Of a stretch of 64,000 nucleotides of DNA, positions 1-64,000 are shown piece after piece. This stretch comes from Gemmata massiliana (lineage in GTDB: Bacteria; Planctomycetota; Planctomycetia; Gemmatales; Gemmataceae). The translations under genes were made by a program, and so were the position numbers. Position 1 is the stretch's first letter, and each line of letters begins with the position of its first letter. The notes beneath the pieces were generated by a model. That model was not told the DNA's origin. It worked only from the letters and a program-made list of their open reading frames with translations, and searched no databases. The stretch spans positions 1,086,632-1,150,631 of the forward strand of contig HG799464.1 of assembly GCA_000531095.1 (NCBI GenBank), read 5' to 3'.

Positions 1-288
1 GGGTCCACTCGCGAGGTCCGCAACCACCGAACCGAGGTACTTCTGCAAGGTGTCGCGAGCCGAGGCCTGGTCCCACCGTGCGGTGACCAGGAACTCCTGG
101 AGGGTTCGGACCGCGGTCCCGGCTTCGAGTGCGATGGGCTCAATACTCTTACGCGACAGATCGGACAGCAACCCGCGGCAATATGTGCCGAAGTGCTTGG
201 CCGTACGGTCCTGGCCCAAGTGCCCTCGGAACCGTCTAAGGTATGCCGCGAACGCCGGACCAAGGGCCACGATCTCCCGCTCGGTCAT
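1..288 (-). CDS. IS701-family transposase, N-terminal part
   Basis: This is the first ~96 residues of a DDE transposase; the gene continues past the left edge. The ATG at 288 follows a GGAGG ribosome-binding site. The translation contains the family's typical N-terminal stretch, with GLLSDLSRKSIEPIALEAG and then TLQEFL. It is homologous to the transposase at 29646-30945. Identity over bases 6-209 is complete, but the first ~80 bases differ at many positions, so the two copies look mosaic. Near base 5 the sequence reads GTGGACCC where the other copy has GTGACCC, so the reading frame may shift at the window edge. Confidence 0.85.
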   Translation of the reverse strand, partial: MTEREIVALGPAFAAYLRRFRGHLGQDRTAKHFGTYCRGLLSDLSRKSIEPIALEAGTAVRTLQEFLVTARWDQASARDTLQKYLGSVVADLASGP

Positions 289-344
289 CGGTAATCCTCC
301 CCGATGAACAGCTTACGGAACGCTGGAAAACCCGCGCTGTACTG
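1..344 (-). mobile_element. IS701-family element, 5' end (partial, runs off the window)
   Basis: The outer inverted repeat lies at 329-344; read inward on the minus strand it begins CAGTACAGCGCGGG, the same end that bounds the complete element at 28714-30960. The four bases outside it (345-348, TTAG) fit the YTAR target known for the IS701 family. The transposase starts about 55 bp inside the end. The other end is outside the window. Confidence 0.85.
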
Positions 345-348
345 TTAG

Positions 349-743
349 ATGGAAGAACCGGTGCCATGTTGGCAAGCCTCGTGCCAGTAAGCGGAACCGG
401 ACGAGTAAACGGACAAAACCTATTTGACGGCAACAACTTTCGGACTTCTGATGAGTGTGGGGTAGGTTCTACTTTCGATCGATGTGCTAAAAGCGCGGGC
501 ACCACAAGCCCGAACACGGGCAGTCCGACAAGGGGCTCCCATGCGGTCAAAAGGACGATGGAAATTCATTCTGCTGATGAGTGGTTACTCTCTCTGGGGC
601 GCCAAGCCTCGGTGACTTAGCACCAGCGAGGGAGGGTAAAAGCCTGAAGTCCAAAAAACGTATCGTTCTTGTACATTACGTTGAACAGCACTCGACCCTA
701 AATCCTCGTGCGGCTTCGGCCGAGTATGGGGTATAATCCTTTT
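349..743. other. Intergenic region without a supported gene
   Basis: Open frames here are short, have no ribosome-binding sites and resemble no family. The region separates the IS end from the copper-efflux locus and should hold that locus's promoter. A TATAAT hexamer occurs at about 731-736, only a few bases before the leader ATG, which is too close to serve as a normal -10 box for that start. Confidence 0.5.
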
Positions 744-1187
744 ATGTTTCGGCTCGCTTTTGCAATATGGTTTCTCTCGACGAGCGTTTTCGCGCCCGCA
801 CTGTGCTGCTGCGCGCCGACGCCGTCCGTGAAACCCGTCGCGGCGATGCCGGTTGCTTCGGTCCCGAGTGAGTGCTCTCACTGTCACGCGAAGCCGACAC
901 AAGAAAGCTCGCCTGGAAAACCAAAGCCCTCGGAATTTCCAAAGAAGTGCCCGGACAAGTGCCCGTGCCAGGACCGTGAGCTCGGCTCGGCGCCCGAAAG
1001 TGGTGTGGACCTAAAACTTTCGGCACCCGTTGAGGGCACCTGGCAGCCCGCGACTGTAATCTTGTCGTTCGCGGTTATCGCTTACGCGATGCTTCCCGAG
1101 GTCGCGCCAGGAGCGACCAATCACACGGGACCGCCACCCATTTCGGGTATCGAACTTCTCCACCGCATCCACGTTCTCGTCTGCTAA
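744..1187 (+). CDS. Secreted Cys/His-rich leader protein of the copper-efflux locus
   Basis: The product is about 147 residues. It opens with a signal peptide (residues ~1-20) ending in a CCC cluster. A central Cys/His segment follows with C-x2-C-H and then CP-x2-C-x-C. The C-terminal half has a hydrophobic stretch and ends in VLVC. The ATG at 744 was chosen because it directly precedes the signal peptide; an in-frame ATG at 726 is possible. The gene stands just before the CusB-like gene, and proteins of the same design precede the other RND operons at 49695, 58778 and 60838. A role in periplasmic metal binding is inferred from composition and position; no named family was recognised. Confidence 0.6.
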   Translation: MFRLAFAIWFLSTSVFAPALCCCAPTPSVKPVAAMPVASVPSECSHCHAKPTQESSPGKPKPSEFPKKCPDKCPCQDRELGSAPESGVDLKLSAPVEGTWQPATVILSFAVIAYAMLPEVAPGATNHTGPPPISGIELLHRIHVLVC

Positions 1188-1368
1188 CACTGCTCACGTC
1201 GCGTGAGTTCGTTCGCGTGCGCTAGGTACTTTGCGCCACGCCGAGAGCGGACTCGTCAACAAAGCAAAATCCGTAATACCGTCGACGGTGTTCGCCGCAC
1301 ATCTCTGGGCCGTTTGGTCCACGATGCCGTGCTCCGACACGTGATCGTTTGCGAGTAGGAGATTCCGT

Positions 1369-3330
1369 ATGTCCGAGCTATCAAACATTTCCCCTGGGCC
1401 GCGCCGCTTTGGTGGCCCGAGGCAGGTTCTGGTCACACTCTTTGCGCGGTTGCGATTCGTTGCGATCCTGGGCGTCATCGGTCTTGCGATAGTTAAGTGG
1501 GATCTGCTCACGGCCCACTACGAGAAGTGGACCCGGGTCGCACAGGACGCCGACCACGTCGCGACCGACACCGAATTCTTTTGCCCGATGCACCCGCAGA
1601 TCGTGCGCGACACCAATAAGGAGAAGTGCCCGATCTGCTTTATGCCGCTTTCGAAGCGAAAAAAGGGCGAGGGGAGCGACGCCTCGCTGCCGCCGGGCAT
1701 CGTGAACCGGGTGCAACTCTCGCCCTACCGAATCGTACTTGCCGGGGTGAAGACGACTCCGGTTACGTACCTGCCGCTTGCCAAAGAGATCGCGACCGTT
1801 GGTACCGTGGAGTTCGACGAGCGCGGGCTCAAGCATGTGGCCGCGCGCGTCAAAGGGCGGATCGACAAGCTCGGCGCGAACCAGACCGGGCAGATGGTTC
1901 ACAAGGGCGACGCGCTCGCAACGCTCTACAGCCCCGATCTGGTCGTGACCGTGCAGAACATGCTCGACGCCCGGCGCGCGGGGAACAAAGAACTGGAGAA
2001 GATCTCGCGCGAGCGACTCGGGCTCTGGGGCATCGAGGCGGACCAGATCGAGGAGATTTTAAAGACGGGCAAACCGGCCACCCAGGTCACCGTGCGCTCG
2101 CCGATCGACGGCCACGTGATCCGAAAATACCAGACAGAAGGGCGCTACGTGGACGAGGGCACCGCGCTCTACGACGTGGCCGACCTGAACACCATCTGGA
2201 TTCAGGCTCAGGTGTACGAGGACGACTTGGCGTTCTTGCCCGCCGAGAGCCACGAGCTTTCAAAAGACGACCGCTTACCGGTAAAGGCCACAACCCGCGC
2301 GTACCCGGGTGAAGCGTTTGCCGGGACGCTCTCGTTTGTCTACCCACACGTCGACCTGGAGACGCGCACGCTCACGGTGCGCTTCGAACTGTCGAACCGA
2401 GACGGGCGGCTCAAGCCCGGAATGACCGCGACGGTGCGGCTCTCGCTGCCCCCCGAAAAATTGTCGCGCCTCGGCGGCTCGGCTGCGCGCGTGAAACTCG
2501 ATGGCAGCAAGGTGCTCGCGGTTCCCGAGGCGAGTGTTATCGACACCGGCTCCCTGAAGCTCGTTTACCGCGAGGAATCGCCGGGGGTATTCGAGGGCGT
2601 GCGCGTCGAGCTCGGCCCGCGGCTCGCGTCGGCGGACGGTGCCCCATACTTTCCGGTCATTTCCGGCCTCGAAGCCGGCCAGACGGTGGTGACCGCCGGC
2701 TCGTTTCTCGTCGACGCCGAGACGCGGCTCAACCCGGCCGCGGGCTCCATCTACATCGGCGGGAGTGGGAGCGGCACGAAGGGGGCGGCACCCGTGCGCC
2801 CGTCGACGCCCGAAGACACGGAGCAAAAAGTCAGTGCCGGTCTCGCCAAACTCGCCCCCGAGGATCGGGCCGTGGCCGCGGCACAAGGCACCTGCCCGAT
2901 ACTCGCCGACAGCGCGCTCGGTTCGATGGGTAAGCCCGTGAAACTCGCTCTTGATGGGAAGCCGGTGTTTCTCTGCTGCAGCAACTGCGAAGAAAAGGCG
3001 AAGGCCGAGCCGGTGAAGACGTTAGCCCGGGTCGAGGAGCTCAGAGCCACCAAAAAGGACAAGGCACCAACTCCCGATGAACAGGAAAACAAGATCCGCG
3101 CGCAGCTCGGGAAACTGTCGCCGGAGGACCGTGCTCTTGCGGAAAAGCAACGGCTGTGTCCGGTGACCGACGAGCGGCTCGGTTCGATGGGCGTGCCACT
3201 GAAGGTACTGGTGGGCGACACTCAAGTGCTCATCTGTTGCAAGGGCTGTCGGGACGAGCTCCTCGCCAAACCGGCGGTGATGCTCGCCAAGGTGCGAGAG
3301 TTCACGGGCGGGCAGTTCCCAAAGAAATAA
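1369..3330 (+). CDS. cusB: CusB-like RND efflux periplasmic adaptor with extra metal-binding domains
   Basis: The 653-residue membrane-fusion protein would link an RND pump to an outer-membrane channel. One transmembrane anchor lies at ~26-43. A heavy-metal-binding zinc-ribbon-like domain (~70-96) has the CPMHP and CPIC-x-M-PL motifs typical of CusB-type adaptors. Lipoyl/barrel-sandwich and beta-barrel regions follow up to ~470. Unusually, the C-terminus has two copies of a ~70-residue domain (~486-560 and ~575-653), each with a CP-[IV] segment, an LGSMG motif and a CC-x2-C cluster. The ATG at 1369 follows AGGAGATTCCGT. It is the first of three consecutive metal-efflux genes with the CusF-like and CusA-like genes. 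Confidence 0.9.
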   Translation: MSELSNISPGPRRFGGPRQVLVTLFARLRFVAILGVIGLAIVKWDLLTAHYEKWTRVAQDADHVATDTEFFCPMHPQIVRDTNKEKCPICFMPLSKRKKGEGSDASLPPGIVNRVQLSPYRIVLAGVKTTPVTYLPLAKEIATVGTVEFDERGLKHVAARVKGRIDKLGANQTGQMVHKGDALATLYSPDLVVTVQNMLDARRAGNKELEKISRERLGLWGIEADQIEEILKTGKPATQVTVRSPIDGHVIRKYQTEGRYVDEGTALYDVADLNTIWIQAQVYEDDLAFLPAESHELSKDDRLPVKATTRAYPGEAFAGTLSFVYPHVDLETRTLTVRFELSNRDGRLKPGMTATVRLSLPPEKLSRLGGSAARVKLDGSKVLAVPEASVIDTGSLKLVYREESPGVFEGVRVELGPRLASADGAPYFPVISGLEAGQTVVTAGSFLVDAETRLNPAAGSIYIGGSGSGTKGAAPVRPSTPEDTEQKVSAGLAKLAPEDRAVAAAQGTCPILADSALGSMGKPVKLALDGKPVFLCCSNCEEKAKAEPVKTLARVEELRATKKDKAPTPDEQENKIRAQLGKLSPEDRALAEKQRLCPVTDERLGSMGVPLKVLVGDTQVLICCKGCRDELLAKPAVMLAKVREFTGGQFPKK

Positions 3331-3362
3331 CTCACAGAATCAACATCCAAAAGGAGAGTCCT

Positions 3363-3689
3363 ATGCACGCACTTATTCGAACACTCGCTCTAGTCGCACT
3401 GTTTACGGTCGGGGTGCTGACGGTGGGTTGTCAGAATCAACCCGGTTCCTCAACCAAGGACGCGCCCAAACTCTACGACGTGACGGGGACTGTCGTCTCG
3501 CTCGACCGCGAGAAGAAGAAGGTCACCCTGGACCACGAGGACATCCCGGGCCTCATGAAGGCGATGAAGATGGACTTCGCCGTTTCGGAGGCGAATGTTT
3601 TAGACGGCATCAGTGCCGGCGACCGCGTCGCTGGAAAACTCAAAGCAGACGGTGGCACCTATGTCGTCACGAGTCTCGAAAAGCGCTAA
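3363..3689 (+). CDS. CusF-like periplasmic copper-binding lipoprotein
   Basis: The 108-residue product has a lipoprotein signal ending in VGC (~residue 22) and one small beta-barrel domain. The segment DHEDIPGLMKAMKMDF carries the His and two Met residues that bind Cu(I)/Ag(I) in the CusF family, and GDRV downstream also fits that family. CusF hands metal to the CusCBA pump; its place between the adaptor and the pump gene supports this. The ATG at 3363 follows AAAGGAGAGTCCT. E. coli CusF is soluble in the periplasm, whereas this one looks lipid-anchored. Confidence 0.85.
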   Translation: MHALIRTLALVALFTVGVLTVGCQNQPGSSTKDAPKLYDVTGTVVSLDREKKKVTLDHEDIPGLMKAMKMDFAVSEANVLDGISAGDRVAGKLKADGGTYVVTSLEKR

Positions 3690-3719
3690 CGGATTATTTT
3701 TGAGTCGGAGAACACGCTC

Positions 3720-6700
3720 ATGATTGAGAAGCTGATCGAGGCCTCCGTCAGAAACCGGTTCGTGGTGCTCGTGGTGGCCGCGACGCTCGCGGTGCTGGGC
3801 GTCTACGCCACACTCAACACGCCGGTGGACGCGATCCCGGACCTCTCCGAGAACCAGGTGATCGTGTTCACCGACTGGCCCGGGCGGAGCCCGCGCGAGA
3901 TCGAGGACCAGATCACCTACCCGTTGTCGCTTCGGCTGCAGGGGCTCTCGGGGATCAAGGCGGTCCGGTCGTCGTCGGAGTTCAACTTCTCGATGATCAC
4001 CCTTATTTTCGAGGACAAGACCGACTTCTATTTCGCCCGCCAGCGCGTCCTCGAGCGGCTCACCCAGGCCCCGGGCTTTCTCCCGTCCGGGGTCGTTCCG
4101 TACTTGGCCCCGGACGCCACGGCGCTGGGACAAATCTTTTGGTACACCGTCGAGCCGAGCCCCAAGCACCCGGTCGACCCGGGACGCCTCTGGGCGCTCA
4201 ACAAGTTCTACATCGCACCGCAATTAAATGCCGCCGCCGGGGTCGCCGAAGTGGCGCCAGTTGGTGGGTCACCACTCGAGTACCAAGTGGACGTCGAGCC
4301 CGAGACGCTTCGGGCGTACGGAGTGACGGTGGGCGAGCTCTACACGGCCGTCTCGCGCAGTAACCTCCCGGCCGGCGGCGGCGTGATCCAGAAAAACAAT
4401 GCCGAGTACATTGTTCGCGGCGTCGGGTGGATCAAGGACAAAGGGGACATCGAGAACACGGTCATCAAGGAGGTAAACGGGACCCCCATTTACATCAAGA
4501 CCGTGGCCTCGGTGCAACTCGGCACGCAGTTTCGCCGCAGCGTGTTCGAGAAAAACGGGAGTGAAATGGTCGGTGGCGTGGTGCTCATGCGCCACGGCGA
4601 GAACCCGCTCGCCGTCACCAAGCGGGTCAAGGAGAAGGTGCAGGAGCTCCAGCCGGGGTTGCCCGAGGGTGTGCAGATCGTGCCCGCGTACGATCGCACG
4701 CGCCTCATCACCGGGGCGATGCGCACCCTGGCCGACGTCGTGTGGCACGAGATGCTCATCGCGTCACTGGCGATCCTCCTCATTCTCGCACACGTGCGCA
4801 GCGCGTTCGTCATCTGTGTCACGCTACCGCTCTCGGTACTGTTTTCGTTTCTCATGATGTTCGTGCTGCGGCGGCTCGGGATCATCGACATCCAGGCCAA
4901 CATCATGTCGCTGGCCGGGATCACGATTTCGATCGGCATCCTAGTGGACCAGGCGATCGTGATGGTGGAGAACGCGACGCACCACTTGAAGGAGCAGTTC
5001 GGCAACGAGAGGGTCACGGGCGACACGCGCGAGGCCGTCATCCGGGCGTGCCGCACGGTCGGGCGACCGATCTTCTTCTCGGTCCTCATTATGCTCTTGT
5101 CGTTCGTCCCCGTGTTCATGCTCTCGGGGCGCGAGGGGAAGTACTTTCACCCGCTCGCGTTCACGAAGAGCTTCGCGCTGCTCGGCGTCGCGCTCATTTC
5201 CGTCACCGTCGTGCCGGCACTGCTCCCGACGTTTCTTCGCGGGCGGCTAAAGGGCGAGGAAGATAACTGGATCGTGCGCAGCTTTATCCGCGTCTACAAG
5301 CCGCTGCTCACGTGGGCCCTGCCGCGGCGCAACCTCGTCATGTGGGCGTTTGCGGCGCTCCTCATTCTGGCCGCGGGCCTCTTCCCGATTCAGGCCCTGG
5401 TGGGAATGGGCGCCTCGCAAGGCTCCTGGCAGACGATGTTCCTCGTCACGTTCGCACTCGTCACGCTGCTGACGGTGGCGTTCACGCGGGGCGCGGTGTC
5501 GCAAGCGGCCTCACTCGTGTCACTCGTGCTTCTGGCGCTCTGGGCGTTTCACTTCCCCAAGATCGGTGTTTCGTTCATGCCGGCGCTCGACGAGGGCACG
5601 ACCCTCGACATGCCGGTGACGGTGCCGCGGGTGAGCGTGACGCAGGCCGCTGATGACTTGAAAGCTCGAAACGCGCTCCTGCGCGGGTTCCCCGAGGTCG
5701 AGTCCGTAGTGGGGAAGTCGGGGCGCGCGGAAACGCCGACGGACCCGGCCCCGCTCGACATGGTGGAAACGTTCGTGAACTTTCGCCCGCGCGAGTTCTG
5801 GCCCAAGCGGGTGCTCCGGTTCTCCGACGCCGAGCGCCAGACACGGGACGTTTTGCGGGGCCTTGAAGATCGCGGCTACCTCGTCGCGGCCCCGCACGCC
5901 GACGACCGGGACAACCTCGTCAATGAGGCGGCGCAAAAGGCCCTGGAGCGGTTCGACGAGACGATGCGGGAGTTGGCACTGCGCCGCTACACCGACTTCG
6001 AGCAGGAACTCGGCCCGGTACTTACGCGCTTTGTCGTTTCCGAAACGCTCCGGCGGATGCGAGAGGGCGGGCGGCTCGACTCGCTTACCCCCGAGCACGA
6101 GGGGCAAGTAATTGATGAGCTCGTCTCCCGCCTTACTTCGGAGGAGGGGAGACGACTCGCCACGCACCCGGCTCTCGAAGTCGTCGCGCGCATCCAGAGC
6201 CAGACTGCCGAGCGCCTTTTGCAGATGAAGGTGATCTCGGATTCTGCGTCCGCACTCGAGTACAAAGAGTCGCGCCTGGCGGCGCTGCGCGGGAAACTGC
6301 GCGAAGCCCTTGGAGGGAGCCGGTTGACCCTCGCCACCGCAGTGCTCGAAGACACCGAAACTCGCCGCGAGGCGCTCTGGCGCGAACGCATCGGGCCGGT
6401 CAACTGGGAGCTGTTCGATCGCGGGACCGAGAGTTTTACGTGGTACGCGCTCGACGAGTTGGTTGCGGCGGCCCGCGGTGTGGGCCTCGTCGGGACCGCC
6501 GCGAACGGGGCCGCGGCCGAGCGGTTTGCTGTCGAGTCGATGAAAGTGCGGCTCGGAAAATCCCACGACGCGGCCGCCCTTGAGCCGTTTGGCAAGGTGC
6601 GCGAGGAACTCGAAAAACCGTTTCGGGAGCGGGTGTTCTTTTGGCCCCGCCAGGGGGGCCCCAAGGGCGATCTCGTGGACGACGAGTTCGGGCGCGCGCT

Positions 6701-8084
6701 CCAAGTGCCCGGCTGGAGCAACATCTTCACCCAGCCCATCATCAACCGCATCGAGATGCTCTCGACGGGGGTGCGCACCGACATCGGTATCAAGGTGTTC
6801 GGACCCGACCTGGACACCATCGATCGCGTCTGCAAGCAGATCGAAGCGGCGGTCAAGCCGGTGAGCGGCGCGCGCGACGTGGTGGCCGCTCCCATTATGG
6901 GCAAGGGGTACTTGGAGGTCACCGTCGACCGCCAGAAGGCGGCCCGTTACGGGGTCACGGTCGAAGACGTCGAAACCGAAATCGAGATGGCGATCGGCGG
7001 GCGCGTTGTGACGCAGACGGTCGAGAGGCGTGACCGGTTTCCGGTTCGGGTGCGGTACGCCCGTGCGAGCCGCGAGGACGAGGAGGCGGTGAAGCGCCTG
7101 TTGATTGCGGGGGCCGCGAGAATCGAGCGCCCGGCGATGGGCGACCCTACGGGGCCACAGGCACTGATGCTCGACGGGGCTCCGGCCGGGCACCAAGCGA
7201 TCCCCGGTCACGCCGCGCGCGGAAAACCGCTGATCCCGGTCGCGTCCGTCGCCGACGTGCGGCTCGTCGAGGGGCCGGCCGTCATTAAGAGCGAGAACGG
7301 ACGGTTGCTGAACTATGTGACGCTGAACGTGCGGGGTCGTGACGCCGTTGGCTTCGTCGAAGAGGCGCGGCGCGTCGTCGGGCAGAAGGTGAAACTTCCC
7401 GAAGGGGTTCACGTCGAGTGGGCGGGAGAGTTCGAGCACCAGGAGCGCGCCGCACAGACCCTCAAGATCGTCTTTCCGGTAGTGATTTTGGTCATCTTCC
7501 TCATCCTGTACCTGACCTACCACGACTTCGCCGACGCGGTACTCATGATGTTGGCGGTGCCCGAAGCGCTCGCGGGCGGGGCGTTCTTCCTCTACCTGTT
7601 TCCGAAGATCGTAAACGGCTGGCACTCGCCGCCCGTTGATTTCAGCGTTGCCGTGTGGGTGGGCTTTATCGCGTGCTTTGGGATGGCGACCGAGACGGGT
7701 ATCATCATGCTCGTCTACCTGCGTGAGGCGATCGAAAAGCGCGGCGGTTTAGAAAACATCAAATCGTTGGATGAGCTGCGCGAAGCGGTTATCGAGGGCG
7801 CGGTCCACCGCCTGCGGCCCAAGTTACTGACCGAGGGCGTCGCCATCATCGCCATTTTCCCAATGGTGTTCGCCACGGGTGTTGGGGGCGAAGTGCTCGC
7901 GCCGATGGCGCTGCCGGTTCTCGGCGGGCTGCTCATCTCCGACGAAGTCGTCGATCTGTTTTTGCCGGTGCGCTTTTACTGGGTGAGGCGGGCGCGGTGG
8001 CTGAAGCTGCAAGAAACAAAAGGAAACATCGAGGCTGCAGCTGGCGGAGGTGTTGCCGCTCCGGTGAACGATGCGAATCAGTGA
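3720..8084 (+). CDS. cusA: CusA-type heavy-metal RND efflux pump with a large insertion
   Basis: This proton-driven inner-membrane pump is 1454 residues, against about 1050 for CusA. The essential TM4 Asp is D410 in GILVDQAIVMVEN. The three Met residues that bind Cu(I)/Ag(I) in E. coli CusA (M573, M623, M672) have counterparts at M631, M681 and M1013. The first pair keeps the exact 50-residue spacing, while the third is 332 rather than 49 residues on. The ~283 extra residues (~695-985) are charged, mostly helical-looking and unlike the pump. A further insertion of two hydrophobic helices lies at ~540-620. The gene starts 30 bp after the CusF-like gene. Substrate Cu/Ag is inferred from the Met triad. 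Confidence 0.93.
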   Translation: MIEKLIEASVRNRFVVLVVAATLAVLGVYATLNTPVDAIPDLSENQVIVFTDWPGRSPREIEDQITYPLSLRLQGLSGIKAVRSSSEFNFSMITLIFEDKTDFYFARQRVLERLTQAPGFLPSGVVPYLAPDATALGQIFWYTVEPSPKHPVDPGRLWALNKFYIAPQLNAAAGVAEVAPVGGSPLEYQVDVEPETLRAYGVTVGELYTAVSRSNLPAGGGVIQKNNAEYIVRGVGWIKDKGDIENTVIKEVNGTPIYIKTVASVQLGTQFRRSVFEKNGSEMVGGVVLMRHGENPLAVTKRVKEKVQELQPGLPEGVQIVPAYDRTRLITGAMRTLADVVWHEMLIASLAILLILAHVRSAFVICVTLPLSVLFSFLMMFVLRRLGIIDIQANIMSLAGITISIGILVDQAIVMVENATHHLKEQFGNERVTGDTREAVIRACRTVGRPIFFSVLIMLLSFVPVFMLSGREGKYFHPLAFTKSFALLGVALISVTVVPALLPTFLRGRLKGEEDNWIVRSFIRVYKPLLTWALPRRNLVMWAFAALLILAAGLFPIQALVGMGASQGSWQTMFLVTFALVTLLTVAFTRGAVSQAASLVSLVLLALWAFHFPKIGVSFMPALDEGTTLDMPVTVPRVSVTQAADDLKARNALLRGFPEVESVVGKSGRAETPTDPAPLDMVETFVNFRPREFWPKRVLRFSDAERQTRDVLRGLEDRGYLVAAPHADDRDNLVNEAAQKALERFDETMRELALRRYTDFEQELGPVLTRFVVSETLRRMREGGRLDSLTPEHEGQVIDELVSRLTSEEGRRLATHPALEVVARIQSQTAERLLQMKVISDSASALEYKESRLAALRGKLREALGGSRLTLATAVLEDTETRREALWRERIGPVNWELFDRGTESFTWYALDELVAAARGVGLVGTAANGAAAERFAVESMKVRLGKSHDAAALEPFGKVREELEKPFRERVFFWPRQGGPKGDLVDDEFGRALQVPGWSNIFTQPIINRIEMLSTGVRTDIGIKVFGPDLDTIDRVCKQIEAAVKPVSGARDVVAAPIMGKGYLEVTVDRQKAARYGVTVEDVETEIEMAIGGRVVTQTVERRDRFPVRVRYARASREDEEAVKRLLIAGAARIERPAMGDPTGPQALMLDGAPAGHQAIPGHAARGKPLIPVASVADVRLVEGPAVIKSENGRLLNYVTLNVRGRDAVGFVEEARRVVGQKVKLPEGVHVEWAGEFEHQERAAQTLKIVFPVVILVIFLILYLTYHDFADAVLMMLAVPEALAGGAFFLYLFPKIVNGWHSPPVDFSVAVWVGFIACFGMATETGIIMLVYLREAIEKRGGLENIKSLDELREAVIEGAVHRLRPKLLTEGVAIIAIFPMVFATGVGGEVLAPMALPVLGGLLISDEVVDLFLPVRFYWVRRARWLKLQETKGNIEAAAGGGVAAPVNDANQ

Positions 8085-8231
8085 ACTGCGAGGATGCTTC
8101 AAATGGGCGTCCTCAGTCTGTCGTCCTGAAAGCGCAAGCTTTCATGTTCGTTGACGCGGGAGCGTTTTTTCGTCTCGGCCGTGTTGGTCGGGATCGCACT
8201 CGCGGGCCGGATCCGTTTGGAGGCAGAGGTC

Positions 8232-8570
8232 ATGGTTCGTTCGGTACTGGTGCTTGCAGTGTGCGCGATCGGCGGTTCTTTCTTTTCCGTAACCGCCGCG
8301 GACGAGAAGGAGGTGAAACTCACCGGCACGCTCATGTGTGCCAAGTGCAAACTCAAACTGGAAGGGGTAAAAAAGTGCACGAACGCCCTGCAGGTGAAGG
8401 AAGGCGAGAAGACGGTCACCTACCTGCTCGATGACAAGGGCAACGGTGAAGAGTATCACGAGGGCGTCTGCGGCGGGGACGTGAAGGAGAACGTCACGGT
8501 CGTGGGTACGGTCACCGAGAAAGACGGTAAGAAGTGGGTGAAGCCGACTAAGGTCGAGGTGAAGAAGTAG
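8232..8570 (+). CDS. Small secreted protein with paired cysteines, copper locus
   Basis: The 112-residue product has a cleavable signal peptide (~1-22, ending TAADEK). A domain beginning KLTGTLMCAKCKLK follows, with C-x2-C, a later single Cys, a YHEGVC segment and a Lys-rich C-terminus. Similar small proteins of unknown function occur in planctomycetes, but I cannot name the family with certainty. The ATG at 8232 follows GGAGGCAGAGGTC; an upstream extension to 8151 lacks such a site. It lies 147 bp after the pump gene, probably in the same transcript, and ends at a strong terminator. Metal binding is plausible from the cysteines but unproven. Confidence 0.75.
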   Translation: MVRSVLVLAVCAIGGSFFSVTAADEKEVKLTGTLMCAKCKLKLEGVKKCTNALQVKEGEKTVTYLLDDKGNGEEYHEGVCGGDVKENVTVVGTVTEKDGKKWVKPTKVEVKK

Positions 8571-8582
8571 TGTGATGTCGCG

Positions 8583-8619
8583 CCGCCACTGCGGCGGTAA
8601 CTCTCGCAGTGGCGGTTTT
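8583..8619 (+). terminator. Rho-independent terminator of the copper-efflux operon
   Basis: A perfect 11-bp stem (8583-8593 with 8605-8615, CCGCCACTGCG) with an 11-base loop is followed by TTTT. It stops transcription from the plus strand. Its T-run overlaps the stop codon of the convergent TolC-like gene. Confidence 0.85.
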
Positions 8620-10127
8620 CATTTCTCTTTCGCCGCGCCGTCTGGATCGTCGCTACCGGCGCCCAATGATTTCGGTGGCGTTTTTGGCTTTTCCTGTGGC
8701 GGCCCCACAGCAGGAACCGGCCCGGCGATGATCCGCTCAAGGGCAGCGAGCCGGCGCTCGTAGTCGGCCCCGGCGAGGTAGGCCCGGTCGCGCAGCTCAA
8801 TGAGGCTCCGTTGAGCCTCAATAAGGTTGAGGAACGGCACCTTGCCGGTAACGTAAGCCGACTGCGCCGATTTCACGTTCTCGCGCGCGGCCGGCAAAAT
8901 CGTCTCGGCGTAAAGTTTTCGGGCTTGTTCGCTCTCCCGCACCTGGGCGTACGCCTGTTGGATGTCGAAGGCGATTTGGTTCTGCTGCTGGGCGAGGGTC
9001 GCGCGGCGCTGCATGAGCTGGGCCTCGGCCTCTGAAACGGCCCCCTGTCGGCGCCCGAGTTGCAGCGGGAGGTTTAGCCGCACACCGACCTGCGGGCGCA
9101 AGCGCTGTTGATCGTCGGCAGACTGCCAGAACGAGTCGTATGCGGCCATCGTTTCAAAGTCCGGGTAGTACTCCTTGTGCGCCAGTGCGAGCGAGGCCGT
9201 ATCGGCGGCGAGGCGCGCTTTGATGGCCTGGAGGTCCGGCCGGCGGGCCATTGCGGCCTCTCTTAGGACAGCCACCTCGGGAAGCCGCGCGGGACTTTTG
9301 AGCTCTTTGGCGGGCGCGGGCAGCGGGGTTTCCGGGGCCATGTTCATGAGCGTATTGAGCCGCGCCACGGCAACGGCCCTCGCGCGCTCGATGCCGAGAC
9401 GGGCTTCGCGCTGGCGACCGATTTCGACGTCCGCCTGGAGCACATCTTGCTGAGGCACCTGCCCCGTTTGGTAGCGCGTCTCGGCGTTTCGCTTGAACTC
9501 GGCAAGGAGCTTCGAGCTCTCGGTGTTGACCTCCAACGCGCGCTCGGCCAAGTAATAATCGGCGTAGGCGGTTCGCACGCTCTCAACCAGTTGGAGCTTC
9601 GTGTCCTCGAGGTCGTATCGTGCGGCCGTGGTCTGAGACTGCGCCGCGTCGCCGCGCAGAGCCCTCTTTCCGGGGAACGGAATTTTTTGACTGACCTCGA
9701 ACCGGGCCGAGTCGTTGACCTTGTTCGAACCGAGGCTCGCCGGCGCCACCCAGCTCGAAAAAGAGGGGTCGTCGAGCGCGGTCACTTGCGGGTACCGGGC
9801 CGCAGCCGCCTGAACAGCCGCCGCCATTTGCGCGACCGTTGGGTTTCGAGCGAGCACTTGCTCGATGACGACTTCGGGGGTGAGTTCGCCGGTCATAACG
9901 AGCGGCTTTGGCGCGTCGACCGCTTGTACTTGCTGAACACCTGGGGTGAATGGGGACGCATCGGAATAGGGCGAACGAAGCGGCCCCTCTCGCTTCACGA
10001 GCGCGGCCGACTCCGGCACCGTCTTGTGCGAGTTAAGGGGAGCGCACCCACTAAAAGCAGCCCAGCAGGTAGTGAGAGCGAGCCGAAGTAGTCGCACGGC
10101 TCCGACTCGGCGTACCGTGTCGATCAT
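8619..10127 (-). CDS. TolC/CusC-family outer-membrane efflux lipoprotein
   Basis: The 502-residue product is an outer-membrane channel subunit for tripartite efflux. It has a lipoprotein signal with FSGC (~residue 27), then two long repeats of the outer-membrane-efflux-protein fold with extended coiled helices, Ala/Gln-rich as usual. The ATG at 10127 follows AGGAGC and precedes the signal peptide; longer in-frame starts have neither. It converges on the CusBFA genes and probably supplies the channel for that pump. The C-terminal ~30 residues are Pro/Lys-rich. Confidence 0.9.
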   Translation of the reverse strand: MIDTVRRVGAVRLLRLALTTCWAAFSGCAPLNSHKTVPESAALVKREGPLRSPYSDASPFTPGVQQVQAVDAPKPLVMTGELTPEVVIEQVLARNPTVAQMAAAVQAAAARYPQVTALDDPSFSSWVAPASLGSNKVNDSARFEVSQKIPFPGKRALRGDAAQSQTTAARYDLEDTKLQLVESVRTAYADYYLAERALEVNTESSKLLAEFKRNAETRYQTGQVPQQDVLQADVEIGRQREARLGIERARAVAVARLNTLMNMAPETPLPAPAKELKSPARLPEVAVLREAAMARRPDLQAIKARLAADTASLALAHKEYYPDFETMAAYDSFWQSADDQQRLRPQVGVRLNLPLQLGRRQGAVSEAEAQLMQRRATLAQQQNQIAFDIQQAYAQVRESEQARKLYAETILPAARENVKSAQSAYVTGKVPFLNLIEAQRSLIELRDRAYLAGADYERRLAALERIIAGPVPAVGPPQEKPKTPPKSLGAGSDDPDGAAKEK

Positions 10128-10820
10128 CTTTTTTCGCGCTCCTGCCTCGCACGCGCCTGCGTTGTGCCCACTGTGCGACTTTATCGGTTCTGACGAGTTT
10201 GCCGATTGAGTGTCAGAGGCACTTTTAACGCAAAACTTTGAACTGAGTCGGTCGCTAGCTGTCATAAATGCTGTCGCAAGGGTAGCCCGTGTGACGATCT
10301 TTGGGATAGGGGTATTTACCAATCGGATATTCGCGTCACCATCGAGACGATAGTCGACGGAGCCTTTCTGCGATCGGGACGTAACAGGCTCTGGGCGGCA
10401 AAAATCGAGTGGCCGAGAACGGCGGCGGCGTTGCGGCAACTCGGCGAGCAGTACGAAGCCGAAGGGCGGCAGTGGGACGCGGAAGCACGATAAGGATTAG
10501 GTCATGATAAGCACTTCTTCAGTGAAGTAGTCCGGCCCGCTAGAGCAACTAATTCGGTGGCTCCATCACTCCCTAGGTGCGTTACTCGACCAAAACCGTT
10601 CGAGTAATGCAAACGCTTCCAAATAATCGGTGGTCGAGGTTCCTGCGTGGCTCCGATCCTTCCAGAACATTTGTGAAATTTTGCGCCCGAAGCGCTCTCG
10701 TGTCCACGCCGACAAACCTCGACTTGGTCTCCCTCCTTTGACGAACGGCCCGCCCCAATGACGTGAGGTAGGCGATAGCAACACGGCTACCGCCCACCAA
10801 GGTGCATGACAATGAGCTAA
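10128..10820. other. Intergenic region without a supported gene
   Basis: Only short, low-quality open frames are present. The promoter of the TolC-like gene should lie in the first ~150 bases, but I see no convincing -35/-10 pair. A short inverted repeat (ACTTC...GAAGT near 10513-10530) has no T-run. Confidence 0.4.
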
Positions 10821-11618
10821 TCATTCGAATCGTTCAACCCCTTCAATCTCGGTTCGCGCGGCCTGAGAGCATTCAAACGCCTCGAAGTCGACCGTATCGT
10901 TTCCGCGCCCCCCGTGGATGTACAACTGCTCTCGAACGAAAATTGAACGCAGAGTGATCTTGTCGTCCTGAGCTCCGGCTCTGATGAGTAACTGGCCGAT
11001 GCTGGTGGCTCGGCCATTTCCGCTGATGGTGATCTGGTCCTGGTCGGAACCCGCTGTTGACGAACTGTTAACCTGGATCTCAGACACGTTGCCAGATCCA
11101 AGGAAAAGATTGACCACGTCATTCCCAGCGTCGGCATTTACTGTGATCTTGCCCGCCCCGCCGTAAAAATTAAGGGTATCGTCGCCTCGCCCCAGGTTGA
11201 ACTGCACGGCCCCACTGACAGGAGCGTTCACGTAGACCGTATCGTAGCCGCTTCCAGCATCGACCGTAAGGCTCGCGAGTGGGGTACGGGCGAAAGATCG
11301 CACATCGATCAAGTCCTTATCGTCTCCAAGATTCGCCACGATCCCCTTAACGTTCTGAAAGCTGGTCGACGCAGCCGCGATACGTGTTCCATTTAGGCCA
11401 ACGACCGTTGTGTTAATATCGTTGCGGAACACTTGAACCGATTCATCAGCGCCGGTGCCGTTGAGAGTCAGAATCCCAGTGCCGGCGTTTAATGCTGCAG
11501 TGACGGTTCCGGCCGGATTGTCACGACTCTCAAGCGATTGAAACGTAAGTGCGGCCCGCTGCGGCGCGCGGTAACTAACTGTAGGCGGACCGAATAGCAG
11601 GCAGCTCAAGAACTTCAT
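10821..11618 (-). CDS. Secreted planctomycete beta-repeat protein (RTX-like)
   Basis: The 265-residue product has the LESRDNPAG signature at ~29-37, the LE-x-R-x-x-PA motif found after the leader of many exported Gemmataceae proteins. The rest is built from Gly/Asp/Asn-rich strands such as DAGSGYDTV, GRGDDTLNF, DAGNDVVNL and GGRGNDTVDF. These resemble RTX-type GGxGxDxx calcium-binding turns, so a parallel beta-roll is likely. It is probably on the cell surface or outside the cell. The specific function is unknown. Confidence 0.75.
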   Translation of the reverse strand: MKFLSCLLFGPPTVSYRAPQRAALTFQSLESRDNPAGTVTAALNAGTGILTLNGTGADESVQVFRNDINTTVVGLNGTRIAAASTSFQNVKGIVANLGDDKDLIDVRSFARTPLASLTVDAGSGYDTVYVNAPVSGAVQFNLGRGDDTLNFYGGAGKITVNADAGNDVVNLFLGSGNVSEIQVNSSSTAGSDQDQITISGNGRATSIGQLLIRAGAQDDKITLRSIFVREQLYIHGGRGNDTVDFEAFECSQAARTEIEGVERFE

Positions 11619-11720
11619 GACCGGCTCCTTTAAAAGTGTTGTAATGTCAATCGATAATTCGCTTCGAAATTGCTTTCCATTGGACTCAGATAGGGTGCCA
11701 TCAATTCAACAGCACACCTC

Positions 11721-11849
11721 TTAGAGCAGATCGACAAGTTCGTAGTTGTCGTCGCCCTTTGAAGCGCAAAAGCACAGATGGTGAGAGCGAGGGTCGTGAT
11801 GCGTGACCTTCGAGGCCGCAAAGGGCACCGGCAAAAGTTAGTTCTTCAT
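11721..11849 (-). pseudogene. Possible broken small exported peptide gene behind a strong ribosome-binding site
   Basis: GAAAGGAGGTTTCG precedes ATG-AAG-AAC-TAA, a stop after three codons. The frame reopens and ends 39 codons later in KGDDNYELVDLL, a plausible natural C-terminus. A second frame across the same stretch contains a signal-peptide-like core (TTLALTICAFALQ). The simplest reading is a short exported-peptide gene damaged by one or two frameshifts; a regulatory mini-ORF is the alternative. Confidence 0.3.
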
Positions 11850-11966
11850 CGAAACCTCCTTTCAAGTAAGAAAGATCGTCGACGCAGAGCAGAAGAATTC
11901 GATCTGCTGCCACGTGGCAGCAAGGGAAGTATAAATACCCGCGCTTTCACTGGTCAAGGTGGATTG

Positions 11967-13181
11967 CTACTTTTTCTTTTTTTGACGAACGGTGGAGGAC
12001 GTGGTTTCGCTCGAGCTCAAGAGGTGAATTTCCGGAAACGTATTTGCACCGCAGTGAAATACGCGTTTGGTACCGATGCGTTTGCCGGAATGATCTTCGA
12101 CCGGAACGGTATGATCAAATCCGATACGGTACGCCATACGGGGAGGTTGGTTGCAGCGGATGCTTGCCGGCGCGTTACAGCCGGGTTCTGTGCACTTTAC
12201 TTTAAGATGACGTCGCTTGAGGGCAGCTCCTAGCTCACGACAAATCAATTTGATTTCTTCGAAGTTGTCGAATCTTTTCAATTGCACAAGCGATGTGGCC
12301 TTTTCGACATGAGCAAGGGTGCTGTTCGGCCCAATTCCTTGCAGCGCTCCAATTACGGCCGACACGTTTTTCGACGCCATCGCAGATTGTGACTTACTTG
12401 TCTTGACCGCTTCGAGGAGCGAGTGTGCGGCGAACGAAACTCGCTTGTCAGTGTGCTGGGCGAGTGCCTCGACACGCGCGATCGAATTGAACTTGAGCTG
12501 AGGATTTTCAAACAGGGCGCGTCCGAGGGCGAGCATGATGGCCGCTGCGGTTCGGCTCGAAAGAGTATCTAAACTGCGCTCCAATGCGGCTACGCGTTCC
12601 GCATCCAGTTGCGTATCACCGAACACAAGCTCGCCCGCCGCAATCATCTGAGCCGGAGTTGAAAGTGAGCCCAGTGCACCCTCTAAATCGCCAGCAGGCG
12701 GCGGTTTGAGTCGGGTATCGATTTTGGGCATACGTTCAGTATGCCTTGGCTCTGAGGACGAAAGCAACAGCTGGAGCTCGACCGTTCGGTGAACCGATGT
12801 CAAGGGCGCTGTTGGTTCGATATGGGCGGCTAGGTCGTGGAGAGCGTCCCCAATGTCCGCATTGTCGAACGTGTCCCCAGTTGTCGATGCGGATAATGAA
12901 AGAGGGTAATCTTTGAGGAGACTTAAGACGGTAACAAACTGATCGTAAGGAAAGGGCGCCGGCCCGGTCACATCAGCGACAATGGCGAAGCACTGATCCG
13001 CGAGGATTTCGGACCAATGCACCGACGAACCGATCGGAGTAAAGGTAGGTAGTCCTTTGGTCAATGAGATGCGTACCTGACCGACTTCTGCTACGAGTTG
13101 TAGTTGGTTTTCGGCCACACGCATACCCACCAGTGGATGCGATCGCGGTGCTGGAGGAGCTAGGACATTCTGGCGAGCCAT
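11967..13181 (-). CDS. Hypothetical protein, second gene of an unrecognised pair
   Basis: The 404-residue product has no recognisable family. Its first ~130 residues look like a beta-rich domain. The middle (~160-330) is Ala/Leu-rich and probably helical, with possible HEAT-like repeats. The C-terminal ~75 residues contain CTEPGC, then RC, an H, and FHCG, a possible zinc-binding ribbon, followed by a Ser/Lys tail ending KKKK. The start overlaps the end of the upstream gene (13160-14155) by 22 bases, so the two are probably co-translated and act together. No signal peptide or membrane segment is visible. Confidence 0.65.
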   Translation of the reverse strand: MARQNVLAPPAPRSHPLVGMRVAENQLQLVAEVGQVRISLTKGLPTFTPIGSSVHWSEILADQCFAIVADVTGPAPFPYDQFVTVLSLLKDYPLSLSASTTGDTFDNADIGDALHDLAAHIEPTAPLTSVHRTVELQLLLSSSEPRHTERMPKIDTRLKPPPAGDLEGALGSLSTPAQMIAAGELVFGDTQLDAERVAALERSLDTLSSRTAAAIMLALGRALFENPQLKFNSIARVEALAQHTDKRVSFAAHSLLEAVKTSKSQSAMASKNVSAVIGALQGIGPNSTLAHVEKATSLVQLKRFDNFEEIKLICRELGAALKRRHLKVKCTEPGCNAPASIRCNQPPRMAYRIGFDHTVPVEDHSGKRIGTKRVFHCGANTFPEIHLLSSSETTSSTVRQKKKK

Positions 13182-14155
13182 TGGCCGAGCCAGTCGTCCG
13201 GTGTACCGTTAGGAATGTAAGTTTGCAATTTGTCGCACGTAGCAGCCACGTACGCTACTTCCCCGCTGCGATCGAACACAAACGCCAGCTCCTCAACTAA
13301 GCTTCTCTCGGTACGCTTTGGCCCCGGCTCTACCCGTAATCGCCAGCCTTTAACAATCATCACATCGAGGATGCCCTGCGTGTCGATTACACGGTATGTA
13401 GCGGGAGGTAGGTAGGCCCCACCGGTTCTTGTGTCCAGTGATCGCACCCCGACAGGCTCACCGCGCACGTTCTCACAAAGTGAGTACACGCTCTTATGAA
13501 GGCCAGGAAACATGGAACGCTGAAGCCACGAAAGGTCGATGACCGGGTCGTGGTACGCTCCGAGGGCCTCGCGGCGCCCGCTTGAGACGAGCTTGCCTTC
13601 TTGTAAGTTGCGACGCACTTCAACGATTTTGACGAGTTTAGCGACTCCTGTGAGGCCATCTTCGTGTCGGAGCCAGCGAAGTTTATTTGCCTGCAAACCG
13701 ATACCGCGGCTGCCTTCGAAATAAAGCTCTATGGGTTGATCGGGCGAGACAAAGTGAAAGTGTTGGCTGTTAAGGTTTATGTCGCCGTTGAGAAACTGCC
13801 GCCGAATGGCGCGATCAGTCCAACACACTGTGTGTGTCCAAAGGAACGTCGGGCTGCTCCGTGCTTCATTGAAAAATTTGGTGAGGGTTTCTCCCACCGC
13901 TGTCCACTGCGTGCGCCAGGGTTCGATCGTCCCGAGACCAACGTGAGAAGACAATTCCGCGACGAGTGAATGGCAGACCCTGGCCATGCGAATGCCGCTG
14001 TGCACAACGAATGTCGTGCGCGTAGGGCTTGTCCGACCGAAAGAAGTCAAGGCGCTTGTCGTAAACTGATCCAGCCCTTGTATGGTGGGGCGCGGTAGTC
14101 CCGACGGGAGCCGGTCGACCGCGATGAACAAACGTTCGTAGTTGGTGCCAGTCAT
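13160..14155 (-). CDS. Hypothetical protein, first gene of an unrecognised pair
   Basis: The 331-residue product has no recognised family or motif. It begins MTGTNYERLF; the sequence is mixed alpha/beta with many Trp and Arg residues and no signal peptide or membrane helix. It overlaps the next gene by 22 bases, suggesting translational coupling. The pair sits in an island of toxin-antitoxin genes and transposon remnants, where anti-phage genes are common, but nothing in either protein identifies an enzymatic activity. Upstream lies ~330 bases with no supported gene. Confidence 0.65.
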   Translation of the reverse strand: MTGTNYERLFIAVDRLPSGLPRPTIQGLDQFTTSALTSFGRTSPTRTTFVVHSGIRMARVCHSLVAELSSHVGLGTIEPWRTQWTAVGETLTKFFNEARSSPTFLWTHTVCWTDRAIRRQFLNGDINLNSQHFHFVSPDQPIELYFEGSRGIGLQANKLRWLRHEDGLTGVAKLVKIVEVRRNLQEGKLVSSGRREALGAYHDPVIDLSWLQRSMFPGLHKSVYSLCENVRGEPVGVRSLDTRTGGAYLPPATYRVIDTQGILDVMIVKGWRLRVEPGPKRTERSLVEELAFVFDRSGEVAYVAATCDKLQTYIPNGTPDDWLGQWLARMS

Positions 14156-14487
14156 GTCTAGTCGCTCGGCCAGAGTGCAGCCCGAAATCGTGGCGACACG
14201 GTCGAAACAATTGGGCTAAGGGCCACTTCTCCGAATTCCGTCCCATTGAAAGAATCACTGCAATGGGGACGCTGCGATCTGCCGGGCCTCGAAGACCATC
14301 TTCCGCGTTGCCGAATCGGAGGGCTTGAGCCCGAAGTAAATCGTGCGAGCCGCGATGGACGGTCACTAACACAGTTCCGTTCGGATCCTACAAGAGTATG
14401 TTCAAGTTGGTTGTCCCCGTCGTGAGACGAGCTACTGCGTTTCGGAACGTTGAATTTCTTGACGCAGGTCAACGCGTGCGTCAGCAT

Positions 14488-14664
14488 TCATCGCGTGCAC
14501 GCGAGGGCCAAGTTGCTTTCGTCGTCGCTACCGCCGTGCTGAATGGCGATGACGTGTTCGGTCTGGTAGGTGATAAACGGCTCATCGCTTTGCCGCGTGC
14601 GGCAGTACTCGCAGCAGGAACCGGCGCGCTCGCGGACGAGTCTACGGACGGTGACGAGGACCAT
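14488..14664 (-). pseudogene. Truncated HNH endonuclease
   Basis: The 58-residue frame begins at ATG 14664, sharing TAATG with the stop of the upstream gene. It reads RRLVRERAG, then CEYCR, then TEHVIAIQHGGSD and NLALAC. This is the N-terminal half of an HNH endonuclease of the common small type: the CxxC pair, the H of the EH motif and the start of the second Cys segment. Intact relatives continue with the second metal-binding half, but here a stop follows LACTR, so the catalytic fold is incomplete. The upstream small gene is the usual partner of such endonucleases. Confidence 0.7.
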
Positions 14665-14939
14665 TACGCCCGAGACCAGCTAAGGACTGAGCGAGCCTTG
14701 GCCTGAAGCACGGCGATGAGGTTCGCACCGTTGACAAGTGCCTCGTACTCAGAAAGTTCCTCGGGGCTGAGCTGACCTTCGTGGTGACGATGAGCCAGGT
14801 CTTCGATACGGTCCTGTGTCACATGGTCGGCACGCAGGTCAGCAATGGCGCGAGCGACCTCTGGGGTCAGAATGTCGCGGACCGGGTTCAGCAGGCGGTC
14901 GAGCACCTGGTGACGGTTCTGAGCGGCGGTTTGTGCCAT
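14664..14939 (-). CDS. Small helical protein coupled to the HNH endonuclease
   Basis: The 91-residue, Leu/Ala/Arg-rich, wholly helical-looking protein contains LSPEELSEYEALVNGANLIAVLQAKAR. Small proteins of this design are often encoded immediately before HNH endonucleases in cyanobacteria and planctomycetes; their role is unknown to me. The stop overlaps the ATG of the truncated endonuclease. The ATG at 14939 follows GGGAGCCGACTC. Confidence 0.6.
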   Translation of the reverse strand: MAQTAAQNRHQVLDRLLNPVRDILTPEVARAIADLRADHVTQDRIEDLAHRHHEGQLSPEELSEYEALVNGANLIAVLQAKARSVLSWSRA

Positions 14940-14976
14940 GAGTCGGCTCCCGGCCTACCAGACATTTGCTCTCATT

Positions 14977-15357
14977 TTACTCGAACCGACGCAACCAGTC
15001 GAGGACAACGAGACCTAATAACGGCGACAGTGACGCCTCCTCAGTTTCATCGGCAGCGGGCGTAATGATCGCATGGCCGAGTCCGTTCGCGGTGAGGTAG
15101 AGTGGTAACGCTATCGTCCCCATAAGAGGGCTGCGAATGTGGTGCTGGGGTAGCCACGTTCCGCTCCGATGCGGGTATGGCGTCGCCCCGCGTCTGAGTC
15201 CGACCGAATCCGACGACGACTCGATAAGACCGAGGACACGGCCACCTATTGGCCCGTCCTCTCGACTCAAGCAACTCGGCATGTCCTTTTGCCACTGCGC
15301 TGGTGTGATCGGATCAAGCGGCGGCGCGACGGTCACGGTTATGGTTCGCTTCGTCAT
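14977..15357 (-). CDS. Hypothetical protein
   Basis: The 126-residue product begins TKRTITVTVAPPLDPITPAQWQK. The ATG at 15357 follows AGGAGAATCA, so initiation there is likely. After residue ~25 the sequence turns Ser/Arg/Pro-rich and loses regular character, while another frame in the same strand reads AELLESRGRAN. A frameshift around 15285 in an originally different protein is therefore possible. No family recognised. Confidence 0.4.
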   Translation of the reverse strand: MTKRTITVTVAPPLDPITPAQWQKDMPSCLSREDGPIGGRVLGLIESSSDSVGLRRGATPYPHRSGTWLPQHHIRSPLMGTIALPLYLTANGLGHAIITPAADETEEASLSPLLGLVVLDWLRRFE

Positions 15358-15385
15358 TGATTCTCCTTTTCGAGCCCCGGTCACT

Positions 15386-15456
15386 TACAGGCCCTGACAA
15401 AACCCCGGATTCGGACCGTTTTCAAGGCGTTTTCGAGGTTTTGTCAGGGCCTGTTA
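15386..15456. repeat. Dispersed palindromic repeat, copy 1
   Basis: A perfect 18-bp inverted repeat (15387-15404 with 15437-15454, ACAGGCCCTGACAAAACC) encloses a 32-base centre containing CCGTTTTCAAGGCGTTTTCG. The same arms and centre recur at 43023-43087. There is no T-run, so it is not a typical terminator. It could be a short non-autonomous mobile element or a REP-like repeat. Confidence 0.75.
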
Positions 15457-15470
15457 AAGCACATCACGAT

Positions 15471-16192
<722 letters not shown>

Positions 16193-16387
16193 GTAAACTT
16201 CGCAATTTCTTTCTTTAGGCCAGAATGTTGCGGGAAGCGGTGGGGTTCCGAGTACCCGGGTTTTGAGCAGGGGCGTATCCGTTCGAGGGAGCGCCGGTGA
16301 ACGTGAAGGGCTCTCCGACCAGTCTGCCCCAGGCCAATCAATACCTCCAGTGTTTTTCCCAGCTCGTTCTGTGAGCGCCTCATGTTG

Positions 16388-16804
16388 TCACTCAACGCGC
16401 GAGCGAATTTGCAGCACGCGAATCGGCACTGCCAGCGCCGACCATTTAGCGTCAGCAGTCATCACGGGCAAATTCTTAGAGATTGCGAGAGCCAGACAGG
16501 CCCGGTCGCCAAGCGACAGGTTGTTCGCTTTCGCCTGCGGCCACAGAGAGGTTGCGGTAAAGGCTTGCTCGGCATCGAATGGAACTACCGGGCAGGGGAA
16601 ATCCGACTCGAGCACGGCACGGGCCTCAGATGCCGGCATCCCGAGCCGTGCCAATTTCGTCGTGATCTCGACCGCGGTTACTGCGGAAATGATGGCCCCC
16701 GGCACAGCAGCCGTCACGACCTCGCTGCCTCGCTCCTGGAGCAGGGAGGCGAGAACGGCAGAAGCGTCGAGCACGTATTTATCTGCCCGATCGTCTGCTG
16801 CCAT
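16388..16804 (-). CDS. vapC: VapC-type PIN-domain toxin
   Basis: The 138-residue PIN-domain ribonuclease has the usual acidic positions: D13 in YVLDASAVLASLL, E47 in VEITTKL, D95 in LGDRACLALA and a late Asp in TADAKW. The ATG at 16804 was chosen because the domain starts there; it overlaps the AbrB-type antitoxin gene by 26 bases. This is the second toxin-antitoxin pair in about 1.6 kb, of a different antitoxin class from the first. Confidence 0.88.
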   Translation of the reverse strand: MAADDRADKYVLDASAVLASLLQERGSEVVTAAVPGAIISAVTAVEITTKLARLGMPASEARAVLESDFPCPVVPFDAEQAFTATSLWPQAKANNLSLGDRACLALAISKNLPVMTADAKWSALAVPIRVLQIRSRVE

Positions 16805-17114
16805 ACCACTCGTCGAGTTCCCGTTGTTCTTCTTTAGCCTCGTCCTCGCGCTCTTTGATGAACTCGTCGACCACGGCGCCCGGTCGCACGTACTTAGCGA
16901 CGCGTTCCTGGGCGCGACGGACGGCTTGGGCAAACGTGCAGATACGGATAGTGCAGCCCTCGCGCGTTAGCAGTAATTCGTCTCCGTCCTTGATCCCGAG
17001 TTCTTCGCGGACCATTGCCGGGATGACGATCCGACCGTTGGCGGCAACCCGAATTTTCGACGGCTCGGACTGACACTTCCCGATTATCATGTCAACACTT
17101 TCATCACTGTCCAT
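16779..17114 (-). CDS. vapB: AbrB/SpoVT-type antitoxin (VapB)
   Basis: The 111-residue product has an AbrB swapped-hairpin DNA-binding domain at ~17-58 (KIRVAANGRIVIPAMVREEL, then IKDGDELLLT). A charged helical C-terminus (EREDEAKEEQRELDEWYG) would bind the toxin. The ATG at 17114 is the first Met at the natural N-terminus; 17090 is an alternative. A symmetric site lies ~110 bp upstream. Confidence 0.87.
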   Translation of the reverse strand: MDSDESVDMIIGKCQSEPSKIRVAANGRIVIPAMVREELGIKDGDELLLTREGCTIRICTFAQAVRRAQERVAKYVRPGAVVDEFIKEREDEAKEEQRELDEWYGSRRSGR

Positions 17115-17226
17115 ACTTAAATGATGCCAATACCGCAGATCAATGTCAAAGCATTTCGATTTGGTAAGGGGACCAACCCTTCCAAAGCCAGCCCATCGCA
17201 CCGGTAACACTCCGTTATTCTAACAT

Positions 17227-17247
17227 CCGATAATGGATGCTTATCGG
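17227..17247. promoter_or_regulatory. Candidate operator upstream of the AbrB-VapC pair
   Basis: The inverted repeat CCGATAA-N7-TTATCGG overlaps a second one, CATCC-N6-GGATG. The position upstream of an autoregulated antitoxin gene suggests an operator. This is inference from symmetry alone. Confidence 0.4.
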
Positions 17248-17366
17248 TGGTTAGGGGACTGGTCCACGCGCCTCGTAGCGGCTTGGCTTTTAAGGGCTGA
17301 TAGTTCCACAGGAATTCCAGAACGTCGTTATTCTGAGCCGCGTCGCTGAATATCCCGTGGCGGGCG

Positions 17367-17507
17367 ATGTCCGATCCCACGAGAACCGGCGCGCACGGTG
17401 TCTGGCCGCCCGATCGCGTTCGTGAGATTCTGGAAGACATCCAGCCGGACCACATCGAAACTGGCCTGTACCGTACGCGCCCGGCGCATCACGTCATTGA
17501 CGAGTGA
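17367..17507 (+). CDS. Possible small ORF or gene fragment
   Basis: The 46-codon frame has a natural-looking sequence with VWPPDRVREILEDIQPDHIETG in its middle and ends at TGA 17507. Codon use is similar to neighbouring genes, but there is no clear ribosome-binding site. It may be the tail of a lost gene. Confidence 0.3.
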   Translation: MSDPTRTGAHGVWPPDRVREILEDIQPDHIETGLYRTRPAHHVIDE

Positions 17508-17548
17508 GTTACCTTCGGGGTTGGTTTTCTCAACCCGAGGGCGTTTCG

Positions 17549-17851
17549 ATGAACGAGTCCGTTTTCCCGGTCGATCCGGCGAGCGCGCCCAGTGGTCCGA
17601 GCCGCCCGTCTCGGCGTGATCCGGCGGCCACGCGGCAGAAGTGGGTCGAGCGGATCGAGCGGTTCCGCTCCGCCGGTGTCACCGTCGCGCAGTTCTGTTT
17701 GGCCGAGGGTGTCTCGGTCCCCGCCTTCTACCAGTGGCGCCGGACCCTCGCCGCCGAGTCGGTCACCGAACCATCCGACCGGCCCACCGTCGTGCCCGTG
17801 CGGATCGCCGCATCAATCCAAGTGAATAACAACGGCACCCGGACCCGCTGA
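17549..17851 (+). CDS. IS66-family accessory protein-like remnant (TnpA type)
   Basis: The 100-residue product has a helix-turn-helix region RQKWVERIERFRSAGVTVAQ followed by FCLAEGVSVPAFYQWRRTLA, the hallmark of the first small protein of IS66-type elements. The usual tnpB and DDE tnpC genes do not follow; sequence after 17851 is unrelated. It is therefore a relic, or an intact first gene stranded without its element. The ATG at 17549 was chosen over 17504 because it precedes the natural N-terminus. Confidence 0.65.
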   Translation: MNESVFPVDPASAPSGPSRPSRRDPAATRQKWVERIERFRSAGVTVAQFCLAEGVSVPAFYQWRRTLAAESVTEPSDRPTVVPVRIAASIQVNNNGTRTR

Positions 17852-17894
17852 TCTACTGAGATCGGCTGGCTACTCGCGTTCCACCACAAGCAAC

Positions 17895-18134
17895 GTGTTT
17901 GGCCGGGCGCGTACCCTGTACCTCGGCGTCGTGAACGGTCACGGGATCACCTGCCGCGACCCCGGCGAAGGCGGGAAGCAGGAGTGGGCACTGGCGGAGC
18001 GATACGAACGGTGGGCGGAGGCCGCGATTGACTCGCCAGGGACGGCACGAGTGCTCCGCGGCCTGGTCGACAACTACTGTCGTGAAGCTCAGCGCGAGGA
18101 AGAGCAGCCGGATCTCAACGAATACAGGAAGTGA
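17895..18134 (+). pseudogene. Fragment of a small helical protein
   Basis: The credible part is the C-terminal ~50 residues, from QEWALAERYERWAEAAI to EEEQPDLNEYRK, acidic and helical. The first ~28 codons look like unrelated sequence fused in frame. No family recognised; probably the 3' end of a gene cut at this junction. Confidence 0.35.
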
Positions 18135-18278
18135 AGATGGCGCGGCGTCTGTCGGAATGTCGTCCTGCTTACTTACTGGAAATATCGCCGAGAAGGCTTG
18201 ATGGCTGCGAAGACTTGGCGACCAACGCGCCGGAACCGGCGGGCGAATTTCGCCTCATCCGCCCGCAAAATTTATTTA

Positions 18279-18587
18279 TTATTTGGGCTTATCTCCTTGC
18301 GGCATCGAATGACCAGATTGATAACCAAGGGGAAACCAGACACCACGTTCGGCGGAATTGCCGACATTTGGTAAAATATGCTTTTTATCAAGATCAGAAA
18401 TTGACACATCCTCAACACAAAATTCTATCGCCGGCATTGGGATAGAATGAAACACTTGCTCTCGCAAGATGACCAAAGCTTCATCTTTCGAAATGGCTGT
18501 TACGCCGCAACCCAACAAGACACCGATAGGGTGTGGCTCATTGATAGTGAGTGCGAACTTGAACCAATACTTATGCAGTTTCATCAT
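18279..18587 (-). CDS. Probable immunity protein of the Rhs toxin
   Basis: The 102-residue, AT-richer gene starts MMKLHKYWFKFALTI and overlaps the end of the Rhs gene by four bases. A small gene immediately after an Rhs/polymorphic-toxin gene is usually the cognate immunity gene, and its unlike base composition fits the exchange of toxin-immunity cassettes. The protein looks alpha/beta, has no signal peptide or membrane helix, and would act in the cytoplasm. I do not recognise the immunity family. Confidence 0.65.
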   Translation of the reverse strand: MMKLHKYWFKFALTINEPHPIGVLLGCGVTAISKDEALVILREQVFHSIPMPAIEFCVEDVSISDLDKKHILPNVGNSAERGVWFPLGYQSGHSMPQGDKPK

Positions 18588-20480
18588 GATGTCGCCGGGA
18601 TAAAGCGTGGCGGTGAGTTTGGCTCAAACCGAATTGCAGGGCCCATATTCGGATTGTGTACACCTGGAACTATGCCATGCGTTGGATCAATACCAGGAAG
18701 AAGGTGTTCCGATCCTTGAAAATAAGGAATACTCCCAGGAGGGGTCAAATAGTCGATGTCGCTTCCCGGACCACGACCTCCTCGCGCCGACGAGCCAACG
18801 ACCTCAAGAGGTCGCCCGGCTCGATCAACACCTGCACGAATAGCATTCACTTCCCCTTGAGTGAGATCACCAAAGCCGGAAGGCTGATTCGCTCCCTTCG
18901 ATGAGTCGACGAATCTCGCGTAAACGATCGGAATCCCGAACAGGAAGACCGAGACAACTGCCTGGTTGACCCGCTCGTTTCCAGTCTGCGTCGTTCCAAA
19001 TGTGTACGCGAAACTATACCCTAATCCATCGAGCGCGAGCAAGGCTGCGGAATTGCCGAGTACCAACTGACTCGCAGCAAGTCCAATCGCCCCGCCCAGC
19101 AGCGCACCCGCCACCCCGCTGGTGATAATGCCTTCCCAGTTCTGTCCCTCCCGCGCGGCGATCGCCCCGCCTAATCCTGCGCCGACTACAATTCCCGCGA
19201 GGGCGGCGCGGGCCGTATTCTGGACAATCGAGAGTACAGCACGTTCCAAGAACTGACCAGTCGGATCGGTACCGTTCGCGGGGCTGTTCCCGACGTAGCG
19301 GTAGAGATTGCTGTCTCCCGCATCGAATCCAATCGGATCCTCGCTGATGAACCGCGCGGTCTCAGGGTCAAAGTACCGGGCGCGGTAGTAGTAGAGGCCG
19401 GTTACTCCATCCCACTCGCGCCCTGTGAACTTGAAGCGGTCCGCGGCTGCCGGGTTCGTCTCGGCCAGAACCGCGCCGAATGCCCCGTAGGTCACGTGAT
19501 TGACAACTTGCCCGGCGGCGCTCACCAGGTCGTGGACCGTGCCGAGCCGGTCCGCGAGGTGCCACACGACGCCCTCACCCGGCCTCGAGCGCGCGAGGAT
19601 TTCGTCAGCGGCATCCCCGAATAAGTATCGACTGATCGCGTTCCCGTTCGCGTCATAGTCCGTCCAGGCGTTCTGTCCATCGTAAGCAATGGCCGTCCTA
19701 AGCCCATTCACTGTACTCGCGATCCGCCGGTCCAGCGCGTCGTATCGATACGCGATGTCGATCAGTAAAGTCCCATCAGCCGCGCGGGCTACCACTTCGG
19801 TCAGACGATTCCGGTGGTCGTAGGTAAAGGCGGTCCACTCACCGGTCGAGATCGACGTCTTGCTGACAAGATTCCCCTCCCCGTCGTAGACGTAGTTGAA
19901 CCGCCCATCGGCCGCGAGTTGATTGTCGGGCCCGACAAGGAGGCCGTCGTCGGTCCGGTTACCGTTCGCGTCATACGCAAAGTCTTCGTCGGTGCCGATG
20001 GCGCGGTCGGACAACAAGAGCTGTCCAGTCGAGTCGTACTGGTACGTCGTCGAATCACCGTGGTGAGTTTCCGTGCCGAGCCACCCGAGCGGGTTATACG
20101 TGTAATCGAACCGGGCCAAGGTGGCGCTCGTCGCGTTCGTATGCGCGATGCTCGCCAACCGACCGACTCCGTCGAAACTGATCGAACTTCGAGCCGCGAG
20201 GATAGTCCCGGCCAAGTCGCTGAATCGATCTGCATTTACACGATCGCCAGTCGAATTGTAGTGAAATTTTATTAGAGCGAAAGGTATTGCCGTTCCTTGC
20301 CATGTCCGCTGAGTGAGTTGATTGTCGGCATCGTAGAGTGATTCGACGCGAACTCCCGAATTGTCTTCGACGGAGAGCCTGTTGCCGGCCGCATCGTACC
20401 CGTAGGTCAGGATGACCCTTGGGATACCAGGAGTGCCGACATTGTCTGCCGAGGTCTGGCGGTTCAAGGCGTCGTAAGTA
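18584..20480 (-). pseudogene. Rhs-repeat polymorphic toxin, 5'-truncated by an IS630 element
   Basis: About 630 C-terminal residues of an Rhs/YD-repeat protein remain. Repeats such as YDAAGNRL, YDADNQL, YDSTGQLL and YDALDRR lead to the RHS core (DRLGTVHDLV, then YYRARYFDPETARF and RYVGNSPANGTDP). Next come Gly/Ala-rich, probably membrane-crossing segments (~410-500). The last ~75 residues form a toxin tip with VVGSSARGGRGPGSDIDYL, the GS-x(n)-D-x-D signature of minimal nucleotidyltransferases. The repeat motif TYDALNR runs exactly to the IS boundary, so the 5' part including any secretion region is lost. The tip and immunity gene remain intact. Confidence 0.85.
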
Positions 20481-21717
20481 CAGCTCCCCGTAAGTAGGGG
20501 AACAGGTTACAGTCTATCGCTCCACCCGAGTCCTCGATCAAGGATGATCATGGCGCCGGCAACGACACGCCAGACCGTTCGCCTGACGACCGCTCAACGT
20601 CAAGAGCTCCAGTCCATGCTCCGGCGGACGACTCTGGCCGCCGGTCTGGCCCGACGAGCACGCGCCATTCTGCTTCTCGCCGACGGCCACTCCGTTTCGG
20701 CCGTCGGACGGACTGTGGCGATGCAACGGCGCCACCTGTACAAGTGGATGGATCGCTTTCGCGACCACGGCCTCGATGGTCTCTCCGACGCGAAACGACC
20801 GGGCCGCCCGCCCGTCTTTTCCCCCCGAGGTCGCGGTGCATCTGGTCAAGATCGCCTGTGAACGGCCCGATGACGTTGGCCGGTCGCTGTCGCACTGGGA
20901 CTGTGCCGAGTTGGCTCGACAGTTGGTGGCCGACGAGGTGGTGGAGGCGATCTCGCCCCAGACGGTGCAGCGGATGCTGGCGAACCACGAACTCAAGCCG
21001 TGGCGGAAGCACCTGTGGCTGTCGCCGAAGGTGCCGCGTGACGCGGAGTTCTGCCGACGGGTGAAGAATATCTGTTCGCTCTACACCCGCAAATTGGCCG
21101 CGAATGAAGTGGTTCTGTGCGCGGACGAGAAGACCAGCCTCCAGCCACGCACGCGGAAGTCGCCGACGTTGCCGGCCCAACCGGGCCTTCCGGTTCGTGT
21201 GGAGCACGAGTACGAGCGCAAGGGGGCGTTGAACCTGTTCGCGGCCTTCGACACGCGCACGGGCAAGGTCTATGCCCACACGGCCGAACGGAAGCGACAG
21301 AAGGAGCTCTTGGAGTTCCTGGAGCAACTCGATCGGGAAATCGCGCCGGAGATCACGACGGTGCACCTGGTGATGGACAACTTGCGGATGCACACGGGCC
21401 GACAGGTGCAAGCGTGGCTGGCGAAGCACCCTCGCTTCACGTTCCACCACCCGCCGGTTCACTGTTCGTGGATGAACCAAGTGGAGCAGTGGTTCAGCAT
21501 CCTGCAACGCAAGCGCCTGGCCATCGCCGACTTTGCGGACAAGGCCCACTTGGCCGAACGCCTGCATGCGTTCGTGAAGGAGTGGAACGAACATGCCCAT
21601 CCGTTCAATTGGACCCGAAAGTCCGTGACCAAGATCATGGCCAAGTGCGAACTCGCCAAAAGCGAAAACCCTGTGACGATCGCCGCGTGAGATTGTTCCC
21701 CTACTTACGGGGAGCTG
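20481..21717 (+). mobile_element. Complete IS630-family insertion sequence
   Basis: The 1237-bp element has perfect 24-bp inverted repeats (20481-20504 and 21694-21717, outer end CAGCTCCCCGTAAG) flanked on both sides by TA (20479-20480 and 21718-21719), the target duplication of the IS630/Tc1 group. It contains one transposase in two overlapping frames. It sits between two genes that both lack their 5' ends and point away from it. Confidence 0.95.
20550..21690 (+). CDS. IS630-family transposase, two overlapping frames
   Basis: Frame one (20550-20861) encodes the N-terminal helix-turn-helix region (ILLLADGHSVSAVGRTV), like that of other IS630 transposases. Frame two, open from 20776 to 21690, encodes the catalytic DDE domain, with D in LCADEKTSLQ, D in LVMDNLRMH and E in NQVEQWF. 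The protein family needs the two joined as GRPPVF then PPEVAVHL, a +1 shift within the run TTTTCCCCCC at about 20817-20826. A CCC codon followed by CGA there is a reasonable +1 slip site, so programmed frameshifting is possible; a decayed element is the alternative. The ATG at 20544 is also usable. Confidence 0.88.
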
Positions 21718-21719
21718 TA

Positions 21720-22739
21720 CTGAGTTCCGGGGCCGCGCCGTGGTTCACCGAGGTGCTGCGACGGCCCGAGGAGATCGGCGACCTGTCGAACGCGGCCCGG
21801 CGGAAGATGCCGGCGCTGATGCGCAACGCCGACGGACGGGCGCTGACTCTCACGCACCGGCAGATCAACACGGTAATCCGCGCCGCGGCCCGGGCGATGT
21901 TCCGGCCGCCGGGTAGCACCCTGGCGGCCGCGCCGGCCACACTGGAGCCGAGCGACCTGTACGCCCAGTTGCACTATCGAGGAGCCGGGAACCCGTTCTG
22001 CGTGTTGCCGCGGACCGCGATCTCGAACTGTTTCCCGGGCCTCGAATTCGACTTCCGCAACTTGTGGCGGCGGGCCTTCGTCGGACTGGTTCTGCTGGAG
22101 AATAATAACTACGTGGTCGCGGCCGAGGACGCGAAGCTAAAGCACCTCGTGGGGCACCGGTTGGTGCGCGTGGACGGCACGCCAACGACGGTGGTGACGC
22201 AGGGCCCCGTCTTCCCCGGCGGCCCCAGCGGCCCACTCGCGACCACGGTCAACCCGAACGCGGTCTCCTTCATGGAGTGGTCGAACCTGCTGGCCGCTGT
22301 CCTCCAAAAGGCCGGGGAGGAGGTTCCCTGCGAGTTCACCAAGGAGAAGTCCGACGCGGAAGTGGTCTGGAGTAACGAGCTGCCGACGGTCACGGTGAAA
22401 CTGGAGGTCCGCGACATCTTCGAGGGCGATTCCGCGGCGATCGCGGCCGGTGTCCTGGAACCGGGCGAACTCACGCAGGGACTGTGCGCCCCGTGGCAAA
22501 ACGATTACCGCGAGTGCGCCTGCTACTACTGGGCCGCGAGCCGCCCGGACTACGTGAACGTAGAAGCGGGGCCGGACGGCCTGAGTCACGGCGACATGTG
22601 GCTGGCGAAGGAGCGCACCGGGAACTACATTCCCGACGACCGCACGGACTCGCGGCTGGTCACCTACGACGACCTCTTCCGGGACTGGGAGAAGGAACTG
22701 AAATTCATTATCCGGGGCCGTGACGCGGAGGAGTCGTGA
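21720..22739 (+). pseudogene. LodA/GoxA-like (CTQ oxidase family) protein, 5'-truncated
   Basis: About 340 C-terminal residues remain, reading in frame from the IS630 boundary; no initiation site is visible. The stretches NCFPGLEFDFRNLWRR and APWQNDYRECACYYWAASRP, then HGDMWLAKERTG and TYDDLFRDWEKEL, look like the C-terminal half of LodA/GoxA-type amino-acid oxidases, whose cysteine tryptophylquinone is made from a Cys and a Trp in the protein. A PDZ-like segment (~110-140) interrupts it. The stop overlaps the radical SAM gene (GTGA). The neighbours fit cofactor maturation. Family assignment is from memory of motifs and is moderate. Confidence 0.6.
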
Positions 22740-24157
22740 GCACGATCCCGCTGCCCCTGATCGAACCCGAGCCGGTGGCCGAATCGCGCGCCGGCGGGCC
22801 GCTCGCGGAGATGGCTCGCGCGCTGGCCGGGCGCGTCCGGTCCGATTCGCGTCCCCGGGTGCCGGCGGCCCACCTCGTTCCCGGCGGGACCGCGGACCAG
22901 TTGCTCGTCGTCAACGGGAGCCGACTGTACGCCATCTCGGCGGACGGGGTCGAGGACCTGGTGGCCGCGATCGGCGCGGGTGACGCGGCCGCGACCGAGC
23001 GGGCGCTCACACGGTTCGGCCTCGACGCACCGCCCGTGATCGACGACCGCCCGCTCGCCGCACCCCCGCTGCACGCGATCTCTCTCGCCGTCGCCCAGAA
23101 ATGTAACCTGGCTTGCTCGTACTGCTACGCGCAGCAGGGCGAGTTCGGCGGCCCGGCGAAGGACATGTCGTTCGAAACCGCGCGCCGCTCTATAGACCTG
23201 TTGCTCACCGACCGCGCGCCGGGCGAGGGCGTCAACGTGGCGTTTCTGGGCGGCGAGCCGCTCGCCAACCGCGCGGTTCTGCGACAGGCCACGTGCTACG
23301 CGAGCGAGTTGGCCGCGGCCCGTGGGGTCGAACTGCGGCTCTCCGTTACGACCAACGGCACCCTACTGACCGCGGAAGACGCCGCGTTCTTCGAGGAGCA
23401 CGGCTTCGCGGTCACGGTCAGTCTCGACGGGACGCGCGCGGGACACGATCGGCTCCGCCCGTTCAAGAACGGCACCGGGAGCTTCGACCGGATCCTGACC
23501 CGCGTTCACCCGCTCCTCGAGCGGCAGAGGCGGATGCAGGTGTCGGCCCGGGTCACCGTGACGCCCCAGAACATGGACCTCCCGGCGGCGCTGGATCAGT
23601 TCGTTGGTTTGGGCTTTCACAGCGTGGGTTTCTCGCCCCTGCTTCGCGCACCGAACGGTACCGGAGAAATGAGCACGGACCACTTGGAGCAAATGCTGGA
23701 AGGCATGATCGCGTGCGGTTTGACTTTCGAGCAAAAGGTCTTGCGCGGGGCGCGCTACCCGTTCTTAAACATGACTAACGCCCTTCGCGAACTGCACCGC
23801 GGAACGCACCGCCCTTACCCGTGTGGAGCGGGAGCCGGATACTTGGGCGTGTCGGCCGACGGGGAACTGGCCGCGTGCCACCGGTTCGTGGGCGACGCGG
23901 CGGGAGCAATGGGAAACCTGGATACGGGCATTGATCAGCAGCGCCGCGGCAATTGGCTGGCCGCCCGACACGTGCACACGCAGCAACCGTGCGACCGGTG
24001 CTGGGCGCGCTACCTGTGTGGGGGCGGGTGCCACCACGAGGTGCTGGCTCGGGGGCGCACGGCGTGCGAGTTCATTCGCGGCTGGCTGCACTATACCATC
24101 CAAGCCTACGGGCGGCTCTCGCGGCTCACGCCCGACTGGTTCCGGGGTGGAACGTGA
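22736..24157 (+). CDS. Radical SAM/SPASM peptide-modifying maturase
   Basis: The 473-residue product has an N-terminal ~100-residue region like a peptide-recognition domain. The radical SAM cluster C123-x3-C127-x2-C130 (CNLACSYCY) is followed by FLGGEPL and TTNGTLL. The SPASM domain has CGAGAGYLGVSADG, AACHRF and CDRCWARYLCGGGCHHE, very like QhpD-type maturases that crosslink the subunit of quinohemoprotein amine dehydrogenase, and like anaerobic sulfatase maturases. It starts at GTG 22736, overlapping the upstream stop, and overlaps the next gene. A role in maturing the LodA-like protein is inferred from this coupling. Confidence 0.85.
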   Translation: MSTIPLPLIEPEPVAESRAGGPLAEMARALAGRVRSDSRPRVPAAHLVPGGTADQLLVVNGSRLYAISADGVEDLVAAIGAGDAAATERALTRFGLDAPPVIDDRPLAAPPLHAISLAVAQKCNLACSYCYAQQGEFGGPAKDMSFETARRSIDLLLTDRAPGEGVNVAFLGGEPLANRAVLRQATCYASELAAARGVELRLSVTTNGTLLTAEDAAFFEEHGFAVTVSLDGTRAGHDRLRPFKNGTGSFDRILTRVHPLLERQRRMQVSARVTVTPQNMDLPAALDQFVGLGFHSVGFSPLLRAPNGTGEMSTDHLEQMLEGMIACGLTFEQKVLRGARYPFLNMTNALRELHRGTHRPYPCGAGAGYLGVSADGELAACHRFVGDAAGAMGNLDTGIDQQRRGNWLAARHVHTQQPCDRCWARYLCGGGCHHEVLARGRTACEFIRGWLHYTIQAYGRLSRLTPDWFRGGT

Positions 24158-25650
24158 GCCGCCCCGAAGCGGTCGACGCGGTGGTCTTCGGGGCCGGGCC
24201 CGCGGGTTGCACGGTGGCCCTCCGACTGCTGGCGCTCGGGTACCGCGTAGCGGTGGTCGAGCGACACGACTTCCCGCGGCCGCGGATCGGCGAGGCCCTT
24301 TCCCCCGGTATCTGGAATCTCCTGGAGTACCTCCAGATCAAGAATGCCCTCGACGGGGCGCGCGCTCAGAACGGTGTGTCGACGCGGATCGCGTGGGAGC
24401 GGCGCGAGCCCGAACTGGCGGAAGCACCACAACATCAACTCGGCGTCGTTGTGGACCGCGGGGAGTTTGATGCCCGGTTACTGGCGTCCGTCCGGAGTGC
24501 GGGGGGACAGACATTTCAACCGGCGGAACCACAGTGCATCGGTGGCGGCCCCGGTGCATGGGAGGTACACATTTCCGGGTCGAGCGGTGCAACTATCGTT
24601 AGTGCGAGATTGATCCTTGATGCTCGTGGGCGGAGCGGGCACTCCCGGACCCGCGCTCCTACCGGACCCGCGACGATCGCTCTCTGGACCGACACGCCCG
24701 CCCCGCCTGCCCCTCCAGAAACTCGCCTGGAAGCTCTCGAACGTGGGTGGCTGTGGGGGACACGGCTCCCATGCGGACGCTACCGCCTCATGGCGTTCGT
24801 CGATCCGGATGCGATCAAGGGCGGCGGGACCGGGGTTGTGTTCAGCGACCTCCTCAGCCGTTCGACCCTGTTCTCGTGGGCGCGGTCAGTATTCACTCCC
24901 CCCGTCCGCGCGTGTTCGGCGACACCGTACATCGACCAAGACGTCTGGAAACCAGGGACCATGAAACTGGGCGACGCCGCGCTGGCACTCGACCCACTCT
25001 CATCGAGCGGTGTCGAGAAAGCAATGCGGCTCGCACTTCAATCGGCATTAGTAGCGAACACGGTACTCCGCAACCCGGCCGCGGGCCCTCTGGCGCATGA
25101 GTTTTACGAATCGTCGCTGGTGACCGCGGCCGCGGCACACGTCGCTTGGGCGCGCGGCTTCTACGCTCGTGCCTGGCCGGGGGACGGGTTCCCCTTCTGG
25201 TACAACCGCTCGCGCCCGCTGACCCCGTCTCCTGGAGAACCGGCACTCGCGGCGCGTGTACGGGAAGTTAGCCTTTCCGAACCGCAAATCGCCGAGAGCG
25301 GCTCGGAACAAGCCGCTCTAACGAGCGCCGAGCACCTTCGATCCGTATCCGCGAACGGGGTCTTACGTGCAACGGTCCGGCTTTCCCCAATGGTCCGGTT
25401 CGTTCGCATACCGTGCGTGGTGGGTAATGTTATCGAAATGCGACTCGCGGCGACGCACCCCGCACTCGGGCGCCCGTTGGCTTTCCTGGGGGGGGGAGAA
25501 ATCGCCCCTCTCCTTCAGGCCGTGCCGCTTGCTCGAAGTCTCGGGAATCTGGTGGGGTTGTGGTCTTCCCATCTCCCCCAAGACGTGTCAGCACGACTGG
25601 CTGGTTGGTTGGTCGCCCGCGGGCTGATCGCAACGAGTGGCGAGCGTTGA
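24154..25650 (+). CDS. FAD-dependent oxidoreductase, LodB/QhpG-like
   Basis: The 498-residue flavoprotein has the N-terminal dinucleotide site VVFGAGPAGCTVALRLL (~residues 10-26), RPRIGEALSPG, and a second FAD motif around KLGDAALALDPLSSSG (~270-285). This is the pattern of tryptophan-halogenase-like monooxygenases, including LodB and QhpG, which act on a Trp during cysteine tryptophylquinone formation. A C-terminal ~130-residue domain of unknown role follows. The GTG at 24154 overlaps the stop of the radical SAM gene. It is the third gene of the coupled set; the substrate gene at its head is truncated. Confidence 0.82.
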   Translation: MSRPEAVDAVVFGAGPAGCTVALRLLALGYRVAVVERHDFPRPRIGEALSPGIWNLLEYLQIKNALDGARAQNGVSTRIAWERREPELAEAPQHQLGVVVDRGEFDARLLASVRSAGGQTFQPAEPQCIGGGPGAWEVHISGSSGATIVSARLILDARGRSGHSRTRAPTGPATIALWTDTPAPPAPPETRLEALERGWLWGTRLPCGRYRLMAFVDPDAIKGGGTGVVFSDLLSRSTLFSWARSVFTPPVRACSATPYIDQDVWKPGTMKLGDAALALDPLSSSGVEKAMRLALQSALVANTVLRNPAAGPLAHEFYESSLVTAAAAHVAWARGFYARAWPGDGFPFWYNRSRPLTPSPGEPALAARVREVSLSEPQIAESGSEQAALTSAEHLRSVSANGVLRATVRLSPMVRFVRIPCVVGNVIEMRLAATHPALGRPLAFLGGGEIAPLLQAVPLARSLGNLVGLWSSHLPQDVSARLAGWLVARGLIATSGER

Positions 25651-25881
25651 TGGCGTGGATTTTCATGTCGACAGTTTGCTGCAATCCCAATTGAACGTCC
25701 CAGACTTCGCCCCCCCCAATTCGGTCGCCCACTAAATTCTTTTGTGGTGATGTGCATGTCGGCAGCTTTCAATTTTTTCAACTGCACCAAAAAGCGAGTG
25801 CCGCTGAGAAATCGGAGCGAAGGCCGGCGCTCACAACGGGCACGGGGATCTTCACCCACGCCGCCATGATGGCGTACATGA

Positions 25882-26195
25882 CGACCATCGCGGGCAACCG
25901 CAAACGAGGGGGGCTCCGTGCTGCCGGTGGCCGTGACCGCGGCCGTGTGGGCTGAATACGTGCGGGTGCCCGACGGGTCGCCGGACAGGACGAGGCCGGG
26001 CGATTGTGGGACGTGCTCCACATGCTGGGGTTTGCCATCCGGCGCGATGTCAGCGGCAGCCCCGAACTGCTTTACCCGTTGCGTGTGCGAAACGACACCT
26101 CCGAGGGTGAACCGCCGCTGATCTCCCTTAAGGCGGTGTGCGGACCGAACGACGGGTCGCCGTGCATCACCGCTATGCTTCCCGACGAAGATTGA
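25882..26195 (+). pseudogene. Frameshifted remnant of a small planctomycete protein (DUF6573-like)
   Basis: The first frame after a stop at 25879-25881 reads VLPVAVTAAVWAEYV. The match continues after a -1 shift near 25975-25990 as QDEAGRLWDVLHMLGFAIRR, then LISLKAVCGPNDG and ITAMLPDED. Together these form most of a ~100-residue protein of the DUF6573 type often found on mobile DNA. The N-terminal ~30 residues are missing. The stretch 25651-25881 holds nothing I can support. Confidence 0.6.
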
Positions 26196-26254
26196 GCCGT
26201 CCATGTCCGGTCCGGTTCCGTGTGCTGCCAGCAGAATCGTGGTAGCGTCCGAAT

Positions 26255-26608
26255 GTGACCGGACCAGAACACATCAGATACGACCTGAATCAGCTCTTGG
26301 ACGCGGCGCTCCGCCCGCTCTTCGGGGACAACCTGGGGCGATATCACGCAGAAGTGGAGCGACACGACACCGAGGTGCGGGAGCTCCAGGATCGTGCCCG
26401 CCGCGTGGTCCAAGAGCTCCTCATCGAAGCACTGGACCGGTTGACGTTTTTCGGCGGCGACCGGCTGACGCTTCTCCCCGATGCCGAGCGGATCACCCAA
26501 GCCCGGCGAGCGGAGCTGGAGCGAGAATTACACGAGGCGCTCGTCACCGCGCGGGACACGCATCAGCGCCGCGTGGCGACCCTTCGGGTTGTTCCGGGCG
26601 ATGAGTGA
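26255..26608 (+). CDS. Hypothetical small helical protein
   Basis: The 117-residue product is rich in Leu, Glu and Arg and probably almost entirely alpha-helical, possibly a coiled coil (~30-110). No signal peptide, cysteine motif or recognised domain. The GTG at 26255 is the first available start and has no clear ribosome-binding site. It is flanked by gene remnants, so it could itself be residual. Confidence 0.5.
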   Translation: MTGPEHIRYDLNQLLDAALRPLFGDNLGRYHAEVERHDTEVRELQDRARRVVQELLIEALDRLTFFGGDRLTLLPDAERITQARRAELERELHEALVTARDTHQRRVATLRVVPGDE

Positions 26609-26757
26609 CGACGCGCCCCGTGCATTCCCGCAATGCGACCCGAGGCGAGTCCAGCGCAAAGCGGCACACGGCCAGAACTAGACTTCCAACTGACGCGGCG
26701 TGTGCAGTGGGGCGTCTCTGAATGCTTCGGCTATCTCCGCACCGCGATACCGAAACG

Positions 26758-26795
26758 CACTCTACTTCGGAGCGACGTCGCTCCGAAGTAGAGTG
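26758..26795. repeat. Perfect 38-bp palindrome
   Basis: The arms at 26758-26776 (CACTCTACTTCGGAGCGAC) and 26777-26795 are exact complements with no loop. No T-run follows on either strand. It lies ~40 bp before a truncated gene. It could be two abutted IS ends or a protein-binding site. Confidence 0.85.
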
Positions 26796-26833
26796 ACTGG
26801 TGAGATATTTTGTACCCAACTTCCGAGGTCGCC

Positions 26834-27007
26834 GTGTCGTTTCGTTTTCCTCAGCCGAACAACGAGGACGACTTCGAACTCTTCTGCTTGCGGCTCCTCC
26901 GCGAGCTGTGGCAGTGCCCCACCCGAGTGCAACTCGTTACCCAGATGTGGAACGATCCCGAACCGCCGTCCGAAACGATTCGGGACCACTCTGGTTTTAC
27001 TTCCTGA
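26834..27007 (+). pseudogene. N-terminal fragment of a nuclease-type effector gene
   Basis: The 57-codon frame reads FRFPQPNNEDDFELFCLRLL then RELWQCP, resembling the start of restriction-endonuclease-like N-terminal domains found on large planctomycete signalling or defence proteins. Intact relatives go on to a QxGVD-type catalytic segment. Here the similarity ends after ~30 residues and a stop follows. The GTG at 26834 is the probable original start. Confidence 0.45.
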
Positions 27008-27224
27008 GCACTTGAGCTGGACGAACTACTTACTTTCGTTCGGTTTGGACGGGGCAGTCGTGCTCGTTTCGGGCTTGGGCTTGGGTTTCGGCTCCGGTTT
27101 CGGGTGACCACCGTTGGCCATGACACATCTCCTGAAGCGGCTGGGATGCGGGACACGAATAGTCGAAGTCTGACTATTCCACCTCAGACTTTAACATCGG
27201 CGGTTTTCCCCTTCAAGGGCGCCG

Positions 27225-27485
27225 ATGGAGAAGAAGTCGATCCACACACGGGAGTACGACACGTTCCTGCGCTTACTCAAGCGGGCCCGGGAGGACGCGC
27301 AACTGACCCAAGTGGATCTCGCGAACGCGCTCGAAAGGTCCCAGTCGTTCGTGAGCAAGATCGAGCGCGGTGAGACCCGACTCGATATCATCCAGCTGCG
27401 CACGATCTTGAGCGCGCTCCAGACGTCCCTCCCCGACTTTGCTCAGCAACTGGAGCGCGAACTCACGCGTGGGACGAAGCGCTGA
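27225..27485 (+). CDS. XRE-family helix-turn-helix regulator
   Basis: The 86-residue single-domain protein has the HTH_3 fold: LTQVDLANALERSQSFVSKIERGE (~28-51) holds the recognition helix, and RLDIIQLRTILSAL completes the bundle. No partner toxin gene is adjacent; the convergent gene is a broken membrane protein whose 3' end overlaps it by 23 bases. Target unknown. Confidence 0.85.
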   Translation: MEKKSIHTREYDTFLRLLKRAREDAQLTQVDLANALERSQSFVSKIERGETRLDIIQLRTILSALQTSLPDFAQQLERELTRGTKR

Positions 27486-27986
27486 GGAGCTGTTGCGAGC
27501 GCGTGTAGTATTTGCGCAGGTATCACGGGACGTGATGAAGAAGACCGGCTCGAGCACGAACGTTGCGAGATCCGCGAGCCCCGGTGCTGCGAACCCGATG
27601 TGAACCCGGTAGCCGAGGTACGCGATCAGGATCGCGACAAACATGTTGGCGTAGAACTGGTAGTGCTGGTAGTGAATCTCGATGAGAAGTCGCAGTTCCT
27701 CGACCTTTCCAGGTAAATTGGCAAAATCGAGTTTCGGAGGCAGGAGCCCCGTTCGCGCGTGCACGGCATCGACCGCGGCCCAGCGAACGGCACTAATGGC
27801 CATACCCGCGCCGAGAGACGCGAGGCTCAAATAGAGTAATCCCCCGATCGTGGGCGCGTTGGTTGCGGTCCCCTCGAGCCACGCTTGAACGGGTGGCAGA
27901 AACGGACTCAAACCTGTGAGGACCGTTGCACCGGGCACGAGGTAGGCAATCAAAGGGCCGAAGGTATCATTTGAGACGCTCTGCAT
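27463..27986 (-). pseudogene. Frameshifted small membrane protein
   Basis: From ATG 27986 the frame encodes ~155 residues with hydrophobic segments around IAYLVPGATVLTGL, LLYLSLASLGAGMAIS and ANMFVAILIAYLGYRV, then TSRDT. A single missing base near 27520 diverts it into sequence antisense to the XRE gene. Restoring one base gives LRKYYTRSQQLLS and a stop at 27463. Whether the deletion is real needs raw reads. No specific family recognised. Confidence 0.6.
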
Positions 27987-28240
27987 ATCGCGCCGACCGT
28001 AACACGCTACAAGAACCGGGAACAGATAACGTCTCATCTTTATCGAACGCTAGGGGGCTTTGCCAGCGTCCTTTGCTTCCTCGAGGCTGTCAGTTCAACA
28101 AAAAAGGTCCGGTCTCTTGCGCGAAGCAAAACGTCCCAACGATGATTGGTCGCCGATGTCGTGACGCGGCCCGCGGCTTAGCCTGCAACCGTCAGAATGT
28201 AGGCCCGACAGCCAGAGTCGGAAGCTGCTTCTTCGCGCTG

Positions 28241-28543
28241 TTACGCCTCAACGGAGATGCACTTACCGAAAATGGCGTTGGCGGTCACCCACCCGTTGGT
28301 CCGTCCGCGGTTGTTCCCGATCTGGAACCGCGGCCCTTGAACGGCTTTGACCAAGTGCAGATACTCCCGGCCGTTGACCTTGCAGAGCACAATGTCCCCG
28401 GCCCGGAGTGCCTCCGGATCAACCGGGGCGACTGTACAGAGCTGGCCGGATTCGATTTTGCCGGACATGGAATTGCCGCGCGGGCGGAAGGAAACGGTCT
28501 CACCCGCCCGGAGCTTTGCGAAGTGGCCCGTGGCCCAGCCCAT
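28241..28543 (-). CDS. S24/LexA-like peptidase-fold protein
   Basis: The 100-residue product has RPRGNSMSGKIESGQLCTV, matching the GxSM-x(n)-I-x-x-G catalytic Ser segment of S24/S26 peptidases, and ALRAGDIVLCKVNG followed by QIGNNRGRTNGWV. There is no DNA-binding domain, so it is a free-standing S24-like domain of the kind annotated as phage-repressor-like. The catalytic Lys is not obvious, so activity is uncertain. The ATG at 28543 follows AGAGGACTACG. Confidence 0.7.
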   Translation of the reverse strand: MGWATGHFAKLRAGETVSFRPRGNSMSGKIESGQLCTVAPVDPEALRAGDIVLCKVNGREYLHLVKAVQGPRFQIGNNRGRTNGWVTANAIFGKCISVEA

Positions 28544-28757
28544 CGTAGTCCTCTGGACCGCTCAGGAAAAATCGCTTCGCGCGAGTCCGGGGTGCGGTAG
28601 TTCGTCGGCCGCCCTTACCCGCCTTGCGGCGGGCAGCGAGCGCGGACTGCACATCTCGGAGAGACGGGCCGCCCTGTCACTACGCCTCGGTCGCCCGAGG
28701 GTCGCTACCTTAGCAGTACAGCGCGGGTTCTCGAAGCTATCTAAATGCGAAGCCGGG

Positions 28758-29543
28758 TCATTTGGTCACGTCGAACGGCGTTGGGGTTAACGCCACCGTG
28801 TTGTCCGCCCGGGCAGTAATTTCGATCGGCGTTCCAGCCCGGCCATCCTTCCCGCCCTTGATCCCGACGTTCTCGTGCCAAAACACGAGGCGGTACTTTC
28901 CGGCTGGGGCGTTCCGGATCTCGAACTTCCCGTCCGCATCAGTGACCGCGTAATACGGGTGGTCGAAGACCCGCATGGCACCGCCCATCCACGGGTGGAT
29001 GGTGCACTTGAAGTCGTAAACCGTGGTAGCCTCCTCGATCAGCGGCTTCGGCATTCGCCACTCGCTCTGTTTGGCGACGGGAGTACCGATTTCGAGCTGA
29101 CCGGAGCCGTAGAAGTTGTGGGCTATCGGATCGGCGTTCCGGACCACGACAGTATCGCCAACTCGGGCGGTCGAGACGTGCGGAACGAACCGGCAGCCCT
29201 TCATCTCTACTACCACATCCCGAGGCTTCCGCTTCGCGTCATCCGGGTGGATCTCGTGCGGGGCGAACTTCGCTTTAAGCTCGGTTCTGTCGGGCCGCAG
29301 CCACACGACCACATCCCGGACCCCGCGGCTCTTCGCGCCCACGACCACGCGCTCGTCGAGGAGGGGGCCGTCCTTGAGGCAGTGCGGCTTGTCCTGAGCG
29401 ACCTCGGCTTGCTTCTGCTTCGGGACGGCCACCTCCGCCGGCAACACCACCTGGCCGCTTACTGCCACCCACTTGGCCGGGGGCTGGGCATCCGCGCGTG
29501 CCGTAAGGCCAATCGTGAGCAGTACGCCCGTGACGAACCGCAT
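28758..29543 (-). CDS. Secreted cupredoxin-domain protein (IS passenger)
   Basis: The 261-residue protein has a signal peptide (~1-20, ending ADAQPP). A type-1 copper domain has His in DPIAHNF and the loop CTIHPWM, giving the Cys, His and Met ligands. A C-terminal beta-sandwich like the carboxypeptidase regulatory domain follows (TDADGKFEIRNAPAGKYRL). It resembles proteins labelled methylamine-utilisation or plastocyanin-like, and probably carries electrons or copper in the periplasm. The ATG at 29543 follows GAGGGAGTTACG. It lies wholly between the ends of an IS701-family element, only 44 bases from the left end. Confidence 0.88.
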   Translation of the reverse strand: MRFVTGVLLTIGLTARADAQPPAKWVAVSGQVVLPAEVAVPKQKQAEVAQDKPHCLKDGPLLDERVVVGAKSRGVRDVVVWLRPDRTELKAKFAPHEIHPDDAKRKPRDVVVEMKGCRFVPHVSTARVGDTVVVRNADPIAHNFYGSGQLEIGTPVAKQSEWRMPKPLIEEATTVYDFKCTIHPWMGGAMRVFDHPYYAVTDADGKFEIRNAPAGKYRLVFWHENVGIKGGKDGRAGTPIEITARADNTVALTPTPFDVTK

Positions 29544-29645
29544 CGTAACTCCCTCGCGTTTGCCCCGCCCACGGGTGAATTCGTCGCCCGTACACTGCGT
29601 CTTGTCCGCTGGCAGACTGAGTACATTAGTACCAGGGGGATAGCG

Positions 29646-30945
29646 ATGACGGAACAGCAAATCGTGGGCGTCGGGCCAGCGTTTGCGACCTACCTCAGGC
29701 GGTTCCGCGGTTGCTTCTCCCAGAACCGTACGGCCAAGCACTTCGGCACATATTGCCGCGGGTTGCTGTCCGATCTGTCGCGTAAGAGTATTGAGCCCAT
29801 CGCACTCGAAGCCGGGACCGCGGTCCGAACCCTCCAGGAGTTCCTGGTCACCGCACGGTGGGACCAGGCCTCGGCTCGCGACACCTTGCAGAAGTACCTC
29901 GGTTCGGTGGTTGCGGACCTCGCGAGTGACCCGTTGGGCACGGTTGGGGTGATCGACGAGACCAGCTGCCGCAAGTGGGGCGATCACACGCCTGGGGTTC
30001 AGCGCCAGTACTTGGGGTGCGTGGGCAAGGTCGATAACGGGATCGTGACGGTCCACCTCGCGGTGGCGAAGGGGACATTCCAGGCCCTGTTGGACGCCGA
30101 CCTGTTCGTCCCCAAGGCGTGGGCCGCCGACCGGGACCGGTGTGAACGGGCCGGCATCCCCGACGACGTTGGGCATCAGACCAAGTGGCGCTTGGCGATC
30201 GACCAGTGGCTCCGCGCGACCGGCAACGGGTTATCATTCGACTGGCTCACGTTCGACGAGGGGTACGGGGCCGCGGTCCCGTTCCTGAAGTTCCTGAGCC
30301 TGGTGAACCAGCGGTTCGTGGCCGAGGTGCCGGTCAACTTCCGGGTCCGGGACACGGCTGAAGGCCGTTCCCGACGGGCGGATGCCCGGTTGCCCGCGAC
30401 CGACACGCGGAGCGGGACCCGGCACCGGGTGGCCCACCGGACCGTGCGGGCCTCGTTCTGGCGGGTGGCGACCGCCGCCGTGTGGGTGGCGGATCGGGTC
30501 CACACGTTGGTCGTGGCCGTCAACGAGAACACCGACGAGGTGAAGTACTTCCTCACCAACGCGACCACGGCCACCCGAGCCCGGGTGCTGGCCGTGGCGT
30601 TCCGGCGCTGGACCGTGGAGCACGCGTTCCGCCTGGGGAAGCAGGAAGCCGGATTGATGGACTACGAGGGGCGGAACTACACCGGGCTCCTTCGGCACCT
30701 GACCCTGGCCTTGGTCGTCCTCGGGTTCGTGGCCACTCACACGCAACGGCTCCGGGGGGAAAAATCCGCAGGTCACAGCCGAACAGGTGTGCCGGGCTCT
30801 GAACCAGCGGTGCGCGGTCGCGTTCCGGCAGAGGAGAGGCGTTCCCGAGGTGCGACACACCAGCGACGTCATCGGTTATCACCAGCGGCGGAACGCACAG
30901 GCCGCCAAGTCTCACAAGAAACAACGGCACAGATCCTTGCTCTAA
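29646..30945 (+). pseudogene. IS701-family transposase with a frameshift
   Basis: The DDE transposase has D in GVIDETSCRKWG, D in LTFDEGYG and E in VEHAFRLGKQEAG. The expected C-terminus (PQVTAEQVCRAL, HTSDVIGYHQRRNAQAAKS, stop at 30945) is in a different frame from the body. The shift lies in GGGGGGAAAAA near 30757-30768, where one base fewer would restore the frame. This may be a real mutation, slippage at the homopolymer, or an assembly error. The ATG at 29646 is preceded by GGGGGATAGCG. Confidence 0.88.
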
Positions 30946-31095
30946 ATCCGCGCTGTACTGTTAGGACCGTCATAGTTACAGGCGCCGAAGCACCTGACGA
31001 GTTTGTAAGCCCCCACTGTTGGGCGCGAAGCGGGGAAAAGACACAGCAGGGGCAGTAGAGGTTCACCACACGTTCGCCCCTTCTCGCTGCTGCTC

Positions 31096-31932
31096 TCAAT
31101 GAGCCTTTGCCTGCCCCTTGTCGTTGGCCTCCCGCAGACTCGCGGCGATTTCTTCGAGCAGGATGGGGTCTCCCGGTTTGACCGTCTCGTCGATCACGAA
31201 CAGCGTCCCGTAGGCGTGGTACACCCCGGTGACCCGGACCTTCTCGCCGTCTTTGGCCACCGACAGTGAGCCGTTCTCCTGGCGGTCCGTCAGGGCCGGG
31301 TAGTAGTGGTACTTCTTCCCGCCGAGGACGGTCGTCTGCCGCCCGTCCTTACCCTGTAACCCGACGGGCGTCGGTCCCTTGCCCACGGGCACGTCATACT
31401 TGTACAACCGCACGCCCTGAAACGTGGCTGGATCGCCCGGCTTCCCGGTGTAGTTGAACGCCACCGTCACCTTCGCCGTGTCGCCGTCCAGCTCGGCCTT
31501 CAGGGCCAGGGCCTCGCGGGGCTTGTCCGCGGCGGGCTTGCTTCCCTCGCCCAGTTCCTTGAAGTCACCGTTCGTCTCCGCCTCCGCGTGCGTCCGCGTC
31601 CGGCTGCACAGGCTGACCCGCAGGAGCTTCTGCTTCTCTTCCTTGTGTGCGTAGACCATGTACATCTTGCCCTTCTCAAACCCGAACCCGCACGTGGCCC
31701 CGCTCTTGTGCGTGGAGACGGTCATTTCGGACACGTCCCCACCCTTCCACCACCGCTCCACCTTGAGCTTCACCGTTCGTGTCTGGCCCTCGACCGCGAC
31801 CTCGATCGCCTCGCCCAGGAACACGGCTTCGGCGCCCTCCAGAGCCTTTTTCGGGGCCGGGGGCTGGGCGCAGTCGCAGGCTTCTGCCCGCGTCCCAGCC
31901 AGGATCAAACACGCTACCAAGCATAATCGCAT
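31096..31932 (-). CDS. Secreted protein with TIMP/netrin-like domain
   Basis: The 278-residue product has a signal peptide (~1-18) followed immediately by CDC. The region ~19-115 (CDCAQPPAPKKAL, VFLGEAIEV, VERWWKG, GATCGFGF, VSLCSRT) fits the OB-like TIMP/netrin fold of bacterial secreted proteins, in which an N-terminal Cys pairs with later cysteines. The second half is a beta-rich domain of unknown role. The ATG at 31932 follows AGGAGGGGATCC. Function unknown; likely extracytoplasmic. Confidence 0.7.
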   Translation of the reverse strand: MRLCLVACLILAGTRAEACDCAQPPAPKKALEGAEAVFLGEAIEVAVEGQTRTVKLKVERWWKGGDVSEMTVSTHKSGATCGFGFEKGKMYMVYAHKEEKQKLLRVSLCSRTRTHAEAETNGDFKELGEGSKPAADKPREALALKAELDGDTAKVTVAFNYTGKPGDPATFQGVRLYKYDVPVGKGPTPVGLQGKDGRQTTVLGGKKYHYYPALTDRQENGSLSVAKDGEKVRVTGVYHAYGTLFVIDETVKPGDPILLEEIAASLREANDKGQAKAH

Positions 31933-32161
31933 GGATCCCCTCCTGAAGGTACACAGATCCCAGTATCCTCACCCGGCTCGGCGGTCACAACCACGCGTTA
32001 CACAAGCACGAATGCCCTCTCCGAACCCGGTCGGGAAAACCACGTGCGCGGAGGGAAGATCGTAGCGGCCCCGCTCCACGAATGCGGAATTGTGGAGAAT
32101 GAAATGAAGGAACCGGCGGGACGCCTGTCTTTACTAGCGGACTCATAGGGACGGGAGCACG

Positions 32162-32329
32162 CCGAGAGTCGAGCCGACACTGCTGGCCGCGCAGATCCGC
32201 CGGATCACTCCGGGGGACGTGCTGACCGACGCCGAACTCGTGGGGCGGTACGCCGAGCACGGGGACGCGGTACGTGCTGGGCCAACCGAAACGTCCACAC
32301 CGGTTCCGATGCGAAATCCGCCCCTCTGA
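32162..32329 (+). pseudogene. Possible fragment of an ECF sigma factor gene
   Basis: The frame reads LLAAQIRRITPGDVLTDAEL then VGRYAEHGDAV, like the beginning of planctomycete ECF sigma factors that continue with the region-2 sequence. Similarity stops after ~35 residues and a TGA follows at 32327. The rest of the 31933-32336 gap holds nothing supported. Confidence 0.4.
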
Positions 32330-32336
32330 CTGAAAC

Positions 32337-32379
32337 AATCGCGTGCGGGGCCGGGCTTTCCACGGCCCCGCACGCGATT
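32337..32379 (-). terminator. Hairpin terminator after the secreted protein gene
   Basis: A perfect 17-bp stem (32337-32353 with 32363-32379, core CGCGTGCGGGGCCG) has a 9-base loop, five bases beyond the stop of the minus-strand gene. The T-run after it is weak (TTGTTTC), so termination may be partial. Confidence 0.7.
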
Positions 32380-32383
32380 CGCC

Positions 32384-32767
32384 TTAATTCTTGTCGCGCT
32401 TCCCTTCGATGTCGAACTCTTGCTTGTTCCCACCGAATTCTGCTGCGGCCTTCCCCTTGAGCTTGTTGTCCTCGACCTTCAGCTTGTAGTCGATGGTGAT
32501 CTCGTTATCCATGAACTTCCGCACGGCGGAGAATGTCAGCTCCCCGTCCTTGAACTTCAGATCCTTGACCTTCACGTCCTTCTGGTCCGGCCAGTTCATC
32601 ACCCCGGCGAACTTGTCCCCATCCTTCGTGACCATCAGTTCGGCTGTCCGCTTCTGGTCCCCGATCGAGTACTCGCACTTCCACGTTCCGACCGGGTTCG
32701 CCTTGTCCTCCGCCCGGGCGAAGCCGCCCAGCCCGAGCATCAGCACCGCAGAGATGATCGCCTTCAT
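32384..32767 (-). CDS. Secreted lipocalin-like hypothetical protein
   Basis: The 127-residue product has a signal peptide (~1-20, ending ARAEDK) and one beta-rich domain beginning NPVGTWKCEYSIGDQKRTAE, with alternating Lys/Asp strands and an invariant-looking GTW at the first strand. This arrangement is common in planctomycete secreted proteins of a lipocalin-like fold; no ligand can be named. The ATG at 32767 follows GGAGGCGACC, and a strong hairpin follows the stop. Confidence 0.7.
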   Translation of the reverse strand: MKAIISAVLMLGLGGFARAEDKANPVGTWKCEYSIGDQKRTAELMVTKDGDKFAGVMNWPDQKDVKVKDLKFKDGELTFSAVRKFMDNEITIDYKLKVEDNKLKGKAAAEFGGNKQEFDIEGKRDKN

Positions 32768-32860
32768 GGTCGCCTCCGAGAAGTGGCCGTCTGACGTGGA
32801 CGGTCAGAGCCGATTGTAGTGCCAGGGCACGCGTCCTCCGATATCGGCCTCGGCCACAGT

Positions 32861-33949
32861 TCACATCACCTCGACCTCGACCGTGAAGACAAAATTGATC
32901 ATGTAGGTCCGCCGGTCCGCGTCGTGCGTCTCCGGCTGCGTGTGACCGTTCGTGTCGGTCGCCCGGGCCATCACTTTGTACCGCCCGACGGACTTGGGAA
33001 CATCCCACAGGAACTCCCACAGCCGCCACGTGAACGGCACCGCCTTACCCAACAGCTCGGCATCCGACCACGTTTTCCCGGCGTCCGTGCTGACCTCAAC
33101 CCTGGCCACGTCCGACTCGCCGCCCCACGCCGCCCCGAACACCCGGTACGGTTTCCCGGCCGGTACGGCTTCGGACAGCGCCGGGCGGGCGATCTGGGCT
33201 TTCACCTGCACCTCGGCAACAGCGGCGAGCGTGGGTCGCTCGCGCTCCCGCTTCCAGTAGGCGTACTCCAGCGACTGCCAGAACCCCTCGAACGGGGCGG
33301 CCGTTACCGTTACGCGCGTCAGCCACTTCACCGAGGCCATCCCGTACCACCCTCCGACGACGGCCCGCACCGGGAACCCGTGATCCGGGGTCAGGTTCTT
33401 GCCGTTCATCTGGTACGCCAGGAACACCTCGGGCCGCAGCGCCTTGGCCAGCGGCAGGCTCCGCTCGAAGTGAATCGCGCCGGGCGACTTCGGGTCGTCC
33501 ACCTCCCCTTCGTCCGCGCCTTGGAGGATGACATCAATGGCGCCCGGCTTCACCCCGGCCTTTTCCAGCACGACCGAGAGGGGCACACCGGTCCATTCCG
33601 CGGTGCCGACGGCTCCCGTGTCCCACAATAGGCCCTTGGCCTTTGGAACGAGCTGCGCCCGGCCGTTACCCGCGCACTCCAGCAGAACGGGGGCCGTCGT
33701 CGCGGGCAACCCAAGCAAGTCGTCGTACGTCAGGACCAGTTCCCGCTCGACCTCCCCGTCGACGGTCAGCGTCCAGTCTTGCGTTCGGATCGCCGGAACC
33801 GGGAAGTGCGTGCGGACGAAGAACTCGTTCGTTGAGGTGACGGGGCCGAGGGACGTGAACGCGAACTCCAGATTCGCCGGTTCTTTCTCGCGAATGATCA
33901 ACCCGGCCCGCGAGGCGCTAAACATCGGTGCGGATTCCGCTTCGTTCAT
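32861..33949 (-). CDS. Sulfite-oxidase-family molybdopterin enzyme
   Basis: The ~362-residue product contains the molybdopterin-binding domain of sulfite oxidases: EFFVRTHFPVP, LLECAGNGR with the Mo-ligating Cys, GVPLSVVLEKAGV, DHGFPVRAVVGGWYG and VKWL. The C-terminal Mo-co dimerisation domain (~260-360) has VEVSTDAGKTWSDA and RATDTNGHTQPE. No haem domain and no clear Tat or Sec signal is present, so it may be cytoplasmic or incomplete at the N-terminus. The ATG at 33949 is used; a GTG at 33958 is possible. It could oxidise sulfite or reduce a sulfoxide; the family cannot be resolved further. Confidence 0.88.
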   Translation of the reverse strand: MNEAESAPMFSASRAGLIIREKEPANLEFAFTSLGPVTSTNEFFVRTHFPVPAIRTQDWTLTVDGEVERELVLTYDDLLGLPATTAPVLLECAGNGRAQLVPKAKGLLWDTGAVGTAEWTGVPLSVVLEKAGVKPGAIDVILQGADEGEVDDPKSPGAIHFERSLPLAKALRPEVFLAYQMNGKNLTPDHGFPVRAVVGGWYGMASVKWLTRVTVTAAPFEGFWQSLEYAYWKRERERPTLAAVAEVQVKAQIARPALSEAVPAGKPYRVFGAAWGGESDVARVEVSTDAGKTWSDAELLGKAVPFTWRLWEFLWDVPKSVGRYKVMARATDTNGHTQPETHDADRRTYMINFVFTVEVEVM

Positions 33950-34192
33950 GATCAACACGTCGTTGAAGTGGTAAAGTTTCGCATCCCACGTTTACAACGA
34001 CAATGTACTTCCTGCTCGGTGACGGGAGCAATTTCCACACAGCCAAACCTCACGGAACGCCCCAACCTCCCACAGTGGCGTCCCCGTTCAGGAGCGCAAA
34101 AGAAACCGCCGATTGCGCGTCGAAATGGCCTCAAGAGAAAGTCGCAAAAGGTCCGCGCGCGTATCTGTTTCGCCACCTCCTTGAATGCGATT

Positions 34193-36850
34193 TTACGCCC
34201 GCGTCGATTCGACGACCTGTTGCAACACGTGCCTCTCGTTTCCCCCCGCTCTGTCTCGCTCTTCGGAAAGAATTCTGACCACAGCCTCAGAGTTTGACGG
34301 GAACAGGGCGAGGAGGCGTTCGCGCGACGTCCTGGCAAACGTCTCACCCGGTATCTCCCCGGAGCGCTGCTCAGAGATCAGCCCGGCGAGTTTCGGAGCC
34401 ATGAGCCGAGAATCCGCGACCAGCGCTTCGTAAAGAATCGGTCCGAGCCAGGTCCAGTGTTCGATCCCACGATGAGGCGACACGAACCCGCTCTCGTCGC
34501 CGGGTGGGAAGACGAGTTGGTAAAGTTCGTAGGGCTGATTGAGATGTACCACGTCCAGCAGGGCGCGTCCCGACGTGAACTGCGTTCGCGTCTGTTGGTA
34601 GATCGCGTCCCGCAACCGGGGAATGTCCTCGGCGCGTAGGATCCCGTAGCGATGGGACGCCCAGTAGTAGTAGAGCGAGATCGCGAGTGGGAGGCTCTTC
34701 CGCAGCGCCTCGATCACTTGAGATTCGAGCCACTGATAACTCCCTTCGTCACGATCGACCTTGCGGTGAGCAATGCGCCACAGGGCGATAAATCCTGGCG
34801 GGGGTTCGTGGGAGCCTTCCCGCGTATCGTGGTTTCCCAACGTGGAGAGGTAGTGACCAGCGAGGCACAAGATCCTCGATCCGTCCCGACGCTGGTCGAG
34901 TGACTCAAAGTACTCCCACGCTTCGACAAACTCGGGACATGTGCGCAGGCGGGTGACTAGATCCGCGTTGGGAACGGGAGCTAGCGCCCAGTCGCGCATG
35001 GCCCGCAAGATCTCCTGGTCGCGCACGACGTCCTGTCCGACGTTTTCGGCAATTATGCGCTCTAGGTAGTTGCGCTGGCCGACGCCTTGCGAAACAGTAG
35101 CGCTTCGGGGCTGCCTCTCGCCCAAATAGTCGCCAGCGTGCGGGATCATGAAGAGGAGAAGATCCAACGCCCCCTCAACATCCCAGGTCGCACCCGTGGT
35201 CGCAGCAGCCCACGCCGTTCGCAATCTCTCACGTGCTGCGGCGAGTCTCTCATCTCGGGCACTCCAATCCGCCGGATTGTCGAAAAGCTGATCGCGATAG
35301 CTGAGCAGAAAAGTGAGCGCCGGTCCGGCCGCGTGCTGGAGAGCGGTGATCGCGAGCAGGTGGTCGAAGCTCACTTCCCCGTGCAACGACTGCCAAGCGT
35401 GGTGTGCGTGACGTACCACAAGTTTAAGATCCCGAGGTGTCGAGAGGAGCCGACACAACGCGCGAGCTTGAGAATTGATCCCGTACACGGAATGGAGCAA
35501 GTGGTTGCTCGGGGACCAGGGATTCTCCTCTCCAGCTCCGAAGGGCGCTAGGTCGTCAGGAAACTCGGACTGTTTTTGTTCACGAAAGGCCGAAATAACG
35601 CGGAGCGCACGGTCCACAGAGATCGACGGGACGTACTGAACGCGCTCGCACAGTTTCGCGAAGTCGATGCCCGCACTACCCGTGAGGACAAACGACAGAG
35701 CCGGGTATTCGCGCAGCCGCGACAGTAGGGCGAGGATCTCCCCAGGGTCGAATCGAGCACTCTTGTTGCGATCGATGTCCTCGACAATGATTACCAAGCG
35801 CGCCGGGACGGACGCCAGCAGCCGCGACAGGCGCTCGAATTGCTCGTACGGGTCAGCTGCCCCGAACAGAATGTCTGACAAGTTGCGGACCCAGTCTCCG
35901 CCCGCCGAAAACGTCTTCCGGTAGGTTTCGGGAAGGCTTCGGAATGAGAAGCAATCCAGTCGTAACTCGACCTCGGCGACGGCGCGCTTCAGGATGTGCT
36001 CCGCCGCCGAGGACGAGTCCTCGAACCCCCAGCACTTCACCTCACACGCCCAAACCTTTATCCCGCTCCCGACACGATTTTCTAATTCTTTCTGGAGCCA
36101 CTGCACGATGCTTGACTTCCCGCTCCCGAATCCGCCCACCAAGCCAACCGTCCGAGGAAGATCTAGTCCCCCGCTGAGGTAACCGGCGAGCCGACGAGCG
36201 ACGGGCTTCGTGCCCAACAGGTCTTCAGTCGCGTGCCCTTCGCGTTCGTACCAGGCACGGAAGATTGTGGGGTTCTCCACGATTTGCTCTAGTGTGCGAT
36301 CACATGTGTCGGCTTCCTCTGTCTTTGGCTTGCTTTCCACCCGTCCCGACCAGTGCAACAGCCCGACCACTCCGCACGAAATTATCGCGTAGAGGGTCCA
36401 TTCCCACCAACACCCCTCGTACCCACTCGGTCCGATGAGACCGCCGAGATCGAGTACTGCGACCACGCCCACGGACAACAAGACCGCGCACCACGTCGGC
36501 GGGTGTCGAATCGCATTTTCGTTCAGATGACCGAATGAGGGCTTCAAGAGGCGTGTCAGCAGATTGACGGCAACAGCACACGCGAAAATATTCGCCACAT
36601 GACGAGCCCAGATGTGAAGCGAATCGAAATGCGACCGCGTGAGTTCTGTCACCCTACCGCGGAGGCCCAGCAGTAGACCCCAGCCACCGATCAGCAATAA
36701 GGTGAAAATCAGGAAATGAAGCCAGCGGCGCGCAAGCTGGGATCGTCCATTGCGGGAGTTATTGTTTGAAGTACCGGTCGATTCTGACCGTGGTACGTGA
36801 GGCAGCGGAGGTGAGGCCGGAGTGGGCACGTTCGATACTCCTTCGGCCAT
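34193..36850 (-). CDS. Membrane KAP-type P-loop NTPase
   Basis: The 885-residue product has four hydrophobic helices in the first ~165 residues (LHFLIFTLLLIGGWGLLL and others). An ATPase domain follows: Walker A GGFGSGKSS (Lys ~244) and Walker B LVIIVEDIDR (~355). The RFDPGEILALLSRLRE segment and FVLTGSAGIDF downstream fit KAP-family NTPases. The C-terminal ~450 residues are helical and unrecognised. KAP proteins are membrane-linked NTPases, several with roles in phage exclusion or defence. The gene is divergent from the helicase-nuclease at 37295 across a shared 440-bp AT-rich region. Function is inferred only to family. Confidence 0.8.
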   Translation of the reverse strand: MAEGVSNVPTPASPPLPHVPRSESTGTSNNNSRNGRSQLARRWLHFLIFTLLLIGGWGLLLGLRGRVTELTRSHFDSLHIWARHVANIFACAVAVNLLTRLLKPSFGHLNENAIRHPPTWCAVLLSVGVVAVLDLGGLIGPSGYEGCWWEWTLYAIISCGVVGLLHWSGRVESKPKTEEADTCDRTLEQIVENPTIFRAWYEREGHATEDLLGTKPVARRLAGYLSGGLDLPRTVGLVGGFGSGKSSIVQWLQKELENRVGSGIKVWACEVKCWGFEDSSSAAEHILKRAVAEVELRLDCFSFRSLPETYRKTFSAGGDWVRNLSDILFGAADPYEQFERLSRLLASVPARLVIIVEDIDRNKSARFDPGEILALLSRLREYPALSFVLTGSAGIDFAKLCERVQYVPSISVDRALRVISAFREQKQSEFPDDLAPFGAGEENPWSPSNHLLHSVYGINSQARALCRLLSTPRDLKLVVRHAHHAWQSLHGEVSFDHLLAITALQHAAGPALTFLLSYRDQLFDNPADWSARDERLAAARERLRTAWAAATTGATWDVEGALDLLLFMIPHAGDYLGERQPRSATVSQGVGQRNYLERIIAENVGQDVVRDQEILRAMRDWALAPVPNADLVTRLRTCPEFVEAWEYFESLDQRRDGSRILCLAGHYLSTLGNHDTREGSHEPPPGFIALWRIAHRKVDRDEGSYQWLESQVIEALRKSLPLAISLYYYWASHRYGILRAEDIPRLRDAIYQQTRTQFTSGRALLDVVHLNQPYELYQLVFPPGDESGFVSPHRGIEHWTWLGPILYEALVADSRLMAPKLAGLISEQRSGEIPGETFARTSRERLLALFPSNSEAVVRILSEERDRAGGNERHVLQQVVESTRA

Positions 36851-37294
36851 ACGAATTCCTCACGAACAGGTGATATTTTGGTCGAGGAGCAGCAAGGTGC
36901 CCCTGTGTGTTATTCGAGGGACGCGGGACAGAGTTCTTGAAGAACGCGCGAAGACTTACGGCACGACGGCCCGGTCTAATATTGAGCTGCAAAGGCCCCA
37001 AACCTCGACGATTCGGAGCAAGTGGAGTTTAAGTTTATCAGAAGAACCAGTTTAGCGACATCGCTCGGAATAGAATCATATTTTAACTAGTGTGATTAAT
37101 TTATATTATCTGAATTCGTTGTCGGTTAATCAAGCTTGGCCCGTTTTCAATCGGAAAAATCCTCAAAATTGCACCATCAGTGACACCAATTCGCCTGCCC
37201 ATAATATCCGATATGTGGCTTTATCGTCAGAAAAATCTGGAACTCTGTATAGTTGCGTTGTACTTCGAAATCCTTGGAGTGTCGAGACCACGAC
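36851..37294. promoter_or_regulatory. AT-rich divergent intergenic region
   Basis: This ~440-bp region separates the start sites of the KAP NTPase and the helicase. It is markedly AT-richer than its surroundings, especially 37060-37130, where several TATAAT-like hexamers occur. It probably holds both promoters; I cannot fix either. No gene is supported here. Confidence 0.5.
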
Positions 37295-40200
37295 GTGACA
37301 ACACCACTTTATTACCCCGCTATCGAACGCACCCGTGGCCAGTTATTGGACAGCCCGATCGTACGTCTACAGGAACCGGCTGGCGTAGTCGAAGGCTTGC
37401 TCGAACCGTTCCCGAATCGGGGTACGAGTTGGTTAAAATTCATTCCGTCCGCTGACGCCCCCTTCCCAGGCCCTGTGCTCATTTCGTCGCGAGCCACCGC
37501 TGCCAAGGGGTTGCCGGCACAGATCCTCATCACTGCCGACGGGAATGTGCCCTCCTCGTCTCGTGCCGGCTGTCGGTGGTTTCGGCCAACGCCTCAGCCA
37601 TTCTCGCCTGATGCTAGGGCGTGTGAGGCCGACTGCATTTCTATTCTTAGCTCGTGGACCGGTAGATTTTCTTTCAAAGCGGAGCGCCGCGAAGGGCAAA
37701 GAGTTATTGAACGCGGGCTCAGACCGCCCCAGATCGGTGCGCTTTACGCGGCGCTCGCTCACTGGACCGTAACCAACGACCCCGCCACCATCGTCATGCC
37801 GACTGGAACTGGAAAAACCGAGACTATGCTCGGGCTTCTCGTATCCGAGCGGCTCCCTCGTCTGCTTGTCATCGTTCCAACGGACGCCCTTCGCGACCAG
37901 TTGAGCGCAAAGTTCCTATCGCTCGGCATCCTGAGGGCAGCCGGGGTTGTTGCCCCCGGAGCTCTCCTCCCCGTGGTAGGCACGCTTCGACGAAAGCCGA
38001 CCACCTCGAAAGAGGTGGATGATTTTTTCTTGCGGTGCAACGTCGTGGTGACAACCGCGCAGATCGCTGGTTCGTGCGTGCCTGAAGTACTCCTGCGCAT
38101 GGCCACCGTATGCAGTCACCTCTTCGTGGACGAGGCGCATCACGTTCGTGCTCCCACCTGGGAGCGAATAAGGGAGGCCTTTGCCGGGAAAGCGGTTTTG
38201 CAGTTTACGGCTACCCCGTTTCGTGGCGATGGCCGGCTCGTGGACGGAAAAGTCATCTACAACTATCCACTGCGAAAAGCACAGCAAGACGGATATTTCC
38301 GCTCGATTCGGTTCCGCCCCGTCGAGGAATACAACGACGACGACAGTGATGAACGCATCGCCAAAGAGGCCATCGCCCAGTTGGAAGAGGATCTTGCAGC
38401 GGGCCACGATCACCTCCTCATGGCGCGCTGCGCCAACATTAGCCGCGCGGAAGCGGTGTTCAAGATCTACAAGAGGATCGCGGGCACCCACGCTCCCGTG
38501 CTCGCACACAGCGAGCTCCCGGCCGAGGAGAAGCGTCGCGCCGTTGAAAATTTGCGCGGCCGGAATGCCCGGATCGTCGTGTGCGTTGATATGTTCGGCG
38601 AAGGCTTCGACTTACCGCAGTTAAAGGTGGCTGCACTTCACGATGTGCACAAAAGTCTCGCCGTAACGCTTCAGTTCACAGGGCGCTTCACACGAACCGA
38701 AGAAAATGTTGGGGACGCAACGGTCGTCACCAACATCGGGAACGCGGACGTCGGCGGGGCACTTCAGGATCTCTACGCCGAGGATCCGGACTGGAACCTC
38801 TTGCTACGAGAACTGGCCGATGAAGCCTCCGGTGGTCAGGTTCTCCGATCGGAGTTTCTACAAGGCTTCACAAAGCTGCCCGAACGCATTCCGCTACAAA
38901 ACATTTTCCCCAAAATGAGCACGGTAGTATTCGAGACCCAGTGCTCGCGGTGGAGCCCCGAAGTTCTGGAGAAATTCGTCAGAAATCTCTACGACAAACC
39001 CGCTATTCACCCGCGTAAAAACGTTGCGGTTTTCGTCACCAAGGAACTGTTGCCAGTCGAGTGGGGGAACGTTCGTGGGATCTGTGACACCGTCTATGAG
39101 CTTCACATCCTTCATTGGCAAGCCGCGGAGGAGCTCCTTTACATCCACAGTTCAGATAAGGGTACGCTTCACGAGGATCTCGCCAAAGCCGTCTGCGGGT
39201 CCGGCGTTAGAGCTGTCAGTGGGGAGCGCGTTTTCCGGGTGCTTCACGGCGTGAACCGCTTAATCCTCACCAACCTCGGGCTCGGGCATTCGCTCAGCCG
39301 TGCGGTACGTTTCACGATGCACGTCGGCGCCGACATTCGGGAGGGGCTTACCGAGGTCCAGGCGAAGAATAAGTACAAAACGAATGTCTTCGGACGCGGC
39401 TACTCGGGCGGTGAGAAAGCGAGCATCGGTTGCTCCAAGAAAGGGCGCATTTGGTCGTTTCGCTCGGCCGAGGATGTCCACGACTGGCTGGAGTGGTGTC
39501 ACGAGTTGGGTCCAAAGCTTAAAGACGACACGATAGACGTCGGCCAGCTCCTTAAAGGGGCGATGGTGCCTACGACGGTCACGGCCCGACCGAACAAAGT
39601 GCCTATCACGATCGAGTGGTCCGAAGACCTGCTGTGCCGTGACGAGGACGCCGTCCAGTTCGAGGTGGCGAACATCCGCGTGCCGTTTTACGAAGTTGAG
39701 CTGGGGCTGATCGACCACTCCGACACCGGTCCCGTTCGGTTTCGGATCTCGTCGGACAGTTGGCCGCAGCCAGTCGAGTTCGAGGTCCGCTTTTCCGCCG
39801 ACAACGTCGAGTACGTTCCCACTAACGGAAGCACCGACCCGAAGGTAGTTGTCGGAAGGCGCACCATGCCACTCTCTGAATACTTGAGTGCGGAAGCACC
39901 AGTCATCCGCTTCCACGACGGCGCGTTTTTAATCGGTAACGACCTATTTGATGCAAACGTTACAGCCCGCATCCCGTACGACCCTACCCGCATTGTGACG
40001 TGGCCGTGGACGGGTGTGGATCTAAAAGTCGAATCGCAAACGCAAGCGAAACTTCCCCACTCGATTCAGCGTCACGTGATCGAGCACCTTCTTTCCATTA
40101 CTGGACCGGCCCAATTCGATGTCGTTTTCGACGACGACGCATCGGGAGAGGCGGCCGACATTGTGGCTCTGAGAGTCGAGTCGAACCGGCTGCTCGTCCA

Positions 40201-40576
40201 ACTGTATCACTGCAAGTACTCCCACGAGGCGACTGCGGGTAAGCGGCTCGACGACCTGTATGAAGTCTGTGGACAAGCGCAGCGCAGTGTTTACTGGAAG
40301 GGGCAGCCGGAGAATCTGATCGAGCACCTGATCCTTCGCGAATCGAAACGCATCAGTAAGGGCGGCGTGTCCCGCTTTGAGCGCGGCGACTTGCGCACGC
40401 TGCGGCGCCTCAAAGGCCAGTTGCGACTCGTGACCTGTGAGTTCGAAATTTTCGTCATTCAGCCTGGGCTCTCGCTCTCGCAGGTACAGGCGGGGCAACT
40501 GGACCTACTTGCATCGACGGAACTCTACTTGCGTGAAACATACAACGCCGCCTTCGGTGTCATCGCAAGCCGTTGA
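37295..40576 (+). CDS. DEAH-box helicase with C-terminal nuclease-like domain
   Basis: The ~1093-residue product has an unrecognised N-terminal ~130 residues. A superfamily 2 helicase core follows: Walker A MPTGTGKTE (Lys ~173), DEAH at ~278 (LFVDEAHHV), FTATPFRGDG, CVDMFGEGFD and QFTGRFTRTE. After a long middle region, the C-terminus (~940-1010) has AADIVAL (D955) and LVQLYHCKYS (K974), then DDLYEVCGQAQRS, which looks like a PD-(D/E)XK nuclease core. The GTG at 37295 is the likely start; TTG 37253 is an alternative. With the divergent KAP gene it forms a candidate defence unit. Confidence 0.85.
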   Translation: MTTPLYYPAIERTRGQLLDSPIVRLQEPAGVVEGLLEPFPNRGTSWLKFIPSADAPFPGPVLISSRATAAKGLPAQILITADGNVPSSSRAGCRWFRPTPQPFSPDARACEADCISILSSWTGRFSFKAERREGQRVIERGLRPPQIGALYAALAHWTVTNDPATIVMPTGTGKTETMLGLLVSERLPRLLVIVPTDALRDQLSAKFLSLGILRAAGVVAPGALLPVVGTLRRKPTTSKEVDDFFLRCNVVVTTAQIAGSCVPEVLLRMATVCSHLFVDEAHHVRAPTWERIREAFAGKAVLQFTATPFRGDGRLVDGKVIYNYPLRKAQQDGYFRSIRFRPVEEYNDDDSDERIAKEAIAQLEEDLAAGHDHLLMARCANISRAEAVFKIYKRIAGTHAPVLAHSELPAEEKRRAVENLRGRNARIVVCVDMFGEGFDLPQLKVAALHDVHKSLAVTLQFTGRFTRTEENVGDATVVTNIGNADVGGALQDLYAEDPDWNLLLRELADEASGGQVLRSEFLQGFTKLPERIPLQNIFPKMSTVVFETQCSRWSPEVLEKFVRNLYDKPAIHPRKNVAVFVTKELLPVEWGNVRGICDTVYELHILHWQAAEELLYIHSSDKGTLHEDLAKAVCGSGVRAVSGERVFRVLHGVNRLILTNLGLGHSLSRAVRFTMHVGADIREGLTEVQAKNKYKTNVFGRGYSGGEKASIGCSKKGRIWSFRSAEDVHDWLEWCHELGPKLKDDTIDVGQLLKGAMVPTTVTARPNKVPITIEWSEDLLCRDEDAVQFEVANIRVPFYEVELGLIDHSDTGPVRFRISSDSWPQPVEFEVRFSADNVEYVPTNGSTDPKVVVGRRTMPLSEYLSAEAPVIRFHDGAFLIGNDLFDANVTARIPYDPTRIVTWPWTGVDLKVESQTQAKLPHSIQRHVIEHLLSITGPAQFDVVFDDDASGEAADIVALRVESNRLLVQLYHCKYSHEATAGKRLDDLYEVCGQAQRSVYWKGQPENLIEHLILRESKRISKGGVSRFERGDLRTLRRLKGQLRLVTCEFEIFVIQPGLSLSQVQAGQLDLLASTELYLRETYNAAFGVIASR

Positions 40577-40662
40577 GCAACTCGAACCGTCATTTACCGT
40601 ATGTGCAGGTGTATTCCTCACCTCCACAGGGGTGCGTCGCGCCAATTACCGGCTCGCTAGCG

Positions 40663-40974
40663 CTAGGGATCCTTCCGCGACTTGAGAAACTCTTCTGGGT
40701 CTTTGAGAAATTCGTCCCGGCACATTTTGTTTTCGAACAAATAGTTCTTGCCGTTGAATCCTGCCGACTCGGCTTGCTTTTGGCGATGAATAATAATCCG
40801 CCTCGCGCGATACCCTATGTGAGACGGATGTCCCTTGGGAGCAAAATCTGCACACTTGCTAACGCCATCTTCCACGCAGTAAACACACTCAGAAGGCTCC
40901 ACCTGGCGAGTATCCCTTGTTGCTGCGGCACCGCATCCAACGACAAATAGAAAGATAAACGACACATACTTCAT
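40663..40974 (-). CDS. YHS-like metal-binding lipoprotein
   Basis: The 103-residue product has a lipoprotein signal (FLFVVGCGAA, Cys ~14). The mature part contains CVYC, a later Cys and NKMCRDEFLKDPEEFL, the C-terminal signature of YHS-type domains (FENKMC, then FLKDPEEF). Such domains bind metal ions and accompany copper or heavy-metal transporters. The ATG at 40974 lies just before the signal peptide and follows GGAATGG. It converges with the helicase gene. The small secreted gene at 41156-41548 lies upstream on the same strand. Confidence 0.7.
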   Translation of the reverse strand: MKYVSFIFLFVVGCGAAATRDTRQVEPSECVYCVEDGVSKCADFAPKGHPSHIGYRARRIIIHRQKQAESAGFNGKNYLFENKMCRDEFLKDPEEFLKSRKDP

Positions 40975-41155
40975 AAATACCATTCCAAAAAACATTAACC
41001 AACAACGCGCCGTTAATACAGATGGCGAAGCGTTTCTATTGTTCTCCGCCTCGGGCGCCTTGCATTCCGAGAACGTCCAGTAAACGGAGCGGTAAGCCTG
41101 CACGCACGAGCTACTCGGGCAACGCGGCCCAATGGAATCTAGAGGGGGGAAGAAC

Positions 41156-41548
41156 TCAGAGAAGGAGCACGACCGTTCGGGAGAGTAAGCGGAGCGACTT
41201 TGAATGGGTTTCCGTTGCTACGAAGGCCATGCTCTTTAGTGGGCTCTCCGGCATGGAAAAAGTTAGCAGATCACAAAATCGCATTGAGACAGTGTATTTG
41301 ACTTCGGTCAGAGGCCCTGCGTTGGTAAAGCCTAAGAGGGGCGTGTCGTAGCAATTGCTGTGCACGATTTGTGCACACGAGTTCAAGTTTCCGAACTCGA
41401 CCCGTTCCCTGATCTCACACTTCGAGCTGCGTTCTATGGCGAAATGACCATTGCCGTCTTGGCACGCAACGATGCTGCGGGTAAATCCCACGCCCGCGAG
41501 GAGAAACGCGGCGGCAATAAAAGCAAATTCGCGGAACTGTTGAGTCAT
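41156..41548 (-). CDS. Small secreted cysteine-containing protein
   Basis: The 130-residue product has a signal peptide with hydrophobic core FIAAAFLLAGVGF and a mature part beginning VACQDGNGHFA, with four further cysteines (CEI, NSCAQI, SNCYDT, FCDLL) and a C-terminus ending VVLLL. This layout (signal peptide, Cys cluster, hydrophobic end) resembles the leader proteins of the RND operons here, though similarity is too weak to call it the same family. The ATG lies 12 bases after GAGG. Function unknown. Confidence 0.5.
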   Translation of the reverse strand: MTQQFREFAFIAAAFLLAGVGFTRSIVACQDGNGHFAIERSSKCEIRERVEFGNLNSCAQIVHSNCYDTPLLGFTNAGPLTEVKYTVSMRFCDLLTFSMPESPLKSMAFVATETHSKSLRLLSRTVVLLL

Positions 41549-41773
41549 TTGAAAAAGACCTCAAGAGCTCTATCGGAGCCTACCCAAGGTTACTTGAGCA
41601 AGCGACGCGGATACATTTCATCGCATCAGAGGCCAAGGAGCAGGAAGTGGTAACGTCGAGCGCCCTACCCTCGGTGGAAAAGCCCATCGAGTACGGCATG
41701 CGTGGAGAACGTGAGCGCTCACGTGGGATTACGAACGTGCAGCATTTCTGTGTCCTGAATGAGAGGAATCTCG

Positions 41774-42191
41774 ATGCCTACCGAACGCCCTGAGCTGCCC
41801 CCGTCGAACGCCGACGACATCGCTCGGCGGTTGATGCTGAGGGCGACGGACCTCGACGGGTCGGGCCTGATTAACGTGCTACGGAATCTTCTATTCCAAA
41901 GCTGAGGGACTTAAACGTATCCACGACCCGACACCGACGTTCGATCAAAACCCGCCGGCCGATCCGGTCGCCGAGAGGGCAGCGGTCCTCTGCGCGTACC
42001 AGGAGGCGCGCTATGAACCCGTCTGTATCGAGTGGTTCCTGTCCAGGGCCATGAAGGAGCTTGCCGAGCACCTGGAGTTCCGAGTGTACCACAGCCAGCA
42101 ACGGCTTCGACCGCTGGCACAGATTACGTACACGGAAACAGGGCAAATGGAGAGTTACAAATTGCCCCCCCCGAAGCCCGCAAGTGGGTAG
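41774..42191 (+). pseudogene. Broken hypothetical gene
   Basis: ATG 41774 opens a 43-codon frame (DDIARRLMLRATDLDGSG). In another frame a longer stretch without a start codon continues to TAG 42191 (KRIHDPTPTFDQN, ERAAVLCAYQEARYEP, IEWFLSRAMKELAEHLEF). Both look like real coding sequence, so one gene split by a frameshift near 41870 is the simplest reading. No family recognised. Confidence 0.4.
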
Positions 42192-42300
42192 CAGGAAGCG
42201 CAAGCGTTTGCTAGGCTGAGAAACTCTTGAGACCACCACCGGCGGGTGCGGCGAGTCGTTGGAAACGACCACGAGCAGCCTACAGCGTCACGGGGGCAGC

Positions 42301-42747
42301 ATGACACCACGAGAAGCGACCGCAGGCATTGGTCAGCGCGTAACGGATACCGAGTCGGGTGAGATCGGGATGCTCCAAAGCGTCAAGCCAAAGCGTCACT
42401 ACCATGTCGGCGTTATCGCGTTCCCGCGCGAGGTCCGCGAGGTCTGGTTGAAGAAGCTGGAGTGGACAGACGGCTTGAAGACTACGCACACGCTGCAGTT
42501 GCCATACGACGAGTTTCTCCGCTTGTTGGCTTCATGCGAGATGCCGGTCAAGTCCAAACGGAAGCTGTTTCAGCAATTGCTGGGCCGCGAACCGTCTGCG
42601 AACGAGGCGCGATATCTGAGAGGGGCGCAGGAGCGCGTTTGCGAGGTATGCGGGTACACGCAGCATTACGCTGTAAATCCGACCGGGTCGGTTGAACTTG
42701 ACTGCGCTTGCCAGGTGGCATCGCACGGAGCGGAACCCGTCGTATAG
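42301..42747 (+). CDS. Hypothetical protein with C-terminal zinc ribbon
   Basis: The 148-residue product has an N-terminal beta-rich region (IGQRVTDTESGEIGMLQSV) like an SH3-type barrel. A helical segment (~70-105) follows, then CEVCGYTQHYAVNP and LDCAC, four cysteines suited to one zinc. No membrane segment. The ATG at 42301 follows GGGGGCAGC. A possible short partner gene starts 17 bp after the stop. Function unknown; nucleic-acid binding is conceivable but unproven. Confidence 0.55.
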   Translation: MTPREATAGIGQRVTDTESGEIGMLQSVKPKRHYHVGVIAFPREVREVWLKKLEWTDGLKTTHTLQLPYDEFLRLLASCEMPVKSKRKLFQQLLGREPSANEARYLRGAQERVCEVCGYTQHYAVNPTGSVELDCACQVASHGAEPVV

Positions 42748-42763
42748 GACAAGGAAAGTGAAG

Positions 42764-42914
42764 ATGGGCATGCAATGCGAGACTATCGAGGCCAGTTCGC
42801 AGGCTTACTACTGTTGACGGCAACGAGCGAGAGGCCACCGTCTTCGAGAGCTCTGGCTCCGCCCTGTTCCTCAGCTTCGATCGTCAGTTCCCCTATCTGG
42901 CCTACCCGTCGTGA
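42764..42914 (+). pseudogene. Possible frameshifted small gene
   Basis: ATG 42764 follows AAGGAAAGTGAAG and opens MGMQCETIEASSQAYYC, then a stop. Removing one base near 42815 joins it to VDGNEREATVFESS, LFLSFDRQFPYLAYPS and a stop at 42914. The remaining sequence to 43022 holds nothing supported. Confidence 0.3.
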
Positions 42915-43022
42915 TGGTCGTCGACAGGGGCGGGAGAGGCAGACCGGTGGAGCCGAGGAGACCCGCCATGCGAACCAGGACGAGTCGATCGCCCGGCACT
43001 TCGCCGACCTTCCCGATTTAAA

Positions 43023-43087
43023 AGGCTCGGACAAAACCTCCAGTTAAGGCCGTTTTCAAGGCACTTTCGAGGTTTTGTCAGTGCCAG
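43023..43087. repeat. Dispersed palindromic repeat, copy 2
   Basis: Imperfect inverted arms (43024-43039 and 43071-43086, ACAAAACCT and AGGTTTTGT core) enclose GGCCGTTTTCAAGGCACTTTC, the same centre as at 15386-15456. The two arms differ at two positions outside the core. Confidence 0.7.
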
Positions 43088-43216
43088 TAAGGGGCGGGTC
43101 AGTTCTGCCACAATTCCTTGCCTGACAAGCCACCCAGCTTTTCATTTTTCGGCCGTCCTGATTTAGAGACGGGGAAGGAATTTCCCGCTGTAGTCTTGCC
43201 TCTCGTCGTAATTCGC

Positions 43217-43249
43217 TTAGGCTAAATGGATAAATAGTTTTGGCTAAAT
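43217..43249 (+). promoter_or_regulatory. Candidate DtxR-type metal-regulator boxes
   Basis: Two direct repeats, TTAGGCTAAAT (43217-43227) and TTTGGCTAAAT (43239-43249), start 22 bases apart, two helical turns, just before the importer operon. TTAGGCTAA resembles a half of the DtxR/IdeR consensus operator. A DtxR-like regulator is the last gene of this operon, so autoregulation by metal is a reasonable inference. Confidence 0.5.
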
Positions 43250-43268
43250 CAAGCCTTCAGAGGGCCAA

Positions 43269-44251
43269 GTGGTGCGAGCAAGAACCACATCTCTTCTCAC
43301 CCTGTTGGCGCTCGCGCTTGCGAGTTGCTCAAAGTCGGGAATGACCGACGCGGAAAGCAGTAAATCTGACGGGCACAAGCACTTGGGCCCAATCACCGTC
43401 GAAAAGACCTATGGCGGCAGCTACCCGATCGCCGTTGTCTGCACCACGGGCATGGTCGCGGACCTCGCACGCAACGTCGGCGGCGACAAGGTGAAAGTCA
43501 CTCAGATCATGGGTGATGGGGTGGATCCGCACCTGTATAAGGCATCTCCCGGCGACGTGAACCTGCTCAACGGAGCGGACGCGATCTTCTATTCCGGCTT
43601 GCACCTCGAGGGAAAGATGGCGGACGTGTTCGTGCGAATGGCGCGCAAGAAACCGACCTTCGCCGTCACGGAGTACATCCCCGAGAACCGTGTACTCGAT
43701 GACCCGGAAGCGTCTTTCGACCCGCACCTTTGGTTCGACGTCTCTTTGTGGCGCGAGGCGGCCGGGGTCGTCCGCGATGCTCTCAAGGCGTACGACCCCA
43801 AGCACGCCGCCGAGTACCAGAGCCGCACTGACACTTACCAAGCGGAACTGGCCAAGTTGCACGACTACGCGAAAACCCAGATCGCCACGATCCCGAAAGA
43901 ACAGCGGGTGATGGTGACCGCCCACGACGCCTTTCGCTACTTTGGGCGGGCTTACGAGATTGAGGTCAAAGGCATCCAGGGATCAGCACCGAGAGCGAGG
44001 CCGGCGTAAAAGAAGTGAACGCGCTCGTTGATTACTTGGTGCAGAGAAAGATCAAGGCGGTGTTCGTGGAATCAAGCGTGCCCGACAAGAACATGAAGGC
44101 CCTGTTGGAAGGTTGTAAGGCCCGCGGGCACACGGTTGTTATCGGCGGCGAACTGTTCTCTGACGCGATGGGCAAGGACGGTACGCCGGAGGGAACTTAC
44201 AGCGGCATGGTGCGCCACAACGTGGATACCATCGTGAAGGCACTCAAGTGA
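43269..44251 (+). pseudogene. Mn/Zn-type ABC importer binding lipoprotein, frameshifted
   Basis: This is a cluster A-I (TroA/PsaA-type) metal-binding protein. It has a lipoprotein signal (LALASC), a short DGHKH stretch, His ligands in DGVDPHLY and DPHLWFD, and Asp in GELFSDAMG. The third ligand position reads STESEAG, like the Glu of manganese-type PsaA/MntC. A single missing base near 43980 (CAGGGATCAG) throws the frame, so the gene now reads as 43269-44009 plus an orphan tail to 44251. If real, the importer lacks an intact binding protein; a sequencing error would restore it. The stop overlaps the ATPase start. Confidence 0.88.
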
Positions 44252-45027
44252 ACGCAACCGGAGCAGACGGCGCGCTTCTCGACGTCCACGATCTGACCGT
44301 CGCGTACCACCGCAAGCCGGTCCTTTGGGACGTGGACTGGTCCCTCGCGGGCCCCGCACTGGTCGGCGTGGTCGGGCCGAACGGGGCCGGAAAGAGCACC
44401 CTCATTAAGGCGATGCTCGGTCTGGTCCCGACGTCAAGCGGGGCCGTCCGCGTGTTTGGCCGTCCAGTCGGTGCGGTGCGCCAGCGCATCGGCTACGTCC
44501 CCCAGCGAGAGACCGTCGACTGGGATTTCCCGGTCAGTGTGTTGGACGTGGTTCTGATGGGCACCTACGGTCGCCTCGGCTGGTTTCGCCGCCCCGGACG
44601 GGCGGAGCGGGAGTGGGCGCGGGAGTGTTTGGCGGATGTGGGTCTCGCCGACCTCGCCGACCGGCAGATCGGTCAGTTGTCGGGCGGCCAGCAACAGCGA
44701 ACGTTCATCGCGCGAGCACTGGCGCAGCGCGCCGACCTGTATTTCATGGACGAGCCGATGGCCGGTGTTGATGCGGCAACGGAGCGGCTCATCTTCCGCG
44801 TTCTGGAGCGACTCCGGGGCGCGGGCAAAACAGTCATCGCCGTCCACCACGACCTGCGCACGGTACCGGAGTACTTCGACCATGCGGTACTATTGAACCT
44901 CCGACTCATCGCCAGTGGCCCGATCGCCACGACTTTCACCCCGGACAATCTGCGAAGGGCCTACGGGGCGCGCCTCGATGTGCTCGACGCGGCGGGCGAA
45001 GCCCTCGCCGGGAGCGCGCGGCGATGA
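44248..45027 (+). CDS. Metal ABC importer ATPase (MntB/ZnuC type)
   Basis: The 259-residue ATPase has Walker [10 protein letters not shown] (~42-50), Q-loop in [15 protein letters not shown] (the PQR segment typical of manganese/zinc importers), signature [15 protein letters not shown], Walker B LYFMDEP and H-loop VHHD. It starts with GTG overlapping the upstream stop and overlaps the permease start by four bases. It would power import of Mn2+ or Zn2+ with the two permeases. Confidence 0.92.
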
Positions 45028-46292
45028 GCTACAACACCCTTTTGGTACTACTCGGGGTGGGGTTGCTCGGGGCCGGGGCCGGCATCATCGGCAGCTTCGC
45101 CGTGGTGCGCCGGCGCGCGCTGCTCGGCGACGCACTGTCCCACGCCGCCCTTCCGGGACTGTGCCTCGGGTTCATGTTGGCCGGGGAGCGGAACCTGCCC
45201 GCGATGCTGCTCGGGGCACTGGTCACAGGGCTGCTGGGTGTCGGAGTCGTGGCCGTTTTGCGGCGGTATACTCGCGTCCGCGAGGACGCCGCCATCGGTG
45301 TCGTCCTGAGTGTCTTTTTCGGGGCCGGGATCGTTCTCAGTCGACTGATCCAGAACTCGACCACACTTGCCGGAAGCAAAGCGGGATTAGATTCGTACAT
45401 CCTGGGCAAGACGGCCGGCATGGTCGCATCGGATGTGGTGCTGATCGCGGGTGCCGCGGTGGCCGCGGTCGGGTTGGTCGTGGGCCTGTTTAAGGAATTC
45501 CTGCTCGTCAGCTTCGACACCGGGTTCGCGCGCGTGCAGGGCTGGCCGGTCCAGCGGATCGACCTGGTTCTTACGGGACTGGTCGCGGTGGTGGTGGTCA
45601 TCGGGTTGCCGGCGGTCGGCGTCGTGATGATGGCCGCACTTCTCATCATCCCCGGCGTGACGGCCCGGTTCTGGTCCGACCGGCTCGCGCGCGTGGTACT
45701 CCTCGCCGCCGGAATCGGGATCGCGATGGGACTGGTCGGTACGTTCCTGAGTGCGACCTACAACAAGATGCCCGCGGGTCCGGTCATCACATTGGTCGGC
45801 ACGGCACTGTTCATTGTCTCCGCCCTCGCCGCACCGCGGCGCGGTCTAATCGCCCGCGCGTGGGTGCGCCTGCGGGACCGGTGGCAAATGGAGTACGACG
45901 AGGTGCTACGCATTCTGTACGAAGCGCAAGCAACCGGTCGCGACCGTGAGTGCGACGATATTCTTGCGAGCAAATCCTGGTCGCGCAAACGCGTGCGCAA
46001 GTTGCTCGTCGAAACCATTCGGACCGGTGACGCGACCTCTGATGCGGGTCCGGGCTACTCACTCAGTGCCGCCGGGCACACCCGGGCAGTCGAAGTGGTG
46101 CGCCGGCACCGGCTCTGGCGGTGCCTGATCGAGGAGTGCCCCGATCTCGTCCCCATCGCCCGTCCCATGAGCCGCCAACCAGTCGAAGATTTCGTGCCGC
46201 CGGAAATCGTTGCGGATCTCGAGGGCAAGTTGAGAGCGACCGGCCGCTGGCCGGAAGCCCGCACGGTCGATCTGCCAGAGGGCGTCCGATGA
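45024..46292 (+). CDS. Metal ABC importer permease fused to a DtxR-like domain
   Basis: The 422-residue product has eight or nine membrane helices in residues 1-275, with the ABC-3 family motifs [16 protein letters not shown] and [12 protein letters not shown] cytoplasmic C-terminal ~140-residue extension resembles a winged-helix regulator: [39 protein letters not shown]. The usual permease is ~280 residues. The extension lacks the DPHGxPIP motif. Overlaps of four bases on both sides show tight coupling. Confidence 0.9.
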
Positions 46293-47590
46293 CCGAACTC
46301 GCGACCTGGCTGAATGCGAACTCACTGGCCCTGTGGACAATCGCCGTCGGCGCGCTGTGTAACGTGTCGTGCGCGATCCTCGGCTGCTACCTGGTACTAC
46401 GGCGGATGAGCATGCTGGGCGATGCCATCAGCCATTCCGTACTTCCGGGGCTGGCACTCGCGTTCGTTCTCACCGGCAGTATCAGCGGTTGGGGGATGGT
46501 CGTGGGCGCAGCCGCACTCGGCGTGCTCACGGCGTTCCTCACACAACTCATCGCCAAACTCGCCGACGTGCCCGAAGACTCCAGCATGGGCGTGGTCTTC
46601 ACGTCGCTCTTCGCCGTCGGTGTGATCCTTGTCACCCGTGTCGCGTCACAGGCCGACCTCGACCCCGGCTGCGTTCTGTACGGACTCATTGAATTCACCC
46701 CGCTCGATACCGTGTCGCTGTTCGGGCTCGAAGTCCCGCGCACGTTCCGGACGCTCGGGCCGGCGCTCGCCATTACCCTCGGCTTCGTGGCGCTGTTCTG
46801 GAAGGAACTGAAAATTGTTTCGTTCGATCCGGCCCTGGCCCGAGCGATGGGGTTCCGCGTCGGCCTGATTCATTACCTGCTCATGGCGATGGTCGCCGGG
46901 GTCACGGTATCGTCGTTCGAGGCCGTGGGATCGATTCTCGTCATCGCCATGCTGATCGTCCCCGCCGCCACGGCGCACCTGCTCACGGACCGGCTCGCCG
47001 GCATGCTGCTCTGGAGCACAGCCGTCGCGATCCTCTCCGCCGTCTTCGGCTACTGGCTCGCGGCCCGATGGAACACGAGCGTGGCCGGCATGATGGCCGT
47101 GGTCGCGGGCGGGCTGTTCGCCTCTGCGGTTCTCGTCGCCCCGCGCCACGGAATCGTCAGCCAGTTCGTCCGGCGCGCCCGGTTGGCCCTGCGAATTGCG
47201 CGGGAAGACGTCCTCGCGCAGTTGTATCGCGCGGACGAAGCGGCAGTGGGCACTCCCCCACTCGTTGCTGGCCTAACGCCGAGTTTGGCTCGGGTTCAAC
47301 TGCGGCGCTTCGGACAGATCGAGCGGGCCGAGAGTGGTTGGAAGCTAACGCCAACTGGCCGCACGGCGGCGGCTGAATTAGTTCGCAGCCACCGCCTTTG
47401 GGAGAGCTTCCTGACTACCCGACTGGACCTTCCCGCCGACCACGTCCACCCTTCGGCCGAGCGGATGGAGCACTACATCGACCACGCTCTTCAAGAGCAG
47501 ATTGCTGCGGACCTGGCCGACCCCCGGAGCGATCCGCACGGGCGCCCGATCCCTCCTTCACCCGCTCAACCACAACCGCCGGGTGCGTGA
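46289..47590 (+). CDS. Second metal ABC importer permease fused to a DtxR-like domain
   Basis: The 433-residue product has an ABC-3 permease domain in ~1-285 (GDAISHSVLPGLALAF, SFDPALARAMGF). A C-terminal DtxR-like region follows, with winged helix, LTPTGRTAAAELVRSHRLWE and the metal/dimerisation-domain signatures VHPSAERMEHYI and DPHGRPIP. These match MntR/IdeR-type repressors, so the membrane subunit may sense metal. The ATG at 46289 overlaps the upstream stop, and its own stop overlaps the regulator's GTG. Confidence 0.9.
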   Translation: MTELATWLNANSLALWTIAVGALCNVSCAILGCYLVLRRMSMLGDAISHSVLPGLALAFVLTGSISGWGMVVGAAALGVLTAFLTQLIAKLADVPEDSSMGVVFTSLFAVGVILVTRVASQADLDPGCVLYGLIEFTPLDTVSLFGLEVPRTFRTLGPALAITLGFVALFWKELKIVSFDPALARAMGFRVGLIHYLLMAMVAGVTVSSFEAVGSILVIAMLIVPAATAHLLTDRLAGMLLWSTAVAILSAVFGYWLAARWNTSVAGMMAVVAGGLFASAVLVAPRHGIVSQFVRRARLALRIAREDVLAQLYRADEAAVGTPPLVAGLTPSLARVQLRRFGQIERAESGWKLTPTGRTAAAELVRSHRLWESFLTTRLDLPADHVHPSAERMEHYIDHALQEQIAADLADPRSDPHGRPIPPSPAQPQPPGA

Positions 47591-47982
47591 CCGTGCTGAC
47601 TCGCGACCAGGTGCTTCGCGCCGTACACAATTGCCAACTCCACTCGCCCGACGGCACCGCCCGCACGTCCGACCTCGCGCAGCGCCTGGGGATCAAGGGG
47701 CCGAGCGCGACGGCCCGGGTTCAGGAGTTGGCCGCAGCGGGTCTGGTTCGGTACGCACCGAGACTGGGCGCCGTGTTGACCGAGGAGGGAGAACGTCAGG
47801 CGCAGGAAGCCTTCGGAAAGCTCAGGTGCATCGAACGCTTCCTGGAGGCCGTGTTCAACCTTCAGCCGGAAGTCTGCGGGGTCGAAGCCGAGCACCTGTT
47901 GCGACACATCAGCGCGGTCGTCATGGAAGCCATCACCAAACACGTGGGATCCTGCGATGCGAATCGGGTCGGTGGCAGTTGA
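47587..47982 (+). CDS. DtxR/MntR-like metal-dependent regulator
   Basis: The 131-residue product has an N-terminal winged helix (TSDLAQRLGIKGPSATARVQ, then LAAAGLVRYAP) and a dimerisation region with VCGVEAEHLLRHISAVVMEAI, where Cys/Glu/His ligands would lie. It is the last gene of the importer operon and starts at GTG 47587, overlapping the permease stop. It should repress the operon when metal is plentiful, probably at the repeats near 43217-43249. It lacks an SH3-like domain. Confidence 0.88.
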   Translation: MTVLTRDQVLRAVHNCQLHSPDGTARTSDLAQRLGIKGPSATARVQELAAAGLVRYAPRLGAVLTEEGERQAQEAFGKLRCIERFLEAVFNLQPEVCGVEAEHLLRHISAVVMEAITKHVGSCDANRVGGS

Positions 47983-48010
47983 CTCTCAACCGCCACCGGG
48001 ATTCGTCGCG

Positions 48011-49078
48011 TTAATATTTCACGGCAAAACCGGCCCCTAAAAAGTAATCGTCCGCACTTTGACTCAAGCCCTTTCCGGCCCGAATGTCGAGCTGAAAAAG
48101 TGGGGTGATTTTGTAAGTGAACCCGCCGTTGACGTAGTGCTGTGCACTCGTCCCTGGTGCAGTGGCCCCACTGGGGAAGAACGCGAACCACTCGGTATAC
48201 GCACCGAGTTTCTCGGTCAGCGCGTAGCCGACCGTCACGGACTGAGCCAGTTCGAGGTACGTGTGACCGTTGTCGTCGACCGTCGTGTTCCCCTGGGTGC
48301 TCGCACCGACCGAGAGGAAGTCATTCACCTCCCACGAGTAGAGGCAATTCAGGCCCGGGAGCGTTTTCCCCGCTGTCAGCCTCTTGGGGCCTGTGGGTAC
48401 TGTCGTCTGGAGGACGAGTGCGATTTCCGGCAGATATTTCTTCTGCTCAGTTAGCCCCAACTTCGCGCCGAGGTACAGATCCTCGCCGCCATTCACGCTG
48501 AACACTCCGCCGTCGGCTCCAAGGGCTCGGGTGTTCGAGAAATTCTGACCGATGCGGAACTCGAACCACTCGGCGAACATCCCGACGCGCAGCAGTGCCT
48601 CGGGGTAGGAATGGGAGTTCTGAATTCCGGCGTCGCGGTTCCGGCTGTAGGTGTAACCGGCCTCCAGTTGAATGCGGTTCTTGCCGACCGTACTGCTGGA
48701 CTCGGTGAAGTCGGGACGGTCGGTCACGATCGTATCTTTTTCCTCAGCTTTTGAGTCCGTTTTGGGCTGACTGCCATTCGGCGTATCTTCGTTATTGACG
48801 GATTTTCCCACGTCCTTTCTGTCCTCATCGACCGAGATCTGTTTGGTATCGGAGGTGGTCGGGCTAAGTGGGATTACTACCAGAGGCGCGTCCTTCTTGC
48901 CCACACCTCCGTTCTCCTCAGTTTCCTTCTTATCGTTCTCGTTCTTTGGCCCGACCTCCCAGGAAAAGAGTGTCTTGGCAGATTTCTCTTTTGGACCACA
49001 GGGTTGGTCCGAGATCGTCGCACAACCCGATCCCATGATTAGAACCAGCGCACACAAGAAAAGAACCTTACACATCAA
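48011..49078 (-). CDS. Outer-membrane beta-barrel lipoprotein (MetA-like)
   Basis: The 355-residue product has a lipoprotein signal (LVLIMGSGC, Cys ~19) and a Lys/Asp/Glu-rich linker to ~115. A beta-barrel region starting TDRPDFTESSSTVG, with RIQLEAGYTYSR and FRIGQNFSNT, ends in FAVKY, an aromatic C-terminus typical of outer-membrane barrels. This is the transporter-like family related to MetA of phenol degradation, common in planctomycetes. Its substrate is unknown. It is convergent with the metal importer operon. Confidence 0.78.
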   Translation of the reverse strand: MMCKVLFLCALVLIMGSGCATISDQPCGPKEKSAKTLFSWEVGPKNENDKKETEENGGVGKKDAPLVVIPLSPTTSDTKQISVDEDRKDVGKSVNNEDTPNGSQPKTDSKAEEKDTIVTDRPDFTESSSTVGKNRIQLEAGYTYSRNRDAGIQNSHSYPEALLRVGMFAEWFEFRIGQNFSNTRALGADGGVFSVNGGEDLYLGAKLGLTEQKKYLPEIALVLQTTVPTGPKRLTAGKTLPGLNCLYSWEVNDFLSVGASTQGNTTVDDNGHTYLELAQSVTVGYALTEKLGAYTEWFAFFPSGATAPGTSAQHYVNGGFTYKITPLFQLDIRAGKGLSQSADDYFLGAGFAVKY

Positions 49079-49694
49079 CCGTCCTCAGCGAATGATCCAG
49101 ATTGCGCACCAGTTCATGGCAGCACTCCTGTTAAAAGCGGTATCGAGAAGTGAGTCGCACTTAGTTCCGCCTAATTGAGATTTCTCCGGAGCGTCGTGAT
49201 GCCGCGCTTTCGCCCATCCTCTAGGGGCGCGCGAAACAAGACAGCCGTGCTCGGCTCATAACCGGTACGCGGATGACGTGCTTCGACAAGAAGTAGTGCC
49301 GATGGATGTTTAACCACCTAATCCCGATTGCTAGCGACTGCTTCAATTGAATTGATCCGATCTCCCTCATCTTTATGGCCGCTTCGGACCGACTAAAAGT
49401 AATGGCTAGTTTCACAAAGCACCCCGCCACTTCTGGTGTGTAGGAGCAGGCGGTAGCAACGTTCATCTCGGTTTGGAGTGGCGGCGCTACTGTGTGGCGC
49501 GCGCCAGATTACTGCTCTTTTTGAAACTGGCCGGCATGGGCGCTCTCGTTTGCAATTCTTGAAGGGCGCTGAGAAGAAGCAAAATTGCGATAGTCCTAAA
49601 TAGGCCCAGAGCTGCTGAGACTCGGATTGCCCAATCAAGGCGCGCTCGGTATCATTCTTAATCGCCGCCTGACTCGAAGATCGTCGAGAGCCAA
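49079..49694. other. Intergenic region without a supported gene
   Basis: Short frames here look non-coding: no ribosome-binding sites, no family resemblance. The region lies between divergent genes and should hold promoters for the outer-membrane protein (minus) and the second efflux operon (plus). Confidence 0.4.
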
Positions 49695-50165
49695 ATGTTT
49701 CGCGCGGTTGTCACGTTCCTGGTCACGTTGCCGATGCTAATGCCCCCGGGTATGTGCATTTGCCAGCTCGTGCCTATTGGGAACGTTTCGACACCGCAGT
49801 CTCTCGCAAATCGTCAGCGAAACTCGATCACCCACTCGGAAGAGCGAACCGACTGTCGCTGCGATACCTGCGTCGCACGGGTTGCTCGCGGGGCCCGAGT
49901 TACTGATCCGGCAGAGCCCGAATCACACAAGCTCCCGACTCCGCTCGCACCCGACAACCATCCGCCCGGTTGCCCGGCCGCTCTCGGAAATGTGCCGACC
50001 AAAATGGCGGCCCCTGCCGTCACCGTCGGACTCGAGGCGCACGCGATCGTCTGCTTCGTCACTCTCGTCGATGCGACTCCCGTAGTGGTACGCACCTGCG
50101 ACCGCGTTTGTAAGCTGACTAGCTCACCACCTCTATTCATCACGCACTGCACGCTGCTGATCTGA
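49695..50165 (+). CDS. Secreted Cys/His-rich leader protein of the second efflux operon
   Basis: The 156-residue product has a signal peptide with the core VVTFLVTLPMLMPPG followed by C-x-C. A central cluster (DCRCDTCVA, then HPPGCPAAL) and a C-terminal hydrophobic half with CDRVCKL and a final THCTLLI follow. The order of elements matches the proteins at 744, 58778 and 60838: signal peptide, C-x-C, P/H-rich CP segment, hydrophobic end. It stands immediately before an adaptor gene. A periplasmic metal-buffering or sensing role is inferred. Confidence 0.6.
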   Translation: MFRAVVTFLVTLPMLMPPGMCICQLVPIGNVSTPQSLANRQRNSITHSEERTDCRCDTCVARVARGARVTDPAEPESHKLPTPLAPDNHPPGCPAALGNVPTKMAAPAVTVGLEAHAIVCFVTLVDATPVVVRTCDRVCKLTSSPPLFITHCTLLI

Positions 50166-50315
50166 TCGTATTCTCATTTCCACTTGTGCGGCCGGCTGAT
50201 CTTCTTGCCGGTTAAGCGCATCTACATTTACCGTCCGCGGCGTTGCCGAGTAGCGGCACGTCGGGCGAAATCTTGGCTCACTCTCACTATTAGTTCTCGG
50301 AACGAGGACACCCTT

Positions 50316-51725
50316 ATGGGCACTGCGGCCTCGCGTGCGAACGATCGCGCGCACCCAATCTGCTTAGGTTCAAGTGGCGGACTTCACTGGGTTGTTCGCA
50401 CACTCCCGACTGTACTCATTCTCGGCGCGCTCGCCGGCGTCGCTTACTGGGGGCACCGCAGTGGTTGGGCGTTCTCTACCAAGGCGCCGCGGGGCGCGGT
50501 GTCACAGAGCGAGGGCCAACCGGAGCCCCGACCGGTACTGCGGTTCAGTCCCGCATCCCCCGGAGAAGGCCCCCTTTTCAGCGGGCAGAGCGCTCGCATT
50601 GAGTTCGCTTCGGCCGATGAAGCCAACGCGCTCGGCATCGACATCAATTTGGTCTGGCCGACTCCGCTCACGGAGCAAGTAAGCACTCCTGGAGAAGTGA
50701 GCTTTGATTCGAACCGCATCGCGCACTTGTCCGCGAAGGCCAAAGGAGTGGCGCGACGAGTGTTCAAAGCTGCCGGCGATTCGGTTCGCGCCGGCGAGCT
50801 AATCGCACTCATCGAGTCACCCGACCTCGGCCGGGCCAAGGCCGAGCTCCAACACGCCCTTGTGCAATCAAAGCTTAAGGAGAAAACCCGGGACGACTTA
50901 TCCGGGGCACAAGCAGCGGTCTCACCGGCTCAACTTCGTGAAGTCGAGGCAGCGGTCAAAGAGGCTTCGGTGCGGTTGATCGAGGCGACCCAAGAGCTCA
51001 CCAATCTGGGATTTCAGGTGAAGGTGGAAGATTACCGCTCTCTCGCACCCACCGATGTGGTGAAGCGGCTGCGGTACTTGGGAGTTGAAGACGCCGTCAC
51101 CGGAGCGGACAAGGACGTGCTGCCCGCGAACCTGCTCCCCATTCGCGCGCCCTTCGCGGGCGTATTGCTCTCGGCTGACGCGGTGACGGGAGAGGTGATC
51201 GAAGGCGGAAAGCCTCTCTTCACCCTCGTGGACCCGACCCGCGTGTGGATCACCCTTCATCTGGGCGCGCAGGAAGTGCAGGGGATATCGATCGGTCAGA
51301 AGGTGTTCTTTCGACCGGACGGCAGCGCGCACGAACATTCGGCGGCGGTGACGTGGCTCGGAACTGCGGCCGACGAAATTACCCGTACCGTGGCGGTGCG
51401 GGCCGAGGCAGAAAATTCTAACGGAGTCCTGCGAGCCTCGACTCTCGGGAAAGGGCGGGTGATTCTTCGCGAGCAGCCAAAGGCCCTCGTCGTCCCGCAC
51501 GAAGCGGTGCAGGTCTTCCGCGGCCAACCGGTCGTGTTCGTTCGGGACGCGGATTTCATGAAACCGTCCGGTCCCAAAACGTTCCACGTCCGTTCGGTCC
51601 GAACCGGCGGACGAGACGATCGCAACACCGAGATCCTTGCTGGGGTCTCATCGGGGGAAGTCGTTGCGACTAAAGGGGGCGCGGCGCTTCTAAGCGTGCT
51701 CACACAAGCGATTGCAAACCGCTGA
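50316..51725 (+). CDS. RND efflux periplasmic adaptor (CzcB-like), first of two
   Basis: The 469-residue membrane-fusion protein has an N-terminal anchor (VVRTLPTVLILGALAGVAYW, ~28-47). Barrel-sandwich halves (PGEVSFDSNRIAHLSAKAKG and LLPIRAPFAGVLLSADAV) flank a helical hairpin (~170-260). Beta-barrel and membrane-proximal domains end in LAGVSSGEVVATKG. The ATG at 50316 follows GAGGA. No heavy-metal-binding domain is present. It is followed 35 bp later by a second, related adaptor; together they would serve the CzcA-type pump. Confidence 0.87.
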   Translation: MGTAASRANDRAHPICLGSSGGLHWVVRTLPTVLILGALAGVAYWGHRSGWAFSTKAPRGAVSQSEGQPEPRPVLRFSPASPGEGPLFSGQSARIEFASADEANALGIDINLVWPTPLTEQVSTPGEVSFDSNRIAHLSAKAKGVARRVFKAAGDSVRAGELIALIESPDLGRAKAELQHALVQSKLKEKTRDDLSGAQAAVSPAQLREVEAAVKEASVRLIEATQELTNLGFQVKVEDYRSLAPTDVVKRLRYLGVEDAVTGADKDVLPANLLPIRAPFAGVLLSADAVTGEVIEGGKPLFTLVDPTRVWITLHLGAQEVQGISIGQKVFFRPDGSAHEHSAAVTWLGTAADEITRTVAVRAEAENSNGVLRASTLGKGRVILREQPKALVVPHEAVQVFRGQPVVFVRDADFMKPSGPKTFHVRSVRTGGRDDRNTEILAGVSSGEVVATKGGAALLSVLTQAIANR

Positions 51726-51760
51726 TCTGGACATCCGTTGGACTCACAGGGGAAACTCCC

Positions 51761-53458
51761 ATGTCCATTGTTTTTGAGTCAGTCGAGAAACTGAGCCCGT
51801 CCGTCGCGCCCCCCGTGTCGCTCGTAGCCCCCGCTCCGGCTACGAGGACAGCTCGATCACGGTTCCGTCGGATCCTCGGGCACGTTTGCGCGATCGCCAT
51901 TACGGCCGGGTGCGTAACCGGGTTCGTTGCCGTCGGCCGAGCAAACGGGTTGAAACTTCCGAAGGTAGCGGAATTCGGTGGCGATCCGGAAGCGAAAGTA
52001 GATGACTGGTGTACCGAGCACGGCGTTCCAGACTCCGAATGCGTGGAGTGCCACCCGCGCCTCTTGCCCCGTTCTTCCGGGAGCGGTCACTCGGCCGCAA
52101 AACGAGGTGAGTGGTGCCAAGAACACGGCGTTCACGTGTGCCCACTCTGCCGCCCCGATGTCGCCCAACTCGCTCACGTGCCGGAGGTCACCGAGACCGA
52201 CCGAGATCGTGCCAATCGAGCTCTCGCATTTACCCCGAGGGCCGAAAATGATCCGAAGTGTCAGAAGCACCAGCGCCGAGTTCAACTCGCTTCCGAGGAA
52301 CTGGTGCCCCGGCTCGGGCTGCGATTTGGTCCGGCTGCTCTCGGTCCCGTAACTGAAACCGTTACCGCCCCCGGGGAAGTTACCTATGACCCGACTTGCG
52401 TGGCTCGCGTATCACCACGGGCGGCCGGAACCGTTTGGCGGGTGGAGCGGCAACTGGGTGACAAGGTCCGGCGCGGCGATGTCCTTGCCCTCGTTGATTC
52501 GGCCGAAGTGGGAAAGGTGAAAGCAGAGTTCCTGCGGAGCCTCGTTCAAGTCGAGTTGCGCCGCGAGACGCTCGAAAAGCTCCGGCCCATGTCGGGCACG
52601 TCGGTCCCGGGAAAGGTTGTGCAGGCAGCCGAGGCCGCAGTAGAGGAGGCCGAGGTGCGCCTCCTTGCGGCCGAGGAATCTCTCACGAATTTCGGTATGC
52701 CCATTCGGGCCGAAGACGTCCGGGGGCTCGCGCCCGCAGAACTTGCCAAGCGCGTGCAGTTCCTCGGCCTTCCCGCCGCCCTCGCCCGCGAACTCGCAGA
52801 CCGCACGGCATCGAGCAACCTACTCGCAGTGACCGCCCCGCTCGACGGCGAAGTGGTCTCGCGCTCGGCCGCAAAGGACGAAGCGGCGGACCAAAGCCGC
52901 CCCTTGTTCGTCGTGGCCGACACGCTCCGGATGCGCCTCACGCTCCGGGTCCGCCCGGAAGACGTTGACCGCGTTAAACCCGGTCTCCCGGTCCGCTTTC
53001 TCCATTCGGGTCACACGGGTTCGACCGCCTGGGATCTCGGCACTGTTGCCTGGGTCAGCCCGGCCGCGGACGAAAAGACGAGAACCATACCCGTCCGGGT
53101 TGACCTCCCGAACGCCTCCGGCCGGCACCGTGCGAACACGTACGGGACAGCCGAAGTGTTACTACGCAAGGAGCCACAGGCGGTACTCGTCCCTTCGAGC
53201 GCCGTCCACTGGGAAGGGTGCTGCCACGTCGTGTTCGTCAGGGACAAGGACTACGCGAAACCAGACTCACCGAAGGTCTTCCACGTTCGCACCGTTCGAC
53301 CCGGCGTGGTCGTTCAGTCCGCAGAAGGCCCAATGACCGAGATCGCTGCGGGGCTTTTGCCCGGAGAGATCGTTGCGAACGTGGGTAGCGGTGTTCTGCG
53401 TTCGGAGTTGCTGAAGAACAATCTCGGCGAAGGGTGCGCGTGCTGCTCCGGTAAGTAG
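51761..53458 (+). CDS. RND efflux periplasmic adaptor with N-terminal Cys/His domain
   Basis: The 565-residue adaptor is a paralogue of the preceding gene product. After the membrane anchor (~38-60) it has two copies of a WC-x-EHGV...C-x2-C motif (DDWCTEHGVPDSECVECHP at ~83 and GEWCQEHGVHVCPLCRP at ~118), then KCQKHQ, a candidate metal-binding region. The usual adaptor domains follow, and the C-terminus ends CACCSGK. The same WC-x-EH motif appears in the small lipoprotein at 56781. It probably receives metal for the CzcA pump encoded 43 bp downstream. Confidence 0.88.
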   Translation: MSIVFESVEKLSPSVAPPVSLVAPAPATRTARSRFRRILGHVCAIAITAGCVTGFVAVGRANGLKLPKVAEFGGDPEAKVDDWCTEHGVPDSECVECHPRLLPRSSGSGHSAAKRGEWCQEHGVHVCPLCRPDVAQLAHVPEVTETDRDRANRALAFTPRAENDPKCQKHQRRVQLASEELVPRLGLRFGPAALGPVTETVTAPGEVTYDPTCVARVSPRAAGTVWRVERQLGDKVRRGDVLALVDSAEVGKVKAEFLRSLVQVELRRETLEKLRPMSGTSVPGKVVQAAEAAVEEAEVRLLAAEESLTNFGMPIRAEDVRGLAPAELAKRVQFLGLPAALARELADRTASSNLLAVTAPLDGEVVSRSAAKDEAADQSRPLFVVADTLRMRLTLRVRPEDVDRVKPGLPVRFLHSGHTGSTAWDLGTVAWVSPAADEKTRTIPVRVDLPNASGRHRANTYGTAEVLLRKEPQAVLVPSSAVHWEGCCHVVFVRDKDYAKPDSPKVFHVRTVRPGVVVQSAEGPMTEIAAGLLPGEIVANVGSGVLRSELLKNNLGEGCACCSGK

Positions 53459-53501
53459 GGGCTCGGCAGATACACAGCGGTTACCGGCAAGGAGTTTCTT
53501 A

Positions 53502-56500
53502 GTGCTGAACTGGGTTATCGAAGTAGCGCTCAAGCACCGCTTACTGGTCGTCTTGGGTGCCATCGCGTTCGCGGCGGCGGGCGCGTACGCGCTTTCCTCG
53601 CTCGACGTGGATGCGTTTCCGGACACGACACCGGTCCAGGTTCAGATCAACACCACCGCTGCGGCCCTGGGCCCAGAGGAGGTCGAGCGCCAGCTCACCT
53701 TCCCGGTCGAGCAGGCCCTCTCCGGCCTCCCGCGCGTGCACTCGATGCGCTCCGTGTCCAAGTTCGGGCTCTCCCAGGTGGTCGTCACGTTCGCCGACGG
53801 GACCGACATTTACCTCGCGCGCCAACTGGTCACCGAGCGGCTAAACGCGGTCGAGTTGCCAACGGGTGTCGAGCGCCCGAAACTCGGGCCGGTGGCGACG
53901 GGGCTCGGCGAAGTGCTCCATTACACGGTGAGCGTGAAGAACTGGGACTACGTGAGCGCGCCGGAGGAGCAGCGGCACCAGAAGCTAACGTACGTGCGCA
54001 CCGTCCAGGACTGGGTGATTCGACCGGCGCTGAGAACCGTCCCCGGCGTGGCCGAGGTCAACTCCTGGGGCGGGTACGAGAAGCAGTACCAGGTGCGGAT
54101 CGACCCCGAGCGGGTTCTGAAGCACGGGCTCACGTTCGCCGAAGTGATCGACGCGCTTGAAAAGAACAACCAGAACGTCGGCGGCGGGGGGATCCGCCAG
54201 AACAACCAGTTCGTGCTCGTCCACGGGCTCGGCCGCACGATCAACGAGGAGCAGATCCGGGGCGTCGTGGTAGCGGCCAAGGACGGCGTGCCGGTCAGGG
54301 TGCGGGACGTGGCCGAGGTCGAAATCGGGAACGAGATCCCGCGCGGGGCCGTAACCGCCCAGGGCCAGGGAGAAGCGGTTCTCGGGTTGTGCTTCATGAC
54401 GATGGGCGAGAACAGCAAGGTCGTCACCGCGGCCCTTAAGAAAAAGCTCGAAGAGGTCCGTCCCACGCTCCCCGCGGACGTTGAGGTGACCGTCGTCTAC
54501 GACCGTACGGAACTCGTCGACGTGGTCATCGACACCACCCGCACGAACCTGTTCGAGGGCGGGTTGCTCGTCATCGCCGTGCTGTTCGGGTTCCTCGGAA
54601 ACTTGCGGGCCGCGGCCATTGTCGCACTCGCTATCCCGCTCTCGATGCTCTTCGCGTTCTCCGGCATGTGGCGGTTCGGGATCGCCGCGAGCCTGCTCTC
54701 ACTCGGCGCGATCGATTTCGGAATGGTCGTCGACAGCTCGGTGGTGATGGTCGAGAACTGCGTGCGCCACATCGCACACGGGGACCTGCGCAGCCGGTCC
54801 AAGGTCGAGGTGGTGCGCGACGCCGCCGTTGAGGTGCGCAAGCCGACGCTCTTCGGCGAGCTCATCATCATGATCGTGTACCTTCCGATTCTCACCCTCG
54901 AAGGGATCGAGGGAAAGCTGTTTCGGCCGATGGCGCTCACCGTCATCTTCGCCCTCTTGGGGTCGATGGTACTGTCGATGACGTTCATGCCGGTATTGGC
55001 GAGCCTGGTACTCCCGCGCCGGATCTCGGAGCGCGAGCCGCTCCCGATGAGAATCGCGCTCGCGCTGTACCGCCCGGTCCTGCGGTTCAGCATGAACTAC
55101 CCGCTTCCGATCGTGGCCTTCGCTGCCTGCGCGCTAGCGGTAGCGTTCGGGCTCGTCGCACCGTATCTCGGTTCCGAGTTCGTGCCGAAGCTGTCCGAAG
55201 GGGCGGTCACGGTGAACGTAATCCGGCTCGCTGGGACCGATTTGGGGGAGTCGAACGCCGGTAATACGGCACTCGAGCGGATGCTCCTCGAGAAGTTCCC
55301 CGACGAGGTCAAAAACGTCTGGAGCCGGGTCGGAACGGCCGAGGTGGCAACGGACCCAATGGGGATCGAGCTCACCGACCTGTTCATCACTTTGCGGCCC
55401 CGCGAGCGGTGGAGCAAGGCCCGGACCCAGGCCGAGCTAACGCTCCTCATTGAGCACGAGATGCGGAAATTCCCCGGACAAAAGCTCGCGTTCTCTCAGC
55501 CCATTGAGATGCGCGTGAACGAGATGGTCTCGGGCGTGCGGTCCGATCTGGCGGTCAAACTCTACGGGGATGATTTCGACGTACTCGTCAAGGAAGCGGC
55601 CCGGATCGAAACGGCTTTGAAGTCAATCGACGGGAGCGCCGACGTCACCGCTGAACAAGTTACCGGGCAGCCGGTCCTTCAGGTCCACATTCGCCAGGAT
55701 GAGATCGCGCGCTACGGTGTCGCGGCCCGAACCGTTCTCGACCTGGTCCGTGCGATCGGCACGCTTGGTGTCGGTGAAGTTACCGAGGGGCAGTTGCGCT
55801 TCCCGCTCGTGGTCAGGTTGCCCGAACGGTGGAGGACCGACCCGGAGGCGATTGGTGCGATCCCTGTGGCGACTCCAGCAGGAGAGCGGGTGCCACTCTC
55901 GCGGCTGGCCGACGTTCGACTCGCCGAGGGGCCGAGCACGATCACCCGCGAGTGGGGCCAGCGGCGGATCACCGTGACCTGCAACATCCGCGGCCGCGAC
56001 ATGGGAACGTTCGTCGGGGAGGCACGCGAAAAATTGCGCTCCATCGAAGCAGGGCTCCCCAAGGGGCGCTACCGGATCGAGATCGGCGGGCAGTTCGAGA
56101 ACTACGAGCGGGCCCGGCGTCGGCTCGCGCTCGTGGTGCCCGTGGCCGTGGTGATGATCTTCGTGCTGCTCTACTTCACGTACCACAATCTGGTGGACGC
56201 GCTCCGGGTCTTCACGGGCGTACCGTTCGGTTGGGTCGGGGGCATTCTCGCCCTGTGGCTCAGAGACATGCCCCTTTCGATTTCGGCGATCATTGGGTTC
56301 ATCGCACTGTCGGGCGTCGCGGTCCTCGACGACATGATTCTCGTGAGCTACGTGCGCCAGCTCAGACAACAAGGCGTTCCGGTGCGCGACGCCGTTCGAG
56401 CCGCTTCGCTCACGCGACTCAGACCGGTGCTCATGACGACTCTCGTGGCGAGTCTCGGGTTCCTCCCGATGGCGTTCTCGACCGGTCAGGGGGCCGAGGT

Positions 56501-56777
56501 CCAGCGCCCACTCGCGACCGTAGTAATCGGTGGGGTCATCGGCGCGATGCTGATGTCACTACTCGTTCTGCGCGTGCTGTACCTGTTTTTTGATGCAATC
56601 GCCCACTCCCTCTTCTGGGTACTGACCCGGGTGCTCCGCGTGGGTGAGGAAACGGCTCGAGCCGCGCTCGGGCTCGATGTCGAACGGACCGACGAGGAGG
56701 CAGGCCGAGACGGGAACGAGCCGCGGAACGGTTCCGCGAACACGCCCGCTCCATTTTCTGAAAGTGTGAAGGAGTAG
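53502..56777 (+). CDS. czcA: CzcA-type heavy-metal RND efflux pump
   Basis: The 1091-residue HME-RND pump is close to the family's usual length. TM4 has SLGAIDFGMVVDSSVVMVEN; D405, D411 and E418 correspond to the essential D402, D408 and E415 of Cupriavidus CzcA, which marks the Zn/Co/Cd class rather than Cu/Ag. The GTG at 53502 follows AAGGAG. The C-terminal ~40 residues are a charged tail. It follows two adaptor genes and precedes two small metal-binding proteins. Divalent-cation export is inferred from the DFG-x-VD motif. Confidence 0.93.
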   Translation: MLNWVIEVALKHRLLVVLGAIAFAAAGAYALSSLDVDAFPDTTPVQVQINTTAAALGPEEVERQLTFPVEQALSGLPRVHSMRSVSKFGLSQVVVTFADGTDIYLARQLVTERLNAVELPTGVERPKLGPVATGLGEVLHYTVSVKNWDYVSAPEEQRHQKLTYVRTVQDWVIRPALRTVPGVAEVNSWGGYEKQYQVRIDPERVLKHGLTFAEVIDALEKNNQNVGGGGIRQNNQFVLVHGLGRTINEEQIRGVVVAAKDGVPVRVRDVAEVEIGNEIPRGAVTAQGQGEAVLGLCFMTMGENSKVVTAALKKKLEEVRPTLPADVEVTVVYDRTELVDVVIDTTRTNLFEGGLLVIAVLFGFLGNLRAAAIVALAIPLSMLFAFSGMWRFGIAASLLSLGAIDFGMVVDSSVVMVENCVRHIAHGDLRSRSKVEVVRDAAVEVRKPTLFGELIIMIVYLPILTLEGIEGKLFRPMALTVIFALLGSMVLSMTFMPVLASLVLPRRISEREPLPMRIALALYRPVLRFSMNYPLPIVAFAACALAVAFGLVAPYLGSEFVPKLSEGAVTVNVIRLAGTDLGESNAGNTALERMLLEKFPDEVKNVWSRVGTAEVATDPMGIELTDLFITLRPRERWSKARTQAELTLLIEHEMRKFPGQKLAFSQPIEMRVNEMVSGVRSDLAVKLYGDDFDVLVKEAARIETALKSIDGSADVTAEQVTGQPVLQVHIRQDEIARYGVAARTVLDLVRAIGTLGVGEVTEGQLRFPLVVRLPERWRTDPEAIGAIPVATPAGERVPLSRLADVRLAEGPSTITREWGQRRITVTCNIRGRDMGTFVGEAREKLRSIEAGLPKGRYRIEIGGQFENYERARRRLALVVPVAVVMIFVLLYFTYHNLVDALRVFTGVPFGWVGGILALWLRDMPLSISAIIGFIALSGVAVLDDMILVSYVRQLRQQGVPVRDAVRAASLTRLRPVLMTTLVASLGFLPMAFSTGQGAEVQRPLATVVIGGVIGAMLMSLLVLRVLYLFFDAIAHSLFWVLTRVLRVGEETARAALGLDVERTDEEAGRDGNEPRNGSANTPAPFSESVKE

Positions 56778-56780
56778 TTG

Positions 56781-57194
56781 ATGAAGAGATTCTTCGCGCG
56801 GGGCGGCCCCGCGCTCGCACTGTTCGCGGCGCTAGCGGTTCTCGCCGCCGGGTGCGGCAAGACGGAAACCGCGAGCAGCGAAACGAAGGTGGCGGCTAAG
56901 GACAAAGACAAACCGGCCGCGAAGGTCGACACCAAGCCCGATGAAAAAACGGATGACCACGGCGATTGGTGGTGTAACGAGCACGCCACGCCCGAAGACG
57001 TGTGTGACCTATGCAGCAAGAAGTACCGGGAAGCTGAGAAGGCCAAGGGCAACTGGTGCGAGCACAATCGAGTGAAGTCGAGTTGCTTTAAGTGTAATCC
57101 GGGTCTGAAGGAAAAGTTCGCGGCCGAGTACAAGGAAAAGTTCGGGAAGGAACCACCGCCTTCAAACGACGACAAGAAGAAAGACAAAAAGTAA
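56781..57194 (+). CDS. Lipoprotein with WC-x-EH/C-x2-C metal-binding motifs
   Basis: The 137-residue product has a lipoprotein signal (LAVLAAGC, Cys ~24) and a Lys/Asp-rich linker. Two motif copies follow: DWWCNEHATPEDVCDLCSKK and NWCEHNRVKSSCFKCNPG. The end is strongly Lys-rich. Each WC(x)EH...C-x2-C unit could bind one zinc-like ion. The motif recurs in the adaptor at 51761, and this gene starts three bases after the pump gene, so it probably passes metal to or from that system. The ATG at 56781 follows AAGGAG. Confidence 0.75.
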   Translation: MKRFFARGGPALALFAALAVLAAGCGKTETASSETKVAAKDKDKPAAKVDTKPDEKTDDHGDWWCNEHATPEDVCDLCSKKYREAEKAKGNWCEHNRVKSSCFKCNPGLKEKFAAEYKEKFGKEPPPSNDDKKKDKK

Positions 57195-57329
57195 GCGCCC
57201 ATACCCGAGGGCCGCTTGGAGACGTTGAGTGACCAGCGCCAAACTAACTGGAGTTTGGCGGCAACATGTTCATTGCCGCTCTACGGTGGAGCGGCGGAGT
57301 CGCCGTTTCTCGAAAAGGAAATCGAACTG

Positions 57330-57665
57330 ATGACGACGATAACCCGTTCGCTCGTGGCCGCAGCTGCGGCCGCCCTGTTCATGCTCGCGCCCCAGGCCCG
57401 CGCCGCTGCCCCGGCCCCGACTACCATCACCGTTCCAGATCTGGACTGTGCGAGTTGCGCAAAAAAGATTGGAAGTAAGGTAGCAGAGGTGACCGGTGTA
57501 GCCAAAGTCGAGTACAGCGTTGAAGCTAAGACGATCAAGGTCACCCCGAAGTCGGGGGTGACAGTTTCTCCAAAGGCCCTTTGGGAAGCCGTTGAGAAGG
57601 GGGGCAAGGATCCTAGTAAGCTTGAAGGACCGAGCGGTAACTACGCCCAAAAGCCGAAAAGTTGA
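57330..57665 (+). CDS. Secreted heavy-metal-associated (HMA) domain protein
   Basis: The 111-residue product has a signal peptide (~1-25, AAAAAALFMLAPQARA) and one HMA domain with ITVPDLDCASCAKKI, the C-x2-C metal site of MerP/CopZ-like domains, followed by the usual beta-alpha-beta core. A periplasmic MerP-like metal carrier is the likely role. The ATG at 57330 follows AAAAGGAAATCGAAC. It is the last gene of the second efflux operon. Confidence 0.85.
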   Translation: MTTITRSLVAAAAAALFMLAPQARAAAPAPTTITVPDLDCASCAKKIGSKVAEVTGVAKVEYSVEAKTIKVTPKSGVTVSPKALWEAVEKGGKDPSKLEGPSGNYAQKPKS

Positions 57666-57760
57666 CCCCTACCCCGCCGCCGCATGAGAAATGCGCCCGG
57701 ACAGCGCGGCGACGAGTTTAGAACCGAGCTGTACTGGGGTAAGTTCAAGAAAGTGATAAA

Positions 57761-57799
57761 CGCCCTTGCGCCCCCGGTGTATCCGGCGACGCAAGGGCG
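57761..57799 (-). terminator. Hairpin terminator after the His-rich protein gene
   Basis: A perfect 10-bp stem, CGCCCTTGCG (57761-57770 with 57790-57799), is followed on the minus strand by TTTAT, 37 bp beyond the stop of the His-rich gene. It may also act as a barrier between the two convergent transcripts. Confidence 0.65.
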
Positions 57800-57835
57800 G
57801 TGATATTTTGCAATCGCGCCAAGAGCGTTGCCCGA

Positions 57836-58150
57836 TTAGCGGTGGTGGTGCCCGTGATTGTGGTGGTGCCAACCATAACCTCCGTAGCCGGGGAACGGAG
57901 TGTAGAAGCCGGGGTTGGAGGAGTAGAAGCCACCCACACCCAAGCCGGGCGACGAGTAAAACCCACCGAATGTTACGCCGGGTGAGTAAACGGGATACGC
58001 GTACCCACGGACCACCGGCGGAGGAACATACGTGGGCACGACGTGGTAGTGCCCGTGATGAGGAACGACAGCCGGGTACTGAGCGGATGCCGAACCAGAA
58101 GCAAGGCCAAGTGCGACGACTGTGGCCGTGGCGGTAAGAGCGAGTTTCAT
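57836..58150 (-). CDS. Secreted His/Gly/Tyr-rich protein
   Basis: The 104-residue product has a signal peptide (~1-23, ending SASAQ). The mature chain is low-complexity, with repeated GGFYSS and PG segments and a His-rich end HHHNHGHHHR, plus HHGHYH near the start. Such tails bind nickel, zinc or copper, so a periplasmic metal buffer is plausible. Its convergent position between two metal-efflux operons supports this. The ATG at 58150 was chosen for the signal peptide. Confidence 0.75.
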   Translation of the reverse strand: MKLALTATATVVALGLASGSASAQYPAVVPHHGHYHVVPTYVPPPVVRGYAYPVYSPGVTFGGFYSSPGLGVGGFYSSNPGFYTPFPGYGGYGWHHHNHGHHHR

Positions 58151-58777
58151 GGTGATACTCCTGGTGAGTGCGGGGCCGAGCGTGACGGCATTAGGTCCGG
58201 ACCCCACAAGCAAATAACGATGCACCTGATCGAGCTTGCGCGCAGCATCTAAAGACAGCAACTTACGGCCGAAAGAGAGAAGCAGTCACGAGCGGATTGG
58301 CCCGGCGTCTGAGGCTGGTCGAGGTGAAAGAACTGCACCGGGTGAACACAGGAGGCGTTCTTGTTCGCTCCGATACTCACATCAATTCAGGCTCGTTCGT
58401 TTGTGAGTACCTCTTCGCCTGACAGGTGACGATCACGGCACTGACGTGAGGCCCTCCGCGGCGGCAGAGCCTGAAGAAAAGATCTCACTTGCAGAAGTGA
58501 TTCGGCTCGTTCCGAAGGGCAACGGCCCCTTTCGCCATCTCCGAAGGACGTTCTAAGCCGGTACGCAGTGAAGCTGATTGAGGTGTCACGCCTGATCAAG
58601 GAGAGCAACTACGCTATCGTTTTCTGCCCAATGCGAGACGCGCGGGCAGTGGGGCGGATGTAGCGAAATTAAGGCCTTTGCGGACTAATCCAACTTTGCT
58701 GAATTTTTGGACGAACGCTTGCCGATGAAAGTTGACACGAGCTGTTGCTGACCGGGCGATTTTTGGGAGTTGAGGGT
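58151..58777. other. Intergenic region without a supported gene
   Basis: Several short frames look like eroded coding sequence but match no family. The region should hold the promoters of the His-rich gene (minus) and the third efflux operon (plus). Confidence 0.4.
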
Positions 58778-59233
58778 ATGCGGCGCGCCGTGCTGATCAT
58801 CGCCGCGCTGCTATCCGCCTTGCCGGGGGGGCCCAGCCGTTGCGCGTGCCGATTCTTTATTCTGCTTCCAACTCCACAGGTTACTAACTCTCCCGCGGAC
58901 CGGTCGGCTGAAGGCAACACGAAGCGGGCTTGCAAGCATTCGGTCTGTTCGTGCACACACGGCGAGCAAACCGCGACCTCGGAAGTGACACCGATTAAAG
59001 GTCGCCCCGTGCACGGTACACCGTGCGAGCATTGCCCGTTCTTGGATGTCGCCCCCCAGATCGGGGATCGAAGCGCAAGTTTGATCGATGTAGACGACGT
59101 TCAAGATCGGTTCTGCTATTTGGCACTCCCGCCCTTTGAACCTGAGTCGCGTTCACTCGCTCTGGATGAAAGGTGGGGCCGCGCTACGTTTCAAAACGAG
59201 CGGCTCAAGTTCTGTTACGCATTTCGTTGTTAG
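58778..59233 (+). CDS. Secreted Cys/His-rich leader protein before the TolC gene
   Basis: The 151-residue product has a signal peptide (RRAVLIIAALLSALPGG) followed by C-x-C. A Cys/His segment (HSVCSCTHGEQ, then GTPCEHCPFLD) and a C-terminus ending FCYAFRC follow. The same order is seen at 744, 49695 and 60838. The ATG at 58778 follows GGGAGTTGAGGGT. It directly precedes the TolC-family gene, which makes it the first gene of the third efflux operon. Function unknown; metal binding inferred. Confidence 0.6.
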   Translation: MRRAVLIIAALLSALPGGPSRCACRFFILLPTPQVTNSPADRSAEGNTKRACKHSVCSCTHGEQTATSEVTPIKGRPVHGTPCEHCPFLDVAPQIGDRSASLIDVDDVQDRFCYLALPPFEPESRSLALDERWGRATFQNERLKFCYAFRC

Positions 59234-59322
59234 TGTCGGTCCTTCGCAATTGGTGTTCACAACCCAATCGGCTCTTTACATGCGCCCCGATTCCGCAACG
59301 GTTCGGGCGAAGGAGGACCTCG

Positions 59323-60765
59323 ATGCAGAGCTCATTCTCGGTGAGGGGAAGCCACCTGAAACGGCTTGCAGGAAGTTTGCTGACGGCCTCCGTGATCGGT
59401 TGCGCAACTCCGCAGCCGCGTTTCAACGTACCGCCGCTTCCGGGAGAGCGTGACAATCGCTCCATTGACGCGCCGATCACCCGGGTGTCTCACACGGAAC
59501 CGGCCGACAAAGTGACAAAGATCGAACCCGCCGCCACTCAAGTGGACGAGTGGGCTCAACTCGCACTCAGCAAGAACCCGAGGCTCGGTAAAGCGACGTT
59601 TGCCATCGACGCGGCCCAGGGTCGGTACGTCCAGGCCGGCTTGTACCCGAACCCGAACCTAGCCGCTAACTGGGACGAGATCGGTGACCGTACCGGACCT
59701 GGGGGTATCCTTAACGTTCCCAGGTTCACACAAGAAATTGTAACCGCGAAAAAGCTGTCGTTGTCCCAGGCAGTGGCGGCCACCGAGGTTGACCAGGCGG
59801 CACTCGCCCTTATGCGTGAACGTTACGCGGTACTTGGTGCGGTTCGGGAAGCGTTCTACGATCTCTACGCGCTCGAGCGGCGCATTGCCGTCCTCGACGA
59901 GTTGGTGAACCTCGCAAACGAGGCAACCAAGACAAGTAAAATCTTGCTTGAGAACAAACAAATCGCCCGACTCGATCAGGTGCAACTCGAAGTAGAGCTC
60001 TCTCGATTCCGATCCCAGGCTGAGGCCGCCCGCCGCGAACTGCCCGGGGCGCGACGGCGCCTGGCGGCCGTGGTCGGCGACCCGCGCCTCACGGTCGGCA
60101 CCGCGGCCGGTCCGTATGAGGAGGTTCCTGTATACGATCAGGACCGCACGCTCGATTTGGTCCTCGCGACGCACCCCGACGTGCGCACGGCCAAGGTCGG
60201 TGTCGACCGCGCGCAGGCCGCGATCCGACGCGCCGAGGTGGAGCCGATCCCCAACGTGACGTTTACGACGGGTTACATCCGCCAGTTTGAAAACCGCTCG
60301 CACGACTTCGCGCTCGGGCTCTCGGCCCCCGTTCCCGTGTGGAACCGAAACCAGGGCAACATCCGGGCCGCAAAGGCCGAACTTGGTATGGCGCTCCAGG
60401 AGGTCGGGCGCACCGAGAACGAGCTCAGCGAGCGGGTGGCGATTGCCTCGCGAGCGTATGCGGCGGCGCTCAAACTTGCGGCACAATATCGCGACGACAT
60501 TTTGCCCAAAGCCGAGGAAACCTACAAACTCTCACTCGAGGCTTTCAAGGGCGGACAGTTCGAGTACCTGCGCGTCATCCAGGCCCAGCGCGCCGTTGCC
60601 GAGGCACGGCTTGAGTACAACCGCGCGCTCGGCGACGCCTGGAAGTCGGCGGCGGAACTGTCGGCCCTGCTACTCGAAGAGTGGTGGCCGGGCCCGGCAC
60701 CGAAACGACCGGGACCCGGCGCCGGACCGGTGGTGGTTCCCGCGCCAAAACCTGCCCCAAAGTAA
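59323..60765 (+). CDS. TolC-family outer-membrane efflux lipoprotein
   Basis: The 480-residue product has a lipoprotein signal (LLTASVIGC, Cys ~27). Two outer-membrane-efflux-protein repeats follow, with NPRLGKATFAIDAA, GLYPNPNL, FYDLYALERRI and FEYLRVIQAQRAV, typical of CusC/CzcC-type channels. A Pro-rich tail ends the protein. The ATG at 59323 follows AGGAGG. It is followed by a leader protein, an adaptor and an RND gene, so the operon encodes a whole tripartite pump; it may also serve the CzcA pump upstream, which has no channel gene of its own. Confidence 0.9.
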   Translation: MQSSFSVRGSHLKRLAGSLLTASVIGCATPQPRFNVPPLPGERDNRSIDAPITRVSHTEPADKVTKIEPAATQVDEWAQLALSKNPRLGKATFAIDAAQGRYVQAGLYPNPNLAANWDEIGDRTGPGGILNVPRFTQEIVTAKKLSLSQAVAATEVDQAALALMRERYAVLGAVREAFYDLYALERRIAVLDELVNLANEATKTSKILLENKQIARLDQVQLEVELSRFRSQAEAARRELPGARRRLAAVVGDPRLTVGTAAGPYEEVPVYDQDRTLDLVLATHPDVRTAKVGVDRAQAAIRRAEVEPIPNVTFTTGYIRQFENRSHDFALGLSAPVPVWNRNQGNIRAAKAELGMALQEVGRTENELSERVAIASRAYAAALKLAAQYRDDILPKAEETYKLSLEAFKGGQFEYLRVIQAQRAVAEARLEYNRALGDAWKSAAELSALLLEEWWPGPAPKRPGPGAGPVVVPAPKPAPK

Positions 60766-60837
60766 AAGATGTGAGCTACGTTAGTATTGACCTGGGATCG
60801 ATTCGGTGGATAATTCCCATGCCCAAGGGGAGTTTCG

Positions 60838-61302
60838 ATGCTGGTTCGGTTGCTGCTCGTGGTGCTGATGTTGGTGGGATCTGTTCCCACCCGCGAGTGC
60901 ACCTGCGCGGCGACTGTTCCCGACTCGGTCGAACGAAATGCTCCTCGGACGGCTCCCGTTGTCGGAACGAAGTCCTGTGGCTGTATTCACCGAGCCGCTC
61001 GGGGCAACGGTGAGCAGGTATCGACCGACCACCGAACACACACGTGTGGCGTGCCGCACGAGCCGACCGATCGGTCCACGCCCGTCAAGCACGATCATGA
61101 ATGCCCGGTCGTTCAACCCCGGGCCGTGATCGCAGATGCGGTGGTTACTTCCGGGCCGGACCTCTCGCTCGATGTCGATTTCAGTCCGATCGTCGCACTC
61201 GAAGTGCTCGTTTCTGTTGAACCCGATCTCTTCACCGCCAAAATCAAAGTTTCTGCCCCCTCGGTTCCCCTCTTCATCGCGCTCCTGAATCTCCGTAACT
61301 AG
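60838..61302 (+). CDS. Secreted Cys/His-rich leader protein before the third adaptor
   Basis: The 154-residue product has a signal peptide (LLLVVLMLVGSVPT) followed by CTC. The clusters KSCGCIHRA, HTCGVPHEP and HDHECPVV come next, then a hydrophobic C-terminal half with SVPLFIALLNL. It is the clearest member of the leader-protein set because CxCxH, HxxxCP and the hydrophobic end are all present. The ATG at 60838 follows AAGGGGAG. The adaptor gene starts 137 bp after its stop. Role inferred as periplasmic metal binding. Confidence 0.62.
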   Translation: MLVRLLLVVLMLVGSVPTRECTCAATVPDSVERNAPRTAPVVGTKSCGCIHRAARGNGEQVSTDHRTHTCGVPHEPTDRSTPVKHDHECPVVQPRAVIADAVVTSGPDLSLDVDFSPIVALEVLVSVEPDLFTAKIKVSAPSVPLFIALLNLRN

Positions 61303-61438
61303 CAGTTCGCAACCATTCCTTTTCGACCCGCGGAGTCGCTCCGCGTTGGTTTCGCATCGCCTGTTCCAAATCACCACCTATTCGAACGCGCCCGCGCGTT
61401 CGAGCCGCGGCCGCGCGTCCCCGTACCTAGAGGGCAGT

Positions 61439-62893
61439 ATGAGCCTCCGTCGTTTCGTTCCTCCACTCGTCACCGTCGCCGTACTCGGCGCCGCTGTATT
61501 CGGCGCCTACCGCACGCAGGAGCAGTGGATGCCGTTCCTCTTTCCCGCAAAGGGGGCCAAGTCGAACGAGGGGGGGCACGGGCACGACGAAAAGGCGGCT
61601 GGGCACGAGGACCACGGGGCCCGCGGCGACCGTGTCAAGCTCTCTGCGCAGGCCCAGAAGAACTTGAACCTCGATGTCGACGCCCCGACCCCGCAAGAGT
61701 ACTGGAAAACGCTTCTGATTCCGGGCGTTGTCGTGGATCGTCCCGGGGAGAGCGACCGGGGCGTCACATCAAAGGTAGCGGGCGTGGTGACCGGCATCAA
61801 AGCCCGCCCCGGGGATACGGTGAAGGCTGGCGAGCCGCTGTTCACGATTCAACTCGCCAGCGAGTTCCTTCAGAGCGCGCAGACCGACTTGGTGAAAACC
61901 ATTAAGGATCTTGAGTTCGCAGTTCTTGAGCGGGACCGGATATCAGAGCTCGTGCAAAAAGGCACGACGGCCGGGGCTGAGCTCCTCAAGCAGAAGAGCG
62001 CTGTGGATCGTCTGACCGCGCAACTCAACGGATTTCGGCGCCAACTTCAAGTGTTCGGACTCACCCCCGAACAGGTCAACAAGATCGAAAAGGGCGAGCT
62101 CATCACCGAAGTGGTAATTGTGGCCCCGGGTACAGCGCCCGTGCCCGGGGGCGCGTCACCACCAAACGCGGTGGTGACGAACGTTGCAAAACAAAGCCCT
62201 CCACCGTCGCCTCTCCTCTTCGAAGTCCAGGAGCTGAAAGTCACGCTCGGTGAGCAAGTCCAAGCCGGTCAGAGTCTGTGTTTACTTGCCAATCACCAGC
62301 GACTGTTCATTGAAGGACGCGCGTTTAAGTCGGAGTCCGACGCACTGGCTGATGCCGTCGAGAAAAAGGTGCCCGTCCGTCCCGAGTTCCCGGACGAAAC
62401 ACCCGGAGCGTGGAAGCCGCAGGAGCCGCTCATTATTCACCACCTGTCGAACCAGGTGGATAATTCGACGCGCACATTCGGTTTCTATCTCCCTCTCGAA
62501 AATCAGCCCCGAACCTTCGAGCGCGACGGGCAAACGCACTTCGTTTGGCGCTACCGACCGGGACAGCGGGTGCGCCTTCGCGTTCCGATCGAAAAGCTGG
62601 TGACCTACGGTCCCGACGGCAAGACCGAAGTCCTGCCGTTCGTGCTCCCGGCCGGCGCGGTGGTGCGTGAGGGACCCGAGGCGTTCGTATTCGTGCAGTC
62701 CGGGGACATGTTCATCAGAAAGCCGGTACGGGTACTCTTTGCCGATCGCACCGAAGTCGTGATCGCTAACGACGGGACCGTCACCGAGGCGGAGTTCGTG
62801 GTCCGCAATCAGGCATCGGCCATCAACCGGGCACTTAAGGCGCAGGCGGCTGGGGGCGGAGGTGACCCGCACGCCGGGCACTCCCACGACTAA
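61439..62893 (+). CDS. RND efflux periplasmic adaptor with His-rich ends
   Basis: The 484-residue adaptor has an N-terminal anchor (VPPLVTVAVLGAAVFGAY). A His-rich linker (GGHGHDEKAAGHEDHG, ~45-60) and a His-rich C-terminus (DPHAGHSHD) would bind divalent metals. The barrel-sandwich, helical hairpin and beta-barrel domains are intact (KVAGVVTGIKARPGD, VTLGEQVQAGQSL). The ATG at 61439 follows GAGGGCAGT. It is followed 57 bp later by the RND pump gene. His-rich adaptors usually accompany Zn/Co/Ni/Cd exporters, but the metal is not fixed by sequence. Confidence 0.87.
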   Translation: MSLRRFVPPLVTVAVLGAAVFGAYRTQEQWMPFLFPAKGAKSNEGGHGHDEKAAGHEDHGARGDRVKLSAQAQKNLNLDVDAPTPQEYWKTLLIPGVVVDRPGESDRGVTSKVAGVVTGIKARPGDTVKAGEPLFTIQLASEFLQSAQTDLVKTIKDLEFAVLERDRISELVQKGTTAGAELLKQKSAVDRLTAQLNGFRRQLQVFGLTPEQVNKIEKGELITEVVIVAPGTAPVPGGASPPNAVVTNVAKQSPPPSPLLFEVQELKVTLGEQVQAGQSLCLLANHQRLFIEGRAFKSESDALADAVEKKVPVRPEFPDETPGAWKPQEPLIIHHLSNQVDNSTRTFGFYLPLENQPRTFERDGQTHFVWRYRPGQRVRLRVPIEKLVTYGPDGKTEVLPFVLPAGAVVREGPEAFVFVQSGDMFIRKPVRVLFADRTEVVIANDGTVTEAEFVVRNQASAINRALKAQAAGGGGDPHAGHSHD

Positions 62894-62949
62894 AGGGCGG
62901 TGCCTCGGCGTCGTGTACCCGATCAATCTCACCCGCAAAGGTAGCCCCC

Positions 62950-64000
62950 GTGCTCAACGCGATCATCAAGTTCTCCCTCCGGCACCGCCCGCTCGTTGTG
63001 GTTCTGTGCCTCGCAGCGCTCTGCTACGGAGGGTTCCAAGCGACCCAGATGCCGATCGACGTGTTCCCGGACCTGGACCGGCCGCGGGTGGTGGTCATGA
63101 CCGAGTGCCCTGGCCTGGCGCCCGAGGAGGTCGAGACGCTCGTCAGCTACCCGCTCGAGTCCTCGCTCCTCGGGGCGACCGGCGTACAGGACGTGCGCAG
63201 CCAGTCCGGCTTCGGCCTCTCGGTCATCTACGTCGAGTTCGGATGGAATGTGGACATCCGGACCGCGCGCCAAACCGTCCAGGAGCGACTCACGACGGTA
63301 GCCGGGGATCTACCCGATGGCGTGCGCCCGCAGATGGCCCCGATCAGCTCCATTATGGGGCAGATCATGATTGCCGGGATGCGGCGCCAGCCCGGACCCA
63401 AGGGCGGCGAGCTCGCACCTGTGACAGGAACGCTCTTTTACGTGGAGCGAGTGAATGCCAAGGACACAAACGCACCCCCGGAGCTCTTCGCGTGGCGCCC
63501 AACCGAGCGGAGAAACCCGTCGGCTTGGGAGCCCGTTCCCGTCACCACTCCGAGGTGGGCACCGGTTGAATCGGACGGGTCACAAAAGGTACGCACCTCG
63601 ATCGCGGGCGTGTCGCAGGAGGTGACCTTCCCTTCGGAGGCTCAGCGCCAGCTCTCGCTGCGCACGCTGGCGGATTGGGTCGTGCGGCCGCGGCTCTTGA
63701 AGACGACCGGGATCGCCCAAGTCATCACGATGGGCGGCGGCCGCAAACAGTACCAGGTGCTCGTCGATCCCCTGAAGATGCAGGAGAACGGGGTCACCTT
63801 GCAGGACGTTGAGACCGCGCTGCGTGCGAACAACGTGAACCACACCGGCGGGTACTCGGTCGAGGGCGGTACTGAAACCCCGATCCGCGTGATTGGGCGG
63901 CTCGGACCCGCGCCCGAACAGGTCGTTTCGGACCTGCGCCTAATCACTGTAAAGCCCCCGGAGAAATACGAAGCCGGTAAGCCCGTGGGCCGCTCCGTGC
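62950..64000 (+). CDS. Heavy-metal RND efflux pump, N-terminal part (runs off the window)
   Basis: About 350 residues are present. The N-terminus (FSLRHRPLVVVLCLAALC, MPIDVFPDLDRP) and the porter segments (APEEVETLVSYPLESSL, LADWVVRPRLLKTTGIAQV, GGGRKQYQVLVDP) identify an HME-RND pump. Between ~145 and ~237, where relatives have only ~15-20 residues, it has a Pro/Thr-rich insertion. The GTG at 62950 follows AAAGGTAG. The TM4 motif that would show the metal class lies beyond the window. Confidence 0.9.
   Translation, partial: MLNAIIKFSLRHRPLVVVLCLAALCYGGFQATQMPIDVFPDLDRPRVVVMTECPGLAPEEVETLVSYPLESSLLGATGVQDVRSQSGFGLSVIYVEFGWNVDIRTARQTVQERLTTVAGDLPDGVRPQMAPISSIMGQIMIAGMRRQPGPKGGELAPVTGTLFYVERVNAKDTNAPPELFAWRPTERRNPSAWEPVPVTTPRWAPVESDGSQKVRTSIAGVSQEVTFPSEAQRQLSLRTLADWVVRPRLLKTTGIAQVITMGGGRKQYQVLVDPLKMQENGVTLQDVETALRANNVNHTGGYSVEGGTETPIRVIGRLGPAPEQVVSDLRLITVKPPEKYEAGKPVGRSV

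Follow-up and report, generated by a model that had tools for sequence, protein, structure and literature searches.

A Cupredoxin Gene Carried within an IS701-Family Insertion Sequence in Gemmata massiliana

Organization of the Locus

The window analysed here is a stretch of 64,000 nucleotides from Gemmata massiliana (assembly GCA_000531095.1, contig HG799464.1, positions 1,086,632 to 1,150,631). An IS701-family element of 2247 bp occupies positions 28714–30960 of the window, with 16-bp inverted ends that match at 15 of 16 positions and with TTAG on both sides. The features of the element and of the region that it interrupts, with the evidence for each in brackets, are as follows.

28574–28713, minus strand: half of the interrupted target, a conserved region predicted to be structured and non-coding (five-genome alignment and consensus fold; strand from the fold)
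28710–28713, no strand: left TTAG copy of the target duplication (sequence; four relatives have one TTAG where the site is empty)
28714–28729, plus strand: left terminal inverted repeat, CAGTACAGCGCGGGTT (sequence and repeat search; further copies in the genome have identical ends)
28758–29543, minus strand: passenger gene for a 261-aa, apparently secreted cupredoxin-like protein with putative ligands H142, C180, H183 and M186 (complete ORF; weak Pfam Cupredoxin_1 and amicyanin matches; amicyanin structure alignment)
29588–29645, plus strand: candidate for a decayed inner left end, with a spacing of 58 bp to the transposase start, compared to 54–56 in plain copies (shuffle test; 9/13 match to the end sequence)
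29646–30764, plus strand: zero-frame part of the IS701-family transposase, with likely DDE residues D104, D204 and E325 (NCBIfam NF033540; Pfam DDE_5; six-copy alignment)
30753–30764, plus strand: conserved CGGGGGGAAAAA run, likely the site of recoding into the +1 frame (shared, with the frame change, by nearly all the copies compared, ~10 genomes)
30766–30945, plus strand: conserved C-terminal part of the transposase, +1 frame (frame comparison of copies; protein conserved between genomes)
30945–30960, minus strand: right terminal inverted repeat, AATCCGCGCTGTACTG, or CAGTACAGCGCGGATT read inward (sequence, repeat search, other copies in the genome)
30961–30964, no strand: right TTAG copy of the target duplication (sequence; empty site)
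30965–31031, minus strand: other half of the interrupted target (same alignment and fold; together with the left half it contains a ~35-nt segment resembling 23S rRNA)

The outer ends paired as inverted repeats at 89% over 19 nt (I2), and the ends of the element can be written as CAGTACAGCGCGG[G/A]TT. No other pair of such ends with matched flanks around a transposase was found within the window. When CAGTACAGCGCGG was set against the published IS701 consensus, ---YACT-Y--YR, which its source paper calls unrepresentative of the whole family, Y-A-C fitted at positions 4–6 and position 7 was A, not T. The target duplication is 4 bp, as in the IS701 family, with TTAG here and YTAR in the sister copies. 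At window positions 1–344 (G000:C3:1086180-1086975) the high-copy IS occurs a further time, largely as an N gap; the left end of this copy closes at 344 and is followed by TTAG.

The first-pass annotation had described matched ends and a TTAG on each side, enclosing a transposase gene and, on the opposite strand, a complete gene for a secreted cupredoxin. The sequence, the ORF and the profile matches bear out that description.

The Transposase and Its Frame Change

The assignment of the transposase to the IS701 family in the first-pass annotation was upheld by a score of 294 bits against the NCBIfam IS701 profile (NF033540), whose cut-off is 150, but the gene is not one simple ORF, as the last ~60 residues lie in the +1 frame. 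Residues D104, D204 and E325 were invariant across the alignment of six copies, and from the family we infer that their role is catalytic.

In these transposases the last ~60 codons follow a conserved G6A5-6 run. Nearly every copy examined, from ~10 genomes, had the CGGGGGGAAAAA(A) run and then a conserved +1-frame C-terminus (VTxEQVCRALN...YHQRRN...KSHKK); in L144 the transposase is encoded in one continuous frame. The run has been kept in copies that spread recently (G024), and programmed recoding, by slippage or frameshifting, is for this reason favoured over a broken gene. Recoding at the CGGGGGGAAAAA run is therefore likely, as judged from the copies compared, and we found no report of such recoding for IS701 in the literature searched. 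A single-ORF transposase has been reported for IS701 members; it is not a strict criterion, and most copies of this subgroup differ from it in having the C-terminus in the +1 frame.

The Cupredoxin Cargo Gene

Profile and structure matches gave weak but consistent support for the cargo ORF encoding a cupredoxin. The protein aligned with amicyanin structures, ligands included, in the pattern H142 ... C180-x-x-H183-x-x-M186, so that all four type-1 copper ligands are present. Its N-terminus resembled a signal peptide on inspection. A sigma-70 promoter scan identified no promoter, a type of scan that says little in this phylum.

Most genomes of the family encode relatives of this protein (77 of 95 at E<=1e-30). 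The closest stood at 51–56%, with none nearer than ~56% over most of the length, and a wider phylum sample of 392 genomes held no closer cupredoxin at E<=1e-65 outside the G. massiliana genome itself. In the tree, the window cupredoxin joined L112 of genus g37 (support 100/97) and, moderately, L123 of the same genus (93/87), and it fell outside the clade formed by the copies of the host genus, including the host's own C4 copy. As the gene groups with genus g37 and not with own-genus orthologues, it was most likely acquired from outside rather than duplicated in place. The terminal branches of the tree are long, which limits the naming of an exact donor.

Plain Copies and Sister Elements

The first-pass annotation had proposed a search of related genomes for the unit without the cupredoxin gene, and such plain copies of about 1370 bp were present in ~10 genomes of Gemmataceae. 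They measured 1369–1371 bp, marginally under the published IS701 range, and divergent ones reached 1539 bp; approximately 20 near-identical plain copies were found in G024 alone. Short copies of 359–852 bp were considered as miniature elements and rejected, as they contain N runs and represent full copies that were incompletely assembled.

In the plain copies the left end lies 54–56 bp from the start codon, and transposase position 373 lies 196–197 bp from the right end. By the same measure the window copy had 932 bp on the left and 196 bp on the right, which places the cargo wholly on the left side. The cargo accounts for the 2247-bp size of the window copy, which has 876 bp more than the plain form, placed after the left end and before the transposase.

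Two further IS701 elements with cargo were identified, each having its additional DNA on the right, whereas that of the window element is on the left. The one in L141, from the same genus, is 1889 bp long, is flanked by TTAA on both sides and has 714 bp on the right with a SUKH/SMI1-KNR4 gene (L141:3733-4203). The SUKH proteins are a family of immunity proteins. The element in L157, from Limnoglobus roseus, is 4361 bp long, is flanked by CTAA on both sides and has 736 bp on the right with a DUF4279 gene (L157:6153-6611); its transposase is split by a nested insert of 2.4 kb. No other cupredoxin was found between IS ends among the loci fetched. A nested ORF in L144 (L144:1488-2707) was rejected as cargo, being an ISAzo13-type transposase between the IS701 transposase and the right end.

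The Insertion Site

Insertion is proved by the empty site found in four relatives, rather than by the TTAG repeat. In four of 18 other genomes of the same genus (G010, G016, G017 and G018) the flanks of the element are joined at a single TTAG, with 79–85% identity across the junction and no sequence between the flanks. All well-defined insertions of this IS group sit in YTAR (TTAG, TTAA, CTAA or CTAG), and two random YTAR sites would agree with a probability of ~0.32. As a consequence of this site preference and of chance agreement in about one case in three, the matching TTAG is weak evidence of unit insertion when taken alone.

These findings bear on several claims of the first-pass annotation. 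It had read the duplication as showing that the whole unit moved; insertion as a unit is supported, but by the four empty sites. The empty TTAG sites whose search it had proposed were thus present, and the case that it had named as contrary to its reading, a cupredoxin gene at this locus in relatives lacking the IS ends, was looked for by flank search and not encountered, the four empty-site genomes having no cupredoxin there. By this reading the element would mobilise the gene; no further copy of the 2247-bp unit was found in the same genome or among 95 genomes of the family. With a single copy known, renewed movement of the unit together with its cargo is something that we infer. Empty sites were also searched for the L141 and L157 elements, and no clean one was found.

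The region that the element interrupts, of ~207 nt, is present in single copy and conserved in five genomes of the genus, being intact in L137, L138, L139 and L140; a related sequence was found in one other genus (G094; L272). Over 35 nt it matches the 23S rRNA of these bacteria at 94% identity, within what we take to be the I-CeuI region. The consensus fold contained 68 pairs, 12 of which were altered in both partners in one or more of the sequences, and was closed by GCTTCGCGC/GCGCGAAGC; its covariation term was neutral (+0.4), from five sequences only. Rfam returned no family at gathering level for this region and only implausible ones below it. From the predicted fold, the interrupted target looks like a structured RNA that has not been described before.

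Origin of the Unit

We consider it highly probable that an IS701 IS took up a complete cupredoxin gene in the interval separating its left end from its transposase gene, and was then inserted as one 2247-bp unit at TTAG. This reading is supported by both ends, the duplication, the empty site, the plain 1370-bp form and the foreign affinity of the cupredoxin. In the mechanism that we propose, a second left end would have come to sit beyond a cupredoxin gene adjoining an IS copy, trapping the gene; the outer left end would then have become the working end and the inner one would have decayed. The transposase would act on the two outer ends whatever DNA lies between them, so that the cargo moves along, and the cargo gene would have a promoter of its own and be expressed divergently from the transposase.

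An inner left end that had decayed, lying where the spacing of plain copies predicts, would fit the model of two left ends. The candidate, CCGTACACTGCG compared to CAGTACAGCGCG, gave shuffle p values of 0.002–0.06 against most reference ends, with 0.14 as the highest, for the weakest one. Three 13-mer matches as good as this one (9/13) occurred in ~900 positions, two of them elsewhere in the cargo, and the candidate is suggestive only for this reason.

An unlikely alternative is that a plain IS was inserted at TTAG and the cupredoxin gene entered later by another route, with no movement as a whole unit. The single copy of the unit, absent from the 95 family genomes, is compatible with late entry, and all that the empty sites establish by themselves is that the relatives lack whatever lies between the two TTAGs. 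However, the edges of the cargo have neither a duplication nor the ends of another element. Late entry of a gene into the 56-bp left region would also have broken that region in two, yet the sequence preceding the transposase continues to look like an intact left end. Two other IS701 elements, moreover, hold cargo inside matched target duplications. It is far less credible still that the cupredoxin was a resident gene with an IS on one side and a stray IS end on the other. Solo ends do occur in the genome and YTAR flanks would be identical by chance about one time in three, but this explanation is refuted by the four relatives in which the flanks meet at one TTAG with no gene between, and the nearest kin of the cupredoxin is in another genus.

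The draft state of the assembly raised the question of whether a left part bearing the cupredoxin and the right part of a different IS copy had been joined through their common transposase core. Two core stretches, 29725–29991 and 30648–30840, are essentially identical to the high-copy IS of the genome where comparable, and just outside them there are differences at 26 of 88 and 34 of 120 positions; the transposase may thus be a mosaic or affected by assembly, through gene conversion or draft gap filling. Other IS copies in the draft contain N runs and, in one case, a leftover loxP linker, which is likewise compatible with such joining. We regard this artefact as very improbable, since the outer flanks adjoin in four other genomes, so that both ends belong to one insertion, and since the links from left end to cupredoxin and from cupredoxin to transposase start lie in sequence unique to the window copy. 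The mosaic pattern leaves the ends, cargo and junctions untouched. The loxP sequence, a 34-mer located in an IS copy close to an N run at about 593611 of G000:C1 (L033:1466), is probably a mate-pair linker left by assembly.

Comparison with Known Elements and Significance

Uptake of the cupredoxin gene and insertion as a unit, our preferred reading, gives an element that resembles the IS701 family in having a DDE transposase above the NCBIfam cut-off, a 4-bp target duplication and a plain form of ~1.4 kb. Members of that family are reported to be 1400–1550 bp long with a single ORF (PMC2266710, PMC11092175); the window element differs in its 876 bp of cargo and in the conserved recoding of its transposase. 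The IS231 subgroup of IS4 is known to hold complete genes in extra DNA that separates the left inverted repeat from the transposase (PMC2266710); it belongs to another family and has 10–12-bp duplications, a YREK motif and hosts in the Bacillus cereus group. In 2008 this passenger layout was seen in IS231 and not in other families, perhaps for lack of search (PMC2266710). That passenger genes are uncommon in IS701, as the first-pass annotation held, agrees with these reports (PMC2266710, PMC11092175), but two more cargo-bearing IS701 elements have now been identified in Gemmataceae.

The name transporter IS, or tIS, was later given to ISs with cargo (PMC3129680, PMC9330008), in which a single IS carries cargo unrelated to transposition within one pair of ends; tIS is a descriptive class. 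Here the cargo at 28758–29543 lies inside one pair of IS ends with a target duplication, and the window element is by its structure a real IS701-family transporter IS. It shares with a composite transposon the presumed movement of a host gene by IS ends, but has one transposase, one outer pair of ends and at most a decayed inner end in place of two ISs. We found no IS701 example of a transporter IS in the literature searched; as that search left out ISfinder and most subscription journals, novelty is provisional.

Tentatively, and with slightly less than even confidence, we suggest that this IS701 subgroup in Gemmataceae is a modular gene carrier like IS231, which would repeatedly have acquired accessory genes (cupredoxin, SUKH immunity-type, DUF4279) to the left or right of the transposase and would spread them between genera, its transposase being made by programmed recoding. 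These results extend the carrying of cargo, known for IS231, to an IS701 subgroup for which comparison can draw on the plain form, on empty sites and on alternative cargoes. Such elements may offer a simple route for copper-protein and immunity-type genes between planctomycete genera, where the mechanisms of transfer are little known.
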